NCBI GenBank assembly: GCA_949358305.1
Contig: OX442314.1
Location: 41,982,581-42,046,580, forward strand
Source of the DNA: Strigamia acuminata
Taxonomy: Eukaryota > Arthropoda > Chilopoda > Geophilomorpha > Linotaeniidae
DNA length: 64,000 bases
Direction of reading: 5' to 3'
Made by a program: the position numbers and the translations under genes. Below the pieces are notes generated by a model. That model was given only the letters and a program-made list of their open reading frames with translations, had not been told where the DNA came from and ran no database searches. Shown in pieces: positions 1-64,000 of this stretch (position 1 is the first letter of the stretch; each line of letters opens with the position of its first letter).

Positions 1-64
1 ACTGTACAGAATAGCGCCCTTCTGCTTGAATTACTACGCGTAATTTAAGCCATTTCTGTGTGTG

Positions 65-274
65 AATTGACATTGAGCTTGCTCTGTCAATTTGTAGTTC
101 TTTGTGTCGAGCTTGCTCCACAAAGAAATCTGTGTTAAGACGGATTGTTACGTCGAGCTTGCTCCGTAATAATCAAACCACTGTGTGCAAGACGTATTCT
201 CGTGTCGAGCGTGCTCCACGAGGATTTTAGTATATTTAGCAACGTATTTTGGCGTTGAGTTTACTCCGCCAAAA
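65..274 (+). other. array of five stem-loops in the Gypsy-1 LTR
   Basis: Five consecutive hairpins have outer arms 65-72/85-92, 100-106/119-125, 148-152/165-169, 199-204/217-222 and 247-254/267-274. The outer stems differ in sequence but are each self-complementary. Every apex holds an inner GAGC...GCTC pairing separated by two bases; in the fifth both sides have changed together to GAGT...ACTC. The array is repeated in the 3' LTR at about 19975-20187. Base-paired change of this kind suggests selection on RNA (or single-stranded DNA) structure. The function is unknown; packaging, dimerisation or translational control are possibilities. Confidence 0.8.
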
Positions 275-456
275 TCCCGCGCTCACACGACGCCATCGAC
301 GCCATCTTGGAGCCAACGGTCAACTGTGAGTGTCCAAGTACAAAGAAAAGCCAGATCGACCCAGTCATTACATTATTATTATTTTCCCTTTGCATTTATC
401 GAGTGTATTTAGAACGATTAAAACAATCTAATTTTTCCTTTTACTCTCCGTGTAAA

Positions 457-472
457 AATCATTCCCCTAGAC
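457..472 (+). promoter_or_regulatory. tRNA-Pro D-arm complementary site in Gypsy-1 LTR
   Basis: These 16 nt match the complement of the conserved metazoan tRNA-Pro D-arm region (GTCTAGGGGTATGATT) at 15 of 16 positions. The site lies about 100 nt upstream of the primer-binding site, which pairs with the 3' end of the same tRNA. The copy in the 3' LTR (20369-20384) has one further change. The tRNA sequence is from general knowledge; the function as a second primer contact is inference. Confidence 0.6.
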
Positions 473-572
473 AACCATTTAGCCACAGAGTAGAAGTCCT
501 GTACGGCATCTCACCGACGATTGCTTGTTAAATTTACATAATTTAATAAGTAAAAACCCGGATCGCCGCACT

Positions 573-590
573 TGGGGGCCCGTCCGGGAT
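573..590 (+). promoter_or_regulatory. Gypsy-1 primer-binding site, tRNA-Pro type
   Basis: TGGGGGCCCGTCCGGGAT begins two bases after the LTR and matches the complement of the tRNA-Pro 3' end at 17 of 18 positions. It would prime minus-strand DNA synthesis. Confidence 0.85.
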
Positions 591-662
591 TGTTTTGATT
601 GTTAAAATCCGATTTTTGCAAAAAGATCCTTTATTTCCATTGTTCTTTTTCAATTTGACAAA

Positions 663-1051
663 ATGGCGACGCCAATGCAAATTGTAAAACGACAGCGAGG
701 TCGACCAAGCACTCAGAAACGAGCAGCGACGGTTTTGCCGGCTCTCGAGCCTGAAATGCTTATGGAAAAAATTATTTCTGAAGAAATAACACCAGTTCCA
801 GATCCGAAACAACTTAAGGATGCTGAAAATGAAGTTGCTAGAGCATTAAGCGCTTCAAGTGCGACCAAGAACTCCCGCCACTTCCACTGGAGGAAGTGGA
901 AAATACGTTACGTGAAATGGAAAGTGAATCGTCTCACGAATCACCTCCTCGCATGACCATGTTGGATGCTTTGAGAAATCAAGCACGCCAAGATGGCGCC
1001 CAAATAACGGACGACATGACGGTGGAAGAGATTCATCGCGCCATGATACGA
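663..1051 (+). pseudogene. Gypsy-1 gag, N-terminal part, frameshifted and interrupted
   Basis: An open frame starts at the ATG at 663 and includes a basic patch (RQRGRPSTQKR). Gag-like coding then continues in a different frame from about 846-875 up to the BEL insertion at 1051, which implies a one-base frameshift in that interval. The second frame runs on in phase after the BEL element at 9213. The product would be the N-terminal part of the structural gag polyprotein; as it stands the gene is broken. Confidence 0.7.
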
Positions 1052-1991
1052 TGTTGCTGTCATGATGGTTGAGCGATGGCTGATCGTATAGTGGTGAAAA
1101 ATTACGAGTGGCTTGGGATCCAAAATCGAGACAACATCCAGCTGGGCCAACAACGCACCGGTGGGAAAGCGAGTTGTTTTACTCCTCGAGCATAATAAAA
1201 GCAGCAGCGATATAAAAAAGGTGTTTAATCATCCATTTTCTTTGTAACAAGCCGAGAGCACACTCACAACAATCTTGTGTGCTCCTGAACAATCAACTAA
1301 ATAGAGAAGAATTCAGAAAAGCTCTCATGAACTTCCATACATCAGTATTTTTAACCAAACAGATAGACACTATAGGCTACCGTATAAGGTGCACAGAAAT
1401 TCCAAAGAGAATTACACAAGAGAAACTACAGATAACTTAAAATGAAGTGATTCATAATGACCACAAAAGGTATTTTAAATTAACAGTTAACTCAACAGAT
1501 AACAGGAATGTTTTAATCCTTTTAAAACATCCTCAAAGCATTTGGAAATGAAGCCAGCCAATAGGAAAGCATCACTCCATTACAACCGATACTAATTAGA
1601 CAAATGAATAGTTAAAAACTCCAATCCAAGTAAAAACTTTTGTAATATGTTCTAATATTTTCTTATTAATAACAAATCAATTATCAAATACTAAAACCCT
1701 TGGTATTTGTCTTATTTCAAATGTAAACAATCATCAGGACTGTATCACACCAAAATGGCTTCCTCAATTAATACAAATTAATTGGTTAGTTAATTATAAA
1801 ATTAACTCATGAGGAAAACCTGAGAGACTTAAAGAATCACTGGGATTGCAACTGGACTGTGTCAGATAAGAGCCCTTTTTAAATCTAATTTAAGATTGTA
1901 AATTAAAAACAATGAATTTTATTTTCTAGGAACTAATGATTTAACGTCCAGACAAGTGACTGGCTCATGACACTCCATGTTGCTGGAAACA
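1052..1991 (-). repeat. BEL 3' LTR
   Basis: 940 bp. Starts TGTTGCTGTC and ends GGAAACA on the plus strand; the same sequence is at 8269-9208. For the minus-strand element this is the 3' LTR. Confidence 0.97.
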
Positions 1992-2051
1992 GCGTTCCCG
2001 CGTAACAGATGCTTTCTACAGCTTTCACTTAACGAGAACACTTAGCATCGT

Positions 2052-5000
2052 TTACAAATCCATTTCTAGGACACGCACATGACGTGCCGACCTAACCAAA
2101 ACTTTTCCCTGTGGATCGACCACCTTAACCACACGTACTAAACCATCTTCGCCGGGAAAGACTTCGGTTATTCTCGCCATGGGCCAAAAGTATGGATTCT
2201 GGCCTACCCTTTCGAGTAGTACGACTTGTCCTTGCTTGACATTTTGATAAGAAGGATCTCCGTTGACTTCGTGTACGTTTCTCAGTTGTTTCAGATAGCT
2301 GTTCTTCCAGACCTCCCAGAAATCTGAAATCAACTTTCTCCTTGATTTTTCTAGCTTGACGAGGTCACGTCGTTTTATCGCTTCTGGGTTTTTGTTCAGC
2401 AAGATCTTCGACATTCCACCCGTGAGGAAATGTTCTGGAGATAAGACATAACCGCCGTCTGGTGTTTCTGACACGTATGAGAGCGGACGAGAGTTTAGCA
2501 CGGAGCTGATCTCCAATGTCACAGTTTGAAGGGTTTCAAGATCGACTTTCCTTTTTTGGAATATGCGACGTAACTTGTCTTTTACAGATCTCACAAGACG
2601 TTCCCAGGCACCTCCCATCCAGGGCGATCTGGGCGGTATGAACTTCCAGACAATCTTCCGATCTGCAAACAGCGTTTTCACGTCTGAATGTTTCAAAAAT
2701 TGACCCCAGGATTCCAACTCTATGTTACCACGTTCAAACGTTCGAGCGTTGTCAGAACATAATAGAGTAGGATAACCATATCGGGCGCCAAAGCGACGGA
2801 ACGCCATCAGAAACTTAGGTACTGATAAATCCTCGGTAACCTCCAGATGCAATGCTCTTGTGACAAGACATGTGAAAAGAAGGATGTATGTTTTAAGTTG
2901 CTTCTTTTCCTTTGTGACATAAATAGGACCCATATAGTCCATACCCGTATGAGTAAAAGGACTGGATGGTTTCATTCTTTCCTCAGGTAAGTCTCCAGTC
3001 ATAGGTTGATTCCTTTCCAACTTAGCGATTCGGCATATCGGACAGTTCCGGATCACAGACTTGATCGTCCGTCTGGCTCGCAGCAACCAAAAACGATCTC
3101 TGATTCGATACAATGTCTCACTCTGGTCTCCGTGTTTGAGAGTTTCATGTACGGAACGAATAATTAATCGAGAAATCCAACAATTCGGATGTAAAATTAT
3201 CGGATGGGTTTCTTCATAGGTTAAGAACGACTGTTTGAGTCTACCACCTAGTCGAAGAAATCCTTTGTCATCAAGAAACGGATTTAGATTGCTGATCAAT
3301 GATTTCCTTGCAATTACTCTTCCGCCTTTCAACTCGGTTATTTCGTCTTTAAAATAAAATTCTTGAGACAGATGGAGTAATACAGCTTCGCTACACTCCA
3401 ACTCGTCAGTCGAGATCTCTCCCGCGCGAAAGTTTCGTGTTTTCCACTTCATTATGTAAGAGACGACTCGCTTGAGTTTTTGGAAAGAGCTAAATTTCCG
3501 AATGAAATTGGAAATATGCAGCTGTCCTGTGTCTATGGTGGCTAGATTGACGTTATCGGCCTTGTATTCTTCTGCAGGAAAAACAACATCACTTGTGATC
3601 CCTTCAATCTCTGATATCTTTCCACTCCACCAAAGAGGGTGACTTATCAAATCCTCAGAAGTCATTGGTCGAGTTAGCGCGTCAGCTGGATTGTTTTGTG
3701 TCGATACGTAATGCCACTCTTCTGGTTTTGACAGACTATTTATTTCATAGATCCGATTTGACACATAGGGCTTCCATTGGTTCTTAGGAGAATGTATCCA
3801 CGCTAAAGTAATCATGGAGTCAGAAAAGTAAGAAATCTCCTTAATTGGAAATTCTGTGCTCATATTATCTCTGATGTATTTCCCAATACGAGCTCCTAAA
3901 ACGGCAGCAGTTAGTTCTAATCTCGGCAACGTTATTTTCTTTACAGGTGCTACTCGGCATTTACTCATCAAAAGCCTTCGAAATCTGACATCGTCGACAA
4001 AATAGACCGCACAACCGTATGCTAACGGACTAGCATCGCAGTAGATGTGTACGGTAACTTCCTGTCCGGAATGAGTTTGCATCCATCTCTCGACTTTCAA
4101 TGTGTTCAGGCTTTGGATGTCTTGGATCCATTGGGCGGCAACGTTTCCATCCTCTTCGGAAAGTGGTACATCCCATTTGGCAGATTCTTTCCATAATTTC
4201 TGAAGCAGCAACTTCATTGGCAGTATGATGGGTGCTAAAAGTCCCAACGGATCGAATACCGATGCAACCGCAGATAGAATTTCCCGCATCGTTTGAACCT
4301 TAGTCTGACGATCTACAATCGCAAACATGATGTTATCTTCAATAACGCCCCACTTGACTCCGAGCATTTTAATATACTCTGCGTCTTCTATTCTTTCATA
4401 GCGCATGTGGAATCCTTTCTCTTTCAACTGTGTGTGAACATTGTCGTTTCCAGTAGCCCACTTGACTAAGGGCATCTGTGCATCATCCAAGATGGTCTTG
4501 AGCTTCTCGCAATGATCAACTGTGTCGTCAGGAGTACCTGCCCCACTTGTAAGGTCGTCCATATAAGTGGCTTTGTCCAATGCTTCAGCTTCCTTGGGAT
4601 ATTCGTTTTGGAATAGCTTGGCCTGTTGTCTAATGGAAGCGCAAAGTAGAAAAGGCGATGAAATGACGCCAAAAGGTACAACTTTCATCCTTAATACGAT
4701 CAGATTCTTCCATAGGTTGGCCCAACTGAATGGTTGTTGGAAAAATTCCGGCTTAACCCAAAGAAATCGAAGTACATCTCTATGACCTAAGGCAATGGCT
4801 ATTTGCAAGAAGGCTTGTTTTATGTCGGCTATCACTACTATGAAATGCAAGCGGAATCGGATGAGCACGACAATCAGGTCTGGATTTAACGACGGCCCGG
4901 GATACAGACACTCGTTGAGGGACCTATAGCCCTTCTTTGATGACGACGCATTAAAAACCACACGAAATTTTGTGGTTTCGCGGTCTTCACGAATTACGGG

Positions 5001-7286
5001 TTGGTGAGGGATATAATACAATAATTCTTGGTTAATCTCGTCAACAGGAACCACCTCGGCATGGTTGGCTTCGAGGTAAGCATTCATCGCATCATCATAT
5101 CTCTTCTGAAGATCTGGATGACCATCCAATCTCCTTAGAGTAGCAGCTAATTGATGAAGTGCATTGGACCAATTGGAATCGAGCTCGTTGATGTGGTCAT
5201 TGAACGGTAAGACAACTTCATAACGACCGTCTTCCAATCGTTTGGAACTATTCTCGAATCTGTCACGTATGAAGTCGGTTGTCTTCTCTCCTGGATTGAT
5301 CCCAATGGACTCAAGTGACCAAATCTTCTCCAAGGGATCCCCGACTGCCAAACACGAGACGTAGCAACCAGATACTTGTTGTGATTCTTCGAAAAGGTCG
5401 ACATTTCCCGTCTTTCCATGTAAAACCCAACCGAATATCGTTTGAAATAATTCGAGTTTTTCATTGACTTTCTTCCGGCCTGCTAACGCAACATCAAACC
5501 AACAATCTTCTCCTAGAATAATATCGATATCGCTTGTACTAGATGGGAGTTCTTCAGCCAAATCAAGTCCCATTTTTTGGACTTGTGCAATGACCTTTGG
5601 ATTGTTAGTTGAACGAATGGCAGGTAGCGTATTAGCACAAAGAATGTCCAGCTTGACTCTTTGCGGACCATGTCTTGACTTCAAATCAATCTTGAATATG
5701 TCGTGAAATGTGGCTTGAGGATTCACATCATCTACTCTTTGAATTGAGGTAGAAATCGAACCTTTTTTCTTTAATTTCAGGTGAGACGCGAGGGCACGAG
5801 TAATGTATGACCGGTGACTTCCGGTATCGATAAGTCCGCGTACTACGTACGGCTCCCCGGAATTCCTGATAAGATTTGCAGTAAAGATCCGAAGTTGCAG
5901 ACCACTTGAAACAGCTAACGATACATTCGCACTTACACCTTCGTCCTTCTGCTGTGCAGGTTTGGTAACTTCCGAATCAATCCCTTTCTTCATGCATATT
6001 ATCGTATGATGTCTTCCTCCACAGGTACGACAATTAAAGTGTACGGTACAGTCTTTAACTGAATGGTTGCGACGCAAGCAGTTAAAACAAAGCCTTTTGC
6101 GTTTTACTATTTCAACTCGAGCAGCAGCATCAAGTTTTGCATCACATTGAGCGTTGAAATGCTTGCCTTCACAGAACACGCACTCTAAGTTTGTACGCTT
6201 TTCTGAGTTTTGTGCTTTCGGACTAGACTTGGATCGAGGACTTCCTCCTTGCGAAGACGTGCAAGAAGCCATGCTACCCTTCTTGTCTTTGGAATCTTGT
6301 TCAAATTTCCCCTTGTCAGTCTTCTTAGTGAGAGAGCGATGCGCAAGAACCACCTCTTCGGACAACTCGGCTAAGCGAAGTTCTTCGGCTACAAACTCAG
6401 TAAACTGTACGAGATTCTCTGTCCCCTCTTCATGTTGTCGATGAAAATGTTTTGAAATTTTAGCGGGAAATTTTTTGAGGAGTTCTGGAACCAAAAATGC
6501 TCCACCGGTGCGAACAGGAACATGTAACTGCTCCAAGGTTCTTATTGAAGATGAGACTGCAGTGAGCAAGTTCTTCACAGGACCTATTGGATACAACTCG
6601 GGTACCGCCTTAACATCTCGAATAGCTTTTATCAATGCATTCTTTTGAGTGGTTACAGATCCATACTTGCGCTTTAATTCGGCTAAAGCCAATGGATAGG
6701 CTTCTTTGGTTAATGGAAAAGATTCCACGACTTTCTCCGCCTCGCCGGTACAAGTAACTTTTAAGTATTGTAACTTTTCAATTGCAGATAAATCGGGATT
6801 CTCATCCACGGAAGTTTGAAACATGTCCATGTATGTTTGGTACCGCAAAGGGTTTCCATCGTATTTCGTCATGTCAAACTTTGGCAACCTCATGTTGCTT
6901 TTCCGTCCGGAGCCGATAAAGGTACCAGTGTTCTGTGCTGGTGGCAGACCAACACCATTACCCAACAGCTTTACAGCCTTGCTGGCTACCTCCATTCTTT
7001 TCCGCAAGTGAATCAGCCTTGCACCAATTCTCTCCAATCGGACTACGTAACCCAAATAAGTTTTCCTATCTAGGTGTGGTTGGAGAATTGACAGGTCATC
7101 GATGACAGTAGTAGTTTGCTGTTGTATTGCTTCGTAGGAAGCCTCGAGTTCCCCTGCATTCGTTTGGTTTGAGGAGACGTCCAGCATGTCCTCGAGAATC
7201 TCTGCTCTTGTCTCCCATGTAAATGCCAGTTCTTCTAATTGTTCTTGAGAATGATTAACTGGAACTGAAGTGGAAGCCATCTTCAA
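2052..7286 (-). CDS. BEL/Pao gag-pol polyprotein
   Basis: One open frame of 1744 aa encodes all proteins needed for BEL retrotransposition. Domains in order: gag with a DUF1759-like region (about 140-290), cysteine/histidine knuckles (about 369-435, including CFNCLRRNHSVKDC), aspartic protease with LIDTGSHRSY (about 487), reverse transcriptase with YMDD (about 909), RNase H (CDASPLAYG), integrase zinc domain (HETLKHG...CPICRIAK, about 1365-1415) and DDE core (GMDYMGP, SDNARTFERG at about 1510, WERLVRSVKDK at about 1560). A single gag-pol frame is usual for this superfamily. The first ATG (MKMAST) is chosen because the frame upstream is short and no better start is seen. All catalytic motifs look intact. 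Confidence 0.97.
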   Translation of the reverse strand: MKMASTSVPVNHSQEQLEELAFTWETRAEILEDMLDVSSNQTNAGELEASYEAIQQQTTTVIDDLSILQPHLDRKTYLGYVVRLERIGARLIHLRKRMEVASKAVKLLGNGVGLPPAQNTGTFIGSGRKSNMRLPKFDMTKYDGNPLRYQTYMDMFQTSVDENPDLSAIEKLQYLKVTCTGEAEKVVESFPLTKEAYPLALAELKRKYGSVTTQKNALIKAIRDVKAVPELYPIGPVKNLLTAVSSSIRTLEQLHVPVRTGGAFLVPELLKKFPAKISKHFHRQHEEGTENLVQFTEFVAEELRLAELSEEVVLAHRSLTKKTDKGKFEQDSKDKKGSMASCTSSQGGSPRSKSSPKAQNSEKRTNLECVFCEGKHFNAQCDAKLDAAARVEIVKRKRLCFNCLRRNHSVKDCTVHFNCRTCGGRHHTIICMKKGIDSEVTKPAQQKDEGVSANVSLAVSSGLQLRIFTANLIRNSGEPYVVRGLIDTGSHRSYITRALASHLKLKKKGSISTSIQRVDDVNPQATFHDIFKIDLKSRHGPQRVKLDILCANTLPAIRSTNNPKVIAQVQKMGLDLAEELPSSTSDIDIILGEDCWFDVALAGRKKVNEKLELFQTIFGWVLHGKTGNVDLFEESQQVSGCYVSCLAVGDPLEKIWSLESIGINPGEKTTDFIRDRFENSSKRLEDGRYEVVLPFNDHINELDSNWSNALHQLAATLRRLDGHPDLQKRYDDAMNAYLEANHAEVVPVDEINQELLYYIPHQPVIREDRETTKFRVVFNASSSKKGYRSLNECLYPGPSLNPDLIVVLIRFRLHFIVVIADIKQAFLQIAIALGHRDVLRFLWVKPEFFQQPFSWANLWKNLIVLRMKVVPFGVISSPFLLCASIRQQAKLFQNEYPKEAEALDKATYMDDLTSGAGTPDDTVDHCEKLKTILDDAQMPLVKWATGNDNVHTQLKEKGFHMRYERIEDAEYIKMLGVKWGVIEDNIMFAIVDRQTKVQTMREILSAVASVFDPLGLLAPIILPMKLLLQKLWKESAKWDVPLSEEDGNVAAQWIQDIQSLNTLKVERWMQTHSGQEVTVHIYCDASPLAYGCAVYFVDDVRFRRLLMSKCRVAPVKKITLPRLELTAAVLGARIGKYIRDNMSTEFPIKEISYFSDSMITLAWIHSPKNQWKPYVSNRIYEINSLSKPEEWHYVSTQNNPADALTRPMTSEDLISHPLWWSGKISEIEGITSDVVFPAEEYKADNVNLATIDTGQLHISNFIRKFSSFQKLKRVVSYIMKWKTRNFRAGEISTDELECSEAVLLHLSQEFYFKDEITELKGGRVIARKSLISNLNPFLDDKGFLRLGGRLKQSFLTYEETHPIILHPNCWISRLIIRSVHETLKHGDQSETLYRIRDRFWLLRARRTIKSVIRNCPICRIAKLERNQPMTGDLPEERMKPSSPFTHTGMDYMGPIYVTKEKKQLKTYILLFTCLVTRALHLEVTEDLSVPKFLMAFRRFGARYGYPTLLCSDNARTFERGNIELESWGQFLKHSDVKTLFADRKIVWKFIPPRSPWMGGAWERLVRSVKDKLRRIFQKRKVDLETLQTVTLEISSVLNSRPLSYVSETPDGGYVLSPEHFLTGGMSKILLNKNPEAIKRRDLVKLEKSRRKLISDFWEVWKNSYLKQLRNVHEVNGDPSYQNVKQGQVVLLERVGQNPYFWPMARITEVFPGEDGLVRVVKVVDPQGKVLVRSARHVRVLEMDL

Positions 7287-8268
7287 ATATGTAATTCGAT
7301 ATATTAGTCCTTAATTCTTTGTGAAAAATCCTTATTGTCTTGCAGGTACGTGTGTAAAGGTAAAGGCAACCCACAGGGGAGTCCCTAATCAATATTGTAC
7401 GCACCTGGTCTGCTAGGCTACAAGGATGTCCCTGGTGACTGGTCAGGGATTCGGTACTATCTACCTGGACCCGCAAAAACTGATCCCAATTGAGTATAAT
7501 GTTAGTGACATACACTCCTATGAATTGCTTAGTAATCTACACTGACCCCACCCACAGTCACTCCTGTAGTGGCTAGTCTATGTAAAGAACACTTTATATT
7601 TGCTCTCCTCCTAGTGAGGTTATAGCGAGCAATTGCAGTCAAACCTCTATCCAGAGTCAGTTCCTTAAATGAAGAGAACTCTAGAATTTTCTCTTTTTTT
7701 TTAAACTGAATTAATTGACTAATTACTGCAAAAACGATTTATTTTACACTAACTTATTAAAAGCTAACCCACTGAGAACGTTTTGACTCCTGGATATTGC
7801 CTGATTGCACCCCCAAAAGTTGCACAAATTATTTATTTTTAATCGGAATGAAAAATAACAATAATAATGCATCTTCAAGCAGGTGTCCCATTGTGGATTG
7901 CGTTGTGTTTGGATGTCCCATGGATTCCGGTGATGCACAACCTTGGACGCACGGATGACTCTTGCACTGCTCTTGCACTGCACTGGTACGGCACAACTCC
8001 GACGCTTGAACGCCTGGCGAGAACTGCACGCACTATCCGACGACCGATTAACACACACACTAGCTGCGCACTTCACTGAAGACCATACAAGCACGGCACA
8101 TGCACTGATGACGACCCAGTAGACACGAGCACGTTTCTTGCTGAATTCACCGACTTAACAAACGAAATAATGGCGGAAACCTGGGAATCTGGAGTAATCC
8201 TGACAAACTGACTTGATCTTGGCAATCTGACTTAATCCTGGTCAAAGAAGGCACCAGAAAAAACCTTG
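7287..8268 (-). other. BEL 5' leader
   Basis: Region of 982 bp between the 5' LTR and the polyprotein start. Short open frames on both strands overlap each other and resemble nothing known. Long untranslated leaders occur in BEL elements. Confidence 0.6.
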
Positions 8269-9208
8269 TGTTGCTGTCATGATGGTTGAGCGATGGCTGA
8301 TCGTATAGTGGTGAAAAATTACGAGTGGCTTGGGATCCAAAATCGAGACAACATCCAGCTGGGCCAACAACGCACCGGTGGGAAAGCGAGTTGTTTTACT
8401 CCTCGAGCATAATAAAAGCAGCAGCGATATAAAAAAGGTGTTTAATCATCCATTTTCTTTGTAACAAGCCGAGAGCACACTCACAACAATCTTGTGTGCT
8501 CCTGAACAATCAACTAAATAGAGAAGAATTCAGAAAAGCTCTCATGAACTTCCATACATCAGTATTTTTAACCAAACAGATAGACACTATAGGCTACCGT
8601 ATAAGGTGCACAGAAATTCCAAAGAGAATTACACAAGAGAAACTACAGATAACTTAAAATGAAGTGATTCATAATGACCACAAAAGGTATTTTAAATTAA
8701 CAGTTAACTCAACAGATAACAGGAATGTTTTAATCCTTTTAAAACATCCTCAAAGCATTTGGAAATGAAGCCAGCCAATAGGAAAGCATCACTCCATTAC
8801 AACCGATACTAATTAGACAAATGAATAGTTAAAAACTCCAATCCAAGTAAAAACTTTTGTAATATGTTCTAATATTTTCTTATTAATAACAAATCAATTA
8901 TCAAATACTAAAACCCTTGGTATTTGTCTTATTTCAAATGTAAACAATCATCAGGACTGTATCACACCAAAATGGCTTCCTCAATTAATACAAATTAATT
9001 GGTTAGTTAATTATAAAATTAACTCATGAGGAAAACCTGAGAGACTTAAAGAATCACTGGGATTGCAACTGGACTGTGTCAGATAAGAGCCCTTTTTAAA
9101 TCTAATTTAAGATTGTAAATTAAAAACAATGAATTTTATTTTCTAGGAACTAATGATTTAACGTCCAGACAAGTGACTGGCTCATGACACTCCATGTTGC
9201 TGGAAACA
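8269..9208 (-). repeat. BEL 5' LTR
   Basis: Second 940-bp LTR, followed by the ACGA duplication at 9209-9212. It is the promoter-bearing LTR of the minus-strand element. Confidence 0.97.
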
Positions 9209-9212
9209 ACGA

Positions 9213-11708
9213 CTTCACACTGATCGTGCCGTTTCAAATTTAAAATTTGAAATGGAACGAAAAGAAGCTGAGCTTCAACAACAAAAAGCGGAGGTTGAGC
9301 TTCAACACATGGAACTCAATCGACAAAATGAGGAATTTCTAGCCCAAAAAGCTAGAGAATACAGATTAAAAGGTGAAGTGGAAGATCTTTCTAAAATGAA
9401 TACTAGAAATGAACTTTCAATTCGCTCACACCAAGAGGCGCGAAGACAGCTCGATCTTACCAAAAGTAAGCTGGAGCAGAAAAATAAAGAACTGATTGAT
9501 TTGGCAGACCACTACCAACGCAATCATAATCAACTAGTGAGATATGCTGCTGAATTAGACACACGTGCTAAAACACAGCGTACTCGCGAAAGCAAAATAG
9601 CTAAGCGTGAAGACGAGATTTTCCACTCGCTGGATCAACCCAGTACGAGCGGACAAGTCAAGTCTAGCGACCCTGCTAAGCGATTACAACCAGAAGAATC
9701 GCAAAATCAAATAAAAGAGAATGAAATTCTCCGAGCTGATTTGTTGCGCGCTCAAGAGGAGCTTGCAGAAATGAAAGATCGTTTGCAAGCAAGAAATTAT
9801 ACTGACCAATTGGTACAACCAGAAATGGCTGCGCCAACTGTTCCTATTTTGACTCCCGAAACAATAACAATTTCTGTTGTTTCAGAGTTAAGTAGCCAAT
9901 CTGGATTATCGAGTGATGACGACCAACGTTCGCGTCGCCGCCATCGCTCAAAAAGAAAACGTCCTTCAGATTCCGAGGAACGGAGAGCTGATCGCAATCC
10001 GCTCCCTGGAAATCGAAATCCTATTTTTCACAACAGTGACCGACTGTTGGGGATGGTAGACGATCGAAATAGACGGCATGAAACTGGTATTCATGTTACT
10101 CGAACGATACCACTGGCTCAACGGCAAGACTCGTCGAAAAGAAGTCGACGAGACACGAATCCAGCACGCGAACCACCCGACGGACATGAAAGCCCGCCAG
10201 GTGGAGGTCAGTATAGAAGAAATCCACCAGATGGAGGAAATCCAGATGGACACGAAGATGGACCACCTGGAGGTGGACGTCGACCACCAGATGATGACGG
10301 CGACCCACCCGACCCACCTGAAACACCACATTTCAACACACCTTCAAATTCACAATCTGATTCAAGATCGGATTCTGATGCGAATGCGCAACAAGAACGC
10401 GATAATCGACATCGATCTCATCGACGTTGACATCGAAGCCATTCTTCTCGGCGTAATACACATTATTACACCGCTGAAGAAATTGATCGATTATTAGCTG
10501 ATCGTCGATCTTCCGATCGATCTGACGCTACTGCCGATAATGCTGACATCGCATTACGACAGAAAATTGCCCAATATACTGCCAACAACTGGACTCACGA
10601 TCTAGTTGATGAAAGAACTATTAGATGGGATCACATCAAACCCGCTTTATTCGATGGAGAATGGGAAGCTGGATCCACTCTTTTAGATGAAGTTTTACGA
10701 ATTTCAAGGTTGAATGGCATTGCATGTCAAACTGCTTTGAAAAGAGTAGTACCAAAAGCTCTTATAGATCGAGCTGAGAAATGGTTTTATTCTAAACAAT
10801 TTCAAAACTGGAACCACTTTGTAGAAGAATTCATGACTGAGTATGGAGAGTCAAGTGAAGACTTATTACAAATGTGGGATAATCTTTCTCAAAATAAAGG
10901 CGAAAGTCTTCGCTCTTATTTAAGAAGGACTGAGGATTTATTGGTCACTCTCCCTTATACGATGGGAGACGCAGCCATTGATCGTCAATTCCGTCGTGGA
11001 TTGACAGATTATTCAAAAAATGTTCTACTTTCTGTACGAGCACCTTATCCGGGTGGTTTCGCTGAATTAGCCAAATTTATGCGAGCTAACCAGATAAGAA
11101 TAGATGAAAATTATAAAGCTTACTTACCAGCTGATGAAAAGGTTGCGTACGCTAAGCGACAGCAAAGGAGAAAAGAATTGGCAAAAGACACACGTTTTGC
11201 TAACACCCCTCTTTTGCAACCCCCAAAACGAGGAGATTTTTTGGCAGAGACTGCTAAGGAATCTAAAAAGGGATCGGATGGGAAAAATCCACATCCAACC
11301 CCTAAAGCTCACTTAGCCGAAGTGACAGAAATGGAAACTGTTTCTGAACCAGAGAAATCTGACTCGGAACCAGAAAGCGAGGCTGCAGCTGCTTTATTAG
11401 CCCGTAATAACGCAGTAGCTCGAAAATTTGGACCAAAGATGGCGCCTAAAAACGTTACTTTTGGTTCACCAAAGACAGACGCACTCAGTAGATCGAAGTC
11501 GCCGACCCCTAAAAAGGACGAAGCCAAACGTTCAAGTTCGCCTTCGCCAAAAGTCGCGAAATCGCCTGCTACTGACCCGTGTAATATTTGTAAAAAATTG
11601 GGACATTGGGCTAAAGAATGTCCTGACAGAAAATCGAGCAAAGACAAGATTTTGGAAGAGTTCGAAAAATCGATGAAATCAATCGGCGAACTTCTAAAAA
11701 ACTTGTAA
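9213..11708 (+). pseudogene. Gypsy-1 gag, main part with an internal stop
   Basis: The gag frame continues after the BEL insertion. It encodes a glutamine- and glutamate-rich coiled-coil segment (9252-9700), a proline/aspartate/glycine-rich region, a capsid-like region from about 10600 (FDGEWEAGSTLLDEVLR) and a zinc knuckle CNICKKLGHWAKEC (CX2CX4HX4C) near 11578-11620. An in-frame TGA at 10428-10430 cuts it; the same frame is otherwise open to the stop at 11706. The gag was therefore one long protein and this copy is defective. Confidence 0.85.
11696..11702 (+). promoter_or_regulatory. -1 ribosomal frameshift site, gag/pol of Gypsy-1
   Basis: A AAA AAC, a canonical slippery heptamer in the gag frame, lies two codons before the gag stop. 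The pol frame is -1 relative to gag and is open from just after the heptamer. This matches the known retroviral mode of gag-pol expression. Confidence 0.8.
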
Positions 11709-11728
11709 GCGCGCATCCAGACGGTCTA

Positions 11729-14700
11729 GTGGATGCGACGCCTACCGCCTCGGAAAACGAACTAACACCATCTCAAATTTTAGATGAATTTTTAAATAAA
11801 CAGATTAAATTAGAATTAGAAAATAATTTAATATTTCCAAAAATTGATGTTTCCAGTTTAAGGCTTGTGCTGCGAAATGAAAACATCACTGAGGAATTTT
11901 TTAAAGAAAAAGTTCAACAAATAAAAGTTGATTGGGAATCTAAAATAAAAGATGCTGTTACTTTGCTAGATGGAAAAGCTAGGCCAACACCTGAAATTGT
12001 TGAAAGGTCAGATAAAATTGATTTACCTGGTCTTGACGATTGTATTAAAAAATTAATGGCTACAACATTAGTCACTAATGATTTATTGGACGAATTACCA
12101 TTGGATCCGCCGATAGAAATTAAACCACCGCGACGTTTTAAATGCAAATACGCGGACATACCAAACAGCAATGATTTGCCGACGATTCGATTGCAGACGG
12201 CAAACGGTATGATAACAGGGATGTTAGACTCTGGAGCTAATCGAAGCTTCATGGCCTACTCCGTAGTAATTTCGCTGAAACTGGAAGATGAAATTCGACC
12301 AATTGGACCGGATGTGAGAGTTACGACTGCTTCAGAAGATGTAGTCCCCGAAGGAACTCTCCTACTTTCTTTTGCGTGGACACACGGGATGTTAAGTCAT
12401 CCATTCATAATTTTAAGAAATAAATATCCTATTATTTTATTAGGATGTGATTTCATGAATCGACTCAATATTCAACCAAATCCTAAGACCATGTCTTGGA
12501 ATTTTGTTAAGACTTTGAAAGAAGATTTACCTTTTGTTCCTCAAGCGATTCTTGATCGTTATCAAGAGTTCCTTGATCCACCCGAAGAAATTATGAGACG
12601 CGACTTTATTAAAGCAAATCACATGAAAGCTGGTTCCGCCACTGCATGTCAAGCTAAAGTTGCCGATGAAGAAAATATAGTACAAAGACTTGTTAGCGAT
12701 GCTAATTTGTCAATGGAAAATAATTTAATGCTTGAAAAAGTATTAAAGAAACATGAAAAGATTTTATCACGCCGACCAGGTAGAACACACCTCGTTAGAC
12801 ATGAAATTAAACTGGACACTAAAGTTCCTATTAGAGTTCCGTTTAAAAGCGTAAATTCACAGAAACGTGAAATTATTCGTCAAATCTGTCAAGATATGTT
12901 GGATAATGGATACGTTGAACAAGCCACTGGAGACTATGGAATGCGAATAGTTCTAGTGATGCGTCCGGATTGTGATCCGAGACTCTGCATTGATTTTAGA
13001 CCACTCAATGCACATACATTATACGACCCTCCTCAAATGCCCAGCATTGAGGAAATCTTGCGAGAACTCGGAAGGTTTGAATGGGTCACAACAATAGATT
13101 TGTCAAAAGGCTATTGGCAAATAGAGGTTCATCCGAACGACCGTGCTAAAACTGCGTTTTGGAGCCCTTTGGGTCGACTACAATTTCGAGTCATGCCCTT
13201 TGGCCTCGTAAATGCGCCGTCAACTTTCCAAAAGTTGATAGAAAAAATTTTGGGGGACGCCTATCGAAAATTTGCATGGGCATACCTCGATGATATAATT
13301 ATTATATCTAAAAATTTTGAAGAACACATGATGCATCTGGAAGAAATTCTGAGTAAACTTGAAAATGCAAATCTTCATGTTCATCCAGAAAAATCAAAAT
13401 TTGGCAGAAAAGAACTAACTTTTCTTGGCTACAAGTTAAGTGTTCAAGGAGTCAGTGTCGACCCTAAAAAAGTCGCCGCCATTAAAGAAATGCCAGCTCC
13501 TTCAAATTTGAAAGAGTTGCAAAGATTTTTGGGAATGGTGAACTTTTTTCACCGATTACTCAAGAATCTGGCAGTCATGACAGAACCTCTACGTCCTTTA
13601 CTCAAAAAGGATGTGGAATTTATTTGGTCAGAAATTCATCAAGAAGCTTTTGATCAAATAAAAGATGCTTTAACAAATGCAGAAACAATGGCCATGCCTG
13701 ATTTGACAGAACCATTTATTGTGCATACCGACGCTAGCAGGAAAGGACTAGGCGCCGCGCTTATGCAAATGAGGGAAATCGATGATCAAAATATCGAAGT
13801 GCCTTGTGTTTATGCCAGCAGAAGTTTGCAACCTGCTGAGATAAATTACAGCGCCACAGAATTAGAATGCCTTGCGGTAATCTGGGCCTTACGTAAATTC
13901 CGACATTATTTGGAATTTACCACATTCATAGTTAGGACTGACCATCAAGCACTAAAATGGTTGATGCAGTTAGACGAACCTGCCGGAAGGTTAGCGCGTT
14001 GGCAAATGGAGCTGATGCGCTACTCTTTCGAAATACAATATATTAAAGGTCCACTAAATGTTTTAGCGGATGCTTTATCCAGATCACCGATTGATAAACC
14101 AGAAAATCCTGAAGATGATGGAGATAATGACGAATTATTATCTTACTGTCCATCACCTCAACGAAATTGGAAAATGGGAAAATTTCATGAACTTCCTGTC
14201 TCCACACTGGAGGAAAAGGAAGATCACGAATTCGTCAATTATTGGACTAAAATTTATGACCCCTCTGAGGAATCAGATGACGTCATAAGAGCGCAAATTT
14301 CAAAGAAATTTCAAATTCCTTCGTCAAATGTTTTAATAAAAGCATTTGTCGCCAAAATTGTAGAGCGTCTTGATTGTGAACCCCCTACAAGGGAAGACAT
14401 AATCAAGGCCCAAAAAGAAGATAAAGTTTGCCAATTAATGCGTAATTTTTTAAATTGTAATCAATTTCCGCCTGACGTCACAACGCGACTCCAGAGGAAA
14501 CAATACAGAAAACACGCAACCACCTTCTTAATTGAAGATGACTTATTAATGCAATTTCATCCCACAATGTCTGATGAATTGGGGGAGGATGGGAGAGCAC
14601 TCAAAGTTTTTGTACCTCAGACATTGAAGTATAAAATTATTTGGCTAATGCATGGCCACCCACTTTCTGGCCACCCAGGAATTGCAAGGACTCTTTACCG

Positions 14701-16177
14701 AGCACGCCGAATTTATACCTGGAAAGGCATGAAATCGGACATTACAAGATTCATTCGACATTGCGAGCGTTGTCAAGCTTGCAAGCCTCGAACGAAAGGA
14801 CAAATTGAAGCAGCGCAAATGGGTCCTTACAGCCCATTTGACTGTCTAAGTGTTGATTTGACCGGCCCGAAACCTCGGACTCGAAAAAACAACACACATA
14901 TTTTAGTCATACTTGACGTGGCAACTCATTGGCCAGAATTATATCCAATGTGTAACCCCACTGCTGGAAAAGTAGCAAATTGCATTTATCACCTTTCCAT
15001 GAGCATGGGATTCCCTCGTAAAATTATTTCTGACAACGGCCCGCAATTTCGTGCCCAAGTCTTTAAAAAATTTTGTGAAAAGTTCAAGATGGTTCCAACA
15101 CCAACTTCAACATATCACCCACAAGCTAACCCGGTTGAAAGGGTTAACCGTGACATCAAATATTTGGTTGCAATTTATTCATCTGTTCATTCCAAATGGG
15201 ACGAATATTTGCGTGAATTTGCATTTAGTTTGAGAACTACGGTGACGAGAGGAAGAGACTTCTCTCCCGCATTTCTTAACTTTTTTCGCGAACTCAGAGT
15301 ACCTTGGGATCCAAGAATACCTGAAGGAATTTTGGTCGTAGATCCAAAAAACCCACATTTATACGTGCAAAAATTAGAAGCCGTTATCGCCGAAACATAT
15401 CAGCACATGATGTCACACGTGTTAGATTTGCGCAGACGAGTAAATCTTAAAAAAGAAGGTGAGAAGTTCTCCAATTTTAAATTAAACGATTTAGTTTGGA
15501 GAGATTCTCATGTTTTGTCGAGCGCTGCCCGCGGCATTGCAGCTGGCATCGCTGATAAAAGAACAGGACCATATGTAATAACCAAAGTATTACAGGGAGG
15601 ATCCGTAGAATTGAGAAAGCTAGAAAATAACGAAATATTTCCAGCTGTCCATTCGTCTGAATTAACTCCGTATTTCCCGAGTTTCGATCAGGAAGTATGG
15701 TTAGAAGGCGAAGAAGTCGGTCAAAAGACTGAAAATATAATTAATACGTTAGATGACGATGAATTAAAGAAAATACCTGTCGATAATTCATCCAAACCAC
15801 AAATGGAGTCAGACCTCGTGAATAACGACGTTGAGCTTCGTGACAGTTTCAAAAAACTTGAAATTGCTAAAAAATTAAATAAAAAGGTGTTTTTAGAAAA
15901 GAAACAAAAAACATCTGAAATAAAAGACTCATCTGACTCAGTCTCCGATGACAATGAAGACGGCGATTTAAATACAATAAATCCCTCGCCGACAAAGAGA
16001 TATAATCTTCGGACTCGTAAACCGAGAGGAAAAAACAACATGTGTCTTCTCCCCTCGATAACCTCGAGATCCAGGGATCAGCCGTATGACGTAAGGAGCA
16101 GTTCCCCAAGCCATACGCAAACCAATCAAACAATAAGATTGGATGACGTCACTAACCGCGACGTTACCCAAACGTAA
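11729..16177 (+). CDS. Gypsy-1 pol polyprotein
   Basis: About 1482 aa, open from the frameshift site at 11703 although no ATG is needed. Domains in order: aspartic protease (LDSGANRSF, about 167), reverse transcriptase (FRVMPFGLVNAPSTF, YLDDIIII at about 519), RNase H (HTDASRKGLG, about 668), integrase zinc domain (HGHPLSGHPG...CERCQACKP, about 974-1020) and DDE core (SVDLTGP about 1042, SDNGPQF about 1100, NPVERVNRD about 1135). The C-terminal 200 residues are acidic and serine rich, with no chromodomain seen. All catalytic motifs are present, so pol is intact while gag is broken. It is expressed as a gag-pol fusion by -1 frameshifting (inferred). Confidence 0.97.
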   Translation: MDATPTASENELTPSQILDEFLNKQIKLELENNLIFPKIDVSSLRLVLRNENITEEFFKEKVQQIKVDWESKIKDAVTLLDGKARPTPEIVERSDKIDLPGLDDCIKKLMATTLVTNDLLDELPLDPPIEIKPPRRFKCKYADIPNSNDLPTIRLQTANGMITGMLDSGANRSFMAYSVVISLKLEDEIRPIGPDVRVTTASEDVVPEGTLLLSFAWTHGMLSHPFIILRNKYPIILLGCDFMNRLNIQPNPKTMSWNFVKTLKEDLPFVPQAILDRYQEFLDPPEEIMRRDFIKANHMKAGSATACQAKVADEENIVQRLVSDANLSMENNLMLEKVLKKHEKILSRRPGRTHLVRHEIKLDTKVPIRVPFKSVNSQKREIIRQICQDMLDNGYVEQATGDYGMRIVLVMRPDCDPRLCIDFRPLNAHTLYDPPQMPSIEEILRELGRFEWVTTIDLSKGYWQIEVHPNDRAKTAFWSPLGRLQFRVMPFGLVNAPSTFQKLIEKILGDAYRKFAWAYLDDIIIISKNFEEHMMHLEEILSKLENANLHVHPEKSKFGRKELTFLGYKLSVQGVSVDPKKVAAIKEMPAPSNLKELQRFLGMVNFFHRLLKNLAVMTEPLRPLLKKDVEFIWSEIHQEAFDQIKDALTNAETMAMPDLTEPFIVHTDASRKGLGAALMQMREIDDQNIEVPCVYASRSLQPAEINYSATELECLAVIWALRKFRHYLEFTTFIVRTDHQALKWLMQLDEPAGRLARWQMELMRYSFEIQYIKGPLNVLADALSRSPIDKPENPEDDGDNDELLSYCPSPQRNWKMGKFHELPVSTLEEKEDHEFVNYWTKIYDPSEESDDVIRAQISKKFQIPSSNVLIKAFVAKIVERLDCEPPTREDIIKAQKEDKVCQLMRNFLNCNQFPPDVTTRLQRKQYRKHATTFLIEDDLLMQFHPTMSDELGEDGRALKVFVPQTLKYKIIWLMHGHPLSGHPGIARTLYRARRIYTWKGMKSDITRFIRHCERCQACKPRTKGQIEAAQMGPYSPFDCLSVDLTGPKPRTRKNNTHILVILDVATHWPELYPMCNPTAGKVANCIYHLSMSMGFPRKIISDNGPQFRAQVFKKFCEKFKMVPTPTSTYHPQANPVERVNRDIKYLVAIYSSVHSKWDEYLREFAFSLRTTVTRGRDFSPAFLNFFRELRVPWDPRIPEGILVVDPKNPHLYVQKLEAVIAETYQHMMSHVLDLRRRVNLKKEGEKFSNFKLNDLVWRDSHVLSSAARGIAAGIADKRTGPYVITKVLQGGSVELRKLENNEIFPAVHSSELTPYFPSFDQEVWLEGEEVGQKTENIINTLDDDELKKIPVDNSSKPQMESDLVNNDVELRDSFKKLEIAKKLNKKVFLEKKQKTSEIKDSSDSVSDDNEDGDLNTINPSPTKRYNLRTRKPRGKNNMCLLPSITSRSRDQPYDVRSSSPSHTQTNQTIRLDDVTNRDVTQT

Positions 16178-16301
16178 CGTCCGGTATTTGAACTGATCAC
16201 TTTGCGTCTGAGTTCACTTCGATCTCACACGTGTGTTAAGTGCTCAACTCCAAAAAACCAAAAGCGAAACAACCGGATTATTTCAACGAGATTCTTCAAT
16301 T

Positions 16302-16379
16302 GTAAGTAGTTTTTTCTTTGGAATTTTCCAAGGAAAAACTAATAAATTAATTTTCGTTTTTCTTTTCCATTTGGATTAG
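16302..16379 (+). other. predicted intron in the leader of the Gypsy-1 third gene
   Basis: Donor TT|GTAAGT at 16302 and acceptor GGATTAG| at 16378-16379 lie between pol and the third gene's ATG (16388). A 78-bp intron fits the host intron size. It suggests a separate spliced transcript. Confidence 0.45.
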
Positions 16380-16387
16380 TCGTTCAA

Positions 16388-19223
16388 ATGGAAGAAGGAG
16401 AACCGAAAGAAGGAAGCGAAGCCGGTGCCAACAGCCTCGAATTAGAGACGAATTCGACGCTGCTTGGTTCCGCAAATACTTCGAATACATCCGTAGATGT
16501 CACCGAAGAGTCCGCCGAAGCGTCCGCCGAAGCTCAAGCCGCTCTGGCCGACGCTGCTGCCCGTTTGCCAGTCACGCCATCTCAGCCCCGATTACGAGGA
16601 GGCCTATTCGTCGATCCAAACGGCGAAACTCGTGCACAGAGACACGACCGGGTAAATAATTTAAAATAAAATTACCTTTCAGTCATGAAAAGTAATTAAA
16701 AGTGCATTTTCACTCAGAAAAAGCGAAAAGTTCGTTGGTAACGCCTTCGCAAGAAGGCGCCGCCATTTTTATCATCAGATGGCGCTGTGTCTCGTTTTTG
16801 AGGCGTTGCTACGGTAACGCTCCAAACACTGAAACATAGCCGTCGGAAACAACGTTCTTCACGATTTTTCAAATACTTTGAAAAATTTAACGAATCTAAA
16901 CCGTCGAATGAAATCTCACCCGTGATTTTATTCACTGAAAATTCGGAAATAATTATTCTACACGAAAAAATGGATTTTAATTATTTCTTCGAATATTTTA
17001 CAGATCATCCAGCTTCGGGAGACGCATCTCGAACTGCACCCCGATGTTCCAACAGCTCCCGGTGTCTGGCGACACGCTTTGCCACCGGAGATCATAAAGT
17101 CTAAAGGAAGACTGACGTTTTGGGCGGCCCGACACAAGTTCTCCAAAGCCATCAACAAGCGATGGGGAACGAAGTTTCGGATCGCCTATTTAATCGATGG
17201 ATTCGGTCATCGCGACGCCCTCGAGTGGGCAATGAAGCGCGACACCTTCGGACCACTGCGAAACGTGTTGCTCGACTTCGCCTTCACAGTGATCGCACAA
17301 GAAACGCGAGACCATCGCCGTTACTTCAACGCTCCTGCGTGGGAGCGTCGACAGATTTTGGAGGACATCTTCCAACGTCTTGACCAAACCAAGGCCGAGG
17401 TTGTACGCCTCTACAACGAATCTTTCCGTGTAACAACGGACGGAAAGAAACGTTGGGTGCCGACATGCCAATCGGAGATGCATCAACTAGCCATGGGCGG
17501 ATGTTTCCATGCTGATTTCGTGCCAAACCCGTATCCAGAGCCTGAGCCCCGGGTACAGGTTGCTTCCACCATCCACGTGGTGCCACCGCGCTCCACGTCG
17601 AGGTCACGATCATCGAGGTCGCCCTACAGTGGCCGTCGCTCCTCCCCAACACAGTCGTCGGGGGAAGGCGCCATTGGAGGGTTACCTCCACTCCAGAAGG
17701 CTCGTCATCGCTCGCATCACCGACGCGAGCCGACGCCGCCAAAAAGACATTCGAAGTCCGTGTCGAGACCCACATCCCGAAGCCGACCTCGAGTGCAATC
17801 GCGCCAATCTTCCACGAGGAGTTCACTCTCGTCGCGTGAAGAAAAGTCCAACGCTTCACAGCTTAGCGCTTCCTCCTCCGGCCGGATTGACTGGTCGGAC
17901 GAGATAGCGAAAGAAGATCGACGCATCGCCGCATTGCAAGCCGGTCAAGGAGACGTCAACACCTCTTTACCGTTCGCTTGCCGTCCAGTCACCAGCGACA
18001 TGCGACCAGACCCATCGGTACCCGTGCCACAAGTGACATCGGTCATCCGTTTTGAGGGATACGTCTCTCAAGAACCATTTCCCGCACAGGAGTGCGCTGA
18101 TCTCTGGAGGCGATTCTCATCGTTTCCCGAGACAGCCCAAGCGATGTACCTCGCGCATCTGGACGAATACCAACTCGCTCAGATCCGCGAAGGTGAGAAA
18201 GAATGGCAATGGCTTGCGCGAGAGCTTGCGTCGTGCAAGTCCGACAAGCAACTGCAACGGACGCTGCAGAAGATGAACAGGAAGTTGTCGGAGGGACTTC
18301 TTCGAATCCTGTTCCAAGGAGTCTTTCCCGACCCACAGATTGCTCTGGCGGCCGCCACTCGATTGTGGACCGTGCCGTTAGGGCTTCCACGAGCCTTGCT
18401 GGACGACTGGGAGTCAGTTCGCCCCGATCCTCCAACGATGCTCGCCGAATTGACGCAACAAGCCGAGGCGACTGGCGAAACTCCGGCTGGATCCGCCATT
18501 CGACTACGGCAGGAATGGGCTACGCTGAAGCAGCGACGCGCAGCGGAACGAGCTACCGCCCGTCCCGCTGGCGCACCACCGTCATCCGCAGCTCCACTCC
18601 ACGCTGCCATCACGGCAACGTCGAGTGTTTCCCGTGCAACCGAGGCACCGAGTTGCAACATTTCGTCTCCGATGGAGTGGCTCGACAGCGACGATCGCGA
18701 GTTCGTCGTGCCTGTGGCCTGCGGTGCCAGACCAAAAACGCGCACCCCGGCTTTGCGCAGATCCAGATCCCTCTCGATCTGCAAGAAGTCGCCGCCACCG
18801 CCGCCTCCTCCAAAGGATTCGCCACCGAGAGATAGGGGATCGAATATGGCCACCCACCTCACCGCCTATCAACGTTTGCGCTCTTTATACGCCTTTTGCT
18901 ACATAACGAGCGCGACGAAAACGATTCTCCAGAACAGCGAGGATTTGTGCAACCGAGTCCTCGCGTGGCTGGAAAACCACATCAAGGAGCAACAGCCGTG
19001 GATCCTGCATCAACGCCTGGTGTTCGCTCGAATTACGCCTCAAGACCCGCAGGAGTATTTCGAGATGGGTTTTGGACGAAGGGATGGTGTGGACCGCATC
19101 AAGCAAGTGTGGCTCCACATCAACCCTGGCTTCCGGTCAGGACCAAACGCCGGCCGACCTTTGTGCACCGTCACAGAGCACAAGGATCCCAATGATCATT
19201 CGACGGACATGTTGCCTAAATAA
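16388..19223 (+). CDS. Gypsy-1 third gene (ORF3), non-envelope, probably spliced
   Basis: Exons 16388-16651 and 17004-19223. The donor CGG|GTAAAT and acceptor TTTTACAG|ATC are both phase 0, and the second exon is open for 25 codons upstream of its first long open stretch, giving about 827 aa. The N-terminal part is acidic and alanine rich. A folded-looking segment follows (FWAARHKFSKAINKRWGTKF), then an SR-rich region (17570-17850), and a globular C-terminal region. No signal peptide, transmembrane helix or fusion peptide is visible, so it is not an envelope protein. The GC content is clearly higher than in gag and pol. I do not recognise the family. Its place between pol and the 3' LTR shows that it moves with the element; its role is unknown. 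Confidence 0.7.
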
Positions 19224-19382
19224 TTAGGGAACACGCCCGTTCATTAAAAATAATTCCTTTTTTATTTTTACACTGTAATAAAAAAGAATAAATATATATC
19301 CTGTTCCATTTTACTTTGAAACCTTGTGTATTTATTCTCATACTTATCTGTCTCTTTTTGGAAAAGAATAAGATTCTTTCTT

Positions 19383-19396
19383 AAAAGGGGGGGAAG
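19383..19396 (+). promoter_or_regulatory. Gypsy-1 polypurine tract
   Basis: AAAAGGGGGGGAAG directly precedes the 3' LTR (TGTGGTGACC). It primes plus-strand DNA synthesis. Confidence 0.9.
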
Positions 19397-20482
19397 TGTG
19401 GTGACCTCAAATATTCCTATTTGAGTGCGCACCATATTTCCAAATTGTCTTATAAACATATTCAACAAGCTTATATGTTTTGTTTCAATGTAAATTGAAA
19501 TAAAACATACATTAATAAAATATAAAACAAGACACAATATTACCCAAATAATATTGTGTTTTGCAGCAAGTTTTGGCCCAGCAACAGCGTCAACCAATCG
19601 CGCTGCAGCGTGCATTGCTTTGATGATGCTGCTAGGCGTGTGCCTGGGCGGAGCATCCCTTCCCCTCGCGCGTGCCCGGCTCAATTGTTGCACACGACCC
19701 GAAGGCGGCCGTGTGTAATCTTTGTGCAACTCGTCATCTGCGCAGCTTTTCTGAGCAGATTTAGAAGTGAGCCAAACGGTTTTGGCCCACTCTTCCCGCA
19801 CTCTTGATCCTGCTTCCAAACCTTTCACAACCGTGTCAAACTTATGCCCAAACTCGCTAAGTGTGATCTGTGATATTGGAAGAATCGAGATTCATTGCTG
19901 GTCTGTACCAACTGTACAGAATAGCGCCCTTCTGCTTGAATTACTACGCGTAATTTAAGCCATTTCTGTGTGTGAATTGACATTGAGCTTGCTCTGTCAA
20001 TTTGTAGTTCTTTGTGTCGAGCTTGCTCCACAAAGAAATCTGTGTGTTAAGACGGATTGTTACGTCGAGCTTGCTCCGTAATAATCAAACCACTGTGTGC
20101 AAGACGTATTCTCGTGTCGAGCGTGCTCCACGAGGATTTTAGTATATTTACAAAGGTATTTTGGCGTTGAGTTTACTCCGCCAAAATCCCGCGCTCACAC
20201 GACGCCATCGACGCCATCTTGGAGCCAACGGTCAACTGTGAGTGTCCAAGTACAAAGAAAAGCCAGATCGACCCAGTCATTACATTATTATTATTTTCCC
20301 TTTGCATTTATCGAGTGTATTTAGAACGATTAAAACAATCTAATTTTTCCTTTTACTCTCCGTGTAAAAATCATTCCCTTAGACAACCATTTAGCCACAG
20401 AGTAGAAGTCCTGTACGGCATCTCACCGACGATTGCTTGTTAAATTTACATAATTTAATAAGTAAAAACCCGGATTGCCGCA
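19397..20482 (+). repeat. Gypsy-1 3' LTR, complete
   Basis: 1086 bp from TGTGGTGACC to GCCGCA. It repeats the hairpin array (about 19975-20187) and the tRNA-Pro D-arm complement (20369-20384). Cullin-5 coding sequence begins at the next base. Confidence 0.95.
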
Positions 20483-21473
20483 CGTTTTAGCCGAATGCGG
20501 GGCGATGATCAAGCGCAACGATATTGACAATCTTCTACGGATGTTTCATCTGTTGAATCTCGTGCCCGAATGTATTCCACCGATGCTCGTCGAGTTGGAG
20601 GAATGCATCGTCAAAGCTGGTTTGGCGGACATGGTTGCGGCGGCCGAAACGATCGTTCAGGATTCCGAGAAATACGTGCAACAACTACTCGATCTCTTCA
20701 ATCGGTCTAGCGAATTGGTCGAGAAAGCTTTTGAGAATGATCCGAGATTTCTTTCGGCGAGAGATAAAGCGTTCAAGAAGATTGTCAACGACACCGCGAT
20801 TTTTAAGTTAGAACTTGCGTCGAGGACGAAAACTCAACCGGAATCGAAATGTCCCGAGTCGTTGGCGAATTTCTGCGACATGCTGTTGAGGAAGACGAAT
20901 GTGAGTAAGAAACTAGCCTCGGAGATCGTCGAAAGCAGGTTAAAAAGAGTGCTCATATTGCTCAAGTATGTGCACAACAAAGATGTGTTCATGATTTTCT
21001 TCAAATCGCATCTGACGAGACGTTTGATTTTGGAGACTTCGGCGGACAACGACATGGAGGAGAATATGGTCGGGTGGTTGAGAGATGTGGGAATGCCGGC
21101 CGAATACGTGAACAGAGTGTCGAAGATGTTTCAAGACCTTACGGTTAGCCGAGACTTGAATCAAGCTTTCCAAGACCGACATGGTGGTGTTAGAGATTCG
21201 ATTAATGTAAAAATTCTCAATTCCGCCGCGTGGTCGCGAAGTAACGACAGGATTTCCGTTTCGATTCCCGTAGAGTTGGAAGATTATGTTTGCGAGATGG
21301 AAACTTTTTACCATAAACAACACAGCGGACGCAAACTTGTTTGGGATCATCAAATGTCGAATGGGACCATCACGTTTGTAAATGCCGTGGGAAAGTTTGA
21401 TCTGGACGTGACGACATTCCAAATGGCCGTGCTGTTCGCGTGGAACGAGCGCCCGAACGAGCGCATTTCCTTC
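20483..21473 (+). pseudogene. Cul5: cullin-5 homologue, middle part, interrupted
   Basis: 330 codons without a stop match the cullin-5 repeat and cullin-homology region (motifs GLADMVAAAETI, KTQPESKCPE, NKDVFM, HLTRRLIL, EENMV, ILNSAAWSRS, HSGRKL, TTFQMAVLFAWNERP). Cullin-5 is the scaffold of CRL5 ubiquitin ligases and binds SOCS-box adaptors at its N-terminus and RBX2/RNF7 at its C-terminus. The N-terminal third is missing because Gypsy-1 is inserted before it. The Copia element interrupts the frame after ERISF. No intron occurs in nearly 1 kb, unlike the intron-rich Pdhx nearby, so a processed copy is possible. A functional gene would have to exist elsewhere. Confidence 0.92.
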
Positions 21474-21900
21474 TGTTGGGAATTACTAAAATGAGGTGAG
21501 TCCTGACAACTTGTGAAAACTTTGCAAAACATGCCACACAGGTGGCCGCCATCTTTAATGACTCAAAACTAGGAACCAAGTGGGAACTAGACCACATGGG
21601 TCTGAGATTACATGAAATGATAGTAAAACAAGAACGAATCATTTAAACAATAACAACAATGATGATTTGTCCTCTTTGAAAATAACCAACTTAGATAAAT
21701 AAATCAGGCCAATACAAAATGACAATAATAAACTAACTAAATAATAATAAATTAACTGAATAATTATATCCATTAAGATATAAAGCAACATAAACAATAA
21801 TCTACCATAATGTATGAAAGCATGTGCAATTAATCTAATGCTTCATGCCAACACACACAAACACTCAAACATATTGAGAAAGTATCACAACTTTCTAACA
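21474..21900 (-). repeat. Copia-type 3' LTR
   Basis: 427 bp, next to the cullin-5 duplication CCTTC. It is the 3' LTR of the minus-strand element. Confidence 0.95.
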
Positions 21901-21910
21901 TTCCCCCTCT
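21901..21910 (-). promoter_or_regulatory. Copia-type polypurine tract
   Basis: AGAGGGGGAA on the minus strand lies directly inside the 3' LTR. Confidence 0.85.
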
Positions 21911-22062
21911 GTTCGAGTGTTTGCCAGTGTGTTACAACCACGCTCACTTAAGTCAAACAATCAACGGAGGAGTAAGGGCATATGCCAGGGATAATGGTTT
22001 CTCGTTGTAAAAGTCAAACCAAAGTACATTCAAGTTAAAAGTATTATTCTTCTAACAACTAA

Positions 22063-24648
22063 CTATTTGTAATATAAGTAGTTCTCATCCCATGCAAAGT
22101 CTAAGCCATGTATCGTGACCTGCCCAGTCCGTTTTTCCAAATTCGACAATAAGAAATCAAATTTCTCATTATGAGTGTAACACCCATCTCGATCTTCCCC
22201 CTCATTGATCAAATTCTTTTCGGTCATTATGTCTATACCACCATCTGAGATCGACTCGAAAATTGTAGTTTGACATCCGGCTGTGTCTGTTGTCAACACA
22301 TCTACACTCTTGTTTCCTTTACGTTTCTTTTTGCGTCTTTTAGTCCTTTTAAACTCCCCCTCTGTCTCAATCATTTTACACTCGCTTGATGATAGGGAAA
22401 TTTCATTCTCTACTAAAGAGGAAGTTTCCTGTTTACACGTGAGGTCATCATAAACCTCTTCATTACTTGTGGCAAACTCATCCGTGTTGGTACGACGCTC
22501 GTCCCCTACACCACCGAAAACAGTCTTTCCCTGCAGGTCATGTTCACGGACCTGTGTCGTGGAAGGATCAGATTGTTTGAAACCTTTTGCAGATTTGGCT
22601 TCGAATTCCACCTTAAAATGCCTCAATTCTTCCCCCTTATTCCCAATAGTCGTAAGCTCATTAATGTCAACTTCTCCAAAAGTCAACAATGGGGGAATTT
22701 CAAACTCCATTTCCAATGGGGAAGGCACTTCCAGCTGAGGGGATATTGGCACTATATCCTCGGATGGAATTTCAGTGTTCTTATTCCCTACATTTTGATC
22801 TGTGTTAACAAATTCCATATAGGGTTCCACTTCCCCCTCGTGCCAATAACTCCACTCATCCACTTTCAAACTATTTGTTTGAAAAATCCTGTTTTCTCCT
22901 GGGTCCCAGACCCGGTATTTCCTATTAAAACTGGAATACCCAACTAGAGCGCCCAGCCAGGAACACCTCTTCCCATTTTTAAAATGAAAAACCTTAACTC
23001 TAGACCCCAAACATCTGAGATGTCGCACCGATACACATCGGTCATACAATACGTTGTATGGGGTTTTCCAGTCTAAATCGATTCTGGGGGCTCTATTTCT
23101 TAAATAGACCATTGTGTTGGCCAGTTCCAACCACAAATTACTTGGAAATTTATTTTCTACAACTAAACTTTCCACCCCGCTTATTGTGTCTGCATTGGCC
23201 CTCTCAGAGATGGAGTCAGCCATTGGGTTATCTGAATTTACACCATTAATTGTAATTCCATAATTCTCCATTATTTCAACCCACGCTGTCAATTCTTCTG
23301 TGGAAAAATCCATCCCAGGGCCCAAATAAACCTTGTTCACAGTTCCTCTCAAGCATCTAATTTCTTTTAACCAATTCTGAAATTCTACTAAAATGCTGTT
23401 TTCCTTTAATGGTCTAAACCATGCGTATTTAGAACAATCATCGACTATAATGATATATTTCTCCCCAGTTGTATTTGGGGCCCTCCAAACACTCAAATGA
23501 ACAGCTTCTAAAGCTTTCCGGTTATTATTTCTTTGTGTTGGGTAAATATTTGCCTTTACAAAGTCCCCCGTTATAGGGGTGGTCCCTGTGTCCTCCAATT
23601 GGACACCAAAAACATCTTGTGATCCATTCATAGCATAAATGCTTTCTTCATTCAAATACCCCATCCGGGTATGCCATAATTTAAATGGGAGGACCCTGTC
23701 CTTTGTCTTTAACTTCTCTCTCTGGTTTCCAGTGCCAGAATTTAAGCGATCATTTTGTTTAATTCCCGTTGTCACATCTGACTTCTTATCACTTAAACAA
23801 TTTTCAGATTTTCCTGAAATCCCCTTTGGAAGATCACTTCCCTTAATTATGACTGTACTATGCAATTTCCTATTGTTTACAAAACCCTTTCTCACACTAT
23901 CTGGGTCCCCCTCTCTCTTTTCATTCCGAACCCGGTTCGAATGTTCTATTTCCATAGACCTAGGCCTGGTTGCTATGTTTCTTTTAATAGAATTAAGGGG
24001 GTTTCCACTATTAACAGTGGTTGTACAATCTAATTTTCTAACTTTTGATTGAACCTTGTTCAAAAATTCTAAATCCCCGTGTCTATGTTGGGATTTGATG
24101 TCTTGCACATCATTACTTGAGGTTACGCTCAAATCATTCATGGTATTCGAAATCCCATTCGAATCAACCATGTTACTGTTCTGATTACCGTCACTAGAGC
24201 CCTGCATTTCGCTATTTGCAGCCCCGCTCGCTTCACTCGTACGCATCTCACAAATTGATACAATTACATTTCTAATGGCCCCTGCCAAGTCATCTAAATT
24301 GTGGGTTAATGCGCTCTTATAAATAATATGAGTTAGTAACAGTACAATCTTGTCCAGGTCTAAGCCAGGATTCAATTCCAAAAATTCTTTCTCTAAAGAA
24401 CCAATTTTCTCTTCCAATTGTACATCTAGTGCGTTATACACTGTTTGTCTGTTAAAGACATTTTGTTCCTGTGTTTCCATCTTCAGTTGTGCTTTGTGTG
24501 TGCCATCCATCGTCTGTTTGTTGCAGGCATTCACAATGTCTGTTACAGACGTTCTCGTTGCACGAAACACTGTGTGCACAAAACTTGAGCCACACAACCA
24601 CACCACACTCACTAATAAATTTAGTGACGGCACAAAACACATTTTCAC
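22063..24648 (-). CDS. Copia-type gag/integrase-like protein with degenerate integrase, no RT
   Basis: 861 aa, uninterrupted. The N-terminal 300 residues are gag-like, with a hydrophobic stretch at the very start if the first ATG is used. A GAG-pre-integrase motif LWHTRMGYLNEESIY is at about 324, but the HHCC zinc ligands expected after it are absent. The integrase-like core (about 370-515) keeps the fold pattern (YIIIVDDCSKYAWFRPLK, PSNLWLELANTMVYLRNRAP). The positions of the first two catalytic acids read HLSVW and YLGPGMDF instead of the usual D-containing motifs; only the ISERAN glutamate is kept. A Copia C-terminal integrase segment follows (VGYSSFNRKYRVWDP). The tail is acidic, with a lysine-rich patch (KRTKRRKKKRKGNK). 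The frame ends 160 bp before the LTR, leaving no room for RT/RNase H. Confidence 0.85.
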   Translation of the reverse strand: MKMCFVPSLNLLVSVVWLCGSSFVHTVFRATRTSVTDIVNACNKQTMDGTHKAQLKMETQEQNVFNRQTVYNALDVQLEEKIGSLEKEFLELNPGLDLDKIVLLLTHIIYKSALTHNLDDLAGAIRNVIVSICEMRTSEASGAANSEMQGSSDGNQNSNMVDSNGISNTMNDLSVTSSNDVQDIKSQHRHGDLEFLNKVQSKVRKLDCTTTVNSGNPLNSIKRNIATRPRSMEIEHSNRVRNEKREGDPDSVRKGFVNNRKLHSTVIIKGSDLPKGISGKSENCLSDKKSDVTTGIKQNDRLNSGTGNQREKLKTKDRVLPFKLWHTRMGYLNEESIYAMNGSQDVFGVQLEDTGTTPITGDFVKANIYPTQRNNNRKALEAVHLSVWRAPNTTGEKYIIIVDDCSKYAWFRPLKENSILVEFQNWLKEIRCLRGTVNKVYLGPGMDFSTEELTAWVEIMENYGITINGVNSDNPMADSISERANADTISGVESLVVENKFPSNLWLELANTMVYLRNRAPRIDLDWKTPYNVLYDRCVSVRHLRCLGSRVKVFHFKNGKRCSWLGALVGYSSFNRKYRVWDPGENRIFQTNSLKVDEWSYWHEGEVEPYMEFVNTDQNVGNKNTEIPSEDIVPISPQLEVPSPLEMEFEIPPLLTFGEVDINELTTIGNKGEELRHFKVEFEAKSAKGFKQSDPSTTQVREHDLQGKTVFGGVGDERRTNTDEFATSNEEVYDDLTCKQETSSLVENEISLSSSECKMIETEGEFKRTKRRKKKRKGNKSVDVLTTDTAGCQTTIFESISDGGIDIMTEKNLINEGEDRDGCYTHNEKFDFLLSNLEKRTGQVTIHGLDFAWDENYLYYK

Positions 24649-26243
24649 TACTTATTTGGATCCACTTTTCACTAAAATGCACTTTTCCACTTTGAAAATA
24701 CACAAAAAAACACTAGTTTTTCCCCACCAAAATTTAAGGAGAAAAATCACAACTTCCCGGGGGCTAATCTCACTAAGTGAGATGACCAACTCCACACAGT
24801 ATTTCCCAAGTTCCGACCGGTGCACCTGGGCCCGCGGGACACTTGGTGGCCAGAAATAGCCTGTGTGGAAATAGGATTCCGCTACGCGACTGCGTAAAGG
24901 GCGGAAAACAAACAAAGGAACCCCAAAACAAAACCTTAAATAACTATACAAAGTTTCACGACAACCCAAATGAACAATAAACACTTTGCTGGCACGTTGT
25001 CTTCTTTGCGGGACTTTTGCGTCGCAAAATCCCACGTTGACGCCGTTGAAACGTCGTTCCGAACCGTTGCAATTCACTTGTGCACCTGGCACAAGACTTA
25101 ACCTGTCCCACGATGCACAGATACCCGTTACGGGCCAATCCGTGATGCGTTTGTGCCCGTCGCACCAAACGCGTCCAAAAAAAACTCGAAATTGTCCTGA
25201 AATGTTCGCCAAAAATTCGGTAACGTCGTCCAGACGTTAGCTGCAACTCCTTAAAACGTCTACCCGACGTTATTCAATGTGGAAATGCTCAATTACGATG
25301 AGCGACGTCTTCTAAACGTTGTGAAATCCAATTCCACTCGTCGCCGCCGAAAAATGCTTCGTTTTTCCCGAAAAACGTTTTGATTCGACTCCAAACCGCT
25401 GCCTATCGCTTCCTACGACCCTTATGCGGTCCCACGTTGTAATTTCCAGCGCTGGGATCCACGTCTCGGCTCAAAAACAGTCCAAATACGGCCTCAAAGT
25501 CGTATCGCGATGGGCGCCGCCATCTTGGAATTCCGAAAAGCTGATCCAACGTGTGCAGAACAAATCCTCGTGTTCCGGCAGTTTCGTACTGCTTAATAAG
25601 GAATATTTTAACGAAAATATATGTACTTCACCCTTATTAACACTGGCGTTGTCCTTTCCCAGCTGAAATTCGCCCAAAAATCGCACAAAACAAACAATTT
25701 CGGTCCCGCCGACCCCGTAGTGGGCTGCGCTGTACGGCGACGTCGACCAGACGATCCGTGATGCCGCGAATTTGCTTCGCGATGTCCGTCGATTCCGAAC
25801 AGCTCAAAAAACACAAACAAAGGTAAGTAATTTATTCGTATTACTTACATACAATGTCCTAGATCATTCCAAATGTTCTCTTGTTGTATTTTGGCCCGGT
25901 GTTCGTTCCAAACGAACAATTCACTGCAAAACGGCGTCACAACCGGAATTTTCCATTTACCGTTGCCTTCTCGCCGTTTTTCGCTGTTTTTCGTCGTCAA
26001 ACCGTCGCCATTTACTGGCGAAATACGTTGCAACAACGTGTCCTCAATGTCCCGAAGTCCGCTGCACGAATTCCAACGTTCGCAACACGTTTTTCCGTTC
26101 AAAAACTCCAAAATTACCGTGTTGTTGTTCCCGTTTGCCGCGTCTCGTTACCGACGATCCCGGCGCTCGTCCCTGACGTCCCGGGGTCGAAAAATGGCGT
26201 AGAATCCGAATTTCACACTTAAAACAATGTCAGAACTCACCAC
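24649..26243 (-). other. Copia-type 5' leader, 1.6 kb
   Basis: No convincing coding frame. The stretch 25000-26200 is unusually rich in ACGT/CGTTG-type words, unlike the AT-rich flanks. It may hold packaging signals, since non-autonomous elements need cis signals, but nothing specific can be shown. Confidence 0.5.
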
Positions 26244-26261
26244 AACCACCCTCTGCTACCA
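26244..26261 (-). promoter_or_regulatory. Copia-type primer-binding site, initiator tRNA-Met type
   Basis: Minus strand TGGTAGCAGAGGGTGGTT directly abuts the right LTR and matches the complement of the initiator tRNA-Met 3' end at 17 of 18 positions. Confidence 0.85.
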
Positions 26262-26688
26262 TGTTGGGAATTACTAAAATGAGGTGAGTCCTGACAACTT
26301 GTGAAAACTTTGCAAAACATGCCACACAGGTGGCCGCCATCTTTAATGACTCAAAACTAGGAACCAAGTGGGAACTAGACCACATGGGTCTGAGATTACA
26401 TGAAATGATAGTAAAACAAGAACGAATCATTTCAACAATAACAACAATGATGATTTGTCCTCTTTGAAAATAACCAACTTAGATAAATAAATCAGGCCAA
26501 TACAAAATGACAATAATAAACTAACTAAATAATAATAAATTAACTGAATAATTATATCCATTAAGATATAAAGCAACATAAACAATAATCTACCATAATG
26601 TATGAAAGCATGTGCAATTAATCTAATGCTTCATGCCAACACACACAAACACTCAAACATATTGAGAAAGTATCACAACTTTCTAACA
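26262..26688 (-). repeat. Copia-type 5' LTR
   Basis: 427 bp, one difference from 21474-21900 (TTTCAACA versus TTTAAACA). Followed by the second CCTTC. Confidence 0.95.
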
Positions 26689-26827
26689 CCTTCGAGAACT
26701 TACAGTTGGCGACCGAGTTGCCAGAGTCCGAACTGAAGAAAACGCTCTGGTCGGTGGTGTCGATGCCAATGGCAAAGCGAAACATCGTAAAGTGTCATCC
26801 GGAAGTTAAATCGCCGTGTGACGATTC
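26689..26827 (+). pseudogene. Cul5: cullin-5 homologue, short second part
   Basis: After the duplicated CCTTC the cullin-5 frame resumes (FENLQLATELPESELKKTLW) and runs for about 46 codons to SPCDD. It is then cut by unrelated sequence with a stop at about 26839. The place corresponds to the winged-helix region before the cullin C-terminal domain. Confidence 0.88.
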
Positions 26828-28252
26828 TACTTTTGGCTGATTTATTAGCCATTTAACAAGATAAATCGGTCGGAACAAGACGTTGTTAAGACTAACAACA
26901 ACCTAACCGAGATAAGCTACGAAATGTGCGCTAAATGAATAAATGACCAAATAATACGTACTTACGGTTTTACCTGCTTGTTTACGAATACAAATGGTTC
27001 GGGGTTCTGGTTACGTGTAAACGGGCGGCTACACTGGTTGAGGATCCGGGCGATGCTCGAAGGGTACGGCTGACTTTGCGGCATCGTCACAAATAACGCT
27101 ACGGAGACGTATTCGGCTCCGCAGCCCGAACGACTTTGAATGCGAAGAATCCTTCGCATTCGCCGAGATCTAAATTTGCTGATCATTCAATCGAATGATT
27201 CAGACTTCGAATATAACTAGAACTATAAAAATGTAACAAATAAAAGTTAGATATTATTTTTATGGGCGGGGACAGTCACGATAGTCGAGGGGACCATCGC
27301 GGGAGGTTTTGACACCTCCATCCGCCAGCATGCCTTACGACGTCGAGATCTCGTGATCAGGCGCCGGGTAATTAATTAATGGATATACCATTTAGTGGAT
27401 TTACCAGTATCCAAGTAGTTTGTTTAGCACGGTATTTTGTATACCGTTCACGGGCTACCAACCCGGAGCAACTACATTATATTAGCCCTTCACCGACCTT
27501 TAACGTACGGAAGGGCCAGCCATAGAAAGACTGGGACCTGAGAGATTGCGGCACATGATTGTCCATAACAACCATCCTTACCGCGACCATGGGCCAGTTA
27601 GTTGAGGGGCCCACTTTCATCTGGCAAGGCCAACTGTATATAAACATTATACTATGTCACCGTACGAAATCCTACTGCTCCTTAGAGCAGCTGGCTAATC
27701 GCTACGGGACCATTTGTTTACCGGAGTTAGTCTTCCCGAAATGACGCTACAACAACAATATCCATTAGGATGAGAGTCGAGGGGGCCTGATATGTCGATA
27801 AGAAAGAGAGAAATCAAACGATAACCAACAATACATACAAACATTATTCAGAGCAAGCCAGGGGGGTGGTAGAAAACCAGAGCTTATATAGTTCTGGAGA
27901 ACAATCAGATTGGCGATAGCCAATCAGGTGCCTGAATCGACGGATTCGTGGATCACTAGTCCGGACCTAATATAGACTGGGGTTCGGACCTAATATGGAA
28001 TTGGGTCAAGAAGGGTCCGATTGGTCCCCTTCAACAAGTAAATATAAAATATAATATTGATTCGGTAGAATCAATTGTTTAAGTAAATAATACTTTATCA
28101 TGTTTAATAAATATCTTATATTTATTCACATCATTATAACAATTAATTATAATTGTCGCAATTCATTCGAAAATGCGCGCTTTTAATCAAATAGCGCCGT
28201 CTGCCGATAAATCTGGGAAAATACGGTTTTATAACCGTCACAGCCGTTAGAG
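26828..28252 (+). other. 1.4-kb unidentified insert in cullin-5
   Basis: Sequence with no recognisable protein separates two adjacent cullin-5 codons. It has no GT at the left junction, so it is not a normal intron. No long terminal inverted repeats or clear duplication could be found; a 3-4-bp TTC-type repeat at the junctions is too weak to rely on. It contains close hairpins with the same AATC loop near 27135-27210. It may be a solo LTR or a DNA-element remnant. Confidence 0.5.
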
Positions 28253-28618
28253 TTCACGAATGGAACGGAGTATTGGCTAAACGACGATTTTGCAGTGATC
28301 AGGAACGGTAAAGTCCAGAAACGAGGCAAGATCAACCTTATCGGGAGATTGCAGCTGTCGACGGAGAAGCATAAACAAGGGGACAACGAAGCCATCGTCA
28401 AACTCAGGGAATACCGTTTACAAGAAGCGATTGTTCGTGTTGCGAAAGCCAGGAAGTCCGTGCCAAATTCTCAACTACAGATCGAATTAATTGGAATTTT
28501 GAAAAATATGTTCTTACCAACGACCCGAATGATCAAAGAGCAAGTAGAATGGTTGATCGAAAAGAATTATCTGTGCCGAGACGAGAAGGATTTTAATAAC
28601 TTAGTCTACATTGCCTAG
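28253..28618 (+). pseudogene. Cul5: cullin-5 homologue, C-terminal part with neddylation site
   Basis: 122 codons to the TAG at 28616 match the cullin C-terminus: KVQKRGKINLIGRLQLSTEK, then IVRVAKARKSVPN containing the expected NEDD8-acceptor lysine, NMFLPTTRMIKEQVEWLIE and a final NLVYIA. An AATAAA lies at about 28660. The three parts together cover the C-terminal two thirds of cullin-5 without an intron. Confidence 0.9.
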
Positions 28619-28745
28619 GATTTCAATTTGCTGTCAATTAATCTTTTTCAAACGTATAATAAATAAATTTTGCAGTTTTTATTTTTATTTTTCCAATTTT
28701 ACAAGTGTATAAATTCTTAAATTCAACATGGTTGCCGTAGCACGA

Positions 28746-28847
28746 AACAATTACTCGATCTCTTCAATCCACCAAATTAGTCGAGAAAGCTTTTGAGAAT
28801 GATCCGAGATTTCTTTCGGCGAGAGATAAAGCGTTCAAGAAAATTGT
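28746..28847 (+). pseudogene. duplicated cullin-5 fragment
   Basis: About 100 bp closely repeat 20688-20793 (the LVEKAFENDPRFLSARDKAF region). A net 4-bp loss near 28770 shifts the frame. Similarity stops at ATTG|TGCGTTTG, where the main copy continues as coding sequence. If this fragment derives from an intron-bearing parent, the break would mark an exon end; otherwise it is a simple duplication end. Confidence 0.75.
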
Positions 28848-29122
28848 GCGTTTGCATGTCACCATTAAATTAAACTTATTTTTAATTTGATTTCTAAATG
28901 TCTGTGTTTCTACTTCTTCTTTGTTGGCAACCCAAGAAATAGATTTATCACTCTCACTGCCAGAAATCGATTTGTCACTATCAATGCCGCCATCCAACAC
29001 ATTTTGATTACGGTATTAAATGTCTGTGTGTCGTCTTCTGGTTGTGTTTCCATTTCTTATTCGGCAAATGATTTATTCATTCATAGGACGACGAACGCAT
29101 AGACAACGTAAATACGTTGTGG

Positions 29123-29130
29123 TATAAAAA
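29123..29130 (+). promoter_or_regulatory. TATA box of the zinc-finger gene
   Basis: TATAAAAA lies 75 bp upstream of the start codon at 29205, at a plausible distance for a short 5' untranslated region. Confidence 0.5.
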
Positions 29131-29204
29131 GACGACAATCTTTCTTCAATCTGCATAGAAGCATTGCAAACCCGAACCAGCACACATCACATTTATACTA
29201 TCAA

Positions 29205-30104
29205 ATGGCGGAAATGAACGAAAACGTATCAATGCACGATTCATTCGACGACGAAGAAAGTCTTGTTGAGGACGGCAACGATGTCGATTCGCTGCTGCAA
29301 GAACTCGGAGCCCGGGCGAGAGAATTTGAAGAGGAAACTGCCAAATTGAATCAACAGCAAGTGGTCATTGAACTGCTGTTAAATCGTGGCGGATCTTCTG
29401 GTTCGCAATCACCGGTAATAGACGCGGCGGAGTCGGATTTGTGTTGCAATCTGTGTGATTATTCGTGTTCACATTATTCGCGATTGAAACAACACATGCT
29501 TATCCACACGGGTGAAAAACCTTTCAAATGTAATGTTTGTGCTTTTTCCTGCAGTCAAAGTGGGAATCTAAAAAGACATTTATTAACTCATACCGGGGAA
29601 AAACCATTCAAGTGTCATTTGTGCGTTTATTCCTGCACTGAAAGTGGGACATTAAGAAGACATATTATAGCAACTCATACAGGGGAAAAACCATTCAAGT
29701 GCCATTTCTGTGCATATTCTTGTGTTCGAAGTGGGGATTTAAAAAAACATATTGCAACTCATACGGGGGAAAAACCATTCCAGTGTCATTTGTGTGCTTA
29801 TTCTTCTGTTCAAAGTGGGGCTTTAAAAACACATTTATTACTTCATATGGGGGAAAAACCATTCAAGTGCCATTTGTGTGCTTTTTCTGGTGTTCATCGT
29901 GGGGCTTTAAAAACACATTTATTAATACACACTGGGGAAAAACCATTCAAGTGTCATTTGTGTGCTTATTCTTGTGTTAGAAGTGGGGATTTAAAAAGAC
30001 ATCTGTTAATCCATACGGGAAAAAAGCCGTTCAAGTGCCATTTGTGTGCTTATTCTTCTGTTAGAAGTGGGCAACTGAAAAAACATAACTTGAATAAACA
30101 TTAA
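29205..30104 (+). CDS. C2H2 zinc-finger protein, eight fingers
   Basis: 299 aa in one exon. The N-terminal 80 residues are acidic with a short helical segment. Eight tandem C2H2 fingers fill the rest (CX2CX12HX3-4H), joined by HTGEKPF linkers. Fingers 3-8 are nearly the same repeat (KCHLCAYSCVRSGDLKRH type), with variation at helix positions that would contact DNA. The last finger reads HNLNKH at the end. The repeat similarity suggests recent internal duplication. It is probably a nuclear DNA-binding regulator; no specific orthologue can be named. A short (TTCAAA)n run and AATAAA (about 30192) follow in the 3' region. Confidence 0.9.
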   Translation: MAEMNENVSMHDSFDDEESLVEDGNDVDSLLQELGARAREFEEETAKLNQQQVVIELLLNRGGSSGSQSPVIDAAESDLCCNLCDYSCSHYSRLKQHMLIHTGEKPFKCNVCAFSCSQSGNLKRHLLTHTGEKPFKCHLCVYSCTESGTLRRHIIATHTGEKPFKCHFCAYSCVRSGDLKKHIATHTGEKPFQCHLCAYSSVQSGALKTHLLLHMGEKPFKCHLCAFSGVHRGALKTHLLIHTGEKPFKCHLCAYSCVRSGDLKRHLLIHTGKKPFKCHLCAYSSVRSGQLKKHNLNKH

Positions 30105-30203
30105 ACTAAGCTTAAGTATACAAATTAAATTTTTTTTGGTCATGTTCAAATTCAAATTCAAATTCAAAACCGTTGCTGCTTTTCATTTTGGAAAAATAAA
30201 CAA

Positions 30204-30470
30204 GTGGTCGGGTTAATGGATCACATCAAATATCTCTTGTCCAACAACAACGTCGTCATATTTCTGCTACACTGGGCAAGCGGGAATGAATCCGAGAGGT
30301 TGACCACGACCGTCCGGCTACTCCGAGGCGTCGACTTGACGTCCGTGTCCGAATCGTTCATCAAACACGTGGAAACTCACACGTTGTTCGCCAAATCGAC
30401 CGAACTGCGCGAGCTTTTCACGGAAGAGGAATTATCGCGAGACACCAATCATACCCCTAGACAACAATAA
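30204..30470 (+). pseudogene. BACK-like domain fragment ending inside LTR sequence
   Basis: About 80 residues (HWASGNESERLTTTVRLLRG, then SFIKHVETHTLFAKSTELRE) resemble the BACK domain of BTB proteins, where a helix pair follows the BTB fold and is used in CUL3 adaptors. There is no good start codon, so it looks like an exon or remnant. Its last codons, stop and an AATAAA at about 30465 lie in LTR sequence of the Gypsy-2 family. The BACK assignment is from pattern only. Confidence 0.45.
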
Positions 30471-30591
30471 AGCTATCAATCATAACTAAACCTGTGTCTT
30501 TGATCGTATTTCGGTGGATATTCATCGTGTGTGTTGTGTTCAGCGTCCCGTGGCTCTCCCCCGACACGTGGCGTCCGTCCAAACACTCACA
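30451..30591 (+). repeat. Gypsy-2-family LTR fragment
   Basis: The 3' 140 bp of the LTR, in element-sense on the plus strand, ending AACACTCACA. It keeps the tRNA-Pro D-arm complement exactly (30447-30462) and the AATAAA signal. It differs at many other places from the full Gypsy-2 LTRs, so it belongs to an older copy. Confidence 0.8.
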
Positions 30592-30772
30592 TTTTAAAGG
30601 AATTGAATTTGTTGTGCTTTTAAGTTGTACATTGAATTAATATGGACGAATAAATTGTTTTAATGTGTTTTAATGAGTTTTAAAAAAAAAGCAAAGCAAA
30701 GCAAAGCAAAGCTCGAAGACACCAAATCCAGGAACAGACGGGAAAACGAAGACGAAGATGTAAAAGCCGACG

Positions 30773-30919
30773 ACAAACGACATCGAGATCGGATACGTCG
30801 AAGATGTCGTGGATTTGATGCTGAGTCATCCGTACTTGGAATTCAAACTGTACGGATACGGAAACAATAAACCCGATTCGAGGAGCTTTCCGTTTTGGGA
30901 CACCGTTTTGGGACCCTAG
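30773..30919 (+). other. possible terminal exon, unrecognised
   Basis: A frame after a TAA reads NDIEIGYVEDVVDLMLSHPY and later RSFPFWDTVLGP before a stop at 30917. It looks like real protein sequence (balanced composition, aromatic residues). No family is recognised. A (GCAAA)n run (about 30680-30710) lies just upstream. Confidence 0.25.
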
Positions 30920-31529
30920 ACAGATTTTTTTTTCCGGGCTCCTGGCAACATAAATTAAACTAGTGGAATTAATTTATTGTCTAAAATTGAATTATTATAG
31001 GTCTAAAATTGGATTTTTATGGGTCATCGTGAGATTATCGTGGGGAATCTCTTGTTCGAAATCTCGCACACTGTTCCCGACGCAACCACATCATCTCGTC
31101 CTTCTTACGGGCCATGTTGGTAGGACTTTTCAAGTTTCTTGAATTCCAGGTCTAATTTTAAAGAAAGTCGAGCTGTACAATGGATGACTGTACCAATCAG
31201 TCGCTTGTTGCAGCAAGAATAATCAATTGTTGCAAATGTCAACAGTTAAAGTGTTTGCAGCATTGAATATGTGACGACTCTAATTTCTGTAACTTGGTAT
31301 TTATACAATTGCACCCCAAAAGTGAAAATACAATTTTTGGAATGTTGTCTGGCTGCCCCTTGGCTTCTCCGCACTGCACAAGTGCAAATTGCTTGTTCGT
31401 TCGTTTCTCTCTCTACACTTTTCCCTTCCTGTGTACGTGCAAAAGTGATGTTTTTTCAATTTGTTCTAACAAACAATTTCCATGTCCACAACGCCACACG
31501 TACACGGCATTATTGCATTCCAAAGAAAA

Positions 31530-32330
31530 ATGGCGGAATCTAAGCAAGTCAAATTCGCCTGGTTGAAACAACCGCACGGCATTGCCCGAATCCTCGCTTT
31601 CGTAAGGGAGTCGCAACATAAGATACAGTTAATCCTCCCTCCCTCATCCACATTTTCCTTTCACCCAAGGTGTTGAGCATCGCCATATTAGCGCTCGTTT
31701 ACGTGTTTGAAATGACAATTGACGGGCTGATGACCAAAAATTTCGTGCGCGTTATGGGCGCGGGCAACTTTTTTGTAATTCTTTACTTCTTGTTTACGTA
31801 TCTAACGGGAGACGAGGAAGTGGCCAATCGCTTTATCACCGTACGACCGGACACTCACTGAAATTGTCAACGAATTTCCGCCTTATTTTTATTTTATAGG
31901 AAATTTGCTTCGACGCCGTGCACGTCGTTTTGAACTTGGTCGCCGGCGCTTTAGTGCTGCACGGTTACGAAACGGCTCCGACGTTTAGCGACAGCACCAA
32001 CCATTATGGAACGTTGGCGATCGGAGTAAGCCGAATAAGCAGCCGAATAATCCCGCCCGTCCGTCCCGGCTCCAAGTTTTGCGAGGCCAGAAATTGTGAA
32101 GACAAGAAACGCAGAAATGACGACATTTGTGCAGAAATGATAACTTTTAGACTTTTTTAGACCCAAAAAACGAATCGAAATGCATTTGTAGTGAGGGCCG
32201 CTGAAAGCGTGTAGCCGGGAGAAAGAAAGGAGTGAAAAGTAAAAATAAAAAACGTGAAATTTTGCAGATCACCTTCCTCGTCTTAACCGTCGTCCTGCTC
32301 GTGCACGCTTCTCTTTTGAACATAAAATGA
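31530..32330 (+). CDS. small four-helix membrane protein, copy 1
   Basis: Exons 31530-31601, 31670-31840, 31900-32025 and 32268-32330 give 143 aa. All introns are GT-AG and phase 0. Four hydrophobic helices are visible: VLSIAILALVYVFEM, FFVILYFLFTYL, VHVVLNLVAGALVLHGY and ITFLVLTVVLLVHASLL. Both termini are predicted to be cytosolic. The layout resembles MARVEL-type and snakeskin-like junction proteins of arthropods, but this is only a pattern match. It is a tandem duplicate of the next gene, with the same exon-intron plan. Confidence 0.75.
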
Positions 32331-32465
32331 ACCGATCGGGTGTAAGTGTAATAAACTGAAGTAATAAAGTGAAAAGAAATGTGTCATATTGTCATGTGTG
32401 TTTGTCGTGTTGTCGAACAATAGGCAAGGCGCGCATTGTTGCGCAATATACGATGAAATGTAAAG

Positions 32466-33202
32466 ATGGTAGAAGTGAATTTGGACTGGTTGACGGGTCC
32501 CATAGCATACACCAAAAGCATATCATTCGTAAAGATAAACAAATTGATTCTTTTTGTCTTTTTGATGTTTTCGAATTCGTTTATTTCAGGTATCGAGCAT
32601 AATTAGTTTAGGATTATTCATCGAGAACTATTTCCCTCCTGAAATGCCACAATTTGACGTTTCGTCTGATAACAAGAGCGCCACGATGGTCATGTTGCGC
32701 CGCTTGTGTCTCTTCATCGCGCCCAGCAACACGGCCATTTTACTCTACTTCATCGTGTCGTATATGCTGGAAGAGTCGGAGCCCGGGAGGATCCCCATAA
32801 CGGTAATGTGCCACATTTTGTGCGATTTTCTTCTGATTCATCTATTTTTTCTATTGCAGGAGCTCATATTTGATCTTATTCAAGGCAGTTTGAGCTTAAT
32901 CTCTGGTGGTCTTGCAATGATGAATCATAAATATAGCAATCAAGTTTTAGTTTATGGCGTAAGTTGAATTTGCAATTGAGATGAATCACGCAGACTCGTC
33001 TGTGACTTGATCTCGAAATACTTGCTCTAAATACACATTTATACATCTAAAGACACGTTTTTTTTTTTTTGTTTTTTTTTTTTTAGAGTGTATTCTTGTG
33101 CTACAATTAATGATTTCTGTGTTAAAACAGATTTTCACACTTGTCGTTGCAGTGCTTCTACTTGTTGATGCGGCCTTAACTCTGAAAAGTATTTTGAATT
33201 AA
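32466..33202 (+). CDS. small four-helix membrane protein, copy 2
   Basis: Exons 32466-32528, 32590-32802, 32860-32958 and 33131-33202 give 148 aa. Introns are phase 0 at the same positions as in copy 1, 136 bp upstream. Matching segments: VSSIISLGLFIENYF, AILLYFIVSYML, LIFDLIQGSLSLISGGLAM and IFTLVVAVLLLVDAAL. The loop after helix 1 is longer than in copy 1. Sequence similarity is modest, so the duplication is old. The function is unknown; the shared plan supports both being real genes. Confidence 0.75.
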
Positions 33203-33380
33203 TATTAAAGTGATCGATGGTGTAGCTATTATACCCATATGTAATACACACAATTCTCTCTCTCTCGGTTCTTTTTATTCAATAATTTCATTTCCAAACA
33301 ACGAAATTCTTCTGAGTGAGTGTGTATGTGTGTTTGAGATAAACACAACGAACTGTTTGTTTTCGAGTTGTTTTTAAAAA

Positions 33381-33537
33381 CTCGCTTTTCGGGCCAGATA
33401 GACATACTCATGCGATAAGTAAACGATTTTTCACGTCATTTTACGCCAATCGACGTGAAATGACGTGAAAAATCGTTTAATTATCTCATTTATAGGTCTA
33501 ACTGGCACGGTTTCGGAGATACGACCCGAAAAGCGAG
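33381..33537. repeat. fold-back (MITE-like) repeat
   Basis: Outer arms CTCGCTTTTCGGG (33381-33393) and CCCGAAAAGCGAG (33525-33537), and inner arms of 21 bp (33421-33441 and 33458-33478) are perfect inverted complements. One side has about 20 extra bases. It lies between the membrane-protein pair and Pdhx. No transposase relation is known. Confidence 0.75.
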
Positions 33538-33850
33538 ATTTTAGAGGAAAAAAGTGGTCAGAAAACACGAGTCGCTACTGACCAAACACCGAATTTGAAA
33601 AAGAAGTAAAAACCTATTCAAACTTGCTGAAATGGATCTTAAAAGAAGCTAAAACCTCGTCAATGTCTACAACCCTAATTCTATAACAAGCACATTATTA
33701 ACAATCATTTAATTGGCAACACAATCCTCACAGCAAAAGCCAAACATTTATTACAAACAACATAATAAAATAAAAATATAAACAAACAATCGTGCTCCTA
33801 GCATACGATTACACATATTTGCATATTTGCGTGCTAAACAACTGGCAAAT

Positions 33851-36800
33851 TTATGAATTAATGCCCATTCGACTGTCAGGTACACCGGTCATCATCAGAT
33901 TAGGATTCTCCATAAAATCGCGGAAAGCCTGCAAAAACTGCGCCGCAGAATCCTCTTCAATGGCACGAGCATCAAACGATAAATTCACCATCATCCTAGT
34001 GCGAACTTGCAGAAATTCGTTCAACGTTTCACGTCCCGTTCCCACGGCAAGTATGGCGCATTGCGGCGGGTTGATAATGGCAGTAAATTGGCCGATGCCA
34101 AACATCCCCAAATTAGATATCCTTAAAAAAAATAAATAAAATAAAATAAATAAAATAAAATAAAAATAAAAATAAAAATTATTACGAGAAAGATCCGCCT
34201 TGAAACTCGTGAGGTTTAAGTTTCCCATCTCGCGCCTTTTTGGCCAAAAGCTTTTTAAAAAAAATAAATAAATATGTGAGTGTTTGGACGGACGCCACGT
34301 GGTCGGGGGAGAGCCAGGGGACGCTGTGGACACAACACACACGATGAGATTCACTCCGAAATACCCAAGAGACACAGGTTTAGTTTATAGTAAGCTTTAT
34401 TGTTGTCTAGGGGTATGATGTGGTGTCTCCCAGTGCATTTCCCAATGCGATGGCTACGAATAGCCATCCCTAACTTGACCGCGTGGCACAGGCGGCCATT
34501 GGCCGAATGACACACATGGTCGGAATACAGTTCGGCCGCGTCGTCGCGGCATTCATGGAGAACGCAGGTCGGGCGCGGAGAACATGGACTATCAAGTCCC
34601 GGCGGGCGACAGAGTCGCCATGCCAATTGGATTCGTCATTGCCGCCAGCGTGGAAGAGCGATCGTGGAAGCGACCGTTCACCATGCTGGAAGTTAGACAT
34701 TCTGGGATTAGACATTTTGTCATTAGACATTTTGGGGGCCACCCCTCTGGGCCTCTGCGGGGCCCACCACTTCCGGAAGGGCACTTCCGGTTCCCAATTG
34801 GCGGAGCCAACGGCCATCAGCTCCACCTGGTGCGGGGGACCGCGCCAGGTGGCGCACGAGAGACGCACGAGGTGCGCAAGAGCTGTGGAGGCGCCGTGTG
34901 CTGCAGGTAAGTGACTGACTGAGTGCGCAGCCGGTCATAAATAAATAAAAACACTCAAAATGTGTTCACTCACGGACCCACCTTTACACTGGCCCCGATC
35001 TGCTCCACGGTTAAATTAACCGGACCTTTGACAATAGGGGTGATGAGTCCTCCCTCGGTCGCCACAGCAATTGATATATCAATTTCAGGTATTCGTTTCG
35101 GGCCCTCGTTCGTCCATTGGACATTGACCGCAGGTACTCGCTAAGAATTAAAAATCCAAATCACTTAATCGATTCGTATAAAACTCGGAAACGTTTACTT
35201 GTAACGCCATCGCGACACCTTTGACGACAAAATCGTTCATCGACGCCGATCGATTCTCGCCTAAACACAAGCAAACAATAGCACTAACGTTTTCATCGCT
35301 TTTCGCGGATGTACTTCATTTTAGCGATTTCATTTTAGCGATTTCATTTTAGCGACACACCATTTTAGCAAACATGTCATTTTACCGACACAAAAATCGC
35401 TAAAATGACATGTTCGCTAAAATGGTGTGGCACTAATACTAACACTAATATTAACCTAACCATATAGTTTAGGTTTAATTCTTAAGAAGGGCTAACAAGG
35501 CACCCGCGAACCTAACCTTACTGGTTTTTTGATGCAAACCAATTTTTGAGCCGGCTTGTCGCGGTGAATCGTGTCGCGTCGCTAAAACGTGTCGATCACT
35601 ACTCGAAAATTACCTTATTGTCGCTAAAATGAGCGTCGCTAAAATGACTATAACCGCTTTTCGCATTTCCCAATTACGTTTCATTTCTTTGCGCAAGGTC
35701 AGAATTCCGTCCACGATGCAATCGGTGGCCGCGTACGCGTGCGGGATGGTCGTTTTCGATTCCAACAGTCTTTTGGCGATAATGCCCCGTATATTCGTCA
35801 CGGGTATGTCTTTGTACAGAGTCGCGCTTTGTGCAACCGGGGCCCGGGCTTTAGCTTTCCCGTCCGCCGACGGTTTTGGTGCCGGTGGCGGCGCGGCTGA
35901 CGTAGGAATCGGCGCCAATTTATTGTCCTGGACGTGTTTAAGCACGTCGCTGTTAATGTAAACAAAGTTAATGTTAATTTTTATTTTCTTGTGACCAGCT
36001 GCCCACACAGTCTGTGTCACTTACTGTACCTGCAACACACGGTGCTTCCACAGATCTCGCGCACCTCTTGTGTTTCTCGTGCCCAACCTGCTGTGGTCCC
36101 CCGCTGTTTGAAGCGCCGTGTATTGCAGGTAAGTGACACAGACTGTGTGGGCAGCTGGTCACATTCTAAACTGTGTTTTTTTTTTTGTTACCCTTTTAAT
36201 ACCGCATTTTTTGGACCGGTCGCGAGGATTTGACTCGCTTTCAACCCGTATTGGTGCAACAAACTTCGCACTGCGGGCCCAATTTTGCCCCATTTTCCTT
36301 TGGCTGCTTTTGGTGTCGGAGTTGCACTCGCGACAACTGCGGGTTTGCGGGTTGGAGTTGGAGTTGGAGGTGCAGCAGGTGCAGCAGGTGCAGCAGGTGC
36401 ACTAGCTCCACCTGGTGGCATTTCGACGGTTTTCCAATCTTCTCCTTGGCCAACCATCAGACCAATTAATGTTCCTATCTTCACATCTTTGGTGTCATCT
36501 CCTAACTGCAAATTAAAATTTTATTCCATTAATTTTTTTTTGCCCGACAAACACGTGTATCAGGTATTTATTCGGATTTATTTTACTATGATTTTTGCTA
36601 GAGTGCCTTCTTCTTCGGTCTCCATCGCCATGACTGCTTTGTCTGTTTGAATATCACATAAAGCATCGCCAGGATTTATCGGATCGCCTGAGAAAAATTT
36701 AAAATTTATTATTTTGGATGAGTTAATGTGATTTTTAATTTAATTTTCAAACTTGCCTTCTTTTTTCAGCCATTTTACGATGGTTCCTTCACTCATCGTC

Positions 36801-37037
36801 GGGGATAACGCCGGCATCTTGATTGGGATACCTTTGACTGGTGGCAAAAATTGTTTATAAAATAAAATTATAATTATTTTTTTTTAGAAATAATAACAAA
36901 AACGTGTTCGATGCATTACCTCTGAATAAATAACTCGTGTGGAAGTGACTGGCATGTTGTAGAATAAGTTTGGCGAAGGATAATCGAAAAATGTTGTGTG
37001 CCGACGATGCCCTCAAACTCATCACGGAGGGCAACAT
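33851..37037 (-). CDS. Pdhx: pyruvate dehydrogenase protein X component (E3-binding protein)
   Basis: Nine exons on the minus strand: 36920-37037, 36757-36837, 36587-36687, 36192-36505, 35678-35949, 35199-35260, 34982-35140, 34186-34250 and 33851-34121; all phases agree and give 480 aa. In order: mitochondrial presequence (SHFHTSYLFRG), lipoyl domain (MPALSPTMSEG, QTDKAVMAMET with the lipoyl lysine), Ala/Pro hinge, E3-binding domain (IGPAVRSLLHQYGL) and an inner-core acyltransferase-like domain (VTNIRGIIAKRLLESKTTIP, ISNLGMFGIGQFTAIINPPQ). The HXXXDG catalytic histidine is absent (NLSFDARAIEED), which separates E3BP from the true E2, DLAT. The protein tethers E3 in the mitochondrial pyruvate dehydrogenase complex. 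The second intron uses a GC donor. Introns hold a solo LTR and two fold-back repeats. Confidence 0.93.
34123..34180. repeat. A-rich microsatellite in a Pdhx intron
   Basis: Run of AAATA/AAAATA units (minus strand: TTTAT), filling most of the 64-bp intron between the last two exons. Confidence 0.85.
34275..34939 (-). repeat. solo LTR of the Gypsy-2 family in a Pdhx intron
   Basis: 665 bp, starting TGTGAGTGTTTGG and ending CCGGTCATA on the plus strand, related along its length to the Gypsy-2 LTRs but diverged. AAATA-type repeats flank both ends, so the duplication is not certain. It has the same strand as Pdhx, and its AATAAA (near 34400 on the minus strand) could end Pdhx transcripts early. 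The tRNA-Pro D-arm complement is kept (34405-34419). Confidence 0.85.
35317..35650. repeat. TTTTAGCGA-rich fold-back repeat in a Pdhx intron
   Basis: Repeated ATTTTAGCGA words on one side and TCGCTAAAAT on the other form arms (about 35355-35385 and 35401-35431, again at 35624-35650). It looks like a palindromic DNA element of unknown type. Confidence 0.65.
35990..36163. repeat. palindrome made of two facing LTR ends
   Basis: Both ends are the first about 33 bp of a Gypsy-2-family LTR (TGTGACCAGCTGCCC...) in head-to-head orientation, giving a perfect terminal inverted repeat. The left half continues as LTR for about 110 bp. It lies in the Pdhx intron between exons 4 and 5. Confidence 0.8.
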
Positions 37038-37394
37038 TTTCTGGGTTTCGATAAGAGCCGAAATCAGAGAGAAATTACGGATTCACGCATAACTTTGAGC
37101 GGATCCGTTTGTCATTTTATAACGAATGTTTGAATTTTGAGTTCTTGGATCTACAAAATTGACATGATTTACTATAATTTAACTAAACAATGTGTTAAGA
37201 GCACGATTCCGCATTGTTCGATTATGTTTCAGGTTTCATCGGTAGCCTAGGAGACCGGGACCATGGATGTATAAATGAACCAATAGGTGCTGCCTCGTAG
37301 TGAGATTCTTTAAAACATAATTTATTTACTAATAATTTATTTACTATATTTATTACTACAATATATACTTTAGGGATAATCCTTTGAAAGTGGT

Positions 37395-38017
37395 TGTGAG
37401 TGTTCGGACGGACGCCACGTGGTCGGGGGAGAGCCACGGAGGCGCTGGACGCAACACACACGATAAAACAAACCACGAAATACACGGAGACACAATATAG
37501 TTTTAGTTATGGCTTTATTAGATGTCTAGGGGTATGATTGTAGTGTCCCATAGTGTATTTCCCAAGGCGGCGGTTCCTTCGAACCGTCCCTAATCAGACC
37601 GCGTGGCACGGCGGCCATCGGCCGCCATGACACACGAGGTCGGTAATCGGTTTTGGGCCACGCCGCCGAAGTTACGGTTAACGTCCGGCGGACGTGGCGC
37701 AACTGGACGCTCAGGTCCCGGCGGGCGACATCATCGCCACGCCGATAGTTTGGGTTATCTCAATAGCCAGTTTTGGAGGCGGTCGCAACACGACCGTTCG
37801 CCTTGCTGGTTGATCAACAACTCTCTTGTCCCTACGGGGACCAACCACTTCCGGAAGGGCGACTTCCGGGGCCTGATCCTGCTTGACCAAAGGCCCGCAG
37901 CTCCACCTGGTTGCGGAGGACCGCAACAGGCTGCGCGAGATACGAGAGGCGCTGGAGCTGCGCCAAGTGCATTGCCGTTGCAGTGCAGCGACCCGTGCGC
38001 AGGGGCAGCTGGTCACA
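37395..38017 (-). repeat. Gypsy-2 3' LTR
   Basis: 623 bp. In element orientation it runs TGTGACCAGC to AACACTCACA. AATAAA (minus strand, about 37515) is a poly(A) signal. 37524-37539 is complementary to the tRNA-Pro D-arm in the element RNA. Confidence 0.95.
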
Positions 38018-38031
38018 TTTCCCCCCCCTGG
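38018..38031 (-). promoter_or_regulatory. Gypsy-2 polypurine tract
   Basis: Minus strand CCAGGGGGGGGAAA directly precedes the 3' LTR. Confidence 0.9.
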
Positions 38032-38512
38032 AAAAAGGTAAGTACGAGGGGGTACAACGCAATCACTGAAGTGGTTGTTGAAAGTTAACACATCGCATTA
38101 CTTTTCTTTTTTCAGTTTATCAGATGACCATATTTCGGACGAGCCATCAGCTAGAACGAAGATCACCGGTAGGAATGCACTTGGGAAAATAACAACACTA
38201 CAAAGGAACACATACACACTTACCCCCAGGATGGAAAACTTGTACAATTTAAACACTATTGAAAAATAAAAATGTAAAATAACACTTGTAATTTAAAAAT
38301 ATATATGAATAAAAAACACTTTTTGAACTTTAAAATCTAACATTTGTAGTTATTGAATCCATTTAACATTAAAAGGTAAGTATGCTAATTTTAACACTTT
38401 GGAATAATTAATAATAAAAAAAACTTGTTTTGACAATAAAAAAATTATTTCTGGCACTATAAAAGTCTTAACAGGCTTGGCCAAAATCTCCTTTAAAACG
38501 ACGGCGAAAACT

Positions 38513-39778
38513 TCACTGCAGCGATTTCCCCGGTGTGGGTGGCGTATCGTCGGTTTTTGGCTCTTCTTCAGTTTTGTCGTCGACGAATTCTTCTGCTAGC
38601 TTCTTGCGTGACTTCTTATTCGACTTCTTTTTCACGGCGGTAGCTTTGGGCTCGGGAACGACTGGCGGTGGTGGTGGCGGTGTGTGCGACTCCTCGTTCG
38701 GTGCGCCGTCAATCTGCATCGCGGTCTCGATCGTTGCTTCGGTGGTGACTACATTGTTGTCGCAAACTGGTGGAGGATCCGCGAATCCCTGGAACACGAC
38801 GTTCGTCGGGCGTTCTCCAACCATCGGCGGCATAATGACAGCCGGCGTCGCCGCTGTATTGGCACCAAACATCGTTTGCGGTAGTTGGCAGGCCGCTGGA
38901 AAAGCGATTGCGGCCGCCGTGGCTTTGGTCGGGATCAGGTTCACAATACCTTGGATTGGTTGAGGACCGTACTGTCCCGCCCAAGCTGTTCGTAGCTCAT
39001 CGGGAGTTTTTTCCGTTTGAGCTGGGATTTTCTTAACGAGTGCGCGTGGCGCATTCGATGTGATTGTGGCCGATGGCGCAGTCAATTGCTGATGAGCCGC
39101 TTTCTCGGCGTCTCTTTTTGCCATTCGGTCCCTATGGTCCGCGTGTTTTTTCGCTCTGTACCGAATTTTTGCTTCGGTGTTCACGCTTCGTTCACTCAAC
39201 GTAGGATTTTCGATCGCCACAAGTCGTCGCATTTCCAGCAATTTCTCCGAAATGTTTGGACGGGCGGTCGGTGGTTGGTGAGGAGTTGGGGCGACGGTAC
39301 TTTGTACGGTCGCTTTTGTCTCCTCGGCAGCCTTCTTTTTAAGCACAAATGGCTTATGTGGCGGACGAAGAACCTTCTGCGACGTCGTCGCTGCGGGTTT
39401 CTTCGTAGAAATATTGGTAGAGGCAGTCGGCGGCGGTTGAGAGCGTACGCTCTTTGTTGCCGTTTTCTGTCTTTTCTTTGGGGGTTCCGTCGGTGTGGCA
39501 TTCGCCGCACTCGCTTGTTCCCTGTCTGCGACTTCCCTTTCGCGGTCTGTGCGCGATCGGACGCGCATCCAGTTAATTTGTCGGTGATGTTGTGGAATCG
39601 GCTGACCGGGCAGCGTCATGAACATGACGAACCATTCCTCGAGTGGTTGGTCCACCAGAACGATTTCGTCTCCGCCGCAGTTCATGCACGGGATCCGCGA
39701 TAGATTCCACAGCGTGATGTAGCCGAAGCCGTTACAGATTGGGCACTGAACCCATTCGTTGTTTCGGTGATTTTCCAT
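38513..39778 (-). CDS. Gypsy-2 third gene (ORF3) with zinc ribbon, non-envelope
   Basis: 421 aa between pol and the 3' LTR, same strand. A four-cysteine CX2CX15CX2C motif is at residues 12-34 (CPICNGFGY...CMNCGG). The rest is low complexity: basic, nuclear-localisation-like patches (PPKKRQKTATK, KKKSNKKSRKKLAEE), a Pro/Ala-rich centre, a hydrophobic-tending segment (NLIPTKATAAAIAFPAACQL) and a polyproline run. There is no signal peptide or membrane anchor, so it is not an envelope. It shows no visible relation to the Gypsy-1 third gene. It may bind nucleic acid in the nucleus; that is inference. Confidence 0.75.
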   Translation of the reverse strand: MENHRNNEWVQCPICNGFGYITLWNLSRIPCMNCGGDEIVLVDQPLEEWFVMFMTLPGQPIPQHHRQINWMRVRSRTDREREVADREQASAANATPTEPPKKRQKTATKSVRSQPPPTASTNISTKKPAATTSQKVLRPPHKPFVLKKKAAEETKATVQSTVAPTPHQPPTARPNISEKLLEMRRLVAIENPTLSERSVNTEAKIRYRAKKHADHRDRMAKRDAEKAAHQQLTAPSATITSNAPRALVKKIPAQTEKTPDELRTAWAGQYGPQPIQGIVNLIPTKATAAAIAFPAACQLPQTMFGANTAATPAVIMPPMVGERPTNVVFQGFADPPPVCDNNVVTTEATIETAMQIDGAPNEESHTPPPPPPVVPEPKATAVKKKSNKKSRKKLAEEFVDDKTEEEPKTDDTPPTPGKSLQ

Positions 39779-39999
39779 CGTTTTTCCAATCTTTTCGTTT
39801 CGATTTTCCAGAGAAGTTCCACACGACTGGTCAGTGGCGATCGCAGCGAATAAGTGATTTGGACAACGAATGGTGGTGGCTAAGTATAGAACCGGAAGAC
39901 GTTTCGCGAACGTTTAATTGGCGTATGGACCGCAGATGTTTTGTAAACAGTCTGTGATTGGTCCAAATGGGTCTCCCGATTTGAAGTGTCACCTAGCGG

Positions 40000-42900
40000 T
40001 CAATCCCGATATCGGATCGGTAAAACGTGATTTCTCGAAGGTCTATTTGAGTCCGAATTTGGTTTTGGTCGAGCCGTCGTGGGTTTTTGTGAATCCACTT
40101 GTGGCAACAGCAAGGGTTTTATTCTTTTTGGTTTCCCAAAAGGTTTTACTGGTGTTGGCAACTTAGTTGCGATACCAGATTCCGTTGGTTGCACTGGAGT
40201 TGGCAATATTGTTGCTGTTCCAGTGTCCACAGGTTGGTTTTCAAGAACTTCTTCATCTTCCTTATCTAAAATGGGCCATTCAGCCTTTTCTTCTGAGGGG
40301 ATGAATCTCCTGAGTTTTACAATGTTGTGTGTACCCCTCGCTTGCAAAGTTATTGGTTTCGCAAGGGCATACGCATTGTTGTTAAAGACTTTAGTTATTA
40401 CATAAGGTCCTTCAAAGCGATCCTCAAGGGACGCAGCATATCGATTAGCAGCATTGGACAATGGGTGGGTCTTTAGTAGAACCAAATCTCCAATTTCGAA
40501 CTTATCGTCGCTGCGGTGTTGATCGTAGTAAGTTTTCTGTTTTGCTTGGGCCAGACTCTTATTTTTAAGAGCTGCAGCAATCAGAGTACGGTGTCTAGCG
40601 ACTAGCATTCTGACAGCGTCGTAGGGCCTATTTGGGTCGAATGGGGTGTCATAAGACACATCTCGATTATCCCAAAATGGTCGTAATTCCCTGCCATACG
40701 TCAGCATTGCTGGTGTAAAACCGGTAGACACATTTGGGGCAGAGTGCAAAGCAAAATTTATCTGGTCAATGCATCTGTCCCAGTGATCGTGCTCAAATGT
40801 AAAAATTCGAAGCATAATCTTGATATTCCTGTTTACGCGTTCAGTCAGGTTAGTCTGGGGATGGTAAGGCGTTGCTTTAATTGGTACAACCCCTGCATCG
40901 TCACAGAGAGTCTGAAACACGTCAGAAATGAATTGGGGGCCATTATCGCTCAACATGAAACGAGGGCACCCATGACAGCTGAAAAATCGTTTTAAAATTG
41001 GTGCAATTGCAGTCATTTTAGCGGATCTCAGCGGTGTAGCTTCCATCCAGCCGGTGGCATAATCCACCACAACTAGAATGAAGCGATTTCTGTTCGAGGT
41101 TCTAGGTAATGGACCTATTAGATCGATTCCTATCTTCTCAAAACGACCAATTTTTGGAGAAGTTGGGACCATCAATCCCTTTGGTTTTCTCTGAATCGGT
41201 TTGCAGCGTTGGCAGCGATTGCAGCTTGCTACATGAAGTTTTACTTCTTTTTGCATGCCAGGCCAGAAATAAACTCTTTTCAATCGCTCTAGAGTTACTT
41301 CAACTCCTCCGTGACCAGCCATCGGATGGTCGTGAATTAGTTGAAGTGCTGCGAGTTGCAGAGATGGTGGAATAAAGATTTTAAATCCAATTCCCAAATC
41401 CTCTTCCTCCACAAAGAAATCAGTTTTAAAAGGTGCATAAATAATAAGCATTCCTTTTCTAGTGAGTGTGCAGTCGTACTGCCTTTCTTCCAAGAACTTA
41501 GGAAGTTCTGGTCGAGGTTGTCCATCATCCAATTCCAACCATTCGATTAGTTTTGAAAGATGTTTATCTGCACGCTGCTGTAATATAATGTTCTCGAAAG
41601 ACATCGGGTAATCGGTCTCATTGGTGAGATATGCCAGAGCAACAGGCTCTATAATCTCAGTTAGAGTTGCTTTCCCTTCTAATGGATTGCCATTATCAAG
41701 AGAGACTCTGGATAAGGCATCTGCGACTTGATTGTCGGTGCCTTTCCGGTACTTGATGGTGAAATTTTCATTCTGCAATTTCATTGCCCACCTAGCCAGT
41801 CTTCCAGCTGGATTTTCCATTGTCATGAGAAATCTCAGAGCATGATGGTCAGTCTCAACTTGGTACTCAGAATATTCAATGTATGGCTTGAACTTATCAA
41901 CCGCCCAAACCACAGCTAAACATTCCAAATCGGTGGTGCTGTAGTTGTTTTCCGCGCCTTGCAGAGTTCTGCTGGCGTACGCAACTGGTCTTAAAGCACC
42001 ATGGTCATCAATTTGCATGAGGACAGCTCCGAGCCCGCCGCCACTAGCATCTGTATGGATGGTGAAGTTGCGTGCGAAATCAGGCAGAGGCAGCATAATT
42101 CCTTTTGCAAGTTGATTTTTCAAATATTCGAAGGCAACATTGCATTCTTCAGACCATTCCCATTTTGTATCTTTCTTTAGAAGGGCAAAGAATGGTTTTT
42201 GAGTAATACTCAATTTTGGAATTAGAGCAGCATAGAAACCCACCATTCCAATAAAACGCTGAAGTTGTTTTATACTGGAAGGGGTCGGATAATTTAAAAT
42301 TGCTTCCACTTTGTCGTTGTTTGGGCTGTAACTCCCATTTGACATCGTGAAACCAAGAAAATTTAGTTCTTCTGGGCAAATAAATGACTTTGACGGACTC
42401 GCTGTCAATTTATTTTTGTCTAATTTTGACAATATGTCATCTAAATGCTGAAGGTGTTCTTCAAATGAGTCGCTAAAGATGATAATATCATCGAGGTAAG
42501 CGAGTGCCCACTTGTGTTGTGCAGTTCCAAGAACTTGATCCATCATTCTCTGAAACGCACTGGGTGCATTGCACAGTCCGAAAGGCATACGAGTAAACTG
42601 GTATGTTCCATCAGAAGTAGAAAAAGCAGTTTTCTTCTTGTCACTTGGTTTAAGTTTTATTTGGTAATAACCTTTAGTTAAATCCAAAGTAGAAAAGAAC
42701 TTTTTTCCACCTAAACAGGCCAAAATCATAGAAATTGAGGGCATCTGATAGACGTCCTTAATTGTGATTTTATTTAGCCAGCGAAAGTCAATACAGAGGC
42801 GGTACCCTCCGTCTTTCTTTGCAACAATCACGGGGGGATTTTTATAACTCCCCTCGCAAGGTTCGGCCCAACCATCTCTCAGCAATTCGGCAACCAATTC

Positions 42901-43710
42901 GCGATAAATCTCAGCTTTCTTGGGATTCATTGGTCGGTCTTTGCATCGAAATGAAGGCGCATCTCCAGTCGGAATTGGATGTTCCAACGTGGGGTGGCAG
43001 CCAGCTTTGTCACTAAACACATGTCTGTATTTTTCTACAAGAGTTAAGATTTGAGATCTCTGCCTTGGTGACAAATTGCTTTTTGCTAACAGTCTCTGGC
43101 TCAAATCAGCCGTGGAGACAGAAGGTGACTTTGATTCTGCAACCAAAGCATCCCATCGATCCATTATTGCATTTCCAAGTTCTTCAGGCGATGGTGGGTC
43201 GTCGAAGGGAAATGTGTCATGTGGAAAATCAAGAAAGAAATATTCTCGATCTGTTAGATTGAGAACAATCCTATTTTCGATAATCCAAGAGCAACCTAAT
43301 AATATAAATTTGGAAGCTGATGGAAGAACAGTAAATGTCACAGGGATTTCACCACCCCGCCACTTGAGTGGCAATGTGATTGTTCCGATTGGACGTGTTG
43401 GTCTATCGCCAGTGTATACAACTCGATTTTCTAAAAATGGAGTCATAAAGTGCAAGAGGTTTAGCTTTTTAAGCATTCCTCCGCTGATGTACCTATGGGT
43501 TGCCCCAGTATCCATCAGAGCGGTGACTTTTAAGCCGTTTAGTGTTGCTTTGAAGTAAGGCAGGGGAGTAATACTCTTTCCTGTCTTTAAAGCAACGTTA
43601 ACATGATCGATTTCAGGTTCTGTGGAAAAAACCACGCGAGGATCTGGCTCTGTGGATGAAATGTCATCAAATAGCGCATCCTCCATGTCTTCTTCCATTG
43701 GAATCAACAC
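40000..43710 (-). CDS. Gypsy-2 pol polyprotein
   Basis: About 1236 aa. Domains: aspartic protease (LMDTGATHRYIS, about 65), reverse transcriptase (FTRMPFGLCNAPSAFQ; YLDDIIIF about 403), RNase H (HTDASGGGLG, about 553), integrase zinc domain (HDHPMAGHGG...CNRCQRCKP, about 795), DDE core (GIDLIGP about 861, SDNGPQF about 917, NLTERVNRN about 955) and a basic/proline-rich tail. All catalytic motifs are present. The frame is -1 relative to gag and stays open upstream to the gag stop at ACCCCCGAGTAA, so a frameshift is likely, but the slippery site is not a canonical heptamer. Confidence 0.97.
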   Translation of the reverse strand: MLIPMEEDMEDALFDDISSTEPDPRVVFSTEPEIDHVNVALKTGKSITPLPYFKATLNGLKVTALMDTGATHRYISGGMLKKLNLLHFMTPFLENRVVYTGDRPTRPIGTITLPLKWRGGEIPVTFTVLPSASKFILLGCSWIIENRIVLNLTDREYFFLDFPHDTFPFDDPPSPEELGNAIMDRWDALVAESKSPSVSTADLSQRLLAKSNLSPRQRSQILTLVEKYRHVFSDKAGCHPTLEHPIPTGDAPSFRCKDRPMNPKKAEIYRELVAELLRDGWAEPCEGSYKNPPVIVAKKDGGYRLCIDFRWLNKITIKDVYQMPSISMILACLGGKKFFSTLDLTKGYYQIKLKPSDKKKTAFSTSDGTYQFTRMPFGLCNAPSAFQRMMDQVLGTAQHKWALAYLDDIIIFSDSFEEHLQHLDDILSKLDKNKLTASPSKSFICPEELNFLGFTMSNGSYSPNNDKVEAILNYPTPSSIKQLQRFIGMVGFYAALIPKLSITQKPFFALLKKDTKWEWSEECNVAFEYLKNQLAKGIMLPLPDFARNFTIHTDASGGGLGAVLMQIDDHGALRPVAYASRTLQGAENNYSTTDLECLAVVWAVDKFKPYIEYSEYQVETDHHALRFLMTMENPAGRLARWAMKLQNENFTIKYRKGTDNQVADALSRVSLDNGNPLEGKATLTEIIEPVALAYLTNETDYPMSFENIILQQRADKHLSKLIEWLELDDGQPRPELPKFLEERQYDCTLTRKGMLIIYAPFKTDFFVEEEDLGIGFKIFIPPSLQLAALQLIHDHPMAGHGGVEVTLERLKRVYFWPGMQKEVKLHVASCNRCQRCKPIQRKPKGLMVPTSPKIGRFEKIGIDLIGPLPRTSNRNRFILVVVDYATGWMEATPLRSAKMTAIAPILKRFFSCHGCPRFMLSDNGPQFISDVFQTLCDDAGVVPIKATPYHPQTNLTERVNRNIKIMLRIFTFEHDHWDRCIDQINFALHSAPNVSTGFTPAMLTYGRELRPFWDNRDVSYDTPFDPNRPYDAVRMLVARHRTLIAAALKNKSLAQAKQKTYYDQHRSDDKFEIGDLVLLKTHPLSNAANRYAASLEDRFEGPYVITKVFNNNAYALAKPITLQARGTHNIVKLRRFIPSEEKAEWPILDKEDEEVLENQPVDTGTATILPTPVQPTESGIATKLPTPVKPFGKPKRIKPLLLPQVDSQKPTTARPKPNSDSNRPSRNHVLPIRYRD

Positions 43711-43733
43711 AATAGTGAGAGCGCAGTCGTCAG

Positions 43734-45428
43734 TTACTCGGGGGTTTCTGTCGACTGCGACTCCTCGTTTCCCGCCATGTCAGGCCAGCCACCAAATTCA
43801 TTGGCTGCAAGCATAGCCTGCATCATGCTGTGTTGGGCAGCGGCGATTGTTTCCATTGCTGCTTTAGCGGCTTCCACTTTAAGGGGGCAATCCCTTTCAA
43901 AGTGTGCGCCACCGCAGCCCCAGCAACCGCCAACTCTTGGTTTGGTCGCATAATCTTTGAGCCTATTGCTCGGGACTAGCGCCTTCTCGTTGCCTTCTGC
44001 GGCCTTTGTTGCTGCTATCGCAGCATTTTTAGGCGCAGGGAACAGTGTTCTATTGTTTGGATTTCTCAATCCAAACGGAACAAATTTCGGTTTATCTCCA
44101 CCCGCAGCATTTGGTATTGTTACCATTTGCTGGTTGGATTTTTGAATTGGCGTAACAGTTTCTGTTTTTGCCGCCTCAATGATTGCTGCATTTGTCACAG
44201 TTTCCTGATTTATGATCGCGGCCTCCGTAGCAATGCAGGCTCTCCTGAGCGACGCCCAAGTGTTCTCTAAATTAATGGCATTTGCGACCATGTTCTTGGC
44301 CGCTGGGCGCAGAATTGCCAGCACTTTTTGAATTTGCTGGCTCTCGTGCACAGGAATAGTCAATTGAGCGTATAACTTCTCGAGTCTTATCACCACTTGG
44401 GTGGCAGACTCATGAGACAGTTGCTGTGTTTTAGCAATTTCTGCTAAAAGCAGCGCATCGCTCGGACGAAAATGGGTGATAAATTCATGTTCGAATTCCT
44501 CCCAATTCGTTTTGGCATGAGAAGAGAACCATGTGGCCGCATCTCCTCGGAAAAACTTAAACAAATGCTCAGCAAGCACTTGGTTCAGATAGGGCAAAGC
44601 AAAGCGTAGAGAACGTTTTAAATCAATAAGGAAAGACTTAGCTTTCGTTTTGTCCCCTGCAAACGCTTCAATTCCAATGGATTTGACTCGTTTACTTAGC
44701 TCTACTTCATCCATTGGTCTGGGAGCAGGCATAGCCTGGTCAGTTTTGTGAAGAAACTTTTCTCCCCAAGCCAGAAAAAGAGGATTTCCAGTCGTAGGCG
44801 TTGAGCCTGTGCTGGATCCAGAGTTTGGTGTTGTCACGGTGGGAGAAATCGTGTTTGAGATTGCAGATTGTGCTCTCAAATTCGATTGTCCAGCCGCCAC
44901 CACGCTGTCAACGATAGCTTTTTGACTAGCTATCATCTTCAACAAGCTTTCATTCGATAATTTCGTAGAGTCTAACTCCTGCAAAGCATGAGTTAACCGG
45001 TCGCTAATATCACCGAATTCCGTGCGCGTTTGCGTTAATTGACGCATAGTGCTATCCGATTTGTCTTGGAGTTCCACCAAGTGATCGGCTACTTTCAGAA
45101 GCGTGTCTTCCCACACTTCGTAGGTTGTCATATCATCGATAACTAGATTAAAGACGTTGCAAGTCGTTTCAAGCATCGCTTGATCCAACAATTTAACTTT
45201 AGGACTTGACATATCGTCGTTTGAAGAAGCAATCGAATTGTTATCCGAGTCGTTCAAATCTGAATCCGTTGCGGGTGTGAAAGAATTAGGTGCAGGAGAG
45301 TCCCACGTGGTCTTACCAGTTCTGGTCGCTGGCATTGACACAATGTGACCAAAAGCAGGACCGCAGCTTGCAAGGTGAACAAGTGGAATTAAGTCACGAC
45401 CAATGAGGAGACAGGAGATTAGGCTCAA
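43734..45428 (-). CDS. Gypsy-2 gag
   Basis: Up to 564 aa. The second ATG at about 45338 (MPATRTGKT) is a plausible alternative start because the first 30 residues overlap a purine-tract-like leader segment. A helical N-terminal half (QDKSDSTMRQLTQTRTEF) precedes the capsid-like region (LFKFFRGDAATWFSSHAKTN) and a short zinc knuckle CWGCGGAHFERDC. The knuckle spacing is CX2CX3HX4C, one residue shorter than usual. It builds the virus-like particle and precedes pol by a -1 shift. Confidence 0.93.
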   Translation of the reverse strand: MSLISCLLIGRDLIPLVHLASCGPAFGHIVSMPATRTGKTTWDSPAPNSFTPATDSDLNDSDNNSIASSNDDMSSPKVKLLDQAMLETTCNVFNLVIDDMTTYEVWEDTLLKVADHLVELQDKSDSTMRQLTQTRTEFGDISDRLTHALQELDSTKLSNESLLKMIASQKAIVDSVVAAGQSNLRAQSAISNTISPTVTTPNSGSSTGSTPTTGNPLFLAWGEKFLHKTDQAMPAPRPMDEVELSKRVKSIGIEAFAGDKTKAKSFLIDLKRSLRFALPYLNQVLAEHLFKFFRGDAATWFSSHAKTNWEEFEHEFITHFRPSDALLLAEIAKTQQLSHESATQVVIRLEKLYAQLTIPVHESQQIQKVLAILRPAAKNMVANAINLENTWASLRRACIATEAAIINQETVTNAAIIEAAKTETVTPIQKSNQQMVTIPNAAGGDKPKFVPFGLRNPNNRTLFPAPKNAAIAATKAAEGNEKALVPSNRLKDYATKPRVGGCWGCGGAHFERDCPLKVEAAKAAMETIAAAQHSMMQAMLAANEFGGWPDMAGNEESQSTETPE

Positions 45429-47535
45429 GTAGCCATTCTTGGGAGAGGGATTAGTGATGTCACTTCCCCCCCCTGGTTTCCCATTGGTAGAAAAATTAAA
45501 TTAATTCATGGAATTGATTTCCCAGAGTTCCAAGAAAATGTCAAAATTTAAAATTCCAATCATTCTCGAAAATTCCGAGATTTCCACATGTTTTTCTATT
45601 GTTTTCAGGTCGCCATCTTGATTTTTTGACAAAAAATAAAACTTTGACCAATATAAATGCCGAATTTTCTCCATTTCTGAAGAGAAACAACATTTTTTTG
45701 AAAGCAAAATAGAAATTTGTTTGGAACTAGAAGTTCTGAACCAGATCAAAATGGTCTGATTCCACAAAAACATGACTTTTGTGCTTTTCTAAAAAAGCAC
45801 GAAATCATGTCTGTAGAACTTCGAAATTTTCAAACCAGTTAATTTTATCATTGTTAGCAACAAATAACAAAATCAAACCGCGCTAGCGCGCAGACAAACC
45901 GATTCTTGATGCCTCGCAAGAAGAAACAGAGGAAGAAAGATAAGAAAATAAAAATAAAAAATTACAAAATACTGGGTGTTTTTTAATCTAAAAGACACCC
46001 AAAAAGTTCCAATTTTTAGCAGAAGGTTTTTGCAGATATTTACACTACGGGGATATTGTTGCAATCTCTTCTTCTGCCCCAAGAGACCAACAAACGCGCC
46101 CGCTCACCCCTTTCGGAGACTCATTCCAGTCTGCACGAGGCTGCCTTTCGACAGAAACGTGCCTACACTGAGATGTCTGTTCATCCCAATGAAATGGTGT
46201 TTTTTGTGGAACAGTCAGTTGCACTTAAAGTAAGAAGGAAATGCATCTTCTGTCCCTAGTCGCCTTGGGTCCCACCCTTCAGCCGCCATTGTGAAGCCAT
46301 ATCGCCCTCCATTTGACGCTGTATACAACCCGGCATTTGAGGTGATTATTACCGCTGTCAGGTGTGGAGTCCCAAGAAAACCATGAAAATCATAGATAGG
46401 GAAGTTTAGAGAAAAAGTAAAAAATGAAAAAGATGTAAAAACAACTAATTTCCAAATTACAGAGATTGCTCCAGACTGTGGTTTGAGCACAGTCCTTTAA
46501 CAAACTGCAGTAGCCCAGAAATCAAGCAAGAGTGAATAAAATTCAGAAACAAAAGTTACAGGCTAGATTCCCAATCTTTTTTCAAAGTTGGTAGCTACCT
46601 GAACGCACAGATATCGTTCCTACGCCCTAACGAACTCTCTGTGCCATTTGAGCACTTCACCATCGGTATCCCCGTACCTCCGGCAGCTCTCCCTGCTGTC
46701 CGTGTCCCAATTTCAGCAACTCTTGGGTTAAATACGTTAACTTGCAGTTGCCTACCAACCAGTACACGGGACAGGGTAGGATTATGACCGATGTGAACCC
46801 GGATGAGCGCCTTGAGCAGCCACAACGCAACCCATAAATTATGAGTCGCAACAAAAAACAAGGCAGTCTTCCCATGTGTGCGGACACTTCGCTGCCACTC
46901 GGGTCCAACTACACGCCAACTCACCGCACGTGACTGTTCCCGCGCCAGCGACCACTAAGCTAGCAACCTGCATCCAAGCGACTAAACGTCCTACAAGAAA
47001 TTTGATGTCACTCAAAGCTCAGTTCAACATCGCCTCCTCGCCCGGCCCATAATGGAACCAGTGATTGCAGCGTGGCACCTGGAATATGACCGCTTCTCCC
47101 CCGTGGGATTTGGTTTGCTGGTGGCCACCAGCGCGCCTCCTCCACGAATCGAGTTTGAATACGCTGCAGACTGTTCCATTACTTTTACTTGGGCTGCGCA
47201 CCAAGAAATAGAAATAATAAAGAAGGTTTGGAATTATATTCCCCTCCCAACCACTCAGTTTTTTAGGCTAAGCTAGAAAGGAATAGAAGACCGTTGGAAA
47301 GTGTGGCTAGTGTAAGTCCCGGCTTGCCAGTACCCAGGCAAGCTGGACATGCAAAGCCACCAATTTTTGTCTGATCAGGGTCCAATGGTCAGCGATTAGC
47401 GGCCGTTTCGCCTGCTGACCCCCTATCACAATCATGACCAAGGAAATTTCCCCCTCTAGTTGAAAGAAAAAATTCATTTAATATTGTGCTTCACACAATC
47501 AGTAAATTAGAATAGTATTCGCAAGAGAATTCAAA
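45429..47535 (-). other. Gypsy-2 5' leader, 2.1 kb
   Basis: Unusually long leader between primer site and gag. At 45464-45476 it has a copy of the element's purine tract (minus strand CCAGGGGGGGGAA). Coding-looking stretches occur on the opposite (plus) strand, for example EMSVHPNEMVFFVEQSVALK ending at GTAAGA (46231), FEHFTIGIPVPPAALPAVRV (about 46645) and MEPVIAAWHLEYDRFSPV (47052). No protein family is recognised. Confidence 0.5.
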
Positions 47536-47553
47536 ATCCTGGACGGGCCCACA
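47536..47553 (-). promoter_or_regulatory. Gypsy-2 primer-binding site, tRNA-Pro-like
   Basis: Minus strand TGTGGGCCCGTCCAGGAT, two bases inside the 5' LTR, matches the complement of the tRNA-Pro 3' end at 15 of 18 positions. Confidence 0.7.
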
Positions 47554-47555
47554 AT

Positions 47556-48178
47556 TGTGAGTGTTCGGACGGACGCCACGTGGTCGGGGGAGAGCCACGG
47601 AGGCGCTGGACGCAACACACACGATAAAACAAACCACGAAATACACGGAGACACAATATAGTTTTAGTTATGGCTTTATTAGATGTCTAGGGGTATGATT
47701 GTAGTGTCCCATAGTGTATTTCCCAAGGCGGCGGTTCCTTCGAACCGTCCCTAATCAGACCGCGTGGCACGGCGGCCATCGGCCGCCATGACACACGAGG
47801 TCGGTAATCGGTTTTGGGCCACGCCGCCGAAGTTACGGTTAACGTCCGGCGGACGTGGCGCAACTGGACGCTCAGGTCCCGGCGGGCGACATCATCGCCA
47901 CGCCGATAGTTTGGGTTATCTCAATAGCCAGTTTTGGAGGCGGTCGCAACACGACCGTTCGCCTTGCTGGTTGATCAACAACTCTCTTGTCCCTACGGGG
48001 ACCAACCACTTCCGGAAGGGCGACTTCCGGGGCCTGATCCTGCTTGACCAAAGGCCCGCAGCTCCACCTGGTTGCGGAGGACCGCAACAGGCTGCGCGAG
48101 ATACGAGAGGCGCTGGAGCTGCGCCAAGTGCATTGCCGTTGCAGTGCAGCGACCCGTGCGCAGGGGCAGCTGGTCACA
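47556..48178 (-). repeat. Gypsy-2 5' LTR
   Basis: 623 bp, same as the 3' LTR by eye; followed by TGGT at 48179-48182. Confidence 0.95.
47685..47700 (-). promoter_or_regulatory. tRNA-Pro D-arm complementary site in Gypsy-2 LTR
   Basis: The plus strand reads GTCTAGGGGTATGATT, identical over 16 nt to the tRNA-Pro D-arm as I know it, so the element RNA (minus strand) is complementary to it. It lies about 130 nt upstream of the primer site. The same stretch is kept in three diverged LTR copies (30447, 34405, 37524). Confidence 0.65.
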
Positions 48179-48182
48179 TGGT

Positions 48183-49148
48183 AATTTTGGGTTTTTTCGA
48201 ACTTATTACAAAAAAGAGCTTTTATTATCGTTCACTGCAACAATTGACATCATCTAATCAGTCAGTTTCAACAGTCCTTCGAGGCTACCGTATATACGTT
48301 GGGAGGCGTAACGATTCATTCTGTCGAGAACGATAATCGTGATTTCAGTTGGGCAACCCCGTAGTTCACGTTGATCCATGGCCGCTGAAACGCGACTTAT
48401 CTTTGTCGTGTTGGTTTGATTCAGTTTGGGTCTTTCCTATCCAACTTTTACTCCAATTTCAGTGGCGCCTCACTTTTTTTGTCAAGCAAAACGAGGTAAG
48501 TTTTTATCCATTGATGAAATCGGCTACACATCACTCGGTTCATTGTGTTCGCGCTGTTATTGTGTCAGCGCTAAAAACCTGCTTGAAAATCCCGAAACTT
48601 TTTTATTTTTACTTTTTTAATATTTAATTATGATTGTTGTTGTTTTAATGTCTTAATGGTCTCGCACCTTTTTGACAAATGTGCAGTTTTTATTATTTTT
48701 TTTAATACTTCGACGATTTTCTGATTAATTTCGGTATTTATTATTTTTTCTTTTCAGTCTTTTTGGGATGAAATTCATCGCTGCATCTCGAAGTTGTTCT
48801 CATCTGTTGTGACCAATCTCGCATTCAAGTCATCACATTTACTAAGTTTACATGGTCACAGTTTCATGAGTGAAAAATCCGAATTTTCTGTAAAATTGAT
48901 GCGCTCGTTTCATCGCGTAAAGCACACGCAAATTAGATGAACAAAGTTTAATTTTTTACGAATTGGTGTGTGTCCTGTTTTCCAGAAAAATAAAATTTTA
49001 GTCTTCACTAACCACCGAAGACCGCATCCATGTAAACTTAGTAATTGAAAAAAATCATTCACAGAAGACCAGGAATACGTGATTGGTTGTCATTTCAAAA
49101 AATCATGGTGCATATAATTGTCAAAAGCCGTAACTAGTTCAAATTGCT
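48183..49148. other. no gene seen
   Basis: AT-rich sequence right of Gypsy-2 with short open frames only. Nothing is recognised. Confidence 0.5.
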
Positions 49149-49782
49149 TTAATGGGGGTGTAAAATCCAACTCTCTACCTCCACGTGGTCACCCCTGGAT
49201 AAACTGACGACAATACCTACTTGTCTCGGTGGAACCAGAAGAGAGCTCTGGTTGTTTAATAAGTTGTGTTGTATTTTAAACTCGCATTCTTTCCTGAGAG
49301 TGGCATCTACATTTTTCAATGTATTGTTAGCCCACATTCCTTTCTTTCATGAATGTGGCATTTACATTTTTTGTGGTGCTTGCTCCGACGTTTACGTCTC
49401 TATCGTCGCGGGGAGGAGTTCGTAGTGCCATTCGCATGGCACTAAGCGTGGCGGTGACCGTAGCTCGCATATCTGGAGTGGAGACCGTTTTGGTAGTCAC
49501 TGTGCGTTGGCTATGTTCAATTAGCGCGTGAGTCCACTCTCGTCGGAGGTCACAACCGGCCAGCCTCCATCTATAGTAAAATTCGCAACTTCTGCTTCTT
49601 GAATTCATCCATCTCTGCAGCTGTTGCTGGGATTGGGGTTTCCTGACACCTGTGGGCAGAGAAGGTGTCAGTGGGCAGACCACATGGTTGGTGAAACTCA
49701 GTTGTGACAATATGGAATTCACAGTTTGTCTGTATGAAGTTAAAGGAACAGCTGAATTCGTTGTCAAAGTAATAATAGCCAA
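49149..49782 (-). other. unrecognised open frames with a duplicated unit
   Basis: Two adjacent minus-strand frames (151 aa to 49327 and 62 aa to 49149) contain a diverged repeat: KNVNATFMKERNVG and KNVDATLRKECEF. The upstream part is Arg/Thr/Ser rich. No domain is recognised, and an uninterrupted gene cannot be built. It may be a gene remnant. Confidence 0.3.
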
Positions 49783-51472
49783 TGTAAATTTTAGAAGAAC
49801 GTCAATGGCATAATTTGGAACGTTGAAAACAGATTTCCAAAGTAATAAAAAAATGGCTAATCAAGTGTTTCACTTTAATGGTTAAGGATGTTGGTTGATG
49901 AAAACTTGTTTCCATGTCACTATTGGAATCCACTCAACTGTCATCCAAATTATCACTCTCCCAGAATCAATTTCACTCGTGATTGGCAGAGTCCTGGCAC
50001 TTGCATCTTCATTTTCAGATGAATCATTGCTGGCAGGAATTTCATTTTCGTCAGGCTTGAAGTGGACATCGTTACTTTCTATTTGCACGTTGAGTTGCAA
50101 CCAACTTCAAGCCGGGATGGCAGTCACAAGCAAACCCTTCCGGAGTATTACGGCACAAATCCACTTTGCTCGAATGACAAGTAGAGTTTTCTGAATAAAT
50201 CAGAATAAAAATTTGTAAAAAAAATTTCAAAAATTTCAAAACATGCATTGCTAAATGTTAAGGCTCGGAGTAGAGTCTCCGAGTTATTGGTGGCATGTCG
50301 GCAGCCGTCTTTCTTGGTGACAGTGGCAGTCACTTGCATAAAACTTCAGTGCACGATTTGTCATTAGAAGTAACTAGGAATTTCTTTGTCCAAAAAAATA
50401 ATATTTCTAGCAGTCCTCCAACATGGTGGCATGATCCAGATAATCTAAAAAAATTGAGATTGTTCTACCGGCGTCCTCGTTCAGTTCTAATTGCAAGTAG
50501 TTTAGCCAAAACTTCATAATGTTTTGCCACATTGTTCTGGATGACAGAAATACTCGCAAACATTGATGATACCATTGTTGTAAGATGAGCAAGGGTTTGG
50601 AATATCAGGCAGAGTGCCTGTCGTAAGCTCTCTGCTGAAATCCATTGGATTCTCCGGTCAGGATATCTATTATCTACTGTGAGAACGAGCAATGCATTCG
50701 GATCAGGCAGAGTGTCGTTCACTGGAATCGAGGTTGTTGAACTTTCTTGGCTCGATAATGGCAGACTCGCTTAATGTGGAGAATTTGAAGGGGGCGATGA
50801 TAAAACTGCACTTGTTAAGGGTATATTCGGGTTTGGTAGGGGCTAACATATATCTGCATTTTTCTTAAAACGTTGTTTGCATTGTCTTCATTGAGACGAA
50901 TGTGGTGGTTTTGTAGCTCACACAGTTCTCCGTGAACCGCTGAGCACAGCGTAACAACCCTAGAAAATAAATTTGCAGTCAGAACATGATTTACATATAT
51001 ATTTTAAGATTTAAAATTTATCTAGTGAAGCCTGCATTTGATCTGCTACGGACATTTTGCCCAGAAGTTGACGCCACGGGTGAAGGCAATGATGATGGGT
51101 TTTGTCTCTGGGTGAACCGAGCTTGTGGCCCAAGAAAATAGCGGAGATGATGCACTTGGTTTTGTCAGACACACTGCTTGCCGGTAATGGTGGCAGAATT
51201 GCTGATATTAGTTGCATCGAATTTCCATGTACACTGTACGTGTCTCTTGGCGAAAGGTTCAAAACATTGAACGAACCATCAGTATTGTTCTGGAAATACT
51301 GGAATCCGGCCATGTCTGTTAGAAAAAGCGAGTTTCCTCGGATCTGTGATGAAAAAGGATTTTAAATAAATTATTACAAAAACAACAGAAAAACACAAAT
51401 CAATACAAGGGTTAAGGAATTGGATTTATTTGGAACATAACAAAACAAACTCAAAATAATAGAAATGGGAAC
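49783..51472 (-). other. possible minus-strand exons, unrecognised
   Basis: Three coding-looking minus-strand stretches: 51011-51313 (MAGFQYFQNNTDGSFNVLNL...), about 50825-50957 after an acceptor TTTTCTAG|GG (LCSAVHGELCELQNHH) and 50465-50722 (DPNALLVLTVDNRYPDRRIQ). Donor sites joining them are not convincing. They may be parts of a decayed gene; no family is recognised. Confidence 0.25.
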
Positions 51473-51510
51473 AAACGAGGGGAAGAGCACACGTGCTCTT
51501 CCCCTCGTTT
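51473..51510. repeat. perfect 18-bp inverted repeat
   Basis: Arms AAACGAGGGGAAGAGCAC (51473-51490) and its exact complement (51493-51510) are separated by AC. A smaller palindrome (ATGTGATGTCACAT) follows at about 51540. It may be a terminal of a DNA element or a strong RNA hairpin. Confidence 0.85.
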
Positions 51511-52640
51511 AAAGTCGACATCTGTGATTGGTCGAGTCTCATGTGATGTCACATTTCGCAACAAACCCTACAAGCATAAACATATACCCGAATTAGAGTA
51601 AACCCGTGAAACTCGGACCGTGACACGCCTTCAGAGCCAGCGTTTTATTACTTTGCTGAATAAAAGGAGAAATGAAACGATACAAGAAATAAATCAACAA
51701 ATAAAATCAATCGTTAAATTTCAAGAACGATCATCGCAACATTAGCGGATTTAAGACTAGACGAGAGGAAAAACATCATTAAAATTACACTCGCGTATAA
51801 CGCGTAATTAACAACAATGGCGGCATGCGAAACAAAAAATAAATATTAACACTAGAGCAACCTGCGCAAGTCACAAAAAACACTGTACAAAAAATTAAAT
51901 TACTAATAATGAACGTGTCCAACTTGTCGGGGACAAGGCGCGTTACAAAAATTTTCCAACATGAAAATAAAACATGATTAAATATTAAGAACATCAGAAA
52001 AAACACTAAAAATGAACAAAAAAATAAATAATCTCAGTCAGGGAAAACAAATATGAAGCACTAAGACAAAAAATAAAAATAAAAAGTCACAATTGGGAAT
52101 AAAAGTGATGATGGAGGATCGGATGTTATACGTTTCTAAAACTCCCCGACCATAACTACTGACCGGTATGTGACCACGTCCTCCATTTGAGCTGTAGATT
52201 AGTTTTTCGTGATGCCTATGGTGCCATCGTTGTGGAGTCGGTTTATTCTTTACCTGGAATAAATCTCTTAAAACTATTACAAACGAATTCGAAATACATT
52301 ATAAACTTAAATGGTACGTTTTACCGTTAAACATAAATAAAGGACTAGAAATAATACTTAATCTGAAAATAATGAGATGAAGAAAATGGCGTCGAAGGCG
52401 CTGCTTTCCGACCTCTACGTGGCTCGTTCCTCTCGATCCGGCGACGGTCCGACGCTGGATTTCTTCCTAACTCTGTTAAGACGTCTACGGAAAAGTTTCC
52501 GATTCTCACAAACAAATTCGAAATAAATTCCGAATTGTTTCACTCCTCTCCAAAACGTTATACCCACGCGACTCGGGTCCCACTTCGGTGCGACAACACA
52601 AATGGCAACCGTGACGGTGGCAAATGCCGTCTCAACTCGG
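51511..52640. other. no gene seen
   Basis: AT-rich with a more GC-rich patch at 52380-52500. Short frames only; nothing is recognised. Confidence 0.5.
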
Positions 52641-52650
52641 CATACAGCTC

Positions 52651-52883
52651 TGTCAAACTCTTGACAACACCCACGACTCGGGATTCATACGGCACGCCGG
52701 CACGTACGACAAACCTTGACGGCGGGTTGCCAGGTTTGGCTAAACAAAACTCTCGTTGTCAAAATGTTTGACAACAAGAATGAAATCTCACAGCTAATGT
52801 GCGTAGCAGCAAGAATAAATCTTGTCACTAATTTCTTTAGTGACAAGAATGGTGAAATCTCGTAACAATCAGTGGATTGTTAC
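52651..52883. other. cluster of hairpins with different stems and a shared spacer
   Basis: Hairpins with arms 52755-52763/52767-52775 (9 bp), 52821-52831/52837-52847 (11 bp) and 52862-52870/52875-52883 (9 bp), plus a weaker one at 52651-52666. A similar word (AAGAATGAAATCTC and variants) follows the stems. No coding frame explains it. It recalls the Gypsy-1 LTR hairpin array but without sequence similarity. Confidence 0.65.
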
Positions 52884-53158
52884 AAGAAGATGAGTCCTAA
52901 CTTCCTTTGGCAGTTTGGCCATAAAATTGATGCAGTTTTTGGGGTTTTCTGGAGCAATTTTTCTGGTTGTTTCTGTTCAAAGGTTTTTCATAAGACTGAG
53001 GATTTTGCCTGATTTTTCCTCAAAGGCAGGAAGCACTTCCTGTGCCACCTCCTTGTGGGCTGGTTGCCCTGGCAACCTCCCACTTTGCCATTTCTGCAGG
53101 CTTTTGTAGAAACTTGGCAAATTTCCAATTTAACTCCAGGAAATACTTCAAAACTGCC

Positions 53159-53572
53159 TCAATTACCAAAAGAAATTAAGACCAAATCTTTAATGAACTC
53201 AAGTATTTTAAAATGCTCAGAATATATTTTTAATGTGGAATAATACAAAAATGAAAAATAAAAGCAAATACTGCGAATTAGCACTTTTAATTGCAAACTT
53301 AAAAAATGCAAATAATAATCTCTCGGTGGCGCCGGCTCACCGAACTTCTCATCTGCATCGGTGGGCTCCTTCCGTACCGCAATTAATAGTCGATGACGTG
53401 TACGGTATTGCAATTCTCTTACTGAGGCCTCTAGCCACTTGAATGTTTCACGACACAGAGTCGAGCTGCTAATCAAAAGCGCACGAGTGTCCTCAGAAAA
53501 CTTCAACTTTGGGTAGTAGTGGCGAATTTTTCCGTATTCCATATTTTGTGTACCATCGGGACCTATTGTCAT
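53159..53572 (-). other. possible exon, unrecognised
   Basis: A minus-strand frame reads PKLKFSEDTRALLISSSTLC and continues to PTDADEKF, where a strong donor (G|GTGAGC, about 53340) occurs; the rest is lysine/phenylalanine-rich, probably intron. It could be one exon of a host gene. No family is recognised. Confidence 0.3.
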
Positions 53573-53814
53573 TTCTCAAGTGAACAAGATCTCGATACGA
53601 ATTATTTCCCTTAACCTAAGACCTAATAGGTGACTTAAAGTGGAAACCTAGTGTTTTCAAAATGTCTTCTCACATTTCTCCTATCTGACTCATTTTAAAA
53701 TAATAAGGGGAGTTTTAAATTAACGTGTGTTACCCTTAATTATTTTCCTTTTTGAGATTTGTGTTTTAATAACGACCTGAGCCGTGTATCTAATTTCTCA
53801 ACCTTCTATTATGC

Positions 53815-53990
53815 TAGGTGTCAAAAACTGTTTTTATTTTTGAACTTGAACCTTCTAATCTTTGAAACAAATCCCGGTAGCTTCTGACCAGATTTGAACT
53901 CAACTAATTCTAAGAGCTAGGTGTCGGTAGCTACTGACCGAACTTGAACCGTTTAATTCACGAAATCACGGTAGAGCAAACGACCTACCT
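53815..53990. repeat. degenerate tandem repeat
   Basis: About three diverged units of roughly 60 bp with the core GAACTTGAACC...TTAATT...CGGTAGCT.CTGACC. Confidence 0.5.
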
Positions 53991-54200
53991 ACGCAAGACA
54001 TTCCCACATAGATGCAAGACACTCTGGAATGATCTTCCCATCGACCTCCGCACTACGGTCTTTGACTGTGCTGCTTCAAAGTGTCGTTTCCACTGCTGCC
54101 ACCTTCATAAGCACATAAGCAAACACCTATTAGACCAACAAGCTCTTTCATAAACCTGTATCCTACTCCACTGGAGTGTCTCTTAAATAAATAAATGCAA
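53944..54200 (+). mobile_element. non-LTR retrotransposon 3' remnant
   Basis: The frame 53944-54153 contains YLRKTFPHRCKTLWNDLPID, like the F-R-...-LWN-LP motif at the end of many LINE reverse-transcriptase proteins. It is followed by a stop and AAATAAATAAA-type tail sequence. Only the extreme 3' end is present. Confidence 0.5.
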
Positions 54201-54683
54201 AAATAAGGTGAATCAAATCCAAATATTTGACCACTGTAAATTTTTCGGAAATTTTCCTGTGACTATCTGCTAAGGATGTATTTCTGTTTTCTCTTTTTAT
54301 GTGACTCTCTCTCTCTGTGTGTTATTTCTATTTCTGTAAGGACTCCTCTTGAGTCTCATCTCCTTTTCTAACTCCTTCAGGAGGACTTCCCGGCAAACAA
54401 AGGGAAAAGAGTGTAGCGGTCTAGAACTTTAACCACCTCAAGGCTACTATACGATCACGGCCTCTGCCCTTGCAAAGACTGTACAAAAAAAAATTTTCTG
54501 CGCTCATAAAGTTAATCAAGGATGTAGCTCAATGGAAGAGACTCTATTCTATTGTATTTCTGTGGTGTATCTTTGAAAGTCAAGAAAAAGATTTTTCTGT
54601 TCTTTGTATTCTGACAGTAAAAAAAAAACAAACAACAAGGAGTGTAAGAACTTAGCTAAGTTGTATATAATTTTCTTAAAGGT

Positions 54684-54887
54684 ATGTTCAAGGAACCACA
54701 TGTAAGGTTAAAATCAGCAAAAACTTTAGGAAAGCTCCGGCTGTGCTTTAACTGTCTGCGAACTGGACATGAAAATAGCAACTGTCCTAGCGACAATTGG
54801 TCAAGATCTCCTCAACTGACAAAAGATGAAATCAATGCAATTCCATTTCGCTCAAAAGTACTGAAGTTATTTGTGTATTGCTTTTAA
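54684..54887 (+). pseudogene. BEL/Pao gag zinc-knuckle remnant
   Basis: 67 codons with LCFNCLRTGHENSNCPSD (CX2CX4HX4C), the same type of knuckle as in the BEL element at 2052-7286 (LCFNCLRRNHSVKDC). No other retrotransposon domain was seen around it. It is a fragment of an older element. Confidence 0.6.
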
Positions 54888-57800
54888 CAAGTCTTTCTTT
54901 TAAGTTACTGTATATTAAGGCTAAGAAGCTTAGTTTACTGTAAGAATTAAGTACTAGATTTATCAAAAGGGAGTCGACAAATGGGGTTATTTTGAACGGG
55001 ACCACCATCATCTAGGAAAGCAAAATTCGTTCGACCAAGATAGACCTCATCTTTATGTGGAAATATCTTAGATTCTACCTTCCCAAGATAAATAGTCAGA
55101 CAATTCACCAAAGAAATTAGTTCCCTTTTTGAGCCAATTAGCTTAGGATACGCTCAGTGTTGACCATCCCATTTCCGACCATCGATTGTTGTATCAATTA
55201 GCTGAACCAAACTAGTTTATCCCTCCTCCCATCAAACTCATATATAGATACGGTAATAACTCAAGCAATGGCGTTATGAAAGTTTGTGCTCCGAAAATCA
55301 AGTGCATCTTTTGCACTGTAAATTCACCAAAACGCATCTAACTTTCACCTGTTAACTGATATGGGCTTTATTATTTGCTAGACTTTATTTCTCCATTTCC
55401 TTGATATGGCTAAACGACTGAATCAGAACTAACTTTAAAAAGAAGATTAAGTGGACCTGTTAAACCCATTCCCTCATTTCGCCCTTCCCAGTAGCTCTTC
55501 CTAGATCTTCTAAAGGGAACAAGTTCATTTGAAAGAAAATAGGCTTGCTTTGTAAGGACAACGGTCTCTCCAAAATTATTTTTCCAGATCTCAAGTTTCC
55601 AAGCTCCCAACTATCAAAATTTGGGACGGGAGGTCCTGTCTGTGATCCTTTGATCTCCAGCGCTTGACTGCCAAGATAAATAAAGGTTAGGTGACTATAG
55701 AAGTGGAATTAATTAGTAGTTGTCTTACATTCGAACCGAGAAGGTCCCTTTGAATATTTTAGACCAGTTAACTAAGAACCCCGAATCAGATCTATGATTA
55801 ATAAAAGGAAAGTTAACCATCACCTCACTTCTCGTCCCTCAAAAATCCACCCAAAAAATTCTGCAGTATTCTGACCTAAATCGAAAGCGTCGTGTTAGAT
55901 ATTGTTTCTGTTTGAAATCACAATCCATTACTTTGCAAAGTAGTTGTGAAATCACTGGATGTTAAAGATATTCGGAACTAGCAATTATCCCTGTAGGTTT
56001 AGTTTGTGAAAGAGATTGTTTTTTATTTCTGTGTGAAGATCTGTTTGTGTTTTTTCTATAGCTCTTTGCAACCTTCATATAGGTGCCAGCTATCTAGCAA
56101 CGCTTGCAATCCAAATGCAACTGTTACACGAGTCGAGCACTCGATCAGCGTCTACCATTCTGCTTGTCCCAAAAACGTGAGCGTTGTCCAAACATCATAA
56201 GATTAGTTTGAGGAGGTGAAGGAACTACTAAGCTAAAGATAGAGTAAAACAAATTGGAGGAATCACACGAAACAGCTAAGATAGGAGATCATTAATTCTA
56301 TTTGTGCGTGACAGGCACCAGTTGAGTGTTGTATTCCATTGAGCTGGTAAAGAGTGTAAATGAAGGACACCTCCATGTATGAGAGTGAACTTCCCGAGTA
56401 CAATTATCTTCAACTCTAAAAGTTGACCAAAGTTCATTGTGTGTATAAAGTTTCTATAGAGAGAGTCACGTTAAAGGAAGGTTTTTTGTTTCAAAACTAC
56501 TCATTTAGTTTTTCAAACCTGCTACTTTCTAGATTAATCAATGAAATTCACCCCTCGTTGAATTTCCATTCGAAAAAGTTCTCGTATCTATTGGATTCCT
56601 TCAGGAAAGTGAATCCCCTATTTTCTACAGCTAGTTGGAACTCAATATTCCTTAAAAAGACTCAATTCTTTTTCTCTTGCTCTGTAAAATGTGTGTATAT
56701 GCAACTGGTTAACCAGGATAACCAGGCATTTCTCTTACTTCCCTCAAATGGAAGCCGTAATATTTAATTATTTTCGGAAAAACAATTAACCGTAGTGGAT
56801 GTGAACTGTCCTCTATATCGTGTATTTGGCCGACTAACAGATCAAAGTCGGGAAAGATCCTTTATAACTTTGGACTAACTCAGGAAATCGCTAAGATTAT
56901 AAGGAAAATTCGGCTAATTCTTAATTAACCCCAACCTATCTTGATGGAACGAATTGAATACCCGTAAAAAGAAACTCCTCCGAAGGTAAGAAAACTTGTC
57001 GAGACGAATGGCGAATCAAATTCAAAATCAACTCGAATAAACGAATGGTTAGCTAAGCCTCCGGATAAACTCGAATCAAAGAATTATGTCCTTAATCATC
57101 GTAAAGTTAACTAAATTAAAGCGTCGTTTGCATTCCTCGAATAATTGCGTCCAAAAATTTAAGGAACCTCGAACAAAAAATTGAAATATCGTCGAATTGT
57201 AAAAACGAATTAAACAAAAAACGAAATCAATCTTATCCAGAGTTGACACTCCTTCTATAGAGAATATCTCGAGCCAACAAAACCTCCATCTTTATTCTAG
57301 TAAGAAACGATCTATTTTTCTCCAAACTCGATCCTCACATTCGAATTCTATCGATTGATTTCCTTTAGTAGAAACCCTCTCTGTGTATCACTATTCAGGT
57401 AATAGTCTTCGATACAATTCACGTGAAATTCAGGTAGAATTTCCTTCTTCTCGATCACGGGGAGTTGATCGACTATTACTCGTGTTCTTTCTTAAAACTC
57501 TCTTAAGTTTTCTCGATGTGCCCCGTTAATTAGTTCGTTATTTCCAAAACAAAATACGTATAATTATTCTAAGTGTCTATTAACTACAACAAGAACGTTA
57601 AAAAACCTAACAGAATCGAAACTAATCCCGCAAACCCGATACAAAACGACGTCGAATCACTTATAGTTGCCATTAAAGAAAAGGAATCAGAAAATCTAAC
57701 ACGAAAACTAAGGGAATCTGCCAAAACTAGTCTCTCTAGGGTTGTTATTCTATCCGGACCTCAACGTATAATGACCAATAATTTTCTGATGTTAACTTCA

Positions 57801-58129
57801 GAATTAAAAAACTCTAGTCTATTGTTTTTCCCCACTGAAGTGACTTGCTTCTTTCTTCTCCCCTTTCTGTCCGGATAACCGTTGAAATTGCGCGCCAAAA
57901 AACTTAAATCTAACGTGCAAACTCGAATTGTCTCTTAAATTAATAAGCGATACTGTAAATAGACTCTAATGCAACCCCCAAAAGCGATCATGCAAACACA
58001 CTGACCTTTCCTTCCATTAAGACTCGGATGTGAACTAAAGTAGGCGTTTTATATCTTAAACTAACAACAGAACGTAATAAAAACAAAGCAAAAAAGCAGA
58101 AAAATCAACTTAAAACTACTACAATAACA
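54888..58129. other. no gene recognised
   Basis: About 3.2 kb of AT-rich DNA with short open frames (for example 56423-56767 and 57573-57878). None has a recognisable domain or a good exon boundary. It may be a decayed element linked to the BEL scrap at 54684, but no LTR was found. Confidence 0.5.
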
Positions 58130-58300
58130 TTAAAAGTTCTCCTCCGCTTCCTCTTCGCGATAGTACGCTCGAAACTCCAAACTCTTTCCGTCGTCCGCCG
58201 TCGAACCTTTCGATTCCCCGTTCTCAAACTTCTTGCTGCCTCCAAATGTACATTGCGTTGTGTTCTTGAATGCTTTTCCCTCTTTGGTGAACATAGTTAC
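58130..58300 (-). pseudogene. C-terminal part of an unknown minus-strand gene, split by an LTR element
   Basis: 56 codons (MFTKEGKAFKNTTQCTFGGS ... FRAYYREEEAEENF) end with TAA at 58130-58132. The frame continues from 59890 on the other side of the LTR element, where the target duplication GTTAC lies within coding sequence. The product is not recognised. Confidence 0.55.
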
Positions 58301-58516
58301 TGTTGTGTCCCCACTTAGGAAACTATTAATTGGATTGATTGCTATTACGGATTGTGATACATTTGATTGTTAGAATTGTAATGATGTAATGAGCGAATTT
58401 GGTTACCTTGGAAACTGTTAGTAAATAAATGAGTCGACTGCCTAAATTCATGAGTGAATGTTGTGAAGTTTTGTTTGGGTCTCAAAATGGTCTAAGAATG
58501 TATAAGAGATTCAACA
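58301..58516 (+). repeat. miniature LTR element, 5' LTR
   Basis: 216 bp; repeated at 59674-59889. Confidence 0.95.
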
Positions 58517-58713
58517 GTGGTATCCACGATGGGATACAGGACTCATGAGGTGTTTTTAATGTGTTGGAATGGAAATTAAGTAAAGTGGATGACTTACTTT
58601 TTGGCGTGATTTTTGGGCCTGTTCCATCGGACTTAGCGCGCAGGGGCGAGGTTTTTCCAGCGGTGCAGATAAGTGTCGTTAATATTTGTGGCTAATTTGA
58701 GAGATATTTTGCC

Positions 58714-59493
58714 ATGGCACAGATGGTGCTTGGGGTTGTGCCCCCATTTACTGGAGTTTCCCTTCAAAACTGGACGTCGTGTGAAGAGACGTTCCGGCAT
58801 TTTGTCATTCTTAACGAGACCAAGAATGACAACATAGTACCGTTATTGCCCGCAGTGGTGGGTACGCTGACCTGCGAGAAAACGAAGCAGACTTTGAAGG
58901 AAGTGGCGACGATGACGAGCATCAACAAGGCGCGCAAAATGCACTGGTTCGAGAGGTTCTCGTGGTTCGTGAGTTCGGAGAACTACCTGGTGATCGGCGG
59001 AAGGGACCAGCAGCAGAACGAGATCGTGGTGAAGCGCTACCTGCGTGCGGGCGACGTGTACGCGCACGCCGACCTTCACGGCGCCAGCGGCATCGTCATC
59101 AAGAACCCGAGTGCCAAGGAGATCCCTCCCAGGACGCTTAACGAGGCCGGCACGATGGCCGTGTGCAGCAGCGCTGCTTGGGAGAGCAAGGTTGTCACCA
59201 GCGAGTGGTGGGTCGACCCCGACCAGGTGTCAAGAACGGTGCCTACCGGCGAGTACTTGACCACCGGCAGTTGCATGATTCCCGGCAGGGAGAATTATCT
59301 GCCTTCGTGTTACCTCGTCATGGGTTTTGGATTTCTGTTCAAGTTGGACGAGGAGAATATTCCCAACCATAAGGACGAGAGGAGAGTTATGACTGTGAAC
59401 GACGAGGGCGTCGGGTCAGCGCAGATAGACGAGAACACTCAGGAAGTGGAAATCGCGCTACAGGAGATACGGCAGAGGAAGATGCGGCGATAG
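58714..59493 (+). CDS. gag-like/NEMF NFACT-R fusion protein
   Basis: 259 aa. Residues 1 to about 52 ([20 protein letters not shown] ... VVGTLTC) look like the start of an LTR-retrotransposon gag. From about 53 ([20 protein letters not shown]) to about 230 the sequence closely follows NEMF/Rqc2/Tae2, including [50 protein letters not shown] and [12 protein letters not shown]: the NFACT-R domain. NEMF binds stalled 60S subunits and adds C-terminal alanine tails in ribosome quality control. The N-terminal NFACT-N domain and coiled coils are missing. No intron is present, and codon use is GC-rich unlike the flanks. It ends RQRKMRR; another frame beyond reads like a proline-rich tail to 59594. Confidence 0.88.
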
Positions 59494-59673
59494 TGGAACC
59501 GGAAGAGATTCCACTGGTTAATGTGCCCAGGCGAGTGGAGCCAACACCAGCCCCACCTCCAGCGACCAAAGTGACGACACGGAAAAAGAAGTAGAAAAGA
59601 AACAAGCAAGAATTTTAAGCATAAATCGTTTTATTTTGAAATACAAAAATTGCAATTACATAGTGGGGAGGAA

Positions 59674-59889
59674 TGTTGTGTCCCCACTTAGGAAACTATT
59701 AATTGGATTGATTGCTATTACGGATTGTGATACATTTGATTGTTAGAATTGTAATGATGTAATGAGCGAATTTGGTTACCTTGGAAACTGTTAGTAAATA
59801 AATGAGTCGACTGCCTAAATTCATGAGTGAATGTTGTGAAGTTTTGTTTGGGTCTCAAAATGGACTAAGAATGTATAAGAGATTCAACA
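59674..59889 (+). repeat. miniature LTR element, 3' LTR
   Basis: 216 bp, preceded by the purine tract and followed by the duplicated GTTAC. Confidence 0.95.
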
Positions 59890-60161
59890 GTTACTGTGCA
59901 GGTCAGGCGCAGCTTTACCCTGATTCCATTCGAATCTCGATTAACCGCCGCCATCTTCCTTCTCATGTAATGTTTGATCCAACTCTGTCTTCTCTCCTTC
60001 GCTCGATTCACCTCGGCATATTTCACCGTATTCAACGCTTTTTCGGCACTAACCGTTACTTCATGTCGACCACTTGTGGTTGCTCCGTTCTCTTCTTTGT
60101 GGGATGAACCGCTTTCAACCAGCTGTCTTCCTTTGCCGTCGGTGTTCGAATTAGGCCCCAT
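59890..60161 (-). pseudogene. upstream part of the unknown minus-strand gene split at 58300
   Basis: The minus-strand frame from ATG at 60161 (MGPNSNTDGKGRQLVESGSS) runs through RHEVTVSAEKALNTVKYAEV and RRKMAAVNRDSNGIRVKLRL to the target duplication, then enters the LTR. The frame is open upstream of 60161 for some codons, so this may be an internal exon. Not recognised. Confidence 0.5.
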
Positions 60162-60229
60162 CTCTTCAGATTTGCATCCTGGTCCACGGTACCGATTTTG
60201 TCCCCATCTTGGGTGGTTTCACCCTCAAT

Positions 60230-60808
60230 GACATTAATTCCTCGAGTCTTGGAGGTGGAGGAGGGACTTCCAATGTCAGTGGCATTTTTGGCTGTGCCAC
60301 TTATATGCCTTAGGACTCATATAAGTTTACATAAGACATAACAATAGAAAAGAAGATCGTTAACTCTCTTATTTAAAACTATACTTAACCTTACGGTACT
60401 TTTGTACCGTCACAAGTCCCTCTGGAAAATGTGCGTACGCACGCATTTACATGTTCGATCGGCCAGATCTACAAAATGAGGTAAGTGGAGAAAATGCTAC
60501 GTGCAGGCAAGTATGAGAGAAAAGACTTTATTACATACAAGGGGGGGAGTAAAGACTCCAAACAAAGGACAAAAACTCTCAGGTGTGACTAGTCACTGGG
60601 CACCACAGAAATAAAAAGGAATTGGGTTTCCTTTGTGTTAAAATGCCGGGACTTACTCGCTTTCACATGAAGCTGCCCACTACAACAAAAACAAGATATA
60701 CATACACTCGCCTTTAAAGAAAACAGGTTACATTGTAACAACACACAGCCATCAGGGATTTAAATGAGGCTCGTTTAATACTAAACAATTGCAATAAGAT
60801 TTTTGTTT
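60230..60808. other. no gene seen
   Basis: Contains a polypurine run (ACAAGGGGGGGAG, about 60538). No frame of note. Confidence 0.4.
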
Positions 60809-61258
60809 TTAGAAAAAGCTTGGCATTTGAATTATCATCGTCTCTTCGGGCGAGGATGGACTTGGCGATAAGGTGGGTGGCACCTCTTCATATGGTGGCG
60901 AACTTTGTGCGTTCGCAAATCCTTGCGTTTCCACGACGTTTTCCAGGTTGAAATTGAGTCTGGGGCTCTGTAAATTTCGTGAATTTTCCCCATCTTGTGC
61001 ACCCAGTTGCTTTTGAGTTTCTTGCACATCCCTTAATGTTTGCACATTTTCCACGACTTCCGTACATGGCACGTTTTCCACATTTTCTGCCTTTTGCACT
61101 ACTTCTGTATTTCCCCCCCTTGCTGGGATGTCATCCAATAAAGTATTTATTACCTCAGCATTAGGGTTACTTCTTGTTTGGTCTTTCAACCAGATCTCCT
61201 GGTTGAATTCGGGAAAATACGGCGACAATTCCGATTTGTGGATTGAGTTAAAGATTCG
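60809..61258 (-). pseudogene. Gypsy pol C-terminal remnant
   Basis: The minus-strand frame SELSPYFPEFNQEIWL ... AEVINTLLDD matches the Gypsy-1 pol tail (SELTPYFPSFDQEVWL ... ENIINTLDDD). The rest, to 60809, is a diverged acidic tail. Upstream coding is lost at an in-frame stop near 61270. It is a remnant of a Gypsy-1 relative. Confidence 0.75.
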
Positions 61259-62078
61259 ATTGGGTCACAATGCGGGGAGAATTGTGATGTCTTTTTTCTT
61301 TTTAAGCAAGCAATCCATAGAATTCGTAACATTTTGTCTGGATTTGATGGTTAGCAGTGCGGTTGGCTTTCTCGTATCGCAACACACATTGTACCGCTTG
61401 TAATTATTATTTTAATTACAAAGGGGCCTTTAAACAATGGTGGAATTATTTCGCGATAAAAATAGATGTAAATTAAAATACAATTATCATGTTTCAATAT
61501 CAATGGCTGGATCTTAGAAATGGTTCTTCATCAAAAGTTACTCAACTCAAGTGCGCGTTCTTTGCATTTATCTCCGTCATCAATTCGGGCTAACGTGTAT
61601 GCTTTCTCTTCACGACTGATGATCTTGAGCTCGTTCAGTTCATACACCCACATAACAAGGATGTGAGCATGCATGGTCGTGTCCGATGTTGCTGGCCATT
61701 CTTGGATAGTGCTCTTGGTGAGTGCACGAGCAGCACGAAAGCTTCGCTTAACCACAAACAAAATGAGCTCAATCTAAAACTTTGCGATCATTTCAGGGCA
61801 TGGGCATTCGGTGGTCCCTAGTGCATGCAACTGCCATGCAAAGAACCACAGCCTATCCATTGATGGAGACCACCCAATGATGCCTGTACTGGTTAGAAGC
61901 AATGGCAACAATGGTTGCTACTAGTAGGGCGGCCATTTTGAACATCTTACGATTTAGCTTGATCGCGTCAGCTCTTATGGTTGCTCCAGGCACCAGTGCT
62001 GCCAATGGACGAATAGAATGGTCAGATTCAGACAATAGTTTCCTCGTCACATGCTTGGTGTTCTCAGCCTTCCCAGCT
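61259..62078. other. no gene recognised
   Basis: Short minus-strand frames at 61531-61761 and 61853-62176 have no recognisable domain. Confidence 0.4.
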
Positions 62079-62471
62079 TTAAGGGATATCAATGATATCA
62101 GCTGGAGGTAACGCATGGTCCACAAACATGCTAGCAATGTTCTCTTCTGGTGTACAATCATAGGCTTGAATGTCACTCAGATATTTTCTCCTCCATGCCA
62201 CAATGTCATTGCGCTCAATCAGCGCAGGATTACGCTTATGTCGCATAAATTTGAATCCAATATCGATTAACAATAATCGTAATGCGCTTTTCTTTAAATT
62301 CGGAAGTGACTCATCATTCTGAATTTCAAGAACAATCTTCTGCAGTGTTGGAACCTCTCTTCTTCTAAATAATTCGTGCACTTTTGAGCGAATAGCACAT
62401 TGCATGAACGAATCATATCTATGTATTCGCTTCTTATGCTTGTTGCACCTCTTCTTTCCAGGTGTTTTCAA
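62079..62471 (-). pseudogene. Tc1/IS630-like transposase N-terminal fragment
   Basis: 130 codons. A basic start (KKRCNKHKKRIHRYDSFMQC) precedes a helix-turn-helix-type region (REVPTLQKIVLEIQNDESLP) and the motif RNPALIERNDIVAWRRKYLS. The last is typical of the linker before the first catalytic aspartate in DDE transposases of this group. The catalytic domain is missing. Assignment is by pattern only. Confidence 0.5.
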
Positions 62472-63169
62472 TTTACCTAATCAAAAAAGATTTTGTAATT
62501 ATTAATTATGATTTATTTATTAAATTTTTATAATTATATTTCTCACATATCTCTCTTTTGATTTTTTTTAATGTTTTGTAATCCCACATCTGAGTGATCA
62601 GACTAGGCCAATGGGAGCCAAGCTTCAGGGGGTGCTTTTTGAGTGTGGAAAGAGTATAGCAATGTTCTCTTCTGGTGTACAACCATTGCTCATCACTCTG
62701 CAAATGAACAACGCAGAAGTAGGTTCATTGCTTTCAATTCTAGACAAATTTGCTGACTCAACTGGGTCGATGTATTTGCTAAAATCGGCCACGACTCATG
62801 TGACATTTTGTGCCTCGAGATTGTGATATAAGCTCTTGTGTATGTAAGGGAACTCTTTGGAAATTCATTCACACTTTGGAGGCATTTTATACCGGCCAGC
62901 AAGACATGACGCATACCACAGTGATTCGAGCAACTCCTAGTGAGGTTTTTTCGCATATTTAGGTGGCCGCTTGTCCTTAGCTGTAAACAATGACAAGTCG
63001 TACGCTTTGCAGAAATTGACGTTTATTCAATGAACTCAGGGTCTGCATGGAGCCTGGAGTCAGCTTTATTAAAGATGGCCTCATGTAATGCAACATGGTG
63101 AATGTCTGGGCATGGGAGCGAATGAAATAGCTTCAAGAAGTCTGCTTTTGCACATGCGTCTAATTTGAA
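62472..63169. other. no gene seen
   Basis: AT-rich; short frames only. Confidence 0.4.
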
Positions 63170-63528
63170 TCAATTCACTAATTGCTCCCATGAGTCATTG
63201 CTTGGATAATGTTCCAACACAGTAGCTGCTAACCTTTTATCACGTTCTTCCCATCTACAATTTACTGCTGCACCTTCCTCGCCTATGGAATTTTGCATTC
63301 GAACATATACCAGATGCATATGTCGTGCCAATGCTTCATATTTTGTGGGATGTGCCATTTGCTTCGCCAGCCATTTATGGGATCGGTTTGATTCTGGAGG
63401 AGTCATCGGTTCTTTTTTCACGCGATCTGTGGGTTCCGGATCGGATTCTTTGCTTAGTGACTCAGTCGTTACTTGGACGTTCGTTGGAGTGATTTGGATC
63501 GTTCGAGCAGGCCATTGGCTTTGATAGC
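63170..63528 (-). other. possible terminal exon, unrecognised
   Basis: A minus-strand frame of about 119 codons after an AAACAG| acceptor reads TIQITPTNVQVTTESLSKES, a KKEP motif (sumoylation-like), then NRSHKWLAKQMAHPTKYEAL and RWEERDKRLAATVLEHYPSN before TGA at 63170. The composition is protein-like, but the acceptor lacks a pyrimidine tract. No family is recognised. Confidence 0.35.
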
Positions 63529-64000
63529 TGTTTTTTTTTTAAGAACGATATTAACATAACTTAAGAGAAGAATTTCTCCATTGAATGCAACTGCTTGTGC
63601 CTTACAACAATTAAGCACTAGCGGTAAGATTATTGCTCTTTCATAGTCAGCAATCTCTATTGACAAAAACAACTAGGATTATAACAAAATAACTCTTAAA
63701 ATTGTGACAAAACAGTTGTTGCCAGCAACATATGGAAAAGAATTAATTTCAAATTAGTTCTTACCTTTTTTTTAAGGTGGTTTTTCATGTTGTTGCCTTT
63801 TTCCCTGATGTTGATTTTTCCCAGAAATGGTTTACAATGCTTTAAATAATTGTTCTTTTGTAATAAAAAATTGATTCCTTCATTTTCCTTTTGTTGAGTG
63901 GGGCGTGGCTCCTTTGTCTGCATCATTCATTTCGTTTTGGCCACGTTTCTTCTTTCTATTAATTTAGAAATGTCTAATTAGCGTTTTTGTTCGTTTTTGC

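Follow-up and report, generated by a model that had tools for sequence, protein, structure and literature searches.

The element we investigated in the genome of the centipede Strigamia acuminata is very probably a recent non-autonomous insertion of the Ty3 type, in which the internal region has been replaced by spliced NEMF mRNA and which carries this sequence as unconstrained cargo with a history of template switching. It lies at positions 58301-59889 of the window, the stretch of 64,000 nucleotides that was analysed (C1:41982581-42046580); the genome searched with it comprises 237,517,015 bases in 157 contigs. We refer to the copy in the window as W and to four further places that were compared closely with it as A, B, C and D.

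Structure of the Window Copy

W is a complete non-autonomous LTR element of 1,589 bp, with all of its features on the plus strand. The 5' LTR (58301-58516) and the 3' LTR (59674-59889) are of the TG...CA form, are 216 bp long and agree at 215 of 216 positions, and comparison of the flanks reveals the 5-bp target-site duplication (TSD) GTTAC on both sides of the element (58296-58300 and 59890-59894). A polypurine tract (PPT) recognized by eye stands ahead of the 3' LTR at about 59663-59673. A sequence-only reading of this DNA had described the matching LTRs, the duplication and the purine tract, and all three were borne out. The primer-binding site (PBS), TGGTATCCACGATGGG (58518-58533), starts one base past the 5' LTR and is complementary to the 3' end of tRNA-Arg(UCG) plus CCA. 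A search pattern composed of the complement of this site and a T-loop, with at most one mismatch allowed, matched the genome once, with one mismatch, and its reversed control did not match at all; ARAGORN identifies the single match as a tRNA-Arg(TCG), and the 3' end of this tRNA gene is CCCATCGTGGATA. With its TG...CA LTRs, 5-bp TSD, PBS and PPT (the last by eye), W has the hallmarks of the Ty3/mdg4 type and is a non-autonomous derivative of such a retrotransposon. W encodes neither RT, RNase H nor integrase.

What W does encode is a single intact fusion frame of 259 aa (58714-59493), as the sequence-only reading had stated, with a NEMF part whose size needed correction: the frame consists of about 54 Gag residues, about 195 NEMF residues (aa 57-251; not 178) and 8 final residues that are the element's own polyprotein tail read out of frame. 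The NFACT-R domain (PF05670) occupies aa 82-190, or 58957-59283, with a Pfam E-value of 4.6e-39, which confirms that an LTR retroelement has captured the NFACT-R domain of NEMF and fused it to the start of gag. The suggested comparison of the frame with NEMF proteins gave a match to residues 503-680 of human NEMF with an E-value of 5.6e-81.

The site of insertion has features of its own. When the flanks 58130-58300 and 59895-60218 are put together, the insertion site lies within a frame of about 164 aa on the minus strand, and the insertion of W interrupts this open frame. Two copies of the first 310 nt of the right flank, at 81% identity, are present on C5.

Related Copies in the Genome

A DNA search of the S. 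acuminata genome with W returned 35 matching pieces, and a search for PF05670 across the genome returned six matches: one each in W, A, C and the host NEMF gene, and two pieces that lie together at a single locus on C3. The latter, a further NFACT-R-bearing place (C3:1481141-1481463; L024, L025), may be CCDC25. Scoring in both searches was confined to the best candidates, and the remaining matches of the DNA search were judged via the PF05670 search alone, which among the best candidates scored revealed no additional NEMF-bearing element. The genome-wide search for copies with the same fusion, which had been proposed as a check, thus yielded A and C.

Copy A (C1:34634626-34642336) has a start and a NEMF part like those of W and in addition 1,324 nt that are absent from W. 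It contains a single open frame of 734 aa, arranged as Gag-NEMF-X-tail with its joins in frame, and its leader holds a nested insertion with its own gag-pol frame. The 1,324-nt deletion in W is located at a GGAG repeat (59463-59466, from match coordinates and the letters themselves) and has removed everything from the remaining NEMF through X into the tail; because of it, the remnant of the C-terminal polyprotein tail in W (59467-59594, from sequence comparison) is out of frame with the fusion. W is an A-type element shortened by deletion. The word miniature, which had been applied to the element, holds for W only, as a deletion derivative, and not for A with its 734-aa fusion.

Copy C (C1:45622937-45643212) is a diverged, NEMF-bearing copy whose tail frame is offset from that of A, and an insertion of about 17.9 kb divides it in two; this insert (L011 ~6605 to L013 ~4493) has a frame that by eye resembles CCHC plus integrase. 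Copy D (C6:6460436-6462383) is truncated. Copy B (C1:23542764-23574114) is a gag-pol element with RT, RNase H and integrase but without NEMF, and so is a further relative at C4:2638301-2644201; the three domains stand in that order in a related gag-pol copy (L039) and, in two halves, in B, which is split by an insertion. The insert in B is about 25.8 kb long (L014 from 5556 to L015 1311) and is flanked by 1.1-kb direct repeats that are 99.9% identical. The gag-bearing relatives (L014, L039-L044) read on into gag in 7/7 cases, without other cargo; L016 has no gag start and is uninformative on cargo. We infer that gag-pol relatives of this kind may have mobilized W.

Each copy has a 5-bp TSD of its own (A ATTTT, B ACGCC, C AGTGT and D CAAAT, next to the GTTAC of W), and the two LTRs are identical at 216/216 positions in B and at 218/219 in C. 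In the LTRs of A, the first 174 compared bases agree, and of the last 41 only 25 do (L009 4626-4840, L010 2121-2336). Simple reverse transcription gives no explanation for this pattern, which looks as if one U5 end derived from another subfamily.

The Gag-NEMF junction recurs at three TSD-bounded sites, and therefore cargo and element move together. The earlier proposal that the element moved after the capture agrees with the TSD and near-identical LTRs of W and with the same join, next to TSDs of their own, in A and C. An LTR element that merely landed next to, or around, a processed NEMF pseudogene of the ordinary kind would also account for the intron-less NEMF part; however, one junction found at three sites, each within a separately TSD-flanked LTR element, makes this highly improbable. 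An assembly artefact is hardly credible at all: we found no support for one, the TSD of W is intact, the junction is also present in the copies at other sites, and the genome note of Strigamia acuminata gives the assembly a QV of 59.6 (PMC10556566).

Origin of the Host Sequences

The host NEMF gene is located at about C1:2021643-2027382, on the same chromosome as W, and has many exons. The captured stretch begins just ahead of NFACT-R and in W spans 58887-59466. Three host NEMF introns are missing from A and C, and in the host gene the GT...AG sites fall exactly at the joins; the first of the three lies inside the shorter NEMF part of W, from which this one host intron has been removed. In the intron-bearing parental gene, with which a comparison had been recommended, the introns fall exactly at positions where the captured copies lack them, and this exact removal in A and C argues for capture from mRNA. 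Since A and C share the Gag-NEMF join and, relative to the host, a deletion of 8 residues and an insertion of 1, NEMF was apparently taken from spliced mRNA in a single capture. Independent captures in A and C are excluded by the common junction and the indels. Two findings had been named as contrary to a capture, namely the lack of other copies together with an assembly artefact, and parental introns or flanks in the NEMF part; neither was encountered.

At the gag/NEMF join, W has a 10-nt microhomology recognized by eye, AGAAGATGAA (58877-58886), which occurs in host NEMF and in the gag of the relatives. Among the best 120 of 1,513 passing proteins (7,997 candidates scored), we found no relative of the fusion in other species; PF05670 was present in 120/120 of these proteins, and the best local alignment covered at most 47% of the fusion.

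The segment X, about 150 aa between NEMF and tail in A with a coiled-coil character predicted by eye, points to another host gene. If the matches to the tail in A, B and D are set aside, 80/83 of the matches to the X stretch fall on C3:5.3-7.6 Mb. At one locus there, nine pieces of 21-91 nt match X with 89-100% identity and E-values up to 3e-4, with the spacing expected of exons, and an open frame downstream of the X-matching pieces encodes a TRAF/MATH domain (E 8.8e-23). X matches a chain of exon-like pieces from a family of which one member has a MATH domain downstream, and on this ground X, which is found in A only, is a second host-derived fragment, apparently spliced and taken from a TRAF-type gene. 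The C3 region itself (L037, L038) is a large tandem family of short exon-like pieces, with the TRAF/MATH frame in L037; among the best literature matches on TRAF/MATH expansion, we found no report that names Strigamia.

Mosaic History of the Fusion

The 5' part of W is a composite. Its leader (58534-58713) is of the B type, with 77/84 identities to B in 58517-58600 and 109/113 in 58601-58713, and so are gag codons 1-22 (58714-58779; 65/66 identities to B, 51/66 to C). From codon 23 to about codon 54 (58780-58876), gag is of the C type: in the alignment, 58780-58866 has 59/73 identities to C with 14 gap columns, and 56/87 to B. The gag of W is thus B-like up to codon 22 and then C-like, with a recombination breakpoint near 58780.

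The divergence between copies differs along their length. Between A and C, dS is 0.12-0.15 in the NEMF part but 0.70-0.91 in the tail, and dS between the tails of A and B is 0.04. The low value for NEMF next to the high value for the tail argues that the Gag-NEMF block crossed between backbones that had diverged earlier, and that it probably recombined into a B-type backbone. A transfer of this kind is as expected for template switching in mixed particles. The dS between the gag parts of A and C, 0.42 over 45 codons, is above the NEMF value and counts against this explanation; we ascribe it, on few sites, to the first 22 codons of A, which are B-like. The LTRs of C differ at 1/219 positions and the first 174 compared bases of the LTRs of A are identical, and therefore most of the changes in the cargo are older than the present insertions.

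A sequence of template switches would account for these copies. While reverse transcribing inside a particle, the polymerase would have switched at the 10-nt match from element RNA to a co-packaged NEMF mRNA, and a later switch back to element RNA would have created the Gag-NEMF-tail frame. Further switches would account for the transfer of the block to the B-type backbone, for the TRAF fragment and for the loss of 1.3 kb. Since then, the element would have been copied by the enzymes of gag-pol relatives with the same LTR, leader and primer site, and the NEMF piece would have been a passenger, drifting without constraint on NEMF function.

Constraint on the Captured Domain

In another reading, the NFACT-R fragment would be a working, selected protein, either a competitor of host NEMF on complexes of 60S and peptidyl-tRNA or an aid to translation of the element or packaging of its RNA. 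The frames are open in A and W, Pfam still recognizes NFACT-R, and the 67 changes polarized with the host on the branches to A and C include no stop (expected 2.48, P 0.078). These changes divide into 14 synonymous and 21 non-synonymous in A and 12 and 20 in C; the host together with the shared stem has a further 17 and 11. A plain site count gives omega values of 0.39 for A (P 0.010) and 0.43 for C (P 0.027). However, if the mutation spectrum is kept, omega becomes 0.74 for A (P 0.22) and 0.77 for C (P 0.27), not significantly below 1: random placement of changes of the same kinds gives 11.6 synonymous changes in A and 10.1 in C, and A and C together have 26 against 21.7 expected (P 0.15).

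The amino acid positions that changed also argue against a selected protein. Across 120 aligned NEMF homologues, 10/36 amino acid changes in A and C, 19 of the 36 being contributed by A and all lying in the captured part to which the test was confined, fall in columns that are at least 99% invariant, with 7.7 expected, and the changed columns are typical in their conservation (0.56 versus 0.556). As a control, 50 pairs of real NEMF proteins that are 86-95% identical have only 1/1,662 changes at invariant columns, with 359 expected; these pairs are overlapping rather than independent, and the conservation count used for a pair left that pair out. Invariant NFACT-R residues that real NEMF proteins retain are therefore not kept in the captured copies, where examples of their replacement are F to C, R to P and A to V in A, Y to H, A to P and G to A in C, and S to G and K to E on the shared stem. 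The candidate reading that purifying selection acts on this domain was dropped in view of the non-significant spectrum-kept omega and a conservation test without constraint.

The fusions also lack NFACT-N and NFACT-C, PF05670 being the sole Pfam family above the cut-off in the W frame, in A and in the C piece, and W lacks most of NEMF on either side of NFACT-R. Cryo-EM of the ribosome-associated quality control (RQC) complex shows the N- and C-lobes of NEMF jointly contacting the P-site tRNA (PMC4321881); of these two lobes, the fusions have only part of one. We consider a selected protein very unlikely, and the suggestion in the sequence-only reading that the fragment competes with the host quality-control factor finds no backing in a frame without NFACT-N and NFACT-C and without conservation of NEMF function. 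Because changes strike invariant residues at the chance rate, the captured domain is not being maintained as NEMF and is best read as cargo. The stop-free frame, the in-frame joins of A and the crude omega give a weak hint that a readable frame may have been kept up.

Cargo could be useful in other ways than as a protein. As nucleic acid, it might, through its identity to an essential host mRNA, shield the element from silencing by small RNAs or be a source of small RNAs that act on NEMF. The block has been retained on two backbones without amino acid constraint, and runs of at least 20 nt identical to spliced NEMF number 9 in W (longest 60), 17 in A (longest 58) and 17 in the 3' part of C (longest 88). 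However, recent common descent alone would yield such identity, and there are three copies only among the best-scored candidates; a function as nucleic acid is very improbable. We also think it very unlikely that the NEMF block acts as a cassette that can be transferred and aids whichever LTR backbone holds it, at the RNA level or as in-frame filler and not as a protein of ribosome quality control. Such a cassette would explain that two anciently diverged but recently inserted backbones share an open frame without amino acid constraint, and, if it exists, a fragment of an essential gene would shield the element against silencing by small RNAs.

Comparison with Known Elements

With passenger cargo as the preferred reading, the element can be placed among known cases of host gene capture. 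Acute transforming retroviruses carry a piece of host mRNA in frame with gag, have pol replaced and depend on a helper. The centipede element resembles them in its host piece fused in frame to gag, in the replacement of pol and, as far as can be inferred here, in helper dependence; unlike in those viruses, the cargo has no known phenotype, and no selection on it was detected. TRIM elements have no coding capacity and are about 1 kb or less, whereas W has a 259-aa frame and 1,589 bp. Like PbTRIM of ants (PMC3532108), W is short, non-autonomous and bounded by LTRs; unlike that element, W carries a coding host fragment and derives by deletion from a longer fusion element.

The closest precedents that we found are the metazoan capture of mRNA (PMC5408686) and maize Bs1 (PMC13317346). 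In the LTR-mediated retroposition that Tan and coworkers described, according to the review cited, cDNA of an mRNA and an element is joined by template switching at microsimilarity. The centipede fusion likewise joins an mRNA to an element at microsimilarity, but the chimera retains both LTRs, the PBS and the PPT and is present at three sites. Bs1 is an LTR element that has transduced pieces from three host genes, and cargo like that of Bs1 is the best reading of the centipede element: in both, an LTR element captured several host gene fragments serially and formed a hybrid frame, the host sequence lies inside the LTRs with its introns spliced out, the element moved after capture, and more than one host gene is involved (here in A only). 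Unlike Bs1, the present case concerns an animal host, NEMF and TRAF-type cargo, and cargo placed on two diverged backbones through recombination, and the fusion is known from genome sequence, not from expression or host use. New here is an animal example in which cargo was passed between backbones; a literature search returned no paper on capture of NEMF by an LTR retrotransposon.

In the S. acuminata elements, the serial capture of host genes by an LTR retrotransposon can be followed at good resolution in an animal. One genome holds the donor gene, the capture junction, the gag-pol relatives, the recombinants and a deletion product, and therefore capture, transfer between lineages and decay can be read from it. 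A test with a control also shows here that neither an open frame nor a strong domain match in a captured fragment need imply retained function. If small RNAs showed an effect of the cargo on silencing, this would bear on the question of why elements carry host genes.
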